This document shows positions 1 to 36,876 of a stretch of 36,876 nt of DNA, one piece after another; within the stretch, counting starts at the first letter, position 1, and every line of letters starts with the position of its first letter. The notes below the pieces were generated by a model. That model was not told the DNA's origin. It did no database searches and was given only the letters and a program-made list of their open reading frames with translations. A program made the position numbers and the translations under genes. This stretch comes from Gemmatimonadota bacterium (lineage in GTDB: Bacteria; Gemmatimonadota; Gemmatimonadetes; Gemmatimonadales; Gemmatimonadaceae): contig JAPLKT010000138.1 of the NCBI GenBank assembly GCA_026387895.1, positions 1 to 36,876 of the forward strand, given 5' to 3'.

Positions 1-819
1 GAGTGCCTCGGCGAACTCCTTCGCAGTACTGAACCGATCGGCTGGCAGCTTTGATAACGCACGCTCAACCGCCGCTTCCACGTGCACGGGCGAGGATTTG
101 CGCAGCGTTGAAAGCAGCGCGGGATCTACAGTCATCAGCTTGGCCATGACCGCCTGCGCCGTCGTGCCAGTGTGCGGCGCCTCGCCGGCAATCATCTCGT
201 AGGTGACCGCCGCAAGCGAGTAGATATCGCTGCGCGCGTCGATCGCGCGGTCGCCAGCTGCCTGCTCCGGGCTCATGTAGTGCGGCGTGCCGAGGCTCAG
301 CCCCGTTTGTGTGACCCGCGCTCCACCGGCGTTCGACACGGCGAGTGCGATCCCGAAGTCGGCGACCACCGGCTGCCCGTCGTGGAGCAGAATGTTTTCT
401 GGCTTCAGGTCGCGATGAATGACCCCGTGCCGGTGCGCATAGTCGAGTGCGCCGGCGATCGCGATGGCGAGACGAATGGCCTCGTCGATGGGGAGCTGTT
501 TCTCGCGATCGAGGCGCGCACGCAACGTCTCGCCCGCGACGAACGGCATCACATAGAACAGGAGCCCGTCGGCCGCGCCCGAATCGAAGAGCGGCAGGAG
601 GTTCGGATGCTGGAGATTGGCCGTAACCTTGATTTCGGAGAGGAAGCGCTCGACGCCGAGCACTGCACCGAGTTCGGGCTTCAGGACCTTGAGCGCGACC
701 TGGCGGTCGTGCTTGAGATCGCGCGCGAGGTAGACGGTGGCCATCCCGCCCTCGCCCACGAGGCGATCGACGACGTAACGCCCGGTAAGTGCGGCGTTTA
801 GCTGCTCAGTGGTGTGCAT
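1..819 (-). CDS. Serine/threonine protein kinase, PknB type (C-terminus cut by window edge)
   Basis: This is a Hanks-type kinase that phosphorylates Ser/Thr on protein targets. 273 residues are visible and the frame stays open to base 1. The kinase domain starts at about residue 14. It has the Gly-rich loop GEGGMATV (22-29), the ATP-anchoring Lys44 in VALKVL, the catalytic loop HRDLKPEN (135-142), the metal-binding DFG (154-156) and the activation-segment end SPEQ (183-186), so all catalytic residues are present. The ATG at 819 was chosen because MHTTEQLNAALTGRY leads directly into the domain. In this family the missing C-terminus usually carries a membrane segment and a sensor or repeat domain, which cannot be judged here. 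The bacilliredoxin gene upstream lies on the same strand, 114 bases away, with an 11-bp tandem repeat in between, so the kinase may have its own promoter. Confidence 0.95.
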   Translation of the reverse strand, partial: MHTTEQLNAALTGRYVVDRLVGEGGMATVYLARDLKHDRQVALKVLKPELGAVLGVERFLSEIKVTANLQHPNLLPLFDSGAADGLLFYVMPFVAGETLRARLDREKQLPIDEAIRLAIAIAGALDYAHRHGVIHRDLKPENILLHDGQPVVADFGIALAVSNAGGARVTQTGLSLGTPHYMSPEQAAGDRAIDARSDIYSLAAVTYEMIAGEAPHTGTTAQAVMAKLMTVDPALLSTLRKSSPVHVEAAVERALSKLPADRFSTAKEFAEAL

Positions 820-869
820 GCAGGACAAGTTCGCGTCACGCGCACGAGCTGTCCAGCAGATGGTACGCT

Positions 870-935
870 AGCCGCGCACGAGCCGGGCACGAGCCGGGCA
901 CTAGCCGCGCACTAACCGCGCCCTAACCGCGCACT
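870..935. repeat. Six tandem copies of an 11-bp unit
   Basis: Six units follow one another without gaps: AGCCGCGCACG, AGCCGGGCACG, AGCCGGGCACT, AGCCGCGCACT, AACCGCGCCCT and AACCGCGCACT. The last unit runs into the stop codon of the bacilliredoxin gene (934-936). The array ends about 50 bases upstream of the kinase start on the minus strand. The 11-bp period is close to one helical turn. Its function is unknown. Confidence 0.85.
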
Positions 936-1368
936 AGACCGTGGGGCCGGCGGCGCAGTGCGTGTCAAAGGCGCCCACGAGATCCACGGCGATCTCCTGC
1001 GCCGTCCGCCCCTCGATCTGCCAGCGCTCGAGCATGAACACCACCTTGCCGTCCTTGAACATGCCAATCTGCGGCGAGCTCGGCGCGTACCCGGCGAAAT
1101 AGCCGCGGGCCTGGCGCGTCGCGTCAGCATCCTGGCCGGCAAAGACCGTGTAGGTATGGTCCGGCTTGGCCGTGTGTTGCATGGCAAAGGCGATCGCCGG
1201 GCGCGCATTGCGCGCGGCGCAGCCGCACACCGAGTTCACCACCACGAGAGCGGTGCCCTTCTGCTCCTTCAGCTTCGCATCTACATCAGCCGCCGTGCGC
1301 AACTCTTCCACGCCATGGCGCGTGAGTTCCTGCCGCATCGGGGTGACCATTCGTTCGTCGTACATCAT
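934..1368 (-). CDS. BrxA/BrxB family bacilliredoxin
   Basis: This is a thioredoxin-fold protein that reverses S-bacillithiolation of cytosolic proteins. The 144 residues match the length of Bacillus YphP/YqiW. The family signature is clear: an N-terminal MVTPMRQEL, the active site VNSVCGCAARNARP with Cys48-Gly-Cys50, then TVFAGQDADAT, SPQIGMFKDG, and the C-terminal FDTHC. Two adjacent ATGs (1366-1368 and 1363-1365) follow an AAGGAG ribosome site, and the first is used here. The gene starts 19 bases after the GroES-like gene and is probably cotranscribed with it. The family implies that the organism makes bacillithiol, but no bsh genes lie in this window. Confidence 0.93.
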   Translation of the reverse strand: MMYDERMVTPMRQELTRHGVEELRTAADVDAKLKEQKGTALVVVNSVCGCAARNARPAIAFAMQHTAKPDHTYTVFAGQDADATRQARGYFAGYAPSSPQIGMFKDGKVVFMLERWQIEGRTAQEIAVDLVGAFDTHCAAGPTV

Positions 1369-1387
1369 CGGGTCTCGCTCCTTGGGA

Positions 1388-1744
1388 TCAACGGGCTAAC
1401 GTCAAAATTGCGGCCTGCGGTACCACGAGAAAACGTTCGGTCTCAAAGGTGATCTCGACGGCCGCTTTCCGGAAAAACAGCGCGTAGTCGCCCACGCGCG
1501 CCTGCATAGGAACATAACGGGTATCCTTGCTTCCCGAGATGCGCCACGGTTCCTCGAAGTGCTCCTCGACCGCTGGGAGTGGCGTCCCGGGACCGGTGGC
1601 AACGACCGTCCCGCCCTGGACCGCCTGATTGTCCACCGCAGTCGCGGGAAGATACAGGCCGACCTTCGATCGCTCGTCCCCCTCTTCAACTTTGATCAAC
1701 ACGCGGTCTCCCACGACCAGCAACTGCTTGTCGCCATTACTCAT
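1388..1744 (-). CDS. GroES-like (Cpn10 family) protein
   Basis: Cpn10 proteins form the heptameric lid of the GroEL chaperonin. The 118-residue product keeps the family's opening strand (VVGDRVLIKVEE), a GLYLPATA stretch in the mobile-loop region, GTVVATGPG, and the closing region with VGDYALFF. An insert of about 20 residues between the last two (around PAVEEHFEEPWRISG) makes it longer than the usual 95-100 residues. No groEL lies beside it, so it is either a second, divergent copy or an orphan with another partner. It sits 20 bases downstream of the M24 peptidase gene and 19 upstream of the bacilliredoxin gene, in the same apparent operon. The fold is well supported; the partner is not known. 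Confidence 0.87.
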   Translation of the reverse strand: MSNGDKQLLVVGDRVLIKVEEGDERSKVGLYLPATAVDNQAVQGGTVVATGPGTPLPAVEEHFEEPWRISGSKDTRYVPMQARVGDYALFFRKAAVEITFETERFLVVPQAAILTLAR

Positions 1745-1764
1745 TCGTCAGTCTCCGTCGCGAT

Positions 1765-3162
1765 TTACTTGATCAGGAACAACCGGTCCTGCCGACGGAT
1801 CGCCCAACGCGGCTTACCGTCGGTACCCATCACCATATCCTCTTCCTGCGCCATGCGCACCGGCTGGCCACCCCACTCCGGCACGGGGGTCGTCGCCTGC
1901 AGCTCGATCGAGTACCACATGTTTGGGATGACCACCGCGTCGCCGCGGCCAGGAACGCCGTCCTGATAGTCCCACAGCCCAATCAACGGCCCGGCACCAT
2001 GCCCATGGAGGCCGATGGGGTGCGAGTACATCGTCCCATCAAGCCCACGCGCGCGGGCGCGTTCCAGGATTGACCTTAGAATCTGGTTCCCCGTCCGCCC
2101 CGGCTTGATCTCCTCCATGGCGAGATCCTGCATGCCATTGGCGTTCGCGAGCGCCTTCTTGAGCCCCGCCGGCGCGTCAGTCTCGCCCGGGAGCAACACG
2201 TACGCCATGTGCTGGGTATCGGTGTTCAGGCGCGCCGCGGTGATCCCCACATCACAGTGCAACACATCGCCGCGCTGAATAATGGGGTCCTCTCCCAACG
2301 CTTCGCTCGTCACCCCTTTTCGCTGCACCTCGATACTCGGCTGGAACCAGGTCCCAAGCCCCTGATCGTTCACGCGCTGACGCCACCACCACACGAGATC
2401 GCTGGTGCGCGTCTTCCCGGGAGTAATCACACGCGCTGAGAACATCTCTTGCGTCATTGCCCACACCAGCGTCTGCATCTTGGCGTAGAACGCCTCCTCC
2501 TCCGGCAGTCGACTGGCAATCAACTCGAGCGGAAGTCCTTCGGCGTCCTTAAACTTTGCGGCCCAAGCCGCACCCAGCGCGGCGGTCATGCCGTCCAGTT
2601 CACCGCTCGAGAGGCCATCGGTGAAGGCAAAGGTCCGCGAGCGATCGATGCCAATCACTTTCGGAGTCCGCTCCTCGATCACCTGCTTGAGCGCATTCCA
2701 CTGCTCGTCGCCCCACAGCTCCGCCTGGCCACCGCCAACCGCACCCGACGCAACGGCCTTGGTCGAGCGCCGTGCGGTGAACACCCCGCCCTGCGAGGTG
2801 CCACCCAAGGCAATGCGCTCCACGCACCGCGCGGCCGGCGCTTCCCCGCTCGCCGCGCACCGGTCGAAGAACACATAGATCGTGCGTCGACGCGCCGAAA
2901 ATGTCTCGGGCGCCACAATCGCCGAGAACACGGGGTCCTCATTGTATTCGCGCATGGGCACGACCCACAGGTCCACGCCGTGCTTGCGCATCAGCGCTGG
3001 CAGGAAGCTGTCGAGCCGCTTCTGCAGCCACTGCTGCTGCATCGCAGCCTGTTCGCGCAGGGTGCCAAAGGGGCGTTCGGCCAAACGCGCGGACGCGCCC
3101 TGCGCCGCGACCATCGACGGCACAAGCAGCAGCGCACGGAACCAGCGAGTGGAGAAAATCAT
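1765..3162 (-). CDS. Exported M24 family metallopeptidase (Xaa-Pro aminopeptidase-like)
   Basis: M24 enzymes are dimetal peptidases of the pita-bread fold, commonly removing N-terminal residues ahead of proline. The product has a Sec signal peptide (hydrophobic core RALLLVPSMVAA), an N-terminal creatinase-like domain, and a C-terminal catalytic domain. Ligand candidates are Asp in HCDVGI (about 307), Asp in LNTDTQH (about 318), His in HPIGLHGHG (about 385), Glu in IELQ (about 419) and Glu in QEEDM (about 442). The ATG at 3162 is preferred because GAGGA lies 7 bases upstream and the signal peptide starts there; an in-frame ATG at 3192 adds 10 residues but has no ribosome site. Substrate specificity cannot be read from the sequence. 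Confidence 0.9.
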   Translation of the reverse strand: MIFSTRWFRALLLVPSMVAAQGASARLAERPFGTLREQAAMQQQWLQKRLDSFLPALMRKHGVDLWVVPMREYNEDPVFSAIVAPETFSARRRTIYVFFDRCAASGEAPAARCVERIALGGTSQGGVFTARRSTKAVASGAVGGGQAELWGDEQWNALKQVIEERTPKVIGIDRSRTFAFTDGLSSGELDGMTAALGAAWAAKFKDAEGLPLELIASRLPEEEAFYAKMQTLVWAMTQEMFSARVITPGKTRTSDLVWWWRQRVNDQGLGTWFQPSIEVQRKGVTSEALGEDPIIQRGDVLHCDVGITAARLNTDTQHMAYVLLPGETDAPAGLKKALANANGMQDLAMEEIKPGRTGNQILRSILERARARGLDGTMYSHPIGLHGHGAGPLIGLWDYQDGVPGRGDAVVIPNMWYSIELQATTPVPEWGGQPVRMAQEEDMVMGTDGKPRWAIRRQDRLFLIK

Positions 3163-3195
3163 GGGTATCCTCGATCGGAAGGGCGAAATCATAGC

Positions 3196-3687
3196 TCAGG
3201 GTTCGCGAGCGGCTGGCACGAGTCGGCGCACGATGCGCACGACAACCGCCAGCACGAGGGTGAACAGCAGAATCCCTGCCACGCGCACAACCAGCACGCG
3301 CGTCGCGGTCGGGAGCCAATCGCTGAACTCAGCCATCTGCGCGCCGAGCGGTTCGAGCCCCAGTGTCGTGAGGGCGAGACTCACCACGATCTCGGTGCCA
3401 GACTCAAGCACCGCAAAGAGTGGTGCGCGCCACAACCAACTGCGAAGCGTGTAGTTCCCGATGTGCCAAGTGAGCATCAGGAAGAGGACGGTCATTCCTA
3501 CGAGAAAGGTACCGCCGACCCAGAGGTAGCTGGCGGGCGCCCCGTGTGTGAAGGTGTACGAGCGCCAGAGGCGCAGCACGAGCCCGGTGACGAGCGCCAT
3601 CTGCGGAAGCGACAGCGACAGGCGACGCAGTGCCGCCGGATCCTCCAGCTTCCACGCAATGCTGCGCCGCGGAAAAAACTCCGTCAC
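3196..3687 (-). CDS. Small multi-pass membrane protein, function unknown
   Basis: The 163-residue product has three or four hydrophobic segments. The clearest are near SYLWVGGTFLVGMTVLFLML, APLFAVLESGTEIVVSLAL and VRVAGILLFTLVLAVVVRIV, and a basic tail (RRLVPAAREP) follows the last. I do not recognise a family. The start is taken as the GTG at 3687 because it overlaps the esterase stop codon as GTGA, which implies translational coupling. A longer reading to 3810 would run far into the esterase gene and gives an unlikely Cys/Arg-rich leader. Its place between two exported hydrolases suggests an envelope role, but that is inference only. Confidence 0.65.
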   Translation of the reverse strand: MTEFFPRRSIAWKLEDPAALRRLSLSLPQMALVTGLVLRLWRSYTFTHGAPASYLWVGGTFLVGMTVLFLMLTWHIGNYTLRSWLWRAPLFAVLESGTEIVVSLALTTLGLEPLGAQMAEFSDWLPTATRVLVVRVAGILLFTLVLAVVVRIVRRLVPAAREP

Positions 3688-4700
3688 TTCGCAATCACTC
3701 CCGCAAGGAAGCGGAGGCTCTCCCCCACATGCGCACGCCAGTACGGCCAATTGTGTGTTCCGGGCCACTCGTGGTATTGCACCGGAACACCGGAGCGCTC
3801 GGCGTCCCACCGAAACGCGCGGGACTGGTCAGCATAGGGATCGTCGACCCCGACGTCCGCAAAGAGCACAGGGATCTGCCCCTTGGCTGCAACGAGACGC
3901 TGCAGACGTCGTGCCGGGTCCCGCGACCACCAGCCCGTGCTGTCACGCCCGAAGACCTTCGGCACTGTCGCGAAGTTCTTAGCCCACGCGAGTTCTCCAA
4001 ACGGTGCCTCGCCACTCGCGTAGCGCGGTGGCGCCTGGAACGGATGCGCGCCGGTGTACAGCGGCGACAGCACGCCCGAGTGAGACGCGGCGGCGGCGAA
4101 GACGGCAGGATAGCCCAGCGCTAGCACGAACGACCCGTAGCCACCCATCGAGAGCCCTGCAATCCCGCGGTGCGCGCGGTCCGCCTTCGTGCGGAATGTG
4201 CGGTCGCTCCACTGCACGAGATCGTGGGCGATATAGTCGTCGTAGTGGCCCCACGGCACGCAGAACGTGCTCGGATCCTCCTTCGAGTACTTCCCCGCCT
4301 TGCACTGGTCGACGGTGATCAGGACGTTCCAGGTGGTGTACCAGCTGTCGTCGCCGTCGGGCATCACCAGAATCATCTCGGGCGCACCCGTGGCCACGAG
4401 CGAATCCATGGCAAGCTGGATGCGCCCAAGCGTCGTCCAATTCGTCTCGTCGCCACCTACACCATGCAGATAATAGGCCACCGGATACCGGCGGTTCTGC
4501 TGTGTGTCGTACGATGGCGGGAGATAGACCACCACCGACTTCTTCCCGCCGAGCGCCTGCGACCAGAGGGTATCAGTCAGGACGCGGCCATGGGGCACAT
4601 TTTCCGAGGCGCTCTGCGCCCCCACGCGCGCGACCGTGAGCAGTGCCCCTCCCACCAGGAGCGCACACCGGATCAGCCGACGCACGCGCACAGTGTTCAC
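3684..4700 (-). CDS. Exported alpha/beta-hydrolase, esterase D/A family
   Basis: This is a PF00756-type esterase, the fold of S-formylglutathione hydrolase, tributyrin esterase and enterochelin esterase. Numbering is from the GTG at 4700 (338 aa). A signal peptide (RCALLVGGALLTVARVGAQS) is followed by VYLPPSYD and YLHGVGGDETNW (oxyanion region). The catalytic residues are the nucleophile Ser184 in GLSMGG, an Asp near 286 in GVDDPY, and His316 in GTHNWPYW. The GTG overlaps the RidA stop codon as GTGA; an ATG at 4718 would add six residues. Its own stop overlaps the next gene in the same way, so three genes are coupled. The natural substrate is unknown. Confidence 0.88.
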   Translation of the reverse strand: MNTVRVRRLIRCALLVGGALLTVARVGAQSASENVPHGRVLTDTLWSQALGGKKSVVVYLPPSYDTQQNRRYPVAYYLHGVGGDETNWTTLGRIQLAMDSLVATGAPEMILVMPDGDDSWYTTWNVLITVDQCKAGKYSKEDPSTFCVPWGHYDDYIAHDLVQWSDRTFRTKADRAHRGIAGLSMGGYGSFVLALGYPAVFAAAASHSGVLSPLYTGAHPFQAPPRYASGEAPFGELAWAKNFATVPKVFGRDSTGWWSRDPARRLQRLVAAKGQIPVLFADVGVDDPYADQSRAFRWDAERSGVPVQYHEWPGTHNWPYWRAHVGESLRFLAGVIAK

Positions 4701-5158
4701 TTCACCGTCGCCATGCACTCAATCTCAAGCCGCGCATTCAACGCGAGCCCGCTCGTGCCGAAGGCGCTGCGTGCCGGAAACTTCCCGTTGGAGAAGAAGG
4801 TCTTGTACACCTCGTTCATTGCGTCCCACTCCTTCATGTCGGCCATGAACACGGTGCACTTCACCACGTGCTCCATGTCGCTCCCCGTCTTCTCGAGCAC
4901 GTCCTTGATGTTCAACATGATCTGCTTGGTCTCGGCGGCAATCCCGCCCGGCACCACGCTCCCAGCAGCGCTCGGCCCCGTCCCCACCTGACCCGCGAGA
5001 TACAGCATGTTGCCCACTCGCACGGCGGGCGAGAACGGACGCGTCGTGGGACCGTATGGCTGCAGAAATTCCGGCTTGGGCGCGGCCGCATTCTGTGACG
5101 AGGCGGCACGTGGTGTCACGCACAGCACGAGGGCGAACAGTACGAGAGAACGCGTCAT
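4697..5158 (-). CDS. RidA (YjgF/UK114) family protein with signal peptide
   Basis: RidA proteins are trimeric enamine/imine deaminases that detoxify reactive products of PLP enzymes. The 153-residue product contains the family core VGNMLYLAGQVG, a DVLEKTGSDMEHVVKCTVF stretch, and FPARSAF, whose Arg aligns with the catalytic Arg of E. coli RidA. It ends with LEIECMATV. Unlike typical cytosolic RidA (about 130 aa), it starts with an apparent Sec signal peptide (MTRSLVLFALVLCVTPRAAS), which suggests export. The ATG at 5158 has GGAG 8 bases upstream. A longer frame to 5470 exists but runs antiparallel-free through lepB and is not credible. It lies 23 bases after lepB and overlaps the esterase start. 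Confidence 0.88.
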   Translation of the reverse strand: MTRSLVLFALVLCVTPRAASSQNAAAPKPEFLQPYGPTTRPFSPAVRVGNMLYLAGQVGTGPSAAGSVVPGGIAAETKQIMLNIKDVLEKTGSDMEHVVKCTVFMADMKEWDAMNEVYKTFFSNGKFPARSAFGTSGLALNARLEIECMATVK

Positions 5159-5181
5159 GGCTCTGCTCCGAGTGGGGAGAG

Positions 5182-5973
5182 TTAGCGGATCATGTGGCCG
5201 AGACGACCCCAGCGGATGTCGGAGATAAACGACACCGGCCGATCGCTCGACTCCTGCGGCACGTACGAGTAGTACACAAACAGCGGACGACCGCGGACGT
5301 TCCCGCGCGGCACAAAGCCCCAGAAGCGGCTGTCCTTTGAGTCGTAGCGATTGTCCCCCATCATCCAGTAGTGCGTCGGCGGCACCACCAGTGGCCCCCA
5401 GGTATCGACCGAGTGCTGCTCCGGCGCCGAGCCGAAGCGGCTGTTCTTCAGACCAAGCGGTTTCTGCCAATCGAAGTTCGGCACGACCATCGAGCCGTCA
5501 CCCGGCGTTTGGTCCGCCGAGGCAAATCCCTGTCGCTGTGCCTGTCCGTTGATGTACACCACGCCCTCGCGACCGTAAATCGTGTCGCCCGGCATGCCGA
5601 TCAGGCGCTTCACAAGAATCGGCGTGGGATCATCGCCATTGTCTGCCTGATACGGCGACACAAACACCACCACGTCACCCCGCAACGGATCGGCGTAGCC
5701 CGGCAGGTTGATGTTGGTGTACGGAATGTTCGGACCAAAACGCAGTTTGTTCACGAACAGCCAGTCACCGATGAGCATCGTCGGAATCATGGATCCCGAC
5801 GGAATCCGAAACGCCTCGACGAAGAAGGTGCGCAACACCAGAAAGAGCGCCACCGTCCCGGCGAGCGATTTGACGTGCTCCCAAACAGTACGACCGAAGT
5901 TTCCGGAGCTCGCGCTCTTTCCGCTGCGTGCAGTAGCGACGGTTCCCTTCTTTGCGGGTGCTTTTTTGGCCAC
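5182..5973 (-). CDS. lepB: Signal peptidase I
   Basis: Signal peptidase I cleaves Sec and Tat signal peptides on the outer face of the inner membrane. The 263-residue product has a basic Lys/Ala-rich cytosolic leader, one membrane segment (SLAGTVALFLVLRTFFVEAF) and the S26 boxes. These are the nucleophile Ser61 in IPSGSMIPT, the general base Lys122 in VKRLIGMPGD, and the late box MMGDNRYDSKDSRFWGFV. The start is a GTG at 5973 with no good Shine-Dalgarno. It heads a run of genes of which at least three downstream members carry signal peptides and are likely clients. The SWIB terminator at 6105-6140 insulates it from the gene upstream. Confidence 0.96.
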   Translation of the reverse strand: MAKKAPAKKGTVATARSGKSASSGNFGRTVWEHVKSLAGTVALFLVLRTFFVEAFRIPSGSMIPTMLIGDWLFVNKLRFGPNIPYTNINLPGYADPLRGDVVVFVSPYQADNGDDPTPILVKRLIGMPGDTIYGREGVVYINGQAQRQGFASADQTPGDGSMVVPNFDWQKPLGLKNSRFGSAPEQHSVDTWGPLVVPPTHYWMMGDNRYDSKDSRFWGFVPRGNVRGRPLFVYYSYVPQESSDRPVSFISDIRWGRLGHMIR

Positions 5974-6104
5974 GACGAGTATGAATGGCGGAGTGATGGA
6001 GCGCTCGCGACCCGTGCGACGCCAACGGCGCGCGCGATGCCACGCCCACGGAATCTGCCCTACGGAACGCTGTGGGAAAAGGTTCCACGCCCACGAACCA
6101 GAGG

Positions 6105-6140
6105 CAAGCGGGGCGCACCCCGAAGGATGCGCCCCGCTTG
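6105..6140 (-). terminator. UUCG-capped hairpin after the SWIB gene
   Basis: A perfect 13-bp inverted repeat (CAAGCGGGGCGCA / TGCGCCCCGCTTG) extends inward on the minus strand by two G-C pairs and a U-G pair to a UUCG tetraloop, giving a 16-bp stem. It lies about 22 bases past the SWIB stop codon. There is no U-tract, so it may act with another factor or as a 3'-end stabiliser. Confidence 0.75.
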
Positions 6141-6162
6141 GACGACCGAGAAACCGGTCGGC

Positions 6163-6498
6163 TTACTTGACGTGCTTGGAAACTTCGGCCGTCATCTTGA
6201 ACATGTTGATCTGCTTCCCGCCGAGCACTGCCTTGAGCTTCTCGTCCGGGTTGATCATGCGGCGGTTCTTCTGATCCTGGCAGCCGTTCTTCTTGATGTA
6301 CGCCCAGAGCTTCTTGGTGAGCTCGGTGCGCGGCAGCGGGCTCGCGCCCACGATCTGCGCAAGCGCGGCGTCCGGCGTGACCGGCTTCATGAAAGCGGCG
6401 TTCGGCGTGCGCTTCGCAGCCTTCTTCACGACCTTCTTCGCGACTTTCTTCACGGCCTTCTTCGCGACCTTCTTTGCAGCCTTCTTCTTGGCAGCCAT
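6163..6498 (-). CDS. SWIB/MDM2-domain protein with histone H1-like basic tail
   Basis: The 111-residue product has two parts. Residues 1-30 are an Ala/Lys repeat of the AKK/VKK kind (MAAKKKAAKKVAKKAVKKVA), like bacterial H1-type histones, and should bind DNA without sequence preference. Residues 35-111 match the SWIB fold: ELTKKLWAYIKKNGCQDQKNRRMINPDEKLKAVLGGKQINMFKM. SWIB domains occur in eukaryotic chromatin remodellers, in Chlamydia (also fused to topoisomerase I) and in various other bacteria. The ATG at 6498 has GGAG 8 bases upstream; an upstream extension to 6564 lacks a ribosome site. It is a single-gene unit with its own terminator. A nucleoid-associated role is inferred. Confidence 0.92.
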   Translation of the reverse strand: MAAKKKAAKKVAKKAVKKVAKKVVKKAAKRTPNAAFMKPVTPDAALAQIVGASPLPRTELTKKLWAYIKKNGCQDQKNRRMINPDEKLKAVLGGKQINMFKMTAEVSKHVK

Positions 6499-6653
6499 CG
6501 AGAATCTCCTCGAAAGGATGAAGTGATGCAACGCGTGCGATTCAATAACCACACGCTCCAACACCTCGAAAGTAATTGTTCCACCAGAGAGCGCAATAGG
6601 CAGTTTCCCTCGACCGCCTCTCTAAGAATCGCCGAAATCGCGAAAATCCTCCT

Positions 6654-7571
6654 CTAGCGCGCCTCGAGCGACTCCAATAAACGGAGCATTCGCACGTCCG
6701 CCGGGTCTGCAGAAATGTCCTCATCCACGACCTCCGACCGCTCCGATGGTGTCTCGAGAATGAGCGGAATCTCCTCTGAAAACGGGTCCGCGAGCAACCA
6801 ACCGAAGCACGCCACACCAATGGCGCCCTCGCCGATCAGTGCGTGGCGATCCTTGTTCGATCCGAAGGGATGCTGACTGTCGTTCAGATGCAAGAATGCG
6901 GGACGCTCGCCAATCGTCGCAACGAACGATTCCAGCACCTCCCGCTGTGCCGCGGCAGAACTCGCGATGTCGTGACCGCTCGCAAAAAGGTGGCACGTAT
7001 CAAGCCCGTAGCCGGTGCGATGCCGCAGGTTCTTCGGCACGCGCGCCAGCATGCGCGCGATCTCCGCGGCCGAACGACCCATCGTCCGTCCGGCCCCTGC
7101 GGTGTTCTCAATCAGCAGTCGCGTGCCGCTCGCGGTCTCGGGCACGAGCTCGAGCGCACGGGTAATGGCGTCGCCGACTTGATCGCAGGCGACATCAGGA
7201 TCGCCATCGCCCGCCGACCCGGGATGAAAACAAAACCCACCCACACCGAGCGCGGTGCTGCGTTCGAGTTCCTTCGCTAACCCACTCGCCGCACGCGTCG
7301 CCTTCACCTCCTCCGGCGACGCGGTGTTCAGCACATACGCCCCGTGCACCAGCACATGCCGCGGCTGGATCCCCGCCGCGTCGAGCGCGGCCTGGAAGGC
7401 CGCCGCACGACTGGGCTTGATCGTGACCTTCTCGTTGTAATACGTCGGCGGCGCCGTAAAGAGCTGCATCGCGCGCGCACCGGCGCTCCCCGCGCGCTGC
7501 ACGGCCTGTACGATGCCCCCCGCATCACTCGGGTGAACGCCGAGGAAGCGCGGGCTCACCGATGGCGTCAC
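6654..7571 (-). CDS. nfo: Endonuclease IV (AP endonuclease, deoxyribonuclease IV)
   Basis: This enzyme incises DNA 5' to abasic sites in base excision repair, using three metal ions in a TIM barrel. The 305 residues show the AP2Ec signatures: LGVHPSDAGG at the N-terminus, VHGAYVLN, FHPGSAGDGD, LIENTAGAGRTMG, GYGLDTCHLFASGHD, and HLNDSQHPFGSNKDRHALIGEG, with the last Glu in LILETP. These supply the expected His, Glu and Asp metal ligands. The start is a GTG at 7571 whose GTGA overlaps the stop of the receiver-HisKA gene, so the two are coupled. The intergenic stretch to the SWIB gene (6499-6653) holds no further gene that I can see. Confidence 0.93.
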   Translation of the reverse strand: MTPSVSPRFLGVHPSDAGGIVQAVQRAGSAGARAMQLFTAPPTYYNEKVTIKPSRAAAFQAALDAAGIQPRHVLVHGAYVLNTASPEEVKATRAASGLAKELERSTALGVGGFCFHPGSAGDGDPDVACDQVGDAITRALELVPETASGTRLLIENTAGAGRTMGRSAAEIARMLARVPKNLRHRTGYGLDTCHLFASGHDIASSAAAQREVLESFVATIGERPAFLHLNDSQHPFGSNKDRHALIGEGAIGVACFGWLLADPFSEEIPLILETPSERSEVVDEDISADPADVRMLRLLESLEAR

Positions 7572-8272
7572 GACGGCCCCTCTGGAGTCAGCGGCGTGTT
7601 CGGATTGATGTCAATCATGCGCGCGCTCCCGAGATACTCCACGCTGCGCGGATTCTGGATCTGCCGCAACCGCCTCACCACCTCGGCAATCCGCCGCGCC
7701 TGCTCGGCAATCGTCACGAGCGCCTCCTGTGTCTCCCGCTCCGTGAGCATATCCTGCTCGATCAACGCGGCGTGCGACAGCAGCGCGGCCAATGGATTGT
7801 TGATTTCGTGCTGAAGCGCCAATGACGTCTCACCGATACCGGCCAGATAGCGCGCTTTCCCCAGTTCCTCCTCCGCCGTACGGCGCGCGGCCGACACCTC
7901 AATCTGGCGCTCCGCAATACGCAGCCGCGCCTGCACTCGGTTGGGGGTCACGGGCTTGGACATATAGTCGTCAGCCCCCGCGTCGAGGACCTCCGTGAGG
8001 TCTTCAGAGCTGGCACGCCCAGTCACAATCAAGATGAACGGCACGTCACCGCGCGCCGACGCGCGAATACGACGGCACAGTGCCAATCCGTCGAGACGCG
8101 GCATCTCCCAGTCGAGAATGATCATGGGGGCCGGAGCGGCGACATACGCCTGCCATGCGGCCTCCCCGTCGGCCGCCATCGCCGTGACGGTGTGTCCGGC
8201 CTGCGTAATGACGTGCGACAGCAGGACGCGCATGGTCGGATCGTCATCGGCGAGCAGGACATTCAGTGGCAC
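7568..8272 (-). CDS. Response-regulator receiver fused to a HisKA domain without an ATPase domain
   Basis: Residues 4-120 (from the GTG at 8272) form a CheY-like receiver with acidic Asp10/Asp11, phospho-acceptor Asp54 in ILDWEMPRLDG, Thr84 and Lys106 in MSKP. After a short helical linker, residues 145-215 form a dimerisation/phosphotransfer helix pair with an intact H-box, ALQHEINNPLAALLSH (His155). The protein ends at 234 residues with no N, G1, F or G2 boxes, so the HATPase domain is missing; nfo begins immediately, so no remnant follows. It may serve as a phosphotransfer or scaffold protein. The start is uncertain: the GTG at 8272 abuts the receiver, while a GTG at 8368 would add 32 unconserved-looking residues. 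Confidence 0.85.
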   Translation of the reverse strand: MPLNVLLADDDPTMRVLLSHVITQAGHTVTAMAADGEAAWQAYVAAPAPMIILDWEMPRLDGLALCRRIRASARGDVPFILIVTGRASSEDLTEVLDAGADDYMSKPVTPNRVQARLRIAERQIEVSAARRTAEEELGKARYLAGIGETSLALQHEINNPLAALLSHAALIEQDMLTERETQEALVTIAEQARRIAEVVRRLRQIQNPRSVEYLGSARMIDINPNTPLTPEGPS

Positions 8273-8469
8273 GTCGGGATGTCTCGTCTTGCCGGTGGAG
8301 GAACATGCAAAGAACGCCGAACTCCGTGAAATCTGCCCAGTAGACTCTCCAAACGCGACCTCGGTCACGACGGCCTCCCCACTCTCCGCTGGCCCGTGGT
8401 TGACGGTATCTTTCAGGGGCAGCCCACCACGGTCCGCTCTCCCGCTCTCCCATTCGCACGGTACCCGCC

Positions 8470-10107
8470 ATGTCCTCGACTCCCCATACCGGCGTCCGCC
8501 GGATTCCGCCCGCCGTCAACGAGCCGATCAAGTCGTACGCCCCCGGCTCCCCTGAACGCGCCGAGGTCAAAGCGCGCCTCGCGGCTATGGAAAAGGAGTG
8601 TCCGGAAATCCCGCTGGTCATCAACGGCAAGGAAATCCGCACCGGCGACATCGCCAAAGCCACCTCGCCGCACAAGCACGCCCACGTGACGGCAACCTGG
8701 CACAAGGCCACCACCGCCAACGTGCAGGCCGCCACCGAGGCCGCTACGGCCGCCCAGCGCGAATGGGGGAGCTGGACCTGGGAGGACCGCGCCGCGGTCT
8801 TCCTGCGCGCCGCTGACCTCCTCACCACCACCTGGCGCAGCACGATCAACGCCGCCACGATGCTGGGCCAGTCCAAAACCATCTTCCAGAGCGAAATCGA
8901 CGCCGCCTGCGAGATGGCCGACTTCTGGCGCTTCAACGTACAGTTCGCCTCGGAGCTCATCGCCGAACAGCCGATCTCCGGCCCCGGCGTCTGGAATCAG
9001 ACCGACTACCGCGGCCTCGAAGGGTTTGTCTACGCGGTGTCGCCATTCAACTTTACAGCCATCGGCGGCAACCTACCGACCGCCCCGGCGCTCATGGGCT
9101 CCACCGCCGTCTGGAAGCCGGCCGGAACGGCGATCCTCTCGGCGCACTACACCATGCAGCTCCTGCGTGAGGCCGGGCTCCCCGACGGCGTGATCAACTT
9201 CGTCCCCGGCGACGCCAACACCGTCAGCGACGTTGCGCTCAACAGCCGCGACTTGGCCGGCGTCCACTTCACCGGCAGCACCGCCGTCTTCAACTCGATG
9301 TGGAAGCGCATCGGCGCCGATGTCGGACGCTACAAGTCGTACCCGCGCATCGTCGGTGAGACGGGGGGCAAGGACTTCATCATCGCGCATCCGAGCGCCG
9401 AGGCAAGCGCGGTGGCCGTCGGCCTCGTGCGTGGCGCCTTTGAGTATCAGGGGCAGAAGTGCTCTGCCGCCAGCCGTTGTTATATCCCGAAGTCGCTCTG
9501 GCCGGCCGTGCGCGACCAAGCGCTCGCCATGATGCAGGACATCCGCATGGGCGATGTAAACGATTTCCGGAACTTCATGGGCGCCGTCATCGACAAAAAG
9601 GCCTTCGGTCGCATCAAGGGCTATCTCGACGACGCCAAGCAGAACGCCACGATCCTCGGCGGCGGTGGCTGCGACGATTCCAAGGGCTGGTTCGTGGAGC
9701 CGACCCTCATTCAGACGGAAAACCCGGGCTATCGCCTCCTCTGCGAGGAGATCTTTGGCCCAGTGCTCACCGCCTACGTGTACGACGATGCCAAGTGGAG
9801 CGAGACGCTCAAAATCGTCGACGAGACCTCGCCGTACGCCCTCACCGGCGCCGTCTTCGCCCAGGATCGCAACGCCGTGCACGAAGCGCATCACGCGCTC
9901 CGCAACGCCGCCGGCAACTTCTATGTGAACGACAAGTGCACCGGCGCCGTGGTAGGCCAGCAGCCGTTTGGCGGCGCCCGCGCCTCCGGCACCAACGACA
10001 AGGCGGGCTCCAAGCTCAACCTCGTCCGCTGGACCAGCGCCCGCACCATCAAGGAAACGTTCAATCCGCCGACGGACTACCGCTATCCCTTCATGGGGGC
10101 GGAGTGA
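8470..10107 (+). CDS. pruA: L-glutamate gamma-semialdehyde (1-pyrroline-5-carboxylate) dehydrogenase
   Basis: This enzyme oxidises glutamate-5-semialdehyde to glutamate with NAD+, the second step of proline breakdown. At 545 residues it resembles the stand-alone ALDH4 type rather than the PutA fusion. It has the ALDH core motifs: SPFNFTAIGGN, VWKPA, VHFTGST, the general base Glu297 in GETGGKD, the nucleophile Cys331 in GQKCSAASR, EEIFGPVL, and QQPFGGARASGTNDK near the end. The ATG at 8470 gives the typical N-terminal arm. No proline dehydrogenase is adjacent. The stop overlaps the PhzF-family start as GTGA. The gene is divergent from the receiver-HisKA gene, and I saw no convincing promoter in the gap. 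Confidence 0.95.
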   Translation: MSSTPHTGVRRIPPAVNEPIKSYAPGSPERAEVKARLAAMEKECPEIPLVINGKEIRTGDIAKATSPHKHAHVTATWHKATTANVQAATEAATAAQREWGSWTWEDRAAVFLRAADLLTTTWRSTINAATMLGQSKTIFQSEIDAACEMADFWRFNVQFASELIAEQPISGPGVWNQTDYRGLEGFVYAVSPFNFTAIGGNLPTAPALMGSTAVWKPAGTAILSAHYTMQLLREAGLPDGVINFVPGDANTVSDVALNSRDLAGVHFTGSTAVFNSMWKRIGADVGRYKSYPRIVGETGGKDFIIAHPSAEASAVAVGLVRGAFEYQGQKCSAASRCYIPKSLWPAVRDQALAMMQDIRMGDVNDFRNFMGAVIDKKAFGRIKGYLDDAKQNATILGGGGCDDSKGWFVEPTLIQTENPGYRLLCEEIFGPVLTAYVYDDAKWSETLKIVDETSPYALTGAVFAQDRNAVHEAHHALRNAAGNFYVNDKCTGAVVGQQPFGGARASGTNDKAGSKLNLVRWTSARTIKETFNPPTDYRYPFMGAE

Positions 10108-11015
10108 CCCGCGTTCGCTACGTCACGCTCGACGTCTTCACCGACCGCGCCTTCGGGGGAAATCAGCTCGCCGTCTTCCCCGACGCGCGCGAGATCCCGG
10201 AAGAGTTGCTGCTCACCATCACCCGTGAGTTCAACTTTTCCGAAACCACCTTCTGCTATCCGCCGAGCGATCCACGGTTCTCCTCCACGGTGCGCATTTT
10301 CACGCCGGGCTCTGAGGTTCCCTTTGCCGGGCACCCAACGGTGGGCACGGCGATCGCACTCGTGCAACTCGGCCTCGCTGGGACGCTGGACGGAGAATCG
10401 CAGTTGCTCCTGGACGAGAAGGTCGGTCCGATTCCGGTGACTGTGCGGGCGACGCCACATGGTGCGTACTTCGCGCAGTTCTCCGTGGCGCAGCTCCCAG
10501 AGTTTGGCACATCGGCGCCGTCGCGGGGCAAGCTCGCCGAAATCCTCCTGCTTGATCCTGAAGACATTTTGGGAGCGCCGATGGCACCCACCGGCGTGTC
10601 GTGCGGTCTCCCGTTCTTGATGGTGCCGCTCCGTTCTGTGGACGCGGTCGCTCGCGCCCGCGTGCGCATTGACGCGTGGGAGAGCACGCTCAAGGGGAGC
10701 TGGGCCTCGGAACTCTTTGTCTTTGCCAACGATCCGAGCGGTGGTGAGAACCACCTGCACGCTCGCTGCTTCGTTCCGGGCCTCAATGTGCCCGAGGACC
10801 CCGCGACGGGTTCTGCGAATGCCGGACTCGCGGGCTATCTCGCCAGCAAGAGCAAGATTCAGGACGGCACCCTGCGCTGGACGGTCGATCAGGGCGTCGA
10901 AATGGGGCGTCCGAGTCGTCTCGAGATTGAAGCCGACAAGGTCGCCGGCGCCATCACCGCCGTACGCGTCGGCGGTCACGCCGTGATGGTGTGCGAGGGG
11001 ACCATCGCGATCTGA
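10104..11015 (+). CDS. PhzF family isomerase-like protein
   Basis: PhzF-like proteins have a diaminopimelate-epimerase fold; the founding member isomerises a phenazine precursor, but most homologues have unknown substrates. The 303 residues contain the family marks YVTLDVFTDRAFGGNQLAVF, the acid/base Glu47 in NFSETTF, PFAGHPTVGTA and the C-terminal EDPATGSANAGLAGYL. No other phenazine genes are nearby, so phenazine synthesis is unlikely. The start is the GTG at 10104 overlapping the pruA stop as GTGA; longer readings run through pruA in another frame. Coupling to pruA hints at a role near amino-acid catabolism, which is inference. It converges on the Omp85-like gene across a 33-base gap with no clear hairpin. 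Confidence 0.9.
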   Translation: MTRVRYVTLDVFTDRAFGGNQLAVFPDAREIPEELLLTITREFNFSETTFCYPPSDPRFSSTVRIFTPGSEVPFAGHPTVGTAIALVQLGLAGTLDGESQLLLDEKVGPIPVTVRATPHGAYFAQFSVAQLPEFGTSAPSRGKLAEILLLDPEDILGAPMAPTGVSCGLPFLMVPLRSVDAVARARVRIDAWESTLKGSWASELFVFANDPSGGENHLHARCFVPGLNVPEDPATGSANAGLAGYLASKSKIQDGTLRWTVDQGVEMGRPSRLEIEADKVAGAITAVRVGGHAVMVCEGTIAI

Positions 11016-11048
11016 GGCGAGTGCCGCAGGTATCGCGCCCGTTGCCGG

Positions 11049-13508
11049 CTAGAATCGGGCCTCGAGATACAGATCCAATCGAGTTTGCTTCGCCGGATAC
11101 ATACCGCGCGACAGATCTACGCGAAACAGCCCGTCAAGAAAGCTGGCGCCAACACCGACGCCGCTCAGCGCACGTCCCTGCGCACTCCACGACCGACGAT
11201 CCCCCGCCCATCCGGCATCGACAAACACAATGGGGCGTGCAATCGAGGTACTCGTCCCGAGCTCGGCGCGCGTCATCCAAAACGCATCACCGGCAGACGT
11301 GAGCGCGCTCTGCCCGCGAATCGTCTGCGAACCACCGAGATAGAACAGCCGCTGCGTCGGGACCGAACCCGCCGTCCAGCCACCACTCGTGGTGATCGCG
11401 CCGGCGAGCCGCCCCACACTCTTGGACACCGTGAGGTCTACGAGCCCACGGCCGTAACTCAGGTCGCCAGCCGCGCCCTCGAACCGTACGTCGCTCAGCA
11501 GACGCCAGCCCTTGGGATCAAGGCCCATCGACTTGTGCACCCGCACAGAGGCGCCATACTCCACCGCGCGCGTGGCAAGCGGATTCGCAATGAACCGCGT
11601 ATCGTTCCCACCGCCGAACAGCGTCCACCGCGAGTTCACATCGGCGCCCCACTGCTGCTCCCCAAAGACGCGCCATTCGAGTTGCCCCCACCGTGGCGTC
11701 GTCCCCTTCACCTCGGCGCCCCAACTGCGATAGTACGCCCCTTCGTCGCGCGCATAGAGAAGTCCGCCCAGTGACGCGCCGAAATCGAGTGGGGTGCCCC
11801 AGTCGTTCATCGCGTCGAGCCTGCGGTAGACGCTCCCGCGGATGGTCGATCGGCCATTGCCGCGTGCGAGCCCCAACTCGGCGTTCAGCTGACGATCGGC
11901 GAACGCACCACGCACACCAAGCGACGCGGTGTAGCCTTGCCCGAGCACGCTTGAGGCGACGATGCCGGTGCCCAAGCCCTCCACGCGGTTGTAGCGGGTC
12001 TGCGACAGCCCGTACGCGAGCTGAATTTTTTGTGGCCCCCAGCCGGACTGCAAGCCAAGGCCCAGGGCCTTCACCAACAGGTCCCGATCCGACGATCCGA
12101 ACACTTCCTCACCGGCATCGTAGATCGACGGCGGGAGGTCTGGGGAGTTCACGAGCTTCGTGCTGTCGCAGGGAATCTTCTCCATCACGTCCAGCGTCCC
12201 TTGATACCGGCGCACCTGCCGCGTGTACACGTCGCTGGTGGCGCACTCCTTGGCCTTGAGCGCCGCGAGTTCCTTCACGCGCGCCGCGCGCGCGATGCGC
12301 ATGAGCGAGTCGCGCAACGCCATCGGCGTCTTGGCGGCATTCAGCGAGTCGCGGTACTGCACGAGACGCGTCGGGCCGCTCGCGATAATCGGGAGCGGCG
12401 CATCGAGCGTGTTGACCGATTCGTATTTGAACTTCTGTTCCATGGTGACGGGGATCCGAATGAATCCCGCCTGTGCGTTTCCCTCGAAGGCCTGCGAGCG
12501 TGGTAACCAGAACTTCTGGTTGTAGAGCCCGTACTCCATGGTGATCGCACTGACATCGACCTTCAGAGGCGAGAGGATCGCCTTCGCTAAGAACGCGACA
12601 CCCGCATTGGGGGGTCCACCCCGGCCACGCCCACCGCGCCCATTCGTCGTCGTGGTATCGCCCGCCTCCACACGCGCCACGGAATCCGCCTTCCGGCGTT
12701 GCGTCTCGTCGTCAGCGAATGCCCACACATCTAACTGCTCACTGATGCGGTACACCGCACGCACGAGGTGGCCTGACTCTTCGTCGAACCAGAACGAACC
12801 GACGCTCAAGTTCCACTTTGGACTACGTGCCGCAATTTTGAGCTCGCGCAGCACGAGCTTCTTGCCGTCGGGCAGCCCCATCGTGACCGAGTCGCCGCTC
12901 GCATAGGTGTAATACGCCTCGGCGCCAGCCGCGATTGGATGCACGAACTCGCGTTCGTCCACATCGGACTGCACCAACCCGCCACCAATCCAGAGTTGCT
13001 CACGCCCCGGGTAATAGGGAACGGGCGACATTCCGCTCACATTTCCTACAACATTCCCCGCCCCACCCGCGATCGGTACGGCCGTGCGATCGCCCTTCAG
13101 CTCGACCACCGCGCCCTTGCCGCGCTCCCACCGCACGCGTGAGGCATCCTCGTGGCGCAAGGCGAGCCGATCGCGAGCGACCGCCTTCATGGCCATCCCG
13201 ACACTGATGCGCTGATACGTGGTCGCGTCATAACTCGCGAGCAGCGAGTCTTGTGCGAGTCGCGTGGCGCGTGCGCGTAGGACCAGCGACTTCGCGGCGT
13301 CGTCTTTGTACGCTGAGGCGAGCATCGCCGGGGTGACCGGCACGCGACGGGGCTCGCGCGCCGGGCGGACGACCCCTGTTTCCTCACGGAGCATCCGTGC
13401 CTCGGTGCGAGCGGTCGCGCGCGCCTGACAGGCGGAGTCGCAGTTGGCGCGTACACTCACGCCAACGGAGGCTTGAAAGGCGAACAGAACGGGGAGCAGA
13501 GCAATCAT
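11049..13508 (-). CDS. Outer-membrane beta-barrel protein, Omp85/BamA-TamA-like C-terminus
   Basis: The 819-residue product begins with a signal peptide (MIALLPVLFAFQASVGVSVRA). Residues from about 20 to 480 are an uncharacterised periplasmic part with strand-rich stretches such as TMEYGLYNQKFWLPRS, a Gly/Arg-rich insert (GRGGRGRGGPP), and a helical region with KELAALKAKECATS. From about residue 500 to the end, alternating strands form a barrel. The closing part resembles the Omp85 superfamily: LGGSQTIRGQ (compare the RGF/RGY motif), IVFVDAGWAG, GVGVGASFLDGLFRVDLSRG and a terminal Phe. The overall layout recalls DUF5686-type surface proteins. The ATG at 13508 is chosen because the longer frame (to 13649) would overlap the divergent decarboxylase gene. 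Function is unknown. Confidence 0.8.
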   Translation of the reverse strand: MIALLPVLFAFQASVGVSVRANCDSACQARATARTEARMLREETGVVRPAREPRRVPVTPAMLASAYKDDAAKSLVLRARATRLAQDSLLASYDATTYQRISVGMAMKAVARDRLALRHEDASRVRWERGKGAVVELKGDRTAVPIAGGAGNVVGNVSGMSPVPYYPGREQLWIGGGLVQSDVDEREFVHPIAAGAEAYYTYASGDSVTMGLPDGKKLVLRELKIAARSPKWNLSVGSFWFDEESGHLVRAVYRISEQLDVWAFADDETQRRKADSVARVEAGDTTTTNGRGGRGRGGPPNAGVAFLAKAILSPLKVDVSAITMEYGLYNQKFWLPRSQAFEGNAQAGFIRIPVTMEQKFKYESVNTLDAPLPIIASGPTRLVQYRDSLNAAKTPMALRDSLMRIARAARVKELAALKAKECATSDVYTRQVRRYQGTLDVMEKIPCDSTKLVNSPDLPPSIYDAGEEVFGSSDRDLLVKALGLGLQSGWGPQKIQLAYGLSQTRYNRVEGLGTGIVASSVLGQGYTASLGVRGAFADRQLNAELGLARGNGRSTIRGSVYRRLDAMNDWGTPLDFGASLGGLLYARDEGAYYRSWGAEVKGTTPRWGQLEWRVFGEQQWGADVNSRWTLFGGGNDTRFIANPLATRAVEYGASVRVHKSMGLDPKGWRLLSDVRFEGAAGDLSYGRGLVDLTVSKSVGRLAGAITTSGGWTAGSVPTQRLFYLGGSQTIRGQSALTSAGDAFWMTRAELGTSTSIARPIVFVDAGWAGDRRSWSAQGRALSGVGVGASFLDGLFRVDLSRGMYPAKQTRLDLYLEARF

Positions 13509-13586
13509 CCGGGGGAGACTCGAGGTTTTGAGTGCGTAGTGAGTATACGCGCGTGGCGAGCCCGAAGTTTCGTTATTCTTCTTTCT

Positions 13587-15035
13587 ATGATACCTACGTC
13601 CGCCGAGACCCGCGACATCCCGCTCGAAGAATTCCGCGCCCAGGCCCACAAGCTCGCTGACTGGATCGCGCGGTACCTCGAAGATCCCGCTCGTTATCCG
13701 GTGCTCCCGCCCCTCGTGCCGGGCGCCACCCGCGACAAGCTCCCGCCCGCCCCGCCGCAGCAGGGCGAGTCACTCGAAACCATCCTCACCGACTTCGAGA
13801 AGACGATTCTTCCAGGGCTCACGCACTGGAACCATCCGGGCTTTATGGCCTACTTCGCCAATAGCGCCACGGCCCCCGGGATCCTCGCCGAATTCCTAAT
13901 GGCGGCGCTGAATGTGAACGGGATGCTGTGGCGGACGAGTCCCGCCGCCACGGAACTCGAAGGAGTCGTCACCGATTGGCTGCGCCAGCTGTTGGGACTC
14001 ACCCCCGGCTGGTTCGGCATGGTGAACGATCTGGCGAGCACGAGCACGCTGTACGCGCTTGCCGCCGCGCGCGAGGCGGACGAATCACTCAACGTGCGCC
14101 GACTTGGCCTTGCTGGTCGCGATCTGCCGCGCATGCGCGTGTATTGCTCTGAATGGGCGCACAACAGCATCGACAAAGCGGCGATGACGCTCGGGCTTGG
14201 CTCGGAGAATGTGGTACGCGTGAAGGCCGACGCCGAGTTCCGCATGCGTCCTGAGTTGCTCGAGGCCGCGATCGCCGCGGACCGTGCGGCGGGCTACAAG
14301 CCCATCGCGATTGTGGCCACGGTGGGCACCACGAGTATGACCAGTGTGGATCCCGTGCCGGCGATTGCCGATATCGCGCAGCGCGAGCAGCTCTGGTTGC
14401 ACGTTGATGGCGCGTACGGCGGTGTCGCCGGCGCCGTCCCCGAGTTGCGCCATTTGCTCGACGGCGTGGATCGTGCGGATTCGTTCGTTGTGAACCCGCA
14501 TAAGTGGCTGTTCACGCCGATGGACTGTTCGGTGTTTTTTGTGCGGAAGCCGGCAGTGCTCAAGCGTGCGTTTAGTCTGATGGCCGCGTACCTAGAGACG
14601 GCGGAGCAGGATGTCGTGGTCAACTATATGGACTACGGCTATCAGCTGGGGCGTCGTTTCCGCTCGCTCAAACTGTGGATGGTGCTTCGTGCGTTCGGCG
14701 CCGAGGGGATTGCCACGCGGATTCGGCACCACTGCGCCTTGGCCTCGGAGTTCGCCGGATGGGTGCGCGGAGCGCCCAACTGGGAGGTTGCGGCCCCGCA
14801 TCCGTTCAGCACTATTTGCTTCCGGCATGTCCTGCCCGGCGAGGGGGTGGAGGCGACCAACGCCCGCAACGCGCGCATTCTTGACCGGGTTAACGAAAGT
14901 GGAGATATCTTCATATCCCACACGATGTTAGGGCCTGTTTATGTGATCCGCGTTGCACTCGGAAACCTGGGGACCGAGGAGCGCCATATTCGGCGTGCGT
15001 GGGAGCTCTTGCAGCAGGGGGCGCTCGCCGGATAA
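13587..15035 (+). CDS. PLP-dependent aromatic-L-amino-acid-type decarboxylase (group II)
   Basis: This fold-type I PLP enzyme probably decarboxylates an aromatic amino acid to its amine. The 482 residues align along their length with animal and plant aromatic decarboxylases. They show HWNHPGFMAYFANS, the PLP-stacking His192 in EWAHNSIDKAA, ATVGTTSMTSVDP, HVDGAYGG, the Schiff-base Lys306 in NPHKWLFTP, and LGRRFRSLKLWMVLR. The loop Tyr that separates decarboxylases from aldehyde synthases appears conserved as Tyr347 (VVNYMDY). The ATG at 13587 has no Shine-Dalgarno; a TATTCT element 7 bases ahead makes a leaderless message possible. The exact amino-acid substrate (Trp, Tyr, DOPA, Phe) is not determined. 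It is divergent from the Omp85-like gene. Confidence 0.92.
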   Translation: MIPTSAETRDIPLEEFRAQAHKLADWIARYLEDPARYPVLPPLVPGATRDKLPPAPPQQGESLETILTDFEKTILPGLTHWNHPGFMAYFANSATAPGILAEFLMAALNVNGMLWRTSPAATELEGVVTDWLRQLLGLTPGWFGMVNDLASTSTLYALAAAREADESLNVRRLGLAGRDLPRMRVYCSEWAHNSIDKAAMTLGLGSENVVRVKADAEFRMRPELLEAAIAADRAAGYKPIAIVATVGTTSMTSVDPVPAIADIAQREQLWLHVDGAYGGVAGAVPELRHLLDGVDRADSFVVNPHKWLFTPMDCSVFFVRKPAVLKRAFSLMAAYLETAEQDVVVNYMDYGYQLGRRFRSLKLWMVLRAFGAEGIATRIRHHCALASEFAGWVRGAPNWEVAAPHPFSTICFRHVLPGEGVEATNARNARILDRVNESGDIFISHTMLGPVYVIRVALGNLGTEERHIRRAWELLQQGALAG

Positions 15036-15188
15036 CAGCACTGTCAGGGTGCTGGGGCTAGCGGCAGCGCACGTGGGTGTATTTATTTTTGACGGTTGGA
15101 TCCAGAGTAGGAGCGATACCGGCCCATGCTCTGGGCTAGTGCTGTAGGCAGTGCTTATGCTGGCTTATATCCCGCGGGAGAGTTTGTC

Positions 15189-15746
15189 ATGATGCGTCGA
15201 ATCGCGATTGCTGCGCTGGTGCTCAGTACCGCCGTGGCGTGCTCAAAGAGCACGGCACCGGTGCAAGCCGATGTCAGCCAGTTGCAGTTGGATGCGGTGA
15301 ACCCGACGAACCTCACCTTCTCGGCGACGAACGGACTCCCCACGGAGCCGTTTCACGTGGCGGTTGGACTGACGGGCTCTAACGCGCAAGTCACGGGGGC
15401 GGTCTTTCCGGACTCGCTCAAGCTGACGACCAGCCAGAATAAGGCGATCACCGCGTTGCGCAGCACCTTCGAGACCGCCAACAAGACGGATCTACTCGCC
15501 CTCAATGCGATTTACGTTCAAGCGGCGGCCGCCAAGAAAGCGGGCAAGGCATCGGCAGACATTATTGCCATCCTGAATCTCTCCAAGCCAATCCTCGCCC
15601 GCCTGACCACGCGTCTCGAAGCGTTGCGCGTTGCCATTGCGGCGTTGCTCACCCCGACGCAGAAAGCGTGGATCGTGTCGCATACGGTGCTTGCGCCGCC
15701 GGCTGGCTGGGTTGGCCCCATTGGTATCGTGGCGACGAACCCGTAG
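15189..15746 (+). CDS. LTxxQ-motif (Spy/CpxP-like) lipoprotein
   Basis: The 185-residue product has a lipoprotein signal ending in LSTAVAC (Cys18). It also has two LTxxQ motifs, LTTSQ at 79-83 and LTPTQ at 154-158, separated by mostly helical sequence. This is the arrangement of Spy/CpxP family periplasmic proteins, which act as chaperones or stress sensors. Similarity elsewhere is low, so assignment rests on the paired motifs, the length and the export signal. The ATG at 15189 follows a GGGAGAG ribosome site; a longer frame from 15126 lacks one. A strong terminator at 15762 closes the gene. In the 153-base gap upstream a TTGACG stands at 15089-15094, but no good -10 follows. Confidence 0.7.
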   Translation: MMRRIAIAALVLSTAVACSKSTAPVQADVSQLQLDAVNPTNLTFSATNGLPTEPFHVAVGLTGSNAQVTGAVFPDSLKLTTSQNKAITALRSTFETANKTDLLALNAIYVQAAAAKKAGKASADIIAILNLSKPILARLTTRLEALRVAIAALLTPTQKAWIVSHTVLAPPAGWVGPIGIVATNP

Positions 15747-15761
15747 GCGCGCGCGCTGAAC

Positions 15762-15792
15762 AAAAAGGCCGCGACGATGTCGCGGCCTTTTT
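15762..15792 (+). terminator. Rho-independent terminator of the lipoprotein gene
   Basis: The stem GGCCGCGAC/GTCGCGGCC has a GAT loop, an A5 run before it and a T7 run after it. It begins 15 bases past the lipoprotein stop codon and is a classical intrinsic terminator. The A-run could also let it work on the opposite strand. Confidence 0.93.
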
Positions 15793-15897
15793 TTGTATTT
15801 TCCGCATCACCAAACGGACGGGCTGTTCACGCTCTGGCCTCACCTGCGAGGTCCGTGGTATCGTTCCCGTGACACACCATAACCCACTGCCGCACCC

Positions 15898-16488
15898 ATG
15901 ACCTGGCCCTGCACCCTCGAGACGGAGCGACTCCTCCTCCGCCCCATCACGCTCGATGATCTCGATTTCTTCGTCCGGATTCAGGCCGACCCTGAAGTCG
16001 CACGCTACATCTCCACTGGCGCACCCCGGTCGCGCGAGGAATCCGTACGCTACATCGAAAGCACCATCGCGACCTACGAACGCTACGGGCGCGGTCAGCT
16101 CGCGGTCGTGCGAAAGACCGACGGTGCACTCTTGGGCCGCTGCGGACTCGCTCGACTCGAATTGATGGCGACCCCAGACGGCCCCACGGCGCGCGCCGGC
16201 TGGCAAATGCTCGGCGGCACCCCACTCGGCGAACCGGACGAAATCGACGACGAACTCGGCTACACCTTCGACTGCGCCGCGTGGGGCGTCGGCTACGCGC
16301 GCGAAGCGTCGGCCGCCGTCTGGGCACATGCGCGCACCGTGCTCGGCGTGCGCCCCGTGTCGATGATTCACCCCGACAACGTGCGGTCGCTCGCACTCGC
16401 GCAGTCGTTCGGCGTGGAGTTTGTGGATTCCGTGTACTCGATGGGGCGGGTGTTTGATTTGTTCCGCTGGCCAGCACACGCGACGTAA
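15898..16488 (+). CDS. GNAT family N-acetyltransferase, RimJ/RimL-like
   Basis: Members transfer acetyl from acetyl-CoA to an amine, often a protein N-terminus or a small molecule. The 196 residues follow the RimJ/RimL plan: LETERLLLRPITLDDLDFF at the N-terminus, a DPEVARYIS strand, LGRCGLARLE, ELGYTFDCAAWGVGYAREAS (motif A, the acetyl-CoA pyrophosphate loop region), and HPDNVRSLALAQSFGVEFV (motif B, usually NxxSxxxxEKxGF). An insert between motifs (ATPDGPTARAGWQMLGGTP) is longer than usual. The ATG at 15898 has no clear ribosome site. It is a lone gene between a terminator and a long bidirectional hairpin. The substrate is unknown. Confidence 0.88.
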   Translation: MTWPCTLETERLLLRPITLDDLDFFVRIQADPEVARYISTGAPRSREESVRYIESTIATYERYGRGQLAVVRKTDGALLGRCGLARLELMATPDGPTARAGWQMLGGTPLGEPDEIDDELGYTFDCAAWGVGYAREASAAVWAHARTVLGVRPVSMIHPDNVRSLALAQSFGVEFVDSVYSMGRVFDLFRWPAHAT

Positions 16489-16518
16489 CGCAGTTCCGCC
16501 ACACGTGCAGCGGTTCGC

Positions 16519-16565
16519 ATAGACAGAGCGGGGCCCTCGCAACGCGAGGGCCCCGCTCTGTCTAT
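16519..16565. terminator. Long perfect hairpin between convergent genes
   Basis: A perfect 21-bp inverted repeat (16519-16539 against 16545-16565), closed by an extra C-G pair and an AAC loop, lies between the stops of the GNAT and RND pump genes. Its arms begin ATAGACAGAG and CGAGGGCCCC. The symmetry would serve transcripts from both sides. No U-tract follows on either strand. Confidence 0.78.
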
Positions 16566-16588
16566 CGAGTGCACCGAATCGCGTGCGA

Positions 16589-19500
16589 TCAGTGCGCCGA
16601 CTTCTTCCGTGCCTCCTTCGGCACCATGTACTCCTCGGTATTGGGACGCACCGGCACATCGAACAATCCGGTCAGCTTGATGCGCCAGTCATCGAGAATC
16701 TCATAGATCGTCGGAATCACGAGCAACGTGAGGAACGTGGACGTAATCACGCCGCCGATGATCGCGCGGCCAAGTGGCGCACGGAAGTCTGCCCCCTCAC
16801 CGTTGCCGAGTGCCACCGGGATCATGCCCGCCACGAGCGCAAGCGTCGTCATCATGATCGGACGCAGACGAACGCGCCCGGCTTCGACGATCGCATCTTC
16901 GCGCCCGAGGCCGTTCTCCTGCCCCCACTTGGCAAAGTCGATCAACAGAATGGCGTTCTTCGCCACGATGCCCATCAACAGGATCACGCCAATCATGCTC
17001 ATGATGTTGAGCGTGCCGCCCGTAAGAATCAGCGCAAGCACCACACCGATCAGCGAGAGCGGCAACGACACCATGATGGCGATCGGCTCCAAGAAGCTGC
17101 CGAACTGCATCACGAGAATCAGGTACATCAGCAGCACCGCCACACCCAGCGCGGCGAAGATCTTGCCGAACACTTCCTGCTGATCCTTCACCTCGCCACC
17201 GGCGGTAATGCGATATCCCGCCGGGAGTGCGAGTCCGGCGAGCGCCTTGCTGATGTCTTGGTTGACTTCGCCAATGGACCGCCCCTGCACGTTGGCCTCG
17301 ACGACCACCACATTCTCACGATCCAAATGCGAGATAAGGGCCGGTCCAAGCCCGGAGGTGACGGTGGCAATCTGCCCGAGCGGCATCACACTGCGCCCGC
17401 CGCCGAGTCCGGCCACGACGATCGGCAAGCGCTGAATGTCAGATTGCTTGCTACGCGCATCGCTCGCGAGACGCACACGTACCTTGCGATTCTCGCCAGC
17501 GGGATCCACCCAGTCGCCGGCATCAACACCGGCGAACGCCGGCCGCAGCGCTTGGGCGACCTGTCCGACGGTCACGCCCATCGAGCCGGCGAGCTGACGA
17601 TTCAAGTTGATCTCAAGCTCCGGCTTCTGTCCCTTGGTGCTCAGTGCGAGATCAACCACACTTGGCACTTTCGCCATGAGCTTCATCGCGCTATCGGCGA
17701 GCACACTCAATGTGCGCGCATCCTTGCCGCGCATTTCCACTTGAATCTGCTTGCGGGCGCCACCCATGCCGCCCGTGAAGATGAAGGCCTTGGCCCCACC
17801 AATCTTGGCGATCTGGTCACGCAGCATGCCGCCGAACTCCTGTTGCGACACCTTTCGCGTCGCCTTCGGGTTCATGCGGACGTACACGGTTCCCAAGTCC
17901 ACGGCACCAATCGCGGCGCCGGGCTGCATTCCCGCGCTGCTCCCACCGACCGTCGCGAAAGTGTAGTTCACGAGATCCTTGTGGCCGAGCGCGAGGCGCG
18001 CGACTTCCATGGTCTTCATGCGTGTGTAGTCCAAGTTCGATCCCGGCGGCGTCTGCACCTGCATCGTCAGCTCGCTGCGATCGCTGTCCGGCACAAAGCC
18101 AAAGCCGCCGAACTTTACCTGCAGCCAAATCGCTGCTACAAACGTTACGGCCGCTAACGCCACCATGCTCCACCGATGCCGGAGCGCCCAGCGAATCACA
18201 TGCGTGTACTTCTCGCTCATGCGATCGAACCAGGCATTGAACGCATCCAGCTGTCGCGTAATCCAACCGCGGTGCTCCCCTTCTACTTTCTCCGGATCCG
18301 GCCAGTACGCCGACAGCATCGGATCAAGCGAGAATGATACGAAGAGCGACACGAGCACGGCCATGGCAATCGTCAACGCAAATGGCTTGAACCACTGCCC
18401 GGCGGTGCCATACATAAAGCCAATCGGCACGAACACGGCGACGATCGAGAAGGTCGTGGCCGCGACGGCCATACCGATTTCATCGGTCCCCTCGTGCGAG
18501 GCGCGGAAGTGATCTTTTCCCATCTCGATGTGTCGCACGATGTTCTCGCGCACCACGATGGCATCGTCGATCAAAATACCAATCGCCAGCGAGAGACCGA
18601 GCAGCGACATCGTGTTGAGCGTGAAGCCAAAGGCGTACACGGCGATAAAGCTCGCCATCACCGACACCGGCAGCGCCAAGCCGGTGATGACGGTGGAACG
18701 CCAGGAGTTCAAGAATAGGAACACGACGAGCACCGTGAGGAGCGCGCCCTCGATGAGCGTCTCCTCCACGTTCTGCACCGAGCGTTCAACGCGGTCACCA
18801 GAATTTTGGACGACGTCGAGATGCACACCCGCGGGGAGCGCGGCCTTCAGCGCTGTGACTTTCGCCAAGACCTTGGCCGCGACCTGCGATGTGCTGTATC
18901 CCTTGGACTTCTTGATCATGATACCGACGGCATCGCTCTGTGCGCCGGTGCTGCTCTGGCCGTAAATAGCCGACGACCGCGCTTCGGCGGTTCCATCCTT
19001 GGCGGTTGCAATCTCGCCAAGTCGGATCGCACGTCCGCCGCGCTGGTCGACCACCAAGTTCATGAAATCGGCCGGCGTCTCGAGCTTGCCGCGCAATCGA
19101 ATCGAACGCTCGTCGAGCGTGCCGCCGATCTTCCCGACCGGCACCGAGAGGTTCTGTTGCTGCAACGCGGCCACCAGCTGTGCCACACTGATCCCTGCGG
19201 CCTGCATGGCATCCGGGCGAATCTCCACGGTCAGCTCACGCTCAATTCCGCCCACCACGGTCGCCTCGGCGACACCGGCAATGCCGCGCAACTCCTTGGT
19301 GATCCCCGGATCGGCAATCCGCGTCAGACTCGGCGCGTCAAGCGTGGTGGAGTTCAGCGAGAGCTGCACAATGGGCTGATCGCCCGGATCGAAGCGCGAG
19401 AGCACCGGCTCCTTGATCTCAGGCGGGAGCTGGTCGCGCACTGAGCTGATCTTGTCGCGGATATCTTGCGAGGCCTGTTGAATGTCCTTCTCAAAGACGA

Positions 19501-19783
19501 AGGCCACCGTGATGTTCGCAAAGCCGTCCTGCGCGCTGCCGTTGATACGATCCACGCCGCTGATGCCGCTGATCGCTTCTTCCACGCGATCGAGCACTTC
19601 GCGCTCGACGACGTCCGGTGCCGCACCCGGATACGGGATGGCCACGTTGACGATCGGCTGCGCCACATCCGGAAACTCGTCCGTCTGCAACTGCGCCATG
19701 GAGAACACGCCGAACACCACGAGCGCCACCATCGAGACGACGGTAACAATCGGGCGCTTGATGGCAAAATCTGAAATGAACAT
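16589..19783 (-). CDS. RND efflux pump, inner-membrane permease (AcrB/HAE-1 family)
   Basis: This proton-driven trimer exports hydrophobic or amphiphilic compounds through a periplasm-spanning complex. The 1064 residues are close to AcrB (1049). They show the N-terminal FISDFAIKRPIVTVVSMVALVVFG, paired porter domains (PIVQLSLNSTTLD... and the second half from IRWALRHRWSMVALAAVTF), and twelve expected membrane segments. The proton-relay Asp pair is present in LAIGILIDDAIVVREN (about 405). Near the C-terminus LRPIMMTTLALVAGMIPVALG matches the family. The tail (KEARKKSAH) is basic. The start has GGGGAT 6 bases upstream and lies 9 bases after the adaptor gene, so it is the last gene of the TetR-OMF/adaptor/pump operon. 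Substrates are not predictable. Confidence 0.95.
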   Translation of the reverse strand: MFISDFAIKRPIVTVVSMVALVVFGVFSMAQLQTDEFPDVAQPIVNVAIPYPGAAPDVVEREVLDRVEEAISGISGVDRINGSAQDGFANITVAFVFEKDIQQASQDIRDKISSVRDQLPPEIKEPVLSRFDPGDQPIVQLSLNSTTLDAPSLTRIADPGITKELRGIAGVAEATVVGGIERELTVEIRPDAMQAAGISVAQLVAALQQQNLSVPVGKIGGTLDERSIRLRGKLETPADFMNLVVDQRGGRAIRLGEIATAKDGTAEARSSAIYGQSSTGAQSDAVGIMIKKSKGYSTSQVAAKVLAKVTALKAALPAGVHLDVVQNSGDRVERSVQNVEETLIEGALLTVLVVFLFLNSWRSTVITGLALPVSVMASFIAVYAFGFTLNTMSLLGLSLAIGILIDDAIVVRENIVRHIEMGKDHFRASHEGTDEIGMAVAATTFSIVAVFVPIGFMYGTAGQWFKPFALTIAMAVLVSLFVSFSLDPMLSAYWPDPEKVEGEHRGWITRQLDAFNAWFDRMSEKYTHVIRWALRHRWSMVALAAVTFVAAIWLQVKFGGFGFVPDSDRSELTMQVQTPPGSNLDYTRMKTMEVARLALGHKDLVNYTFATVGGSSAGMQPGAAIGAVDLGTVYVRMNPKATRKVSQQEFGGMLRDQIAKIGGAKAFIFTGGMGGARKQIQVEMRGKDARTLSVLADSAMKLMAKVPSVVDLALSTKGQKPELEINLNRQLAGSMGVTVGQVAQALRPAFAGVDAGDWVDPAGENRKVRVRLASDARSKQSDIQRLPIVVAGLGGGRSVMPLGQIATVTSGLGPALISHLDRENVVVVEANVQGRSIGEVNQDISKALAGLALPAGYRITAGGEVKDQQEVFGKIFAALGVAVLLMYLILVMQFGSFLEPIAIMVSLPLSLIGVVLALILTGGTLNIMSMIGVILLMGIVAKNAILLIDFAKWGQENGLGREDAIVEAGRVRLRPIMMTTLALVAGMIPVALGNGEGADFRAPLGRAIIGGVITSTFLTLLVIPTIYEILDDWRIKLTGLFDVPVRPNTEEYMVPKEARKKSAH

Positions 19784-19792
19784 GGTGATCCC

Positions 19793-20926
19793 CTAGTTCT
19801 TCGCGACGGGTTTGTCCGACGGCGCATTGACCTTCACCGGCGCACCAACGGTGATGCCCTGCGCGCGCCCAACGAGCACGGTGTCACCGCGCGCGAGCCC
19901 GGTCAGCACCTCGACGTTCTCGGTCTCGTCGTCACGCACGCCCAAGGTGATCTCGACCTTCTCCGCCTTCCCGCCCTTGAGGCGGAGCACCGACGGCTTG
20001 AGTCCGCGCTGGTCCACCGCGTTCATCGGGATAGCAAGTGCGGAGTGGCTGGTGCTCGCCACCCGGCCGGAGGCAAACAACCCTGCCACCAACCCGCTCC
20101 CGGCGTTCGGGATGCGCGCGTAGAGGCGCACCTGCTTGGTCTGCGGGTCGGCACTGGGATAGATATTGCTGATGGTGCCCACGAATGACTTACCGGGGTA
20201 GCCGGTAACCCCAAACTTGATGTTCGCCCCCAGGCGCACGGCGCCGAGTTGGTCCGCGGGCACGGAGCCTTCGAGGCGCATGGTGGAGGGATCGACAATC
20301 GTAAACATCGGTGCGCCGGGCGCGACAATGTCGCCGGCATTCACCTGCCGCTCGCTCACGATGCCATCATAGGGCGCCTTGAGTGTGGTGTTGTCGAGAT
20401 TGCGCTGGGCGTTCGCCAGGCGAGCCTTCGCATCTTCCAGCGCGGCCTGTGCGGCCAGATTCCCGCGGCGCGCATTCTCCACCGCGTTCTCGGCGACGGC
20501 ACCAGCGGCGAGGAGTCGTTCCGCACGGTCTTGGTCGCGCTTGGCGATATCGGCACCGAGCTGCGCCTGCGTCACACCGCTCTTGGCGCCGAGCATCGTC
20601 TCGCGCACCGCGTTGTCGTCCACGCGGGCGAGCGGCGTGTCCTTGCTCACGTGCGCACCGGGCTCTACGAGCACGGCGGTCACGCGTCCACTCACTTCGG
20701 CGCGAATCGCCGCGGTTTTGTCGGCCACGAGCGATCCAGAGATCGAGGGACCGCTCGTAATGGTCGTCTGCGCAACGAGTGCGACGAGCTCGGGTCCGAT
20801 GATTTGCTCTGGAATCGCGCTGCTCGCAACGTCGGCTTTCTTGCCGCACGCGGCGAGTGCGCTCGTCGCGCCGAGCGCGAGTGTGAGCAGGGGCGCCCGC
20901 AGGGCGCGGATGGAGCGGGACTGCAT
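19793..20926 (-). CDS. RND efflux periplasmic adaptor (membrane fusion protein), lipoprotein
   Basis: AcrA-type adaptors bridge the pump and the outer-membrane channel. The 377-residue product has a lipoprotein signal with lipobox LAAC (Cys27), a first half-lipoyl region (RAEVSGRVTAVLVEPGAHV), a helical hairpin (about 95-175, rich in Ala and Glu, such as AQAALEDAKARLANAQRNLD), the second lipoyl half (LKAPYDGIVSERQVNAGDIV) and beta-barrel and membrane-proximal parts. The ATG at 20926 is preferred because AGAGGAA lies upstream and the lipoprotein signal starts there; ATGs at 20953 and 20965 would add 9 or 13 polar residues. It is cotranscribed with the TetR-TolC ORF upstream and the pump downstream. 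Confidence 0.94.
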   Translation of the reverse strand: MQSRSIRALRAPLLTLALGATSALAACGKKADVASSAIPEQIIGPELVALVAQTTITSGPSISGSLVADKTAAIRAEVSGRVTAVLVEPGAHVSKDTPLARVDDNAVRETMLGAKSGVTQAQLGADIAKRDQDRAERLLAAGAVAENAVENARRGNLAAQAALEDAKARLANAQRNLDNTTLKAPYDGIVSERQVNAGDIVAPGAPMFTIVDPSTMRLEGSVPADQLGAVRLGANIKFGVTGYPGKSFVGTISNIYPSADPQTKQVRLYARIPNAGSGLVAGLFASGRVASTSHSALAIPMNAVDQRGLKPSVLRLKGGKAEKVEITLGVRDDETENVEVLTGLARGDTVLVGRAQGITVGAPVKVNAPSDKPVAKN

Positions 20927-20967
20927 TGGGGTATTCCTCTGTGAGTTAGTCATGGCGTTCGTCATTG

Positions 20968-23013
20968 TTAGCGCCGCACGGTGACGGGCAGATCCTTCAG
21001 GAAGGCCACGCGCAAGCGGGCGACTTCCAAGTCGCGCGCGGCGAGCACGCGGTTCAGCCGCGCCTGTTCGTACTGCGTGCGGCTCTGTAGCAGCTCCACC
21101 TGGGTGGAGATCCCTTCATTGAAACGCACCTCGGCAATCGCATAGGCGCGGCGTGCTTGCTCGTCGGTCCCCACGCTGCTCGCGTAGGATGCTTGCGCCT
21201 GCTCAAGCTGGAGAATCGCCGTGCGCGCGTCGAGCGCCGCGAGTTCACGCGACTGCTCAAAGGTCTGCTGCGCGTCAATCAAGTTCGCCTGAGCAATCGC
21301 CTGCGCGTCAATCAAGTTCGCCTGAGCAATCGCGCGGTCGGCCGTGAGCTTGCCGCCGGTGAAGACCGGCACCGACAACCCGAGCGAGATGGTCCAGTTC
21401 GGGTAGTACTGATTGAGTGCGAGCGGCAGGATGCCATTGGGGTACGCAAAACGCTGATACGCTGTCGACAGCTGTACGGAGGGCAAGCGGTTCATGTCGG
21501 CCGCTGCCAAAGCGAACTGTTGCGCTGTCACGTTGGCCGCCGCTTGGCGCACGGTGGCTCGGTGCGCGACGGCCGTGTCTGCTGAAGGTGCCGCGGCCGC
21601 AACACCTTCGTCGCGGATTGGCGTGGTGAGTGCGAGCGGCTTGTCGAGCGAGATGCCCAACAACTGGCGCATACGCATCATCGTGAGATCGTAGTTGCCG
21701 CGCGCTTGGATCAGCGCCGGACGCTGATTGTCACGCGCGACGCGTGCGCGCAGCAGATCGAACTCTGCTGCAGTTCCGACTTGCTTGCTGACGGTGGTCT
21801 GCGCGAGCGTGCGTTCGGCCTGGGCAAGGGTGCTGTCGGCGATGTCGACCAGCGCCTTGGCGGCGACGGCGTCGAAGTAGGCTTGTGCGATATCGAGATT
21901 CACTTGCGCGCGCGCCGCGTCGAGTCCGATATCGGCCGCGGTGCGTGCGGCAGAGGCACCCTGCGTCGCCGATTCCAGCTTGCCCGCGGTGTAGAGATTC
22001 TGCGTCAGCGACACGCCTAGTGTGGCCGTGTTCGGCGAGGCGAAGATCTTGGTGATGTCACCAAAGCCGCTCGTGCCGCCGCTGGAGCCAGAACCAGAGC
22101 CAGAGCTACTTCCCGCCGTGATCGCGGAGAACTGCGACTGCATCAAGCGCTGGTAGGCGAAGGTCCCGTTGATCTGCGGCAGGTACTGGGCGCGCGCCTG
22201 TTGCTGTTGTGCACCGGCACGCATCACGCCAGCCTGGGCGCTGTGCACCGTGTGGCTCGCCTTCTGTCCCATGGTGAGGGCGTCGGCGAGCGAGATGGCG
22301 GCGGCCGGCGTCGCCGCGGTTCCCTGCGCGACCGCTGCCAACGGGGCGGCAACGACGAGGAAGGCGATGCTGAGCGCGCGTCGCACGCGCGTGATCGTCC
22401 GCTTGCGATCGCTCGCCAGCTGCATCGCGGCGGAATCGTAGCCGAGCGAGAGCAGCGTGAGGCGTGCGTAGTTGGCTGGCGCAGCAGTGACGGGCTGCGG
22501 GAAGGCGTGTGGCATCATGTCGCGACCAAGCGCGTCGTGAAATATGGCGCTCATTAACATCGACGCCGCACTGATCACGTCAGCATCGGCGCGGACCGCA
22601 CCCTGCTCGACCAGTCGCGTGAGATAATCACGCAGGTTCATCAGAGACTGCGCCGCCCCGTGCGTCATGCACTTGGGCATGGCGGGATTCACTTCGAACT
22701 CGGCCATCGCTTTGCGGATCATGCCGCGCATCGCCACCAGCGATTTCCGCATGTGCGCACTCCATGCGGTGAGCTCGGCGAGCGGATCCACTGGAATTTC
22801 GGGAAGCGCGGCGTCCGGATGGGTTGCTCCGGAGACCCGAAGCGCTTCGAGGAGCAGCGCGTTCTTGCTTCCGAACTGGCGGAAGAGGGTGACTTCGTTG
22901 ACGCCGGCGGCCTCGGCGATTTTGCGCGTGGTGGCGCCGCGGAATCCGAGCTCGCCATACACGCGGGCAGCGGCGGTGAGGACGTGGGTGCGGGTTGGAA
23001 CGGAAACGGACAT
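20968..23013 (-). CDS. Fused ORF: TetR/AcrR repressor + TolC-type outer-membrane efflux protein
   Basis: One uninterrupted 681-codon frame encodes two normally separate proteins. Residues 8-195 are a TetR/AcrR regulator: helix-turn-helix ATTRKIAEAAGVNEVTLFRQF (26-46) and an all-helical ligand domain ending near LTLLSLGYDSAA. From Met197 (ATG at 22425) the sequence MQLASDRKRTITRVRRALSI begins a classic signal peptide ending PLAAVAQ, followed by a TolC-type outer-membrane factor with two repeats of long helices and strands (TLGVSLTQNLYTAGKL; WTISLGLSVPVFTGGKL). A Ser/Gly linker lies at about residue 300. A fused product could not be both a cytosolic repressor and an outer-membrane channel, so internal initiation or cleavage is likely, though no ribosome site precedes Met197. 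A GTG at 23094 would extend the N-terminus by 27 residues. Confidence 0.88.
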   Translation of the reverse strand: MSVSVPTRTHVLTAAARVYGELGFRGATTRKIAEAAGVNEVTLFRQFGSKNALLLEALRVSGATHPDAALPEIPVDPLAELTAWSAHMRKSLVAMRGMIRKAMAEFEVNPAMPKCMTHGAAQSLMNLRDYLTRLVEQGAVRADADVISAASMLMSAIFHDALGRDMMPHAFPQPVTAAPANYARLTLLSLGYDSAAMQLASDRKRTITRVRRALSIAFLVVAAPLAAVAQGTAATPAAAISLADALTMGQKASHTVHSAQAGVMRAGAQQQQARAQYLPQINGTFAYQRLMQSQFSAITAGSSSGSGSGSSGGTSGFGDITKIFASPNTATLGVSLTQNLYTAGKLESATQGASAARTAADIGLDAARAQVNLDIAQAYFDAVAAKALVDIADSTLAQAERTLAQTTVSKQVGTAAEFDLLRARVARDNQRPALIQARGNYDLTMMRMRQLLGISLDKPLALTTPIRDEGVAAAAPSADTAVAHRATVRQAAANVTAQQFALAAADMNRLPSVQLSTAYQRFAYPNGILPLALNQYYPNWTISLGLSVPVFTGGKLTADRAIAQANLIDAQAIAQANLIDAQQTFEQSRELAALDARTAILQLEQAQASYASSVGTDEQARRAYAIAEVRFNEGISTQVELLQSRTQYEQARLNRVLAARDLEVARLRVAFLKDLPVTVRR
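21268..21333. repeat. Perfect 33-bp tandem duplication inside the TolC-type domain
   Basis: Two identical 33-bp copies (21268-21300 and 21301-21333) encode the 11-residue unit AIAQANLIDAQ twice in a row. The unit lies in a long helix of the outer-membrane factor. Eleven residues equal about three helical turns, so register is nearly kept. Base-perfect identity points to a recent duplication or strong constraint, or an assembly artefact. Confidence 0.93.
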
Positions 23014-23103
23014 GGTGGAACGCGCCTGCGCGCGGTGGTAGTGAAGCGGGGATGAAGCCGGTAGTGGATCCGGAGCCGACGCGTCGCGCGCCACATCCGG
23101 TCG

Positions 23104-23149
23104 TGCAAGTGATCACTTGCATTGTAAGCAAGTGAATACTTGCATTCAA
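23104..23149 (-). promoter_or_regulatory. Sigma70-type promoter with two TetR-type palindromic operators
   Basis: On the minus strand TTGAAT (23149-23144, -35) and TACAAT (23126-23121, -10) are exactly 17 bases apart. The spacer is filled by GCAAGTATTCACTTGC (23143-23128), and the perfect palindrome GCAAGTGATCACTTGC (23120-23105) follows the -10 box directly and covers the expected start site. Both share GCAAGT-N4-ACTTGC, with centres 23 bp apart. This fits autorepression of the efflux operon by the TetR domain encoded about 100 bases downstream. Confidence 0.85.
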
Positions 23150-23305
23150 CGAGCGAATGCCGGAAAAAGTTTCGGGGGATCCCGTAGCGCCCCGTCGTGG
23201 GACCACGCATCTTGCGGCAGAGATGTTTGCTGTTCGCGTAGGGCCTCAGGCGCAGGCCATGGTCTTCGCTTTTGGTCCGATTTTCGTCCATCTACCCCAT
23301 CGACT

Positions 23306-23938
23306 ATGACCCGTCGATCCGCCGCCACCGTTGTCGCCATTACCTGCTGGACAGGGCTCGCCCTGCAGGCTGTGACCAGCGTCCTCCGATCCCAGCTCAA
23401 CGGCACCTCGGTACTCCACGGCTTCTGGCTATTAGTCGGGTACTTCACGATCACCACGAACGTGATTGTGGCCGTGCTGTTCACGATTGTCGCGCGGTCC
23501 CGACCGGGGCGCATGACCGCATGGGCGAGTCGCCCCGGCGTGCTCTCGGCGACCACGATCCACATTCTTTTTGTCGGCGTTGCCTACTCCGTGCTCCTGC
23601 GCAGCACCTATCACCCGAAGGGACTCAGCATCGTTGCCGACGAACTCGTGCACGACGTGGTCCCGCTCCTCGTGCTGCTCTTCTGGTGGCAGTTCGTCCC
23701 AAAAGGAACGCTCGCCTTTAACCAGTTGATGACTTGGCTCGGCTACCCCGCACTGTTTCTCGTGTATTCGCTCGGGCGCGGTGCGGCTGAAGGCTGGTAT
23801 CCGTACTTCTTCCTTGATGTCACCACGCTCGGCTACCCCGTGGTCGCCCAAGTCTCGGGCATGATTACCGCCGCGCTCGCCGTGATGAGCGCCATCTTGA
23901 TTGCCGTCGACCGACGCCTGGTACCGTCTCGCACGTAG
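23306..23938 (+). CDS. Pr6Pr family six-helix membrane protein
   Basis: The 210-residue product has about six hydrophobic segments, including AATVVAITCWTGLALQAVTS, GYFTITTNVIVAVLFTIVA, TTIHILFVGVAYSVLLRSTY, VVPLLVLLFWWQFV and a last one around MITAALAVMSAILIAVD. The motifs FTITTN in the second helix, ELVHDVVPLL, and YPYFFLDVTTLGYP match the Pr6Pr family of integral membrane proteins as I recall it; their role is not established. The ATG at 23306 has no evident ribosome site. The gene is divergent from the efflux operon. The gap between them (23014-23305) holds only the operator-promoter described separately, as far as I can see. Confidence 0.8.
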   Translation: MTRRSAATVVAITCWTGLALQAVTSVLRSQLNGTSVLHGFWLLVGYFTITTNVIVAVLFTIVARSRPGRMTAWASRPGVLSATTIHILFVGVAYSVLLRSTYHPKGLSIVADELVHDVVPLLVLLFWWQFVPKGTLAFNQLMTWLGYPALFLVYSLGRGAAEGWYPYFFLDVTTLGYPVVAQVSGMITAALAVMSAILIAVDRRLVPSRT

Positions 23939-24000
23939 AGCGGCTTGCCGCCCACCGCTTCCTTTACGATCTTCGACAGAATCCGCTTACCCCACCGTCG

Positions 24001-26133
24001 ATGCCAACCAGCCGCTTTTTCGCCGCTCGCGTGATGACCCGCGTCCTGGCGATCGTGCTCCTTGCCAGCACCATTGCTGGCACCGCTGTCGCTCAGGCGG
24101 ACGACCCGCATTTGATTCCCACGCCGCGCGAAGTAGCAGCGGGGAAGTTCATGCCGCTCGCCGGGAGCATCGCCATCGCCACGGCGGCGAACGCCGAGGA
24201 TCGGTTCGCGGCGAAGGACTTGGGCGAATCACTCCGCGAGCGCGGACTGAAGGTGAGTGGGGCGGCCGAGGGTGGATTTGTGATTCGCCTGCATCGCGCC
24301 TCGAGCGAGAGTGGCAAGGCGCTGCTTGCCAAGCACAATCAGACGCTGGGCGAGGCATCGTCCCCGGAGGGATACGTCGTGGTGACCTCGGCCACGAGTG
24401 CCGATGTTGTTGGCGCGACATCGGCCGGGGTGTTTTACGGTGTGCAGACGGTGAAGCAGCTGTTGCAGGGTTCGGCCAAGGCGCCCACCGTGTTCGCGAC
24501 GGTGATTCGTGACTGGCCCGCGATGAAGTACCGCGGCATTCAGGATGATCTCTCGCGCGGTCCCGTCCCGACGCTCGACTTCCAAAAGAAGCAGATTCGG
24601 ATTTTTGCCGCGTACAAGATGAACGTGTACTCGCCCTACTACGAGCACACGCTGGAGTACAAGAACAACCCGCTCATTGGTCCGCCTGGTGGCACGACGT
24701 CGCAGGCTGAGGTGAAGGAGTTAGTGGCGTACGCCGCACAGTACCATATCGACGTGATTCCGGAGCAGGAGGCCTTTGGCCACCTACATCATGTGCTGAA
24801 GTACGATCTCTACTCCGCGCTTGGCGAGAACGACCACGGGCATGTGCTAGCGCCGGGGGACCCGCAATCGGTGCCGCTGATCAAGAGCTGGTTTGAGGAG
24901 ATCAACAGCATTTTCCCGTCGAAGTTCGTGCACATCGGCGCGGATGAAACGTTTGAGCTCGGCATGGGGCGCACGCGTGACGCCGTGAAGTCGCAGGGCA
25001 TCGGCGCGGTGTATCTCGATTTCTTGAAGCAGGTGGAAGTGGCGTTGCGCCCGTCGGGAAAGAAGCTCCTCTTTTGGGGCGATGTGGCTGGGAACCATCC
25101 GGATCTCGTGAAGTCGCTCCCGCATTCGATGATTGCGGTGGGCTGGGACTATTGGACGTACAAGGGCTTCACGAACAAGATGAAGCCGTATCTCGACGCC
25201 GGGATGGAAGTGTGGGTTGCGCCGGGTGTCGCGAGCTGGAACCGGGTGTATCCCAACAACGACATCGCGCTGCGGAATATTCAGGGCTTTGTGCGTGAGG
25301 GGCAGCAGCTCGGTGCGACCGGAATGCTGAATACCACGTGGGATGACGATGGCGAGTCGATTTTCAATCAGACCTGGTACGGCATTCTCTTTGGCGCAGC
25401 GGCAAGCTGGCAGAAGGGAGAAGCGTCGATTGCTGAATTTGGCGCAAGCTTTGGTGTGCAGTTCCACGGCGATGCCACAGGCAAGCTGAACGAAGCGCAA
25501 CGCAAGCTGACTGCCGCGCACGTGGCGATCGGTGCGGCGAAGGCTGGTGAGGGAAGCGACAACTTATTTTGGCTCGACCCGTTCACGGTGGACGGTCAGC
25601 TAGAGGCGGGGAAGCTTCGGCCGTACAACCGACAGTTGCGCATCGCGGCGGAGAGCGCGATGGTGCTCATTGCGCAGGCGCGCGAAGTGGCGCGTGATGC
25701 TGGCGGGCTGCGGAACGCCGATGCGATTGACGCCATGGAGATGGGCGCGCGACGCATGGACTTTATTGGAATGAAGTTCGAGCTCTCGGATGAGATTTCC
25801 AAGCTGTACACGCACGCGCTCGACACCGTGGCGGTCGGCGGGAATCCGACGCATGACTTGGGCGAGATTGCGAGCACGATCAACTCGCGCATGCAGGACC
25901 TGCGCGACGGCTACGTGCTGACCAAGGAGCTCTACGAGCGGTCCTGGCGCGAGGAGAACCGGCCGTACTGGCTGGGGAATGTCACCAACCGGTACGATCT
26001 GGCGGCGCAACTCTGGATTCAGCGGTTCGACAAACTTGGTCAGGCGCGGAACCAGTACAATCGGACCAAGAAGTTGCCGACGAACGAGGAGCAGGGGATT
26101 CCGCGGTGGGTGGGGGCGAAGGTGGTGCCGTAG
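24001..26133 (+). CDS. Exported glycoside hydrolase family 20, beta-N-acetylhexosaminidase-like
   Basis: GH20 enzymes release terminal N-acetylglucosamine or N-acetylgalactosamine by substrate-assisted catalysis. The 710 residues comprise a signal peptide (MTRVLAIVLLASTIAGTAVAQ, possibly starting at the second Met, base 24034), an N-terminal GH20b-like alpha/beta domain opening with HLIPTPREVAAGKF, and a TIM barrel. The barrel starts near MKYRGIQDDLSRGPVPTLDF and carries the catalytic pair Asp315-Glu316 in HIGADETFELG. VWVAPGVASWNRVYPN and NTTWDDDGES lie in later barrel strands. The last 200 residues are helical. Neither candidate start has a Shine-Dalgarno. Likely roles are scavenging chitin or peptidoglycan sugars; this is inference. 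Confidence 0.87.
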   Translation: MPTSRFFAARVMTRVLAIVLLASTIAGTAVAQADDPHLIPTPREVAAGKFMPLAGSIAIATAANAEDRFAAKDLGESLRERGLKVSGAAEGGFVIRLHRASSESGKALLAKHNQTLGEASSPEGYVVVTSATSADVVGATSAGVFYGVQTVKQLLQGSAKAPTVFATVIRDWPAMKYRGIQDDLSRGPVPTLDFQKKQIRIFAAYKMNVYSPYYEHTLEYKNNPLIGPPGGTTSQAEVKELVAYAAQYHIDVIPEQEAFGHLHHVLKYDLYSALGENDHGHVLAPGDPQSVPLIKSWFEEINSIFPSKFVHIGADETFELGMGRTRDAVKSQGIGAVYLDFLKQVEVALRPSGKKLLFWGDVAGNHPDLVKSLPHSMIAVGWDYWTYKGFTNKMKPYLDAGMEVWVAPGVASWNRVYPNNDIALRNIQGFVREGQQLGATGMLNTTWDDDGESIFNQTWYGILFGAAASWQKGEASIAEFGASFGVQFHGDATGKLNEAQRKLTAAHVAIGAAKAGEGSDNLFWLDPFTVDGQLEAGKLRPYNRQLRIAAESAMVLIAQAREVARDAGGLRNADAIDAMEMGARRMDFIGMKFELSDEISKLYTHALDTVAVGGNPTHDLGEIASTINSRMQDLRDGYVLTKELYERSWREENRPYWLGNVTNRYDLAAQLWIQRFDKLGQARNQYNRTKKLPTNEEQGIPRWVGAKVVP

Positions 26134-26185
26134 GGTTTGATGGCCAATCGGGAACCTTGGAGTCCGGAGGGTTAGTTTTCAGGAT

Positions 26186-26956
26186 ATGACTCCCTGGGTC
26201 CTCCGCCTTCTCTTCGCCAATATCGGCGCCTACTTCGTTCAACTCACGATGCCGGCGCTCACAAACCAGCTCGCCTTCGTCCCGGCGCTCGCCTTCCGCG
26301 AACCGTGGACGATCGTGACCTACATGTTCCTGCACGGCGGCACGTCGCACATCCTCTTCAACATGCTGGGGCTCTACTTCTTTGGCCCTCGCGTGGAGTC
26401 CCGGATTGGGAGCACCCGCTTTGTGCAGCTGTACTTCGTGAGCGGGATCTTCGGTGCCCTACTCTCGATGGTGTTCGCCTTCCAGTCGCCGATGATTGGC
26501 GCATCAGGAGCAATCCTCGGCGTCACCTTCGCGTATGCGCGCTTCTGGCCGCGCGACAAGGTGCTGATCTGGGGGATTATCCCCGTGGAAGTGCGCTGGC
26601 TCGTCGTGTTTTATGTCGTGTCCTCGGTGTACAGCGGAATGAATGGGTCCCGCAGCGGCGTGGCGGACTTCGCGCACCTGGGCGGCCTGCTCGGCGCGTT
26701 CCTGTTCCTGCTGTGGGCGAATCTTGCACGTGGCGACCGGAAGTTCCGCGCGGCCGTCACGAGCCCCAAGGTGCCTGCTGAGCAACTCGCCGGATGGAAC
26801 CGCGTCGACGTCTCGCGCGTGCACGAACTCAACCGCGACGAAGTCAATCGGATCCTCGACAAGATCAGCGCCACCGGAATCGGGAGTCTGACGCCGCAGG
26901 AGAAGTTGTTCTTGTCGAACTTCGTCCCCATGGACGACCGCAAGCCGATGGCCTGA
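26186..26956 (+). CDS. Rhomboid family intramembrane serine protease
   Basis: Rhomboids cleave membrane proteins within the bilayer using a Ser-His dyad. The 256 residues show about six membrane helices, the loop-1 element EPWTIVTYMFLHGGTSHILFNMLGLYFFG, the nucleophile Ser107 in MIGASGAILG, and His164 in FAHLGGLLGAFLF. After the last helix a soluble tail ends with NRILDKISATGIGSLTPQEKLFLSN, an element often seen at the C-terminus of bacterial rhomboids in Bacteroidota and related phyla. The ATG at 26186 has AGGA only two bases ahead, too close for a normal ribosome site. The next gene starts 13 bases later and may be cotranscribed. Confidence 0.93.
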   Translation: MTPWVLRLLFANIGAYFVQLTMPALTNQLAFVPALAFREPWTIVTYMFLHGGTSHILFNMLGLYFFGPRVESRIGSTRFVQLYFVSGIFGALLSMVFAFQSPMIGASGAILGVTFAYARFWPRDKVLIWGIIPVEVRWLVVFYVVSSVYSGMNGSRSGVADFAHLGGLLGAFLFLLWANLARGDRKFRAAVTSPKVPAEQLAGWNRVDVSRVHELNRDEVNRILDKISATGIGSLTPQEKLFLSNFVPMDDRKPMA

Positions 26957-26969
26957 CGCGAGTGCTCGC

Positions 26970-27527
26970 ATGATTACGGGACATCTCGCACTCGCCTACG
27001 GCGCCGGCGTAAAGCTCAGAGAAAATCGGTTGCTGTGGTTGTTCGGTGCCACCCTGGCGCCAGACATCGTCGACGTCGCGCTCGCACTCGCGAACGTGTG
27101 CAGTCCGTACGGTCTGTATTCACATTCGATCCCCGCGCTCGCACTCGAAGCGCCGCTCGCGGCAGCAATCTGCTGGGCCGTGACACGGGATCGTCGCGTC
27201 GCAATCGCCGCCGCGCTCCTCATCGCACTCCATCTCCCGCTCGACCTCGTGACGAGCACCAAAGTCGTCTGGCCAGGAGCTCGACCCTTCGGCGCTGGTT
27301 TCTATCAATACCCACTCGTAGATGTTGCGATCGAGCTCCCGCTGGTTCTGGCGGCGTGGTGGTACGCGCGAAAGCGCATGTCAGATTCCGGTATTTGGCT
27401 TCAGAAGACAGCAATTGTCGCGTTTGTGGCGCTACAGTGTGCTTTAAATGTCTCGAAATTGGTTGATTTTAAGCCGCCGATTACATCCCAGAGCGACGCC
27501 TGCCGCGCCAGCTATCAGTATCGCTGA
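26970..27527 (+). CDS. YdjM/DUF457-like membrane protein (putative metal-dependent hydrolase)
   Basis: The 185-residue product has about four to five hydrophobic segments and the spaced His/Asp residues of the YdjM (PF04307) family. These are GHLALAYGAG at the start, FGATLAPDIVDVAL (Pro-Asp), GLYSHSIPALAL (HS), and ALHLPLDLVTS (H-x3-D) before a region that reads like a metal-site tail. Members are often annotated as membrane-bound metal-dependent hydrolases, but activity is unproven. The ATG at 26970 lies 13 bases after the rhomboid stop, suggesting a two-gene unit. Its stop codon lies inside the loop of the terminator hairpin at 27506-27542, so the message ends almost at the coding end. Confidence 0.75.
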   Translation: MITGHLALAYGAGVKLRENRLLWLFGATLAPDIVDVALALANVCSPYGLYSHSIPALALEAPLAAAICWAVTRDRRVAIAAALLIALHLPLDLVTSTKVVWPGARPFGAGFYQYPLVDVAIELPLVLAAWWYARKRMSDSGIWLQKTAIVAFVALQCALNVSKLVDFKPPITSQSDACRASYQYR

Positions 27528-27542
27528 ACGCTGGCGGTTTTT
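27506..27542 (+). terminator. Intrinsic terminator overlapping the YdjM-like gene end
   Basis: The stem CGCCAGC/GCTGGCG (27506-27512, 27530-27536) is followed by G and five T residues. The 17-base loop contains the TGA stop codon (27525-27527) and can form a small inner CAG/CTG pairing. Part of the hairpin is coding sequence. Confidence 0.72.
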
Positions 27543-27617
27543 AGCACCACCCTGAGCATCCCCGCCCCGGCGCGCGTAGTCTTGCGTCGGCCCACCACCA
27601 GCTCTGGAGATTCCCCG

Positions 27618-30023
27618 GTGACCCACCCCCCTCGCTCCTTCCACTCCGCGATCCTGCGCGTCGGCATGCTGCTGCTGATCGCGGGGTCGCCGCTCGTGGC
27701 GCAGTCCAGCGGCCGCGCCTTCACTCCCGAAGACTGGTACAAGATCCAGCGGGTCGGTGCCGGGGTGCTCTCGCCCGACGGGAACACCCTCGCCTTCACC
27801 GTCACCACGGTGCTCGAGGACAAAGATCTGCGCCACACGGAAGTGTGGATTCAGCCGGTTGCTGGTGGCGCCGCGCGTCGCATGACGGCGCCCGCCTTTG
27901 AAAGCACCGCGCCACGCTGGTCGGACGATAGCAAGACGCTCAACTTCACCTCGCAGCGCCCGGGAAGCCGCGGCACTTCGTGGGCCGTAAAAATGGATGA
28001 AGGGGGCGAAGCCTTCGCCGTCGAGGGCGCCGCTGCTGGCGCTGCGGGCGCTGCGGGTCGCGGCGGTGCGGGTGGTGGACGGGGTGGCTTCGGTGGCGGA
28101 AACGCCGCCGCGCAGCCGGCCGACAAGAGCTTCTCGATCTTCGCCGGCAACGCTCCGGCCGGCGGCGGTCGTGGTGCAGGCGGCGGACGGGGTGGACGTG
28201 GCGGCGCCGCTGCTGGCGCCGCTGGTTCCGATGCCGCCGCCGACCCAACCGCCATCCCAGGCGCCGATCCCTACGCTAAGATGGGCCCGCTCGCGCGCCC
28301 ACCGCAGGGCTCGATCACGAAGCCGGTGAACCCGATCCGATTCGACGGGCGTCATTTCACCGACGAACGCACCCGCTCCAACGACGGCGGATTCCTGCCG
28401 AGCACCGGTCGTGGCAACGCGGGCGCGGCGGATCCGATTGCAGCGGCTGGTGGTGGACGTGGTGGACGCGGTTCCTTCCTCCCGCCCGCCGGCACGGCGC
28501 CAGTCCAGCTCTTCATACAGCATGGCACGGGTGAGCGCAAAGCGATCACCGCGACCACCTACACGCACGCCGCGCCGAGTGTGTCGCCGGACGGCAAGTA
28601 CGTGGTGTTCACCGCCGACAAGAACCTCCGCTCTGATTCGCTGGTCGCGCGCGAGCGCGACTCCGTGGCCAAGCTTCCGCCGAACCATGTGCGCGACGAC
28701 GCGGACCGTAACGACACGGACCTCTACATTCTCCCGATCGCCGCGTGCGAAGCGGGTGATGCCGCCGCCTGCAAGCCGAAGAAGATCGACTACTTCGGCA
28801 CCGAGACCAACATCATCTGGTCGGCCGACAGCAAGCAGTTCGCCTTTGTGGGTCGTCCGGGACAGTTCAGCAGCTCGCGCCTCTACCTCTCCTCGGCCGA
28901 CGGCGGCAAGCCGGTCGACATCCTGGGCTCGTGGAAGTTCGAGCCGGGCCAGATCGAGTGGTTCAAGGACGGCAAGATCCGCATGATCACCACCACCGGC
29001 GGCGCCGCAGGCCTCTGGCAGGTGGATCCCGCGACCAAGCAGGTCACGGCAATCCTCGGCGGGCGTCGCGTGGTGGCTGACATTGTTGTCGACAAGGCGC
29101 AGAGCAAGATCGTGTACACGTCGAGCGACGTGTCGCACTTGCCGGAGTACTATGTGTCCGACATCAATGGGCAGAACGAACGTCGCCTGACGAGCTTCAA
29201 CGACGCGCTGCAGAAGGAAGTTGCCTTCTCGGACGCCGAGCGGATTGTGTACAAGTCGGTGGACAATCTCGAGATCGAAGGGTGGCTGCTGAAACCCTAT
29301 GGGTATCAGCCCGGCAAGAAGTATCCCGTGGTGTTGTACATCCATGGCGGCCCGCACTCGCAGTACAACGAAGCCTGGTTCGACGAGTTCCAGAGCTTGG
29401 CGGGCGGTGGCGTGTTTGTGCTCTACACGAATCCGCGCGGCTCGAGCGGCACGAATGGCGCGTTCACGAATGCGAGCCGCGGTGATTGGGGAGGGAAGGA
29501 CTACATCGATCTCATGAAGGCGGTGGACATTGCCGCTGCGCGCGCTGATGTGGATTCCACCAAGATGGGCGTGACCGGTGGCTCGTACGGCGGCTTCATG
29601 ACCGCGTGGGTCACGACCAAGACCAACCGCTTCAAGGCCGCCGAGACGGACCGCATGATCTCCGACTGGACCTACTGGTGGGGCGCGTCGGACGTGCAGA
29701 GCCTGACCAACGGCGAGTTCTTTGGCCGTCCGTGGGAAAATCAGGCGATGTACGACACGCTTTCACCGATCCGCTATGTGAAGAATGTGAAGACGCCGAC
29801 GCTGCTCGTGCAGAGCGAAGACGATTTCCGCACCCCGATGGGGAACGCCGATCTCTGGTACATGGCGCTCAAGGCGCAGGGCGTTCCGGCGGAGTTCGTG
29901 CGGTACCCGCGTTCGACGCACGAGCTTTCGCGTTCCGGTGAGCCCTGGCTGCTGGTCGACCGGCTCGGTCGGATCCGGCAGTGGTTTGACTACTGGCTCG
30001 TGAAGGGCGGTCCGGCGAAGTAG
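27618..30023 (+). CDS. Exported S9 family peptidase (prolyl oligopeptidase-type) with Gly-rich inserts
   Basis: S9 enzymes pair a beta-propeller gate with an alpha/beta-hydrolase and cut short peptides. The 801-residue product has a signal peptide (LRVGMLLLIAGSPLVAQS), propeller repeats (GVLSPDGNTLAFTVT, PRWSDDSKTLNFTS, SVSPDGKYVVFTAD, IWSADSKQFAFVG) and a hydrolase domain from about residue 545. The catalytic residues are Ser656 in TGGSYGGFMTAW, Asp735 or Asp736 in QSEDDFRTP, and His768 in STHELSR. Three stretches of Gly/Arg/Ala repeats (about bases 28024-28115, 28160-28225 and 28412-28480) interrupt the propeller, an unusual feature. The GTG at 27618 has GGAG 8 bases upstream; a TTG at 27582 is less likely. 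It starts a new transcription unit after a terminator. Confidence 0.93.
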   Translation: MTHPPRSFHSAILRVGMLLLIAGSPLVAQSSGRAFTPEDWYKIQRVGAGVLSPDGNTLAFTVTTVLEDKDLRHTEVWIQPVAGGAARRMTAPAFESTAPRWSDDSKTLNFTSQRPGSRGTSWAVKMDEGGEAFAVEGAAAGAAGAAGRGGAGGGRGGFGGGNAAAQPADKSFSIFAGNAPAGGGRGAGGGRGGRGGAAAGAAGSDAAADPTAIPGADPYAKMGPLARPPQGSITKPVNPIRFDGRHFTDERTRSNDGGFLPSTGRGNAGAADPIAAAGGGRGGRGSFLPPAGTAPVQLFIQHGTGERKAITATTYTHAAPSVSPDGKYVVFTADKNLRSDSLVARERDSVAKLPPNHVRDDADRNDTDLYILPIAACEAGDAAACKPKKIDYFGTETNIIWSADSKQFAFVGRPGQFSSSRLYLSSADGGKPVDILGSWKFEPGQIEWFKDGKIRMITTTGGAAGLWQVDPATKQVTAILGGRRVVADIVVDKAQSKIVYTSSDVSHLPEYYVSDINGQNERRLTSFNDALQKEVAFSDAERIVYKSVDNLEIEGWLLKPYGYQPGKKYPVVLYIHGGPHSQYNEAWFDEFQSLAGGGVFVLYTNPRGSSGTNGAFTNASRGDWGGKDYIDLMKAVDIAAARADVDSTKMGVTGGSYGGFMTAWVTTKTNRFKAAETDRMISDWTYWWGASDVQSLTNGEFFGRPWENQAMYDTLSPIRYVKNVKTPTLLVQSEDDFRTPMGNADLWYMALKAQGVPAEFVRYPRSTHELSRSGEPWLLVDRLGRIRQWFDYWLVKGGPAK

Positions 30024-30086
30024 TGGCCCTGTAGTATCCGGCTCGCGGCGTAGCGGATCCGGCTCGGTTTCAGGTAGATTATCGCT

Positions 30087-30296
30087 ATGCGCGACACTAC
30101 CGAAGAAGCCGAACTGGTGCGTCTCGCCGCGATCCGGCGGTTGGCTCCGGCCGAACGACTGCGACAAGCGTTCGAGCTGAGTGAATCGATGCGGTTGCTG
30201 ACGCTGGCGGGCCTTCGCCAGCGTCACCCGGAGCTCTCGGAGCGTGCGCTCATTGAGAAGATGATCGGCGTCCGCTACGAGCCGCGCGCCTCGTAG
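30087..30296 (+). CDS. Small helical protein, partner of the adjacent nucleotidyltransferase
   Basis: The 69-residue product is charged, predicted mostly helical, and has no export signal. Its core reads LAPAERLRQAFELSESMRLL followed by LAGLRQRHPELSERALIEKM. The pattern of an ERxRxAxELS helix followed by RxRHPELSE is one I recall from small proteins encoded directly upstream of MNT/AbiEii-like nucleotidyltransferases in several phyla, but I cannot check this here. The stop codon is two bases before the GTG of the nucleotidyltransferase gene, so the two are translationally coupled. It may be the regulatory or antitoxin half of a two-gene module; no function is proven. Confidence 0.78.
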   Translation: MRDTTEEAELVRLAAIRRLAPAERLRQAFELSESMRLLTLAGLRQRHPELSERALIEKMIGVRYEPRAS

Positions 30297-30298
30297 CG

Positions 30299-30859
30299 GT
30301 GATCACGCCCCCGCTTCTCCGTTCAGTCATGCTTTTGCTCGAAGCGGCTGGGATCCCCTGCATGCTGACCGGCTCGATGGCGGCGGCCCACCACGGTGCC
30401 GGCAGAGCGACGATGGATGTGGATCTCGTCATCGATGCGACAGCCGAACAACTCCACGCCTTCGTCGAGTCGCTCGCTAGCACGGATGCCTACGTCTCGT
30501 CGGAGGCAGCGCAGGAGGCGCTAGCCCACGAATCGATGTTCAACGTGATTGATGCGGCCACCGGCTGGAAGGTCGATCTCATCATCCGGAAATCGCGATT
30601 ATTTAGTCGGGCCGAGTTTGCGCGACGCGTTCCGTTGGAATTCGATGGCCAGCGACTTTCGGTCGCGACTGTCGAGGACGTGATCCTCTCGAAGCTCGAA
30701 TGGGCGAAGGGCGGCGGTTCGGCGCGTCAGATCGAAGATGTGAGCGCGCTGATCCGTGTGGCCGACAGCTTGGATCAGGCATATCTTGATCGCTGGATCA
30801 TCGACCTCCAGCTCGCCGCGCAGTGGCGAGCGGCCCAAGATGCAGTACCCTCCCCCTGA
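30299..30859 (+). CDS. MNT/AbiEii-type nucleotidyltransferase
   Basis: The 186-residue product has the minimal nucleotidyltransferase fold. It shows Gly25-Ser26 in LTGSMAAAHHG, then RATMDVDLVID with catalytic Asp40 and Asp42, and a third acidic residue, Asp93, in WKVDLII. Later VEDVILSKLEWAKGGGSARQIEDVSALI is the usual helical end of this subfamily. Proteins of this type include toxins or antitoxins that add nucleotides to tRNA 3' ends or to partner proteins, and also orphan enzymes. The start is the GTG at 30299, two bases after the small upstream gene; an ATG at 30329 is an alternative. The pair is compact and on the same strand as its neighbours. Confidence 0.88.
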   Translation: MITPPLLRSVMLLLEAAGIPCMLTGSMAAAHHGAGRATMDVDLVIDATAEQLHAFVESLASTDAYVSSEAAQEALAHESMFNVIDAATGWKVDLIIRKSRLFSRAEFARRVPLEFDGQRLSVATVEDVILSKLEWAKGGGSARQIEDVSALIRVADSLDQAYLDRWIIDLQLAAQWRAAQDAVPSP

Positions 30860-30911
30860 AGTTCCCGTGAAATCAGGATCCCCAAGTTCTCCTCTACCCT
30901 CGCGGTCGATA

Positions 30912-33900
30912 ATGCGCCTTCGAACAACTCTTTTTTCAGCTCTGCTTTCGGTCGCCACGGCCGGTGCCTTGGCCGCCCAGCAGCTCGACTCCGCCTCGCT
31001 CCAGCATTTCCGCTGGCGCAGCATCGGCCCCGCCAACTTCCAAGGCCGCGTGACCGACATCGCCGGAATCCCTTGGCCGTCGCGCACGTTCTATGTGAGC
31101 ACTGCTGCGGGCGGTGTGTTCAAGACCACGAACGCGGGCACGACCTTCCGCGCGGTGCTCGAGAATGAGCGCGTCGCATCAGGTGGACAGATTGCGATCG
31201 CGCCGAGTGATACGAATACGGTGTACTTCGGGACGGGCGAGCCCAACGCGCGCAATACGATTTCCCCAGGAGGCGGGCTGTTTAAGTCCACCGACGGCGG
31301 CAAGTCGTGGAAGATGATGGGGCTGCAAGAGACACAGCAAATCGGCCGCATTGTTGTGCATCCCAAGGATCCGAACACGGTGTATGTGGCTGCGCTCGGA
31401 CATGTGTGGGGGCCGAACCCAGAGCGTGGGCTGTACAAGACCACCGACGGCGGCATCACCTGGAAACTGATGAAGTTCATCAGCAACAAGGCGGGCTTTG
31501 TGGATGTTGCGCTCGACCCGCGCGACCCGAATGTCGTGTGGGCCTCAAGCTATGAGCGGGTGCGTGGTCCATACTTCCTGAACTCAGGCGGCCCAGGCTC
31601 GGCGCTCTGGAAGAGCACCGACGCCGGCGCGACGTGGACCGAAGTGAAGGGGAGCGGTTTCCCAGAAACGATGAAGGGGCGCATTGGCATTGCGATCTCG
31701 GCGTCGAATGCGGATGTGATGTACACGCTTGTTGAGGCGGACACGGCCGCCAACGCGAAGAAGGACGCGAAGGTCAAGGCGCAGAAGTCCCCCAGTGGCT
31801 TGTATCGCTCGGCGGACGGCGGCAAGAGCTGGACCAAAATGAACGACGAAGACACCCGTCCGTTCTACTACTCGCAGGTGCGCGTGCACCCGACGAATCC
31901 GGATCGCGTGTACTGGAGCAGCACACCCGTCAAGTTTTCGGACGACGGCGGCAAGACGGCGAAGAATGCGACGAACGACGTGCACGTCGATCATCACGCG
32001 ATGTGGATCGATCCTAAGGATCCGAGCCATTTGATTGTTGGTGATGACGGCGGCATTGCGCAGAGCTGGGACGGCGGTGGCAACTACGACTCGATGAACC
32101 AGCTCGCGATTGGGCAGTTCTATTCGGTGAGCTTCGACATGTCGGTGCCGTACAACGTGTGCTCCGGCGCGCAAGACAACGGCAGCTGGTGCGGCCCGAG
32201 CAAGCGGAAGGCTGGCCCGATCACCAACTCGATGTGGTTCACGTACAACGGCGGCGACGGCTTTGTCACCGCGATGGATCCGACGAACTCTGATGTCATT
32301 TTCGGAGAGTCGCAGGGGGGCGCGATCGGCCGCTACGTGATCAGCACCGGTGAGCGCACCGCGCTGCAAAAGCCGGCGTGGCGCAACAAGTATCTCCAGT
32401 GGGAGGACTCGATCGTTGTGGATCGGCCCGACACGACCAAGCCGATGAACAAGGAACAGAAGGCGCGGCAGGATGCACTCAAGGGGTCGCAGAAGCGCGA
32501 CTCGATCGACATGGACATCCGCTGGAACTGGAACACGCCGTACTTCATCTCGCACCACAACCCGCAGACGATGTACTTTGGGTCGAACCGCGTGTTGAAG
32601 AGCACCAAGGCGGGCGACGACATGTTCTTTATTTCGCCGGACCTCTCGTACCGCGACACGACCAAGATTCGCATCTCGATGCAGACGACCGGTGGCATCA
32701 CGACGGATGCGACCGGCGCCGAGACGTATGCGACGATCGTGACGTTGAACGAGTCGCCGATGAAGGCCGGGTATCTCGTGGCCGGCACCGACGATGGCCG
32801 TGTGTGGGTAACGAAGAACGACGGCGGCGCGTGGGAAGAGCTCACGAGCCACTTCAAGGGTGTGCCGGCCGGGACGTATGTGTCGCGCGCTGAACTCTCG
32901 CACTTCGACGAGAGCACCTTCTGGGTGACGTTCGACAATCACCGCAACAACGACTTCACGCCGTATGTGTACGCGACCTATGACGGCGGCAAGACGTTCA
33001 CGAGCATCGTGAACAATCTGCCCACGGGGAGCGCCGACTTCGTGCATGTGATTCGCGAAGACACCAAGAACCCGAACCTGCTGTTCGTGGGCACCGACTT
33101 GGGTGCCTATGTGTCGCTCAACAAGGGGAAGACGTGGCAGAAGTTCATGGTTGGGCTGCCATCGACGCCGGTGCACGATCTGCAGATCCACCCGCGCGAC
33201 GGCGAGCTCATTGCCGCGACGCATGGTCGCTCGATCTGGATCGTCGATATTGCCGCACTGCAGCAGATGGACGAGAAGACGTTGGCCGCGAGTGCAACGC
33301 TCTTCAAGAGCCCCGTACAGTATCAGTGGGGCGAGAAGGCGTACAACGGCGAGAGCAGCGGTCACAAGCTGTTCGTGGGGCAGAGCCCGCAGTACGGTGG
33401 TGCGATTTATTATCGCCTCAACGCAGCCGCCGCCGCGCCGGTGAAGGTGATTATTCAGGACGTGTCGGGCGACACGCTGACTACGCTGAGTGGCCCGCGG
33501 ACCGCGGGGATCAGCCGTGTGGTGTGGAACTACCGTGGTAAGGCGCCGAAGAGTGAGCCGCTCTCGCCCGCGGCGCTCCGCGACTCGGTGGTGCAGGCGC
33601 GCAAGGTGATTGCGACGCTGGATTCGCTCGAGAAGGAGAACGCGATGCCAAAGGCGATGCTCGATCAGGTGCGCGCGGCGCTCAAGGGTCCCGAGGGGAT
33701 CATGGGCTTTGCTACGCAGATGATGGGCGCCTTCGCGGGTGGTGGTGCAGGTGGTGGTGCGGGTGGACGCGCTGGTGGTCCGTCGGTGTGGAACGAGCGT
33801 CCTGGCGAGTCGGCCGCGGGTCGTGCGGGTGGTCCGCCAGCTGGAGCGCCCGCCGGAGCGCCTGCTGGTGAAGGTGCGCCAGCGGCCGCACCGCCGGACC

Positions 33901-34109
33901 AGAATCAGCTGATGACGTTGTTCCGGACGCTTGCGGGACGCGGCGGCGCGGGTGCCTTTGGTGGTCTGCGTGGGGCGAGCTCTGTTGCCGCTGGCGATTA
34001 CCTCGTGAGCATCGTCGTTGACGGCAAGACGTACAAGCAGGTGATGCGCGTTGAGCGGGCGAACGGCACAGGCGGCAGTGGGTCGCCATTCCAGGACGAC
34101 GATCGGTAA
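30912..34109 (+). CDS. Exported VPS10/sortilin-like Asp-box propeller protein, copy 1
   Basis: The 1065-residue product has a signal peptide (RTTLFSALLSVATAGALAAQ) and then many BNR/Asp-box repeats of the S-x-D-x-G-x-x-W type: STDGGKSW, TTDGGITW, STDAGATW, SADGGKSW, YDGGKTF, KNDGGAW and NKGKTW. These build one or two large beta-propellers, as in sortilin and bacterial sialidase-like proteins. No sialidase active-site Arg triad or hydrolase motif was evident, so binding rather than catalysis is likely. After the propeller, at about 840, comes a beta-sandwich-like part (APVKVIIQDVSGDTLTTLSG), a helical stretch and a long Gly/Ala/Pro-rich segment before a short C-terminal strand region. No ribosome site precedes the ATG at 30912. 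Function is unknown. Confidence 0.88.
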   Translation: MRLRTTLFSALLSVATAGALAAQQLDSASLQHFRWRSIGPANFQGRVTDIAGIPWPSRTFYVSTAAGGVFKTTNAGTTFRAVLENERVASGGQIAIAPSDTNTVYFGTGEPNARNTISPGGGLFKSTDGGKSWKMMGLQETQQIGRIVVHPKDPNTVYVAALGHVWGPNPERGLYKTTDGGITWKLMKFISNKAGFVDVALDPRDPNVVWASSYERVRGPYFLNSGGPGSALWKSTDAGATWTEVKGSGFPETMKGRIGIAISASNADVMYTLVEADTAANAKKDAKVKAQKSPSGLYRSADGGKSWTKMNDEDTRPFYYSQVRVHPTNPDRVYWSSTPVKFSDDGGKTAKNATNDVHVDHHAMWIDPKDPSHLIVGDDGGIAQSWDGGGNYDSMNQLAIGQFYSVSFDMSVPYNVCSGAQDNGSWCGPSKRKAGPITNSMWFTYNGGDGFVTAMDPTNSDVIFGESQGGAIGRYVISTGERTALQKPAWRNKYLQWEDSIVVDRPDTTKPMNKEQKARQDALKGSQKRDSIDMDIRWNWNTPYFISHHNPQTMYFGSNRVLKSTKAGDDMFFISPDLSYRDTTKIRISMQTTGGITTDATGAETYATIVTLNESPMKAGYLVAGTDDGRVWVTKNDGGAWEELTSHFKGVPAGTYVSRAELSHFDESTFWVTFDNHRNNDFTPYVYATYDGGKTFTSIVNNLPTGSADFVHVIREDTKNPNLLFVGTDLGAYVSLNKGKTWQKFMVGLPSTPVHDLQIHPRDGELIAATHGRSIWIVDIAALQQMDEKTLAASATLFKSPVQYQWGEKAYNGESSGHKLFVGQSPQYGGAIYYRLNAAAAAPVKVIIQDVSGDTLTTLSGPRTAGISRVVWNYRGKAPKSEPLSPAALRDSVVQARKVIATLDSLEKENAMPKAMLDQVRAALKGPEGIMGFATQMMGAFAGGGAGGGAGGRAGGPSVWNERPGESAAGRAGGPPAGAPAGAPAGEGAPAAAPPDQNQLMTLFRTLAGRGGAGAFGGLRGASSVAAGDYLVSIVVDGKTYKQVMRVERANGTGGSGSPFQDDDR

Positions 34110-34137
34110 CCGTCGCGCCGTGTGAAGCATTGTGTAT

Positions 34138-34178
34138 CAATCGCCCGGCGTGGACGAATCGTCCGCGCCGGGCGATTG
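34138..34178 (+). terminator. Long hairpin after the first propeller gene
   Basis: Outer arms CAATCGCCCGGCG/CGCCGGGCGATTG enclose GGACG-AAT-CGTCC with one T-G pair between them, giving a nearly continuous 19-bp stem. It starts 28 bases past the stop codon. No U-tract follows directly. Confidence 0.75.
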
Positions 34179-34231
34179 CCATTTGGCAAGAGTGGCGGCA
34201 TCCCCATCCGTCGATTTCTATTCCTCATACC

Positions 34232-34504
34232 ATGTCACGCGCATTCCTGAGAGACGACGCCGAAGGCGAAATGCCACGGCGTTTCTATGACCTCCCCGAG
34301 CGGGACGACCCCCGCTACGACCAAGCCGCCGCTCGCGCGCTGCTTGAAGCGGCGCGCGTCAACGAGACGCAACTCGCCGAACGTGCCACCGGCTACTACT
34401 GGGGCGAACCCAAGCTGAAGGGGTTCGTCGAGGCGATCCGGGTGGAAGCGGAGAAGTCCGGCGATGACCGACTCGAACAGGTCGCGCGGCGGTTCCTAAC
34501 CTGA
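34232..34504 (+). CDS. Hypothetical 90-residue protein
   Basis: I do not recognise a family. The product is hydrophilic and acidic/basic mixed, with no signal peptide or membrane segment. The opening MSRAFLRDD resembles the short leader found on some GreA/GreB-like transcription factors, but the coiled-coil and C-terminal Gre domains are absent. The rest (ARALLEAARVNETQLAERAT and EAIRVEAEKSGDDRLEQVAR) looks helical, separated by a GYYWGEPKLKG turn. The ATG at 34232 lacks a clear ribosome site. Codon usage is like its neighbours with strong third-position G/C, which supports real coding. It lies between two propeller genes after a terminator. Confidence 0.6.
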   Translation: MSRAFLRDDAEGEMPRRFYDLPERDDPRYDQAAARALLEAARVNETQLAERATGYYWGEPKLKGFVEAIRVEAEKSGDDRLEQVARRFLT

Positions 34505-34613
34505 GCATCGGCTGGTAGTCGCACCGCACCGCGCGAGTGCCGCGCCGTCGGACCTGTACCGCATACGATACACCGTCGAACGCCCAGTCGACGGGAGGGT
34601 GTGCGCTATGCGT

Positions 34614-34622
34614 GGGGGGGGG
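34614..34622. repeat. G9 homopolymer tract upstream of the second propeller gene
   Basis: Nine consecutive G residues follow an ATG (34608-34610) that has GGGAGGG about 9 bases ahead. The frame from this ATG runs through the tract into the second propeller gene without a stop, reaching its GTG at 34710 after 34 codons. A change in tract length would shift this frame. Confidence 0.85.
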
Positions 34623-34709
34623 TCTGCGTTGCTCGAATGTCACCGCGACCGCATCATTAAGGGAGCGCGATGCCGCGCCCGTCCCTGTCCCCTACCCGGC
34701 CCCGTCCCT

Positions 34710-36876
34710 GTGCGCCTTCCATTTCTGCGCTCCGTTCTCGCCTTCGTCGGCCTCCTGACGCTCTCTGCAGCGGCCGTCGCACAATCCCCGGTCGATCCGA
34801 CCGCCGCCATGCATTGGCGCCAGATCGGCCCGACGCGCGCTGGTCGCGCGCGCGCGGTCGCTGGTGTGCCAAGTCAGCCGAACGTGGCGTACATCGGCTT
34901 CGATAATGGCGGCGTCTGGCGTTCCACCGACTACGGCGCAAACTGGGTGCCGATTTTTGACGGGCAGCCCACCGGCTCGATCGGCGCGATCGCCGTGGCG
35001 CCGTCGAATCCGAACATCATCTATGTCGGCACGGGCGCGGGGATCATTCGCCCCGATCTCGCGGTGGGTGACGGCGTGTACAAGTCGATCGACGCCGGCA
35101 AGACGTGGACGCACCTCGGCCTGTTCGATACGCAGATGATTGCGAACATCGATGTGGACCCGAAGGATCCGAACCGTCTGTTTGTTGCGGCGCTCGGTCA
35201 TCCGTACGGCCCCAACAGCGAGCGCGGTGTGTTCCGCTCGACGGACGGCGGCAAGACATTCCAGAAGGTGCTGTATCAGGACGAATACACCAGCGCGAAC
35301 GATGTGCGCATTGATCCGTCGAACCCGAACACCGTATACGCCGCGCTGTGGGAGCAGCAGCAGAGCTTCATCGAAGGGCAAGGCTTTGGCGGCGCCGGCA
35401 AGGGGATTTTCAAGTCCGTAGACGGCGGCACCACGTGGAAGCATCTCACGGACGGCCTGCCCTCGGTGATTGAGGCCAACTTGGCGCTCGCGCCGAGTGC
35501 TCCTGGGACGGTGTATGCGATGGTTGCCGGTGCGGCCACCGCCGGTGCCGGTGGACGAGGTGGCGCAGGCGGCGGCACGGTGGGGTTCTATAAGAGCGTC
35601 GACGGCGGCGAGCACTGGAAGCTGGCGGCGGTAGAGGCCGGATCGACGCGCACGCCGGACAATCGTCCGCTCGTGCGCATTGGCGGAGGCGATTTGCCGA
35701 CGATCACTGTTGACCCAAAGAACGAGAAGGTGATCTACAGCTCGAGCACCGTGTTTTGGCGGACGGAAGATGGGGGGATCACCTGGAGCGCGGTGCGCGG
35801 CGCGCCCGGCGGTGACGATTATCAGAAGTCGTGGGTGAACCCGAACGATCCGAACATTTTGATCGTGGTCGCGGATCAGGGCGGTGTGGTGTCGGGGAAC
35901 CGCGGCAAGTCGTGGAGCAATTGGTATAACCAGCCCACGGCCGCGATGTACCACGTGAGCACCGACATGAGTTTCCCGTATCGTGTGTGTGGTGGCCAGC
36001 AGGATTCTGGATCGGCGTGCGTGGACAGCCGCTCGATGGATGGTGAGATCACCTTCCATGATTGGCACCCCGTGAACATTCAGGAGTACGGTGTGGCAGC
36101 CGCGGATCCCAAGGATCCCGACATGGTGTTCGGCAGCCAGCGCACCGGTGTGTCGCTCTACAATCGCAAAACTGGACAGACGTCGGCCGTTGGTCCCGAT
36201 GCCTCGCAGCGCGGCACGGAGTTCGGCCGCAATGTCCGCACCATGCCGATCGAGTGGTCGCCGGTGGATCACAACACGATGTTCTATGCGTCGAATGTCG
36301 TGTGGAAGAGCACCGATCGCGCGCATAGCTGGACGCGCATTAGCGGCGACTTGACCCGCGGCGCGACGTGGGGGGTTCCGACGACGGCTGGTAAGTATGC
36401 GTCGAGTGTCACACCAAACGCGGCCGGTGCAATCACCGCGATGTCGCTTTCGAGCAAGAACATTGGGATCATCTGGACCGGCACCGACGACGGCACGATT
36501 TCGGTGACGACCGATGGCGGCGCTAAGTGGAGCAATGTGACGCCGGCCGGCATCAAGCCGTGGACCCGCATATTCAACATCGAAGCTGGGCACTTTGATA
36601 CGCAGACCGCCTATGCCGCGGCGAACACGCTGCGCATTGACGATCTCAACCCACACTTCTTCCGCACGCACGATGGCGGCAAGACGTGGACGGAGATCAA
36701 CAGCGGGATTGCTGGTGGTGCGGTGGCCAACTCGATCCGTGAAGACCCGCGCAAGAAGGGGCTGCTCTACGCCGCCACCGACCTGCAGGTCTGGGTGAGC
36801 TTCGACGATGGCGATCACTGGCAGTCGCTCAAGGTCGACATGCCGTCGATCTCGGTGCGCGACATCCAGGTGAAGG
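34710..36876 (+). CDS. Exported VPS10/sortilin-like Asp-box propeller protein, copy 2 (C-terminus cut by window edge)
   Basis: 722 complete codons are visible and the frame is open to the right edge. From the GTG at 34710 the product starts VRLPFLRSVLAFVGLLTLSA, a signal peptide ending in AVAQS, which parallels the first copy. Asp-box repeats follow: STDYGANW, SIDAGKTW, STDGGKTF, SVDGGTTW, SVDGGEHW, TEDGGITW, TTDGGAKW, THDGGKTW and a late SFDDGDHW. A Gly-rich stretch (GAGGRGGAGGG) lies near residue 275. The start is ambiguous: an in-frame ATG at 34608 has a stronger ribosome site but would put 34 residues and a G9 tract ahead of the signal peptide, and an AAGGGAG-ATG at 34670 is out of frame. 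Function is unknown; surface binding is plausible. Confidence 0.87.
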   Translation, partial: MRLPFLRSVLAFVGLLTLSAAAVAQSPVDPTAAMHWRQIGPTRAGRARAVAGVPSQPNVAYIGFDNGGVWRSTDYGANWVPIFDGQPTGSIGAIAVAPSNPNIIYVGTGAGIIRPDLAVGDGVYKSIDAGKTWTHLGLFDTQMIANIDVDPKDPNRLFVAALGHPYGPNSERGVFRSTDGGKTFQKVLYQDEYTSANDVRIDPSNPNTVYAALWEQQQSFIEGQGFGGAGKGIFKSVDGGTTWKHLTDGLPSVIEANLALAPSAPGTVYAMVAGAATAGAGGRGGAGGGTVGFYKSVDGGEHWKLAAVEAGSTRTPDNRPLVRIGGGDLPTITVDPKNEKVIYSSSTVFWRTEDGGITWSAVRGAPGGDDYQKSWVNPNDPNILIVVADQGGVVSGNRGKSWSNWYNQPTAAMYHVSTDMSFPYRVCGGQQDSGSACVDSRSMDGEITFHDWHPVNIQEYGVAAADPKDPDMVFGSQRTGVSLYNRKTGQTSAVGPDASQRGTEFGRNVRTMPIEWSPVDHNTMFYASNVVWKSTDRAHSWTRISGDLTRGATWGVPTTAGKYASSVTPNAAGAITAMSLSSKNIGIIWTGTDDGTISVTTDGGAKWSNVTPAGIKPWTRIFNIEAGHFDTQTAYAAANTLRIDDLNPHFFRTHDGGKTWTEINSGIAGGAVANSIREDPRKKGLLYAATDLQVWVSFDDGDHWQSLKVDMPSISVRDIQVK

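Follow-up and report, generated by a model that had tools for sequence, protein, structure and literature searches.

A TetR regulator and a TolC-type channel joined in one reading frame: a probable signal-peptidase-split polyprotein in Gemmatimonadaceae

Gemmatimonadaceae are soil and water bacteria. In a member of this family, and in 22 further species, a TetR-family regulator and a TolC-type outer membrane factor (OMF) are encoded by one uninterrupted reading frame with a signal-peptide-like segment between the two domains. The reading that we favour, with a probability of roughly 0.7, is that this natural fusion yields a polyprotein that would control its own RND efflux operon and be split by signal peptidase I. 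Below, 'the window' denotes the whole 36,876-nucleotide stretch of DNA that was analysed.

One frame, two domains and an internal signal segment

The fusion gene and its parts are as follows.

20968–23013, minus strand: TetR–OMF fusion gene, 681 codons, uninterrupted, ATG start, TAA stop
22441–23013, minus strand: TetR-family regulator part, residues 1–191; TetR_N HTH at residues 12–57, nine helices in the model
22327–22440, minus strand: junction, residues 192–229; basic stretch SDRKRTITRVRR, 17-residue hydrophobic core ALSIAFLVVAAPLAAVA, predicted cut A229/Q230
20971–22326, minus strand: TolC-type OMF, residues 230–681; Pfam OEP, Foldseek matches to TolC, CmeC, OprN and OprM

By open-reading-frame analysis, the gene runs on the minus strand from the ATG at 23013 to the TAA at 20968–20970, 681 residues without a stop; a GTG further upstream, at 23094, shares the frame. 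The continuous TetR–OMF frame proposed in the initial, sequence-only reading is therefore confirmed, the junction being open in 22 other species as well. In a Pfam scan of the window protein, TetR_N (PF00440) covers residues 12–57 (E = 1.7e-13, above the cut-off) and OEP (PF02321) matches two stretches (E = 9.7e-39, best 242–453), and both families were found in all 21 fused proteins scanned.

AlphaFold modelling of the window protein (mean pLDDT 75) and of the fused protein of a second genome, G194 (mean pLDDT 78), gave in each case a TetR of nine helices and a full OMF, with the junction between them predicted weakly. Both folds appear complete in the two models, which bear on the folds and not on cleavage. 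In the window model, the nine helices lie within residues 8–189, an all-helical TetR fold whose last helix ends near residue 191, and the OMF part combines long helices and strands with the two PF02321 stretches. Foldseek matched this model to TetR structures (TMt 0.56–0.73) and also to TolC-type channels.

Between the two folds, residues 203–229 form a basic stretch followed by a hydrophobic core and end in AVA|QG, a signal-peptidase type of site; cleavage is predicted from the residues found there rather than by a trained predictor. This hydrophobic segment bears out the internal signal peptide that had been claimed for the junction. The OMF has no N-terminal cleavable signal peptide of its own, its signal segment being internal, after about 200 residues, and the single open frame with an internal signal peptide and a cleavage-type site is the layout of a signal-peptidase-split polyprotein. 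All 23 fused proteins keep the upstream basic residues, the hydrophobic core (best 12-residue mean hydropathy 1.96–3.08) and an (A/S)|Q site, and the letters of the junction change fast. In one genus, g23, the linker is trimmed to nothing, and the last TetR helix, YVRLFLRSLGAT, runs directly into the core and occupies the place of the n-region.

The TetR and OMF halves are each under purifying selection, with pairwise dN/dS within clades of 0.07–0.21 for TetR (about 0.1 against the closest sister) and 0.06–0.25 for the OMF. The junction, at 0.15–0.88, mostly evolves faster than both.

The OMF part of the window gene also contains a direct repeat (window 21277–21333) whose two copies, each at least 24 bp long, lie 33 bp apart; it inserts 11 residues (AIAQANLIDAQ) into a helix. 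It is missing from the sister genome G015 and from the other aligned fused relatives, so it is either recent or an assembly artefact.

Operator, promoter and operon

Upstream of the fusion lie a predicted pair of operators and a promoter, and downstream the remaining efflux genes.

23105–23120: operator palindrome GCAAGTGATCACTTGC, predicted
23128–23143: operator palindrome GCAAGTATTCACTTGC, 23 bp from the first, fills the promoter spacer; predicted
23121–23149, minus strand: sigma-70-like promoter TTGAAT-17-TACAAT around the operator; consensus match only
19793–20965, minus strand: adaptor (membrane fusion protein, HlyD family), next gene of the operon; domain match, adjoins in relatives
16589–19783, minus strand: RND inner-membrane pump, 1064-aa open reading frame; RND read from the sequence, not scanned

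The palindrome GCAAGT-N4-ACTTGC, with up to two mismatches, stands upstream of TetR in 22 of 22 fused and 39 of 39 separate loci tested, against a background of 2 matches in 203,060 positions, and is often doubled, with the copies 22–23 bp apart. Because the operator is present at every fused and every separate locus tested, control of its own operon by the fused TetR has very probably been retained, and the natural reading of these sequences is local autorepression by a TetR that would recognise one operator whether fused or free. Exact copies in the window's genome number just two, both at this locus. A search of the genome for a wider regulon gave three further one-mismatch sites, no more than a reversed control pattern; a one-mismatch site by a gene resembling, by eye, that of threonyl-tRNA synthetase was taken as chance. 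The leader (23014–23104) is longer in the window and in G015, with operators at −130/−107 and −141/−118, than in most relatives, where it is usually at most 85 bases.

With the adaptor and pump genes that follow, this is a regulator–OMF–adaptor–pump operon. The adaptor gene comes next in the relatives too, fused and separate, as does the pump gene wherever the flank reaches it. For AcrR-type local TetR regulators of RND efflux operons, local repression is the usual role (PMC8277102). The locus described here resembles theirs in its TetR fold, in the putative palindromic operator at the promoter and in an operon with OMF, adaptor and RND pump. In AcrR-type systems, however, the regulator is a separate protein, usually divergently encoded, whereas in the fusion it forms the N-terminal part of the chain that also contains the OMF. 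Elsewhere in the window, a short open reading frame (7568–8368, minus strand) encodes a response-regulator receiver and HisKA, with no HATPase found, and overlaps the next frame by 4 bases.

Distribution and origins of the fusion

Relatives were sought by a protein search of 99 and by a profile search of 179 genomes of the family and 395 of the phylum, with junctions read singly. The frame is open across the junction in 23 Gemmatimonadaceae genomes, the window's included: six in the window's genus, g1 (G000, G015, G010, G012, G002 and G014), all 16 members of g23 that hold the locus (G039, G179 and G181–G194) and one in g3 (G019). The sources are for the most part draft metagenome assemblies; the genome of G194 is a single contig, and in G015, the 95%-identical sister, the fusion sits on a 392-kb contig. 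In nine further members of the window's genus, and in most other genera, a stop separates TetR and OMF into two genes. The first reading had proposed searching relatives for an absent stop codon, and had held that two separate genes in all of them would count against a true fusion. What was found is a mixture, with the stop absent from 23 genomes in three genera and two genes kept in most relatives.

No fusion was seen outside Gemmatimonadaceae among the 395 Gemmatimonadota genomes sampled, and none was found in plasmids. Long open frames suspected of hiding further fusions were fetched and proved to be separate genes, one of them (L085) without a TetR match. In two g23 loci on draft contigs, L093 (G192) and L101 (G186), the fused frame breaks inside the OMF, which may reflect assembly errors or real decay.

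On a tree built from TetR and the mature OMF without the junction, the state has to change four times, and well-supported branches force at least three of these changes. A single clade for all g1 and g23 fusions is rejected (AU test, p about 1e-9), and one clade for the two g1 fusion groups is not (p = 0.21). The fusion thus appears to have arisen several times, and the two g1 groups may share one origin. Counts of changes alone do not tell gains from losses; in the outgroups, taken from other families within the order and class, the genes are separate, which makes gains likelier.

We put at slightly below even the chance that the join is nearly neutral, that is, that the loss of a stop was tolerated, the signal peptide works inside the chain, and the fusion has no function of its own. 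Fused and separate loci occurring within one genus would fit this, with repeated changes on well-supported branches, as would G017, in which the two genes already share a frame with a single TGA between them. Against it, the join is kept in all 16 locus holders of g23, with nothing left of the linker, which suggests at least stable tolerance over that genus. A neutral origin bears on why the fusion exists, not on how the protein is made, and can be compatible with a polyprotein split by signal peptidase.

Proposed processing of the chain and its relation to known systems

For the polyprotein, we infer the following course of cleavage, topology, membrane anchoring and repression. Ribosomes would make TetR and the OMF as one chain, the TetR half of which would fold and dimerise in the cytosol. 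The segment that was once the N-terminal signal peptide of the OMF, and that now lies inside the chain, would enter Sec with its basic side in and its C-terminal side out. Signal peptidase I would cut at (A/S)|Q and so release the OMF, in ordinary mature form, for the outer membrane. The TetR half would bind GCAAGT-N4-ACTTGC upstream and repress its own operon. Just after the cut it would carry the signal peptide as a C-terminal membrane tail (N-in/C-out), which an RseP-type site-2 protease may later trim, so that TetR may work either from the membrane or once trimmed free.

A cytosolic N-terminal domain followed by basic residues, a core of about 17 residues and A-x-A|Q is expected to insert N-in/C-out and to be cut by signal peptidase I. 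Sec export behind a folded N-terminal domain of roughly 195 residues is less usual than export from an N-terminal signal, which counts against this course. The genome encodes two signal peptidase I candidates (Peptidase_S26), as well as Peptidase_M50 genes, which are site-2 protease candidates. One Peptidase_S26 gene lies in the window itself.

5182–5973, minus strand: signal peptidase I gene (Peptidase_S26), about 15 kb from the fusion; probably coincidence

Of the two routes to a separate channel first put forward, processing by signal peptidase fits better than internal initiation, but not in its original form, in which the cut frees an active repressor. By topology, cleavage alone would leave TetR with the signal peptide as a C-terminal anchor, and release would therefore need a second cut, for example by a site-2 protease. 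In E. coli, RseP cuts the signal-peptide remnants that leader peptidase leaves behind, and substrates of site-2 proteases are generally N-in/C-out (PMC8144685). TetR with the retained signal peptide would be a single N-in/C-out span with almost no periplasmic tail, the kind of substrate that RseP handles. It would resemble RseA, FecR and remnant signal peptides after their first cut (PMC8144685), except that the cargo here is a TetR repressor and the processing is predicted.

That a site-2 protease does release TetR from the remnant after the split, so that repressor release follows channel export, nonetheless seems to us rather unlikely. Peptidase_M50 genes are present, but site-2 proteases are nearly universal and their presence therefore says little; relatives with two genes, for their part, get by with a separate TetR at this operator. 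The analysis turned up no direct support for a sensing role of the fusion, which is speculation, and we consider it quite improbable that TetR, held by the left-over signal peptide or freed after both cuts, lets the operon read the export of its own channel. Such coupling, if true, would be a polyprotein-based feedback, which is not described for TetR regulators in the papers searched.

Alternatively, the OMF could be translated separately from an internal start, with the fused chain as a by-product, as had been suggested for an ATG at 22425.

22423–22425, minus strand: in-frame internal ATG, codon 197, putative alternative start; not conserved

We judge this alternative very unlikely as the main route. 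The window has one usable ATG with a basic n-region, as does only G019 among the other fused genes. Of the 16 g23 members, 13 encode a valine of the last TetR helix by a GTG that could start a plausible separate signal peptide; GTG is somewhat commoner at this place than among all valine codons of these genes (46%), which leaves internal initiation a possible side route in that genus. Yet the sister with 95% identity has CTG in place of the ATG at 22425, and 5 of the 23 fused genes (G015, G002, G014, G188 and G194) lack any usable ATG, GTG or TTG in the stretch that links the last TetR helix to the core. In three more (G010, G012 and G183), internal starts are present but all leave no basic n-region. 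Among the separate relatives, by comparison, 38 of 39 OMF genes begin at a start codon of their own that gives a basic n-region (ATG in 33), so the fused lineages have largely lost the OMF start. Its loss in relatives rules out the start at 22425 as a general mechanism, and because ribosomes translating TetR meet no stop, the fused chain must be made in any case.

The absence of a Shine–Dalgarno-like sequence before this ATG, raised earlier, is correct as an observation, but we dropped it as an argument: only 6 of the 39 separate OMF genes of relatives have such a tetramer within 20 bases of their start, so its absence says little and does not weigh against an internal start either.

Finally, although most sources are draft metagenome assemblies, loss of the stop codon through assembly or sequencing error has a negligible probability, and chance, error or a pseudogene is ruled out, because the same uninterrupted junction recurs in 22 other species, for 23 genomes in all with one on a single contig, and codon-level selection acts on both sides.

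The favoured reading, a chain split by signal peptidase I, has a known parallel in FbcH, the cytochrome b/c1 precursor of Bradyrhizobium and relatives, in which one gene gives two proteins by a split at an internal signal peptide. Both halves of FbcH belong to one membrane complex, whereas those of the window protein are a DNA-binding regulator and an outer-membrane channel, and their split is predicted. To our knowledge, bacterial polyproteins split by signal peptidase are rare. In the literature searched we found no report of a TetR–OMF fusion, and in the papers searched no signal-peptidase-split polyprotein that pairs a transcription factor with an outer-membrane channel. Should the tail stay on the TetR half, that half would resemble ChiS and TfoS (PMC11856585) as a DNA-binding regulator at the inner membrane; those proteins carry their own membrane anchor, whereas the putative anchor here would come from a different protein, as the remnant of its signal peptide. 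Both components are of known kinds, a local regulator of the TetR family and an OMF, here joined into what is probably a signal-peptidase-split polyprotein.

Gene callers and annotators should treat the fusion as genuine and should not split the gene at the internal ATG. For the biology of the family, the repeated fusions supply natural pairs, fused and separate within one genus, with the same operator and the same operon. With such pairs one can ask directly whether efflux regulation changes when a local repressor is synthesised one-to-one or anchored to the membrane.
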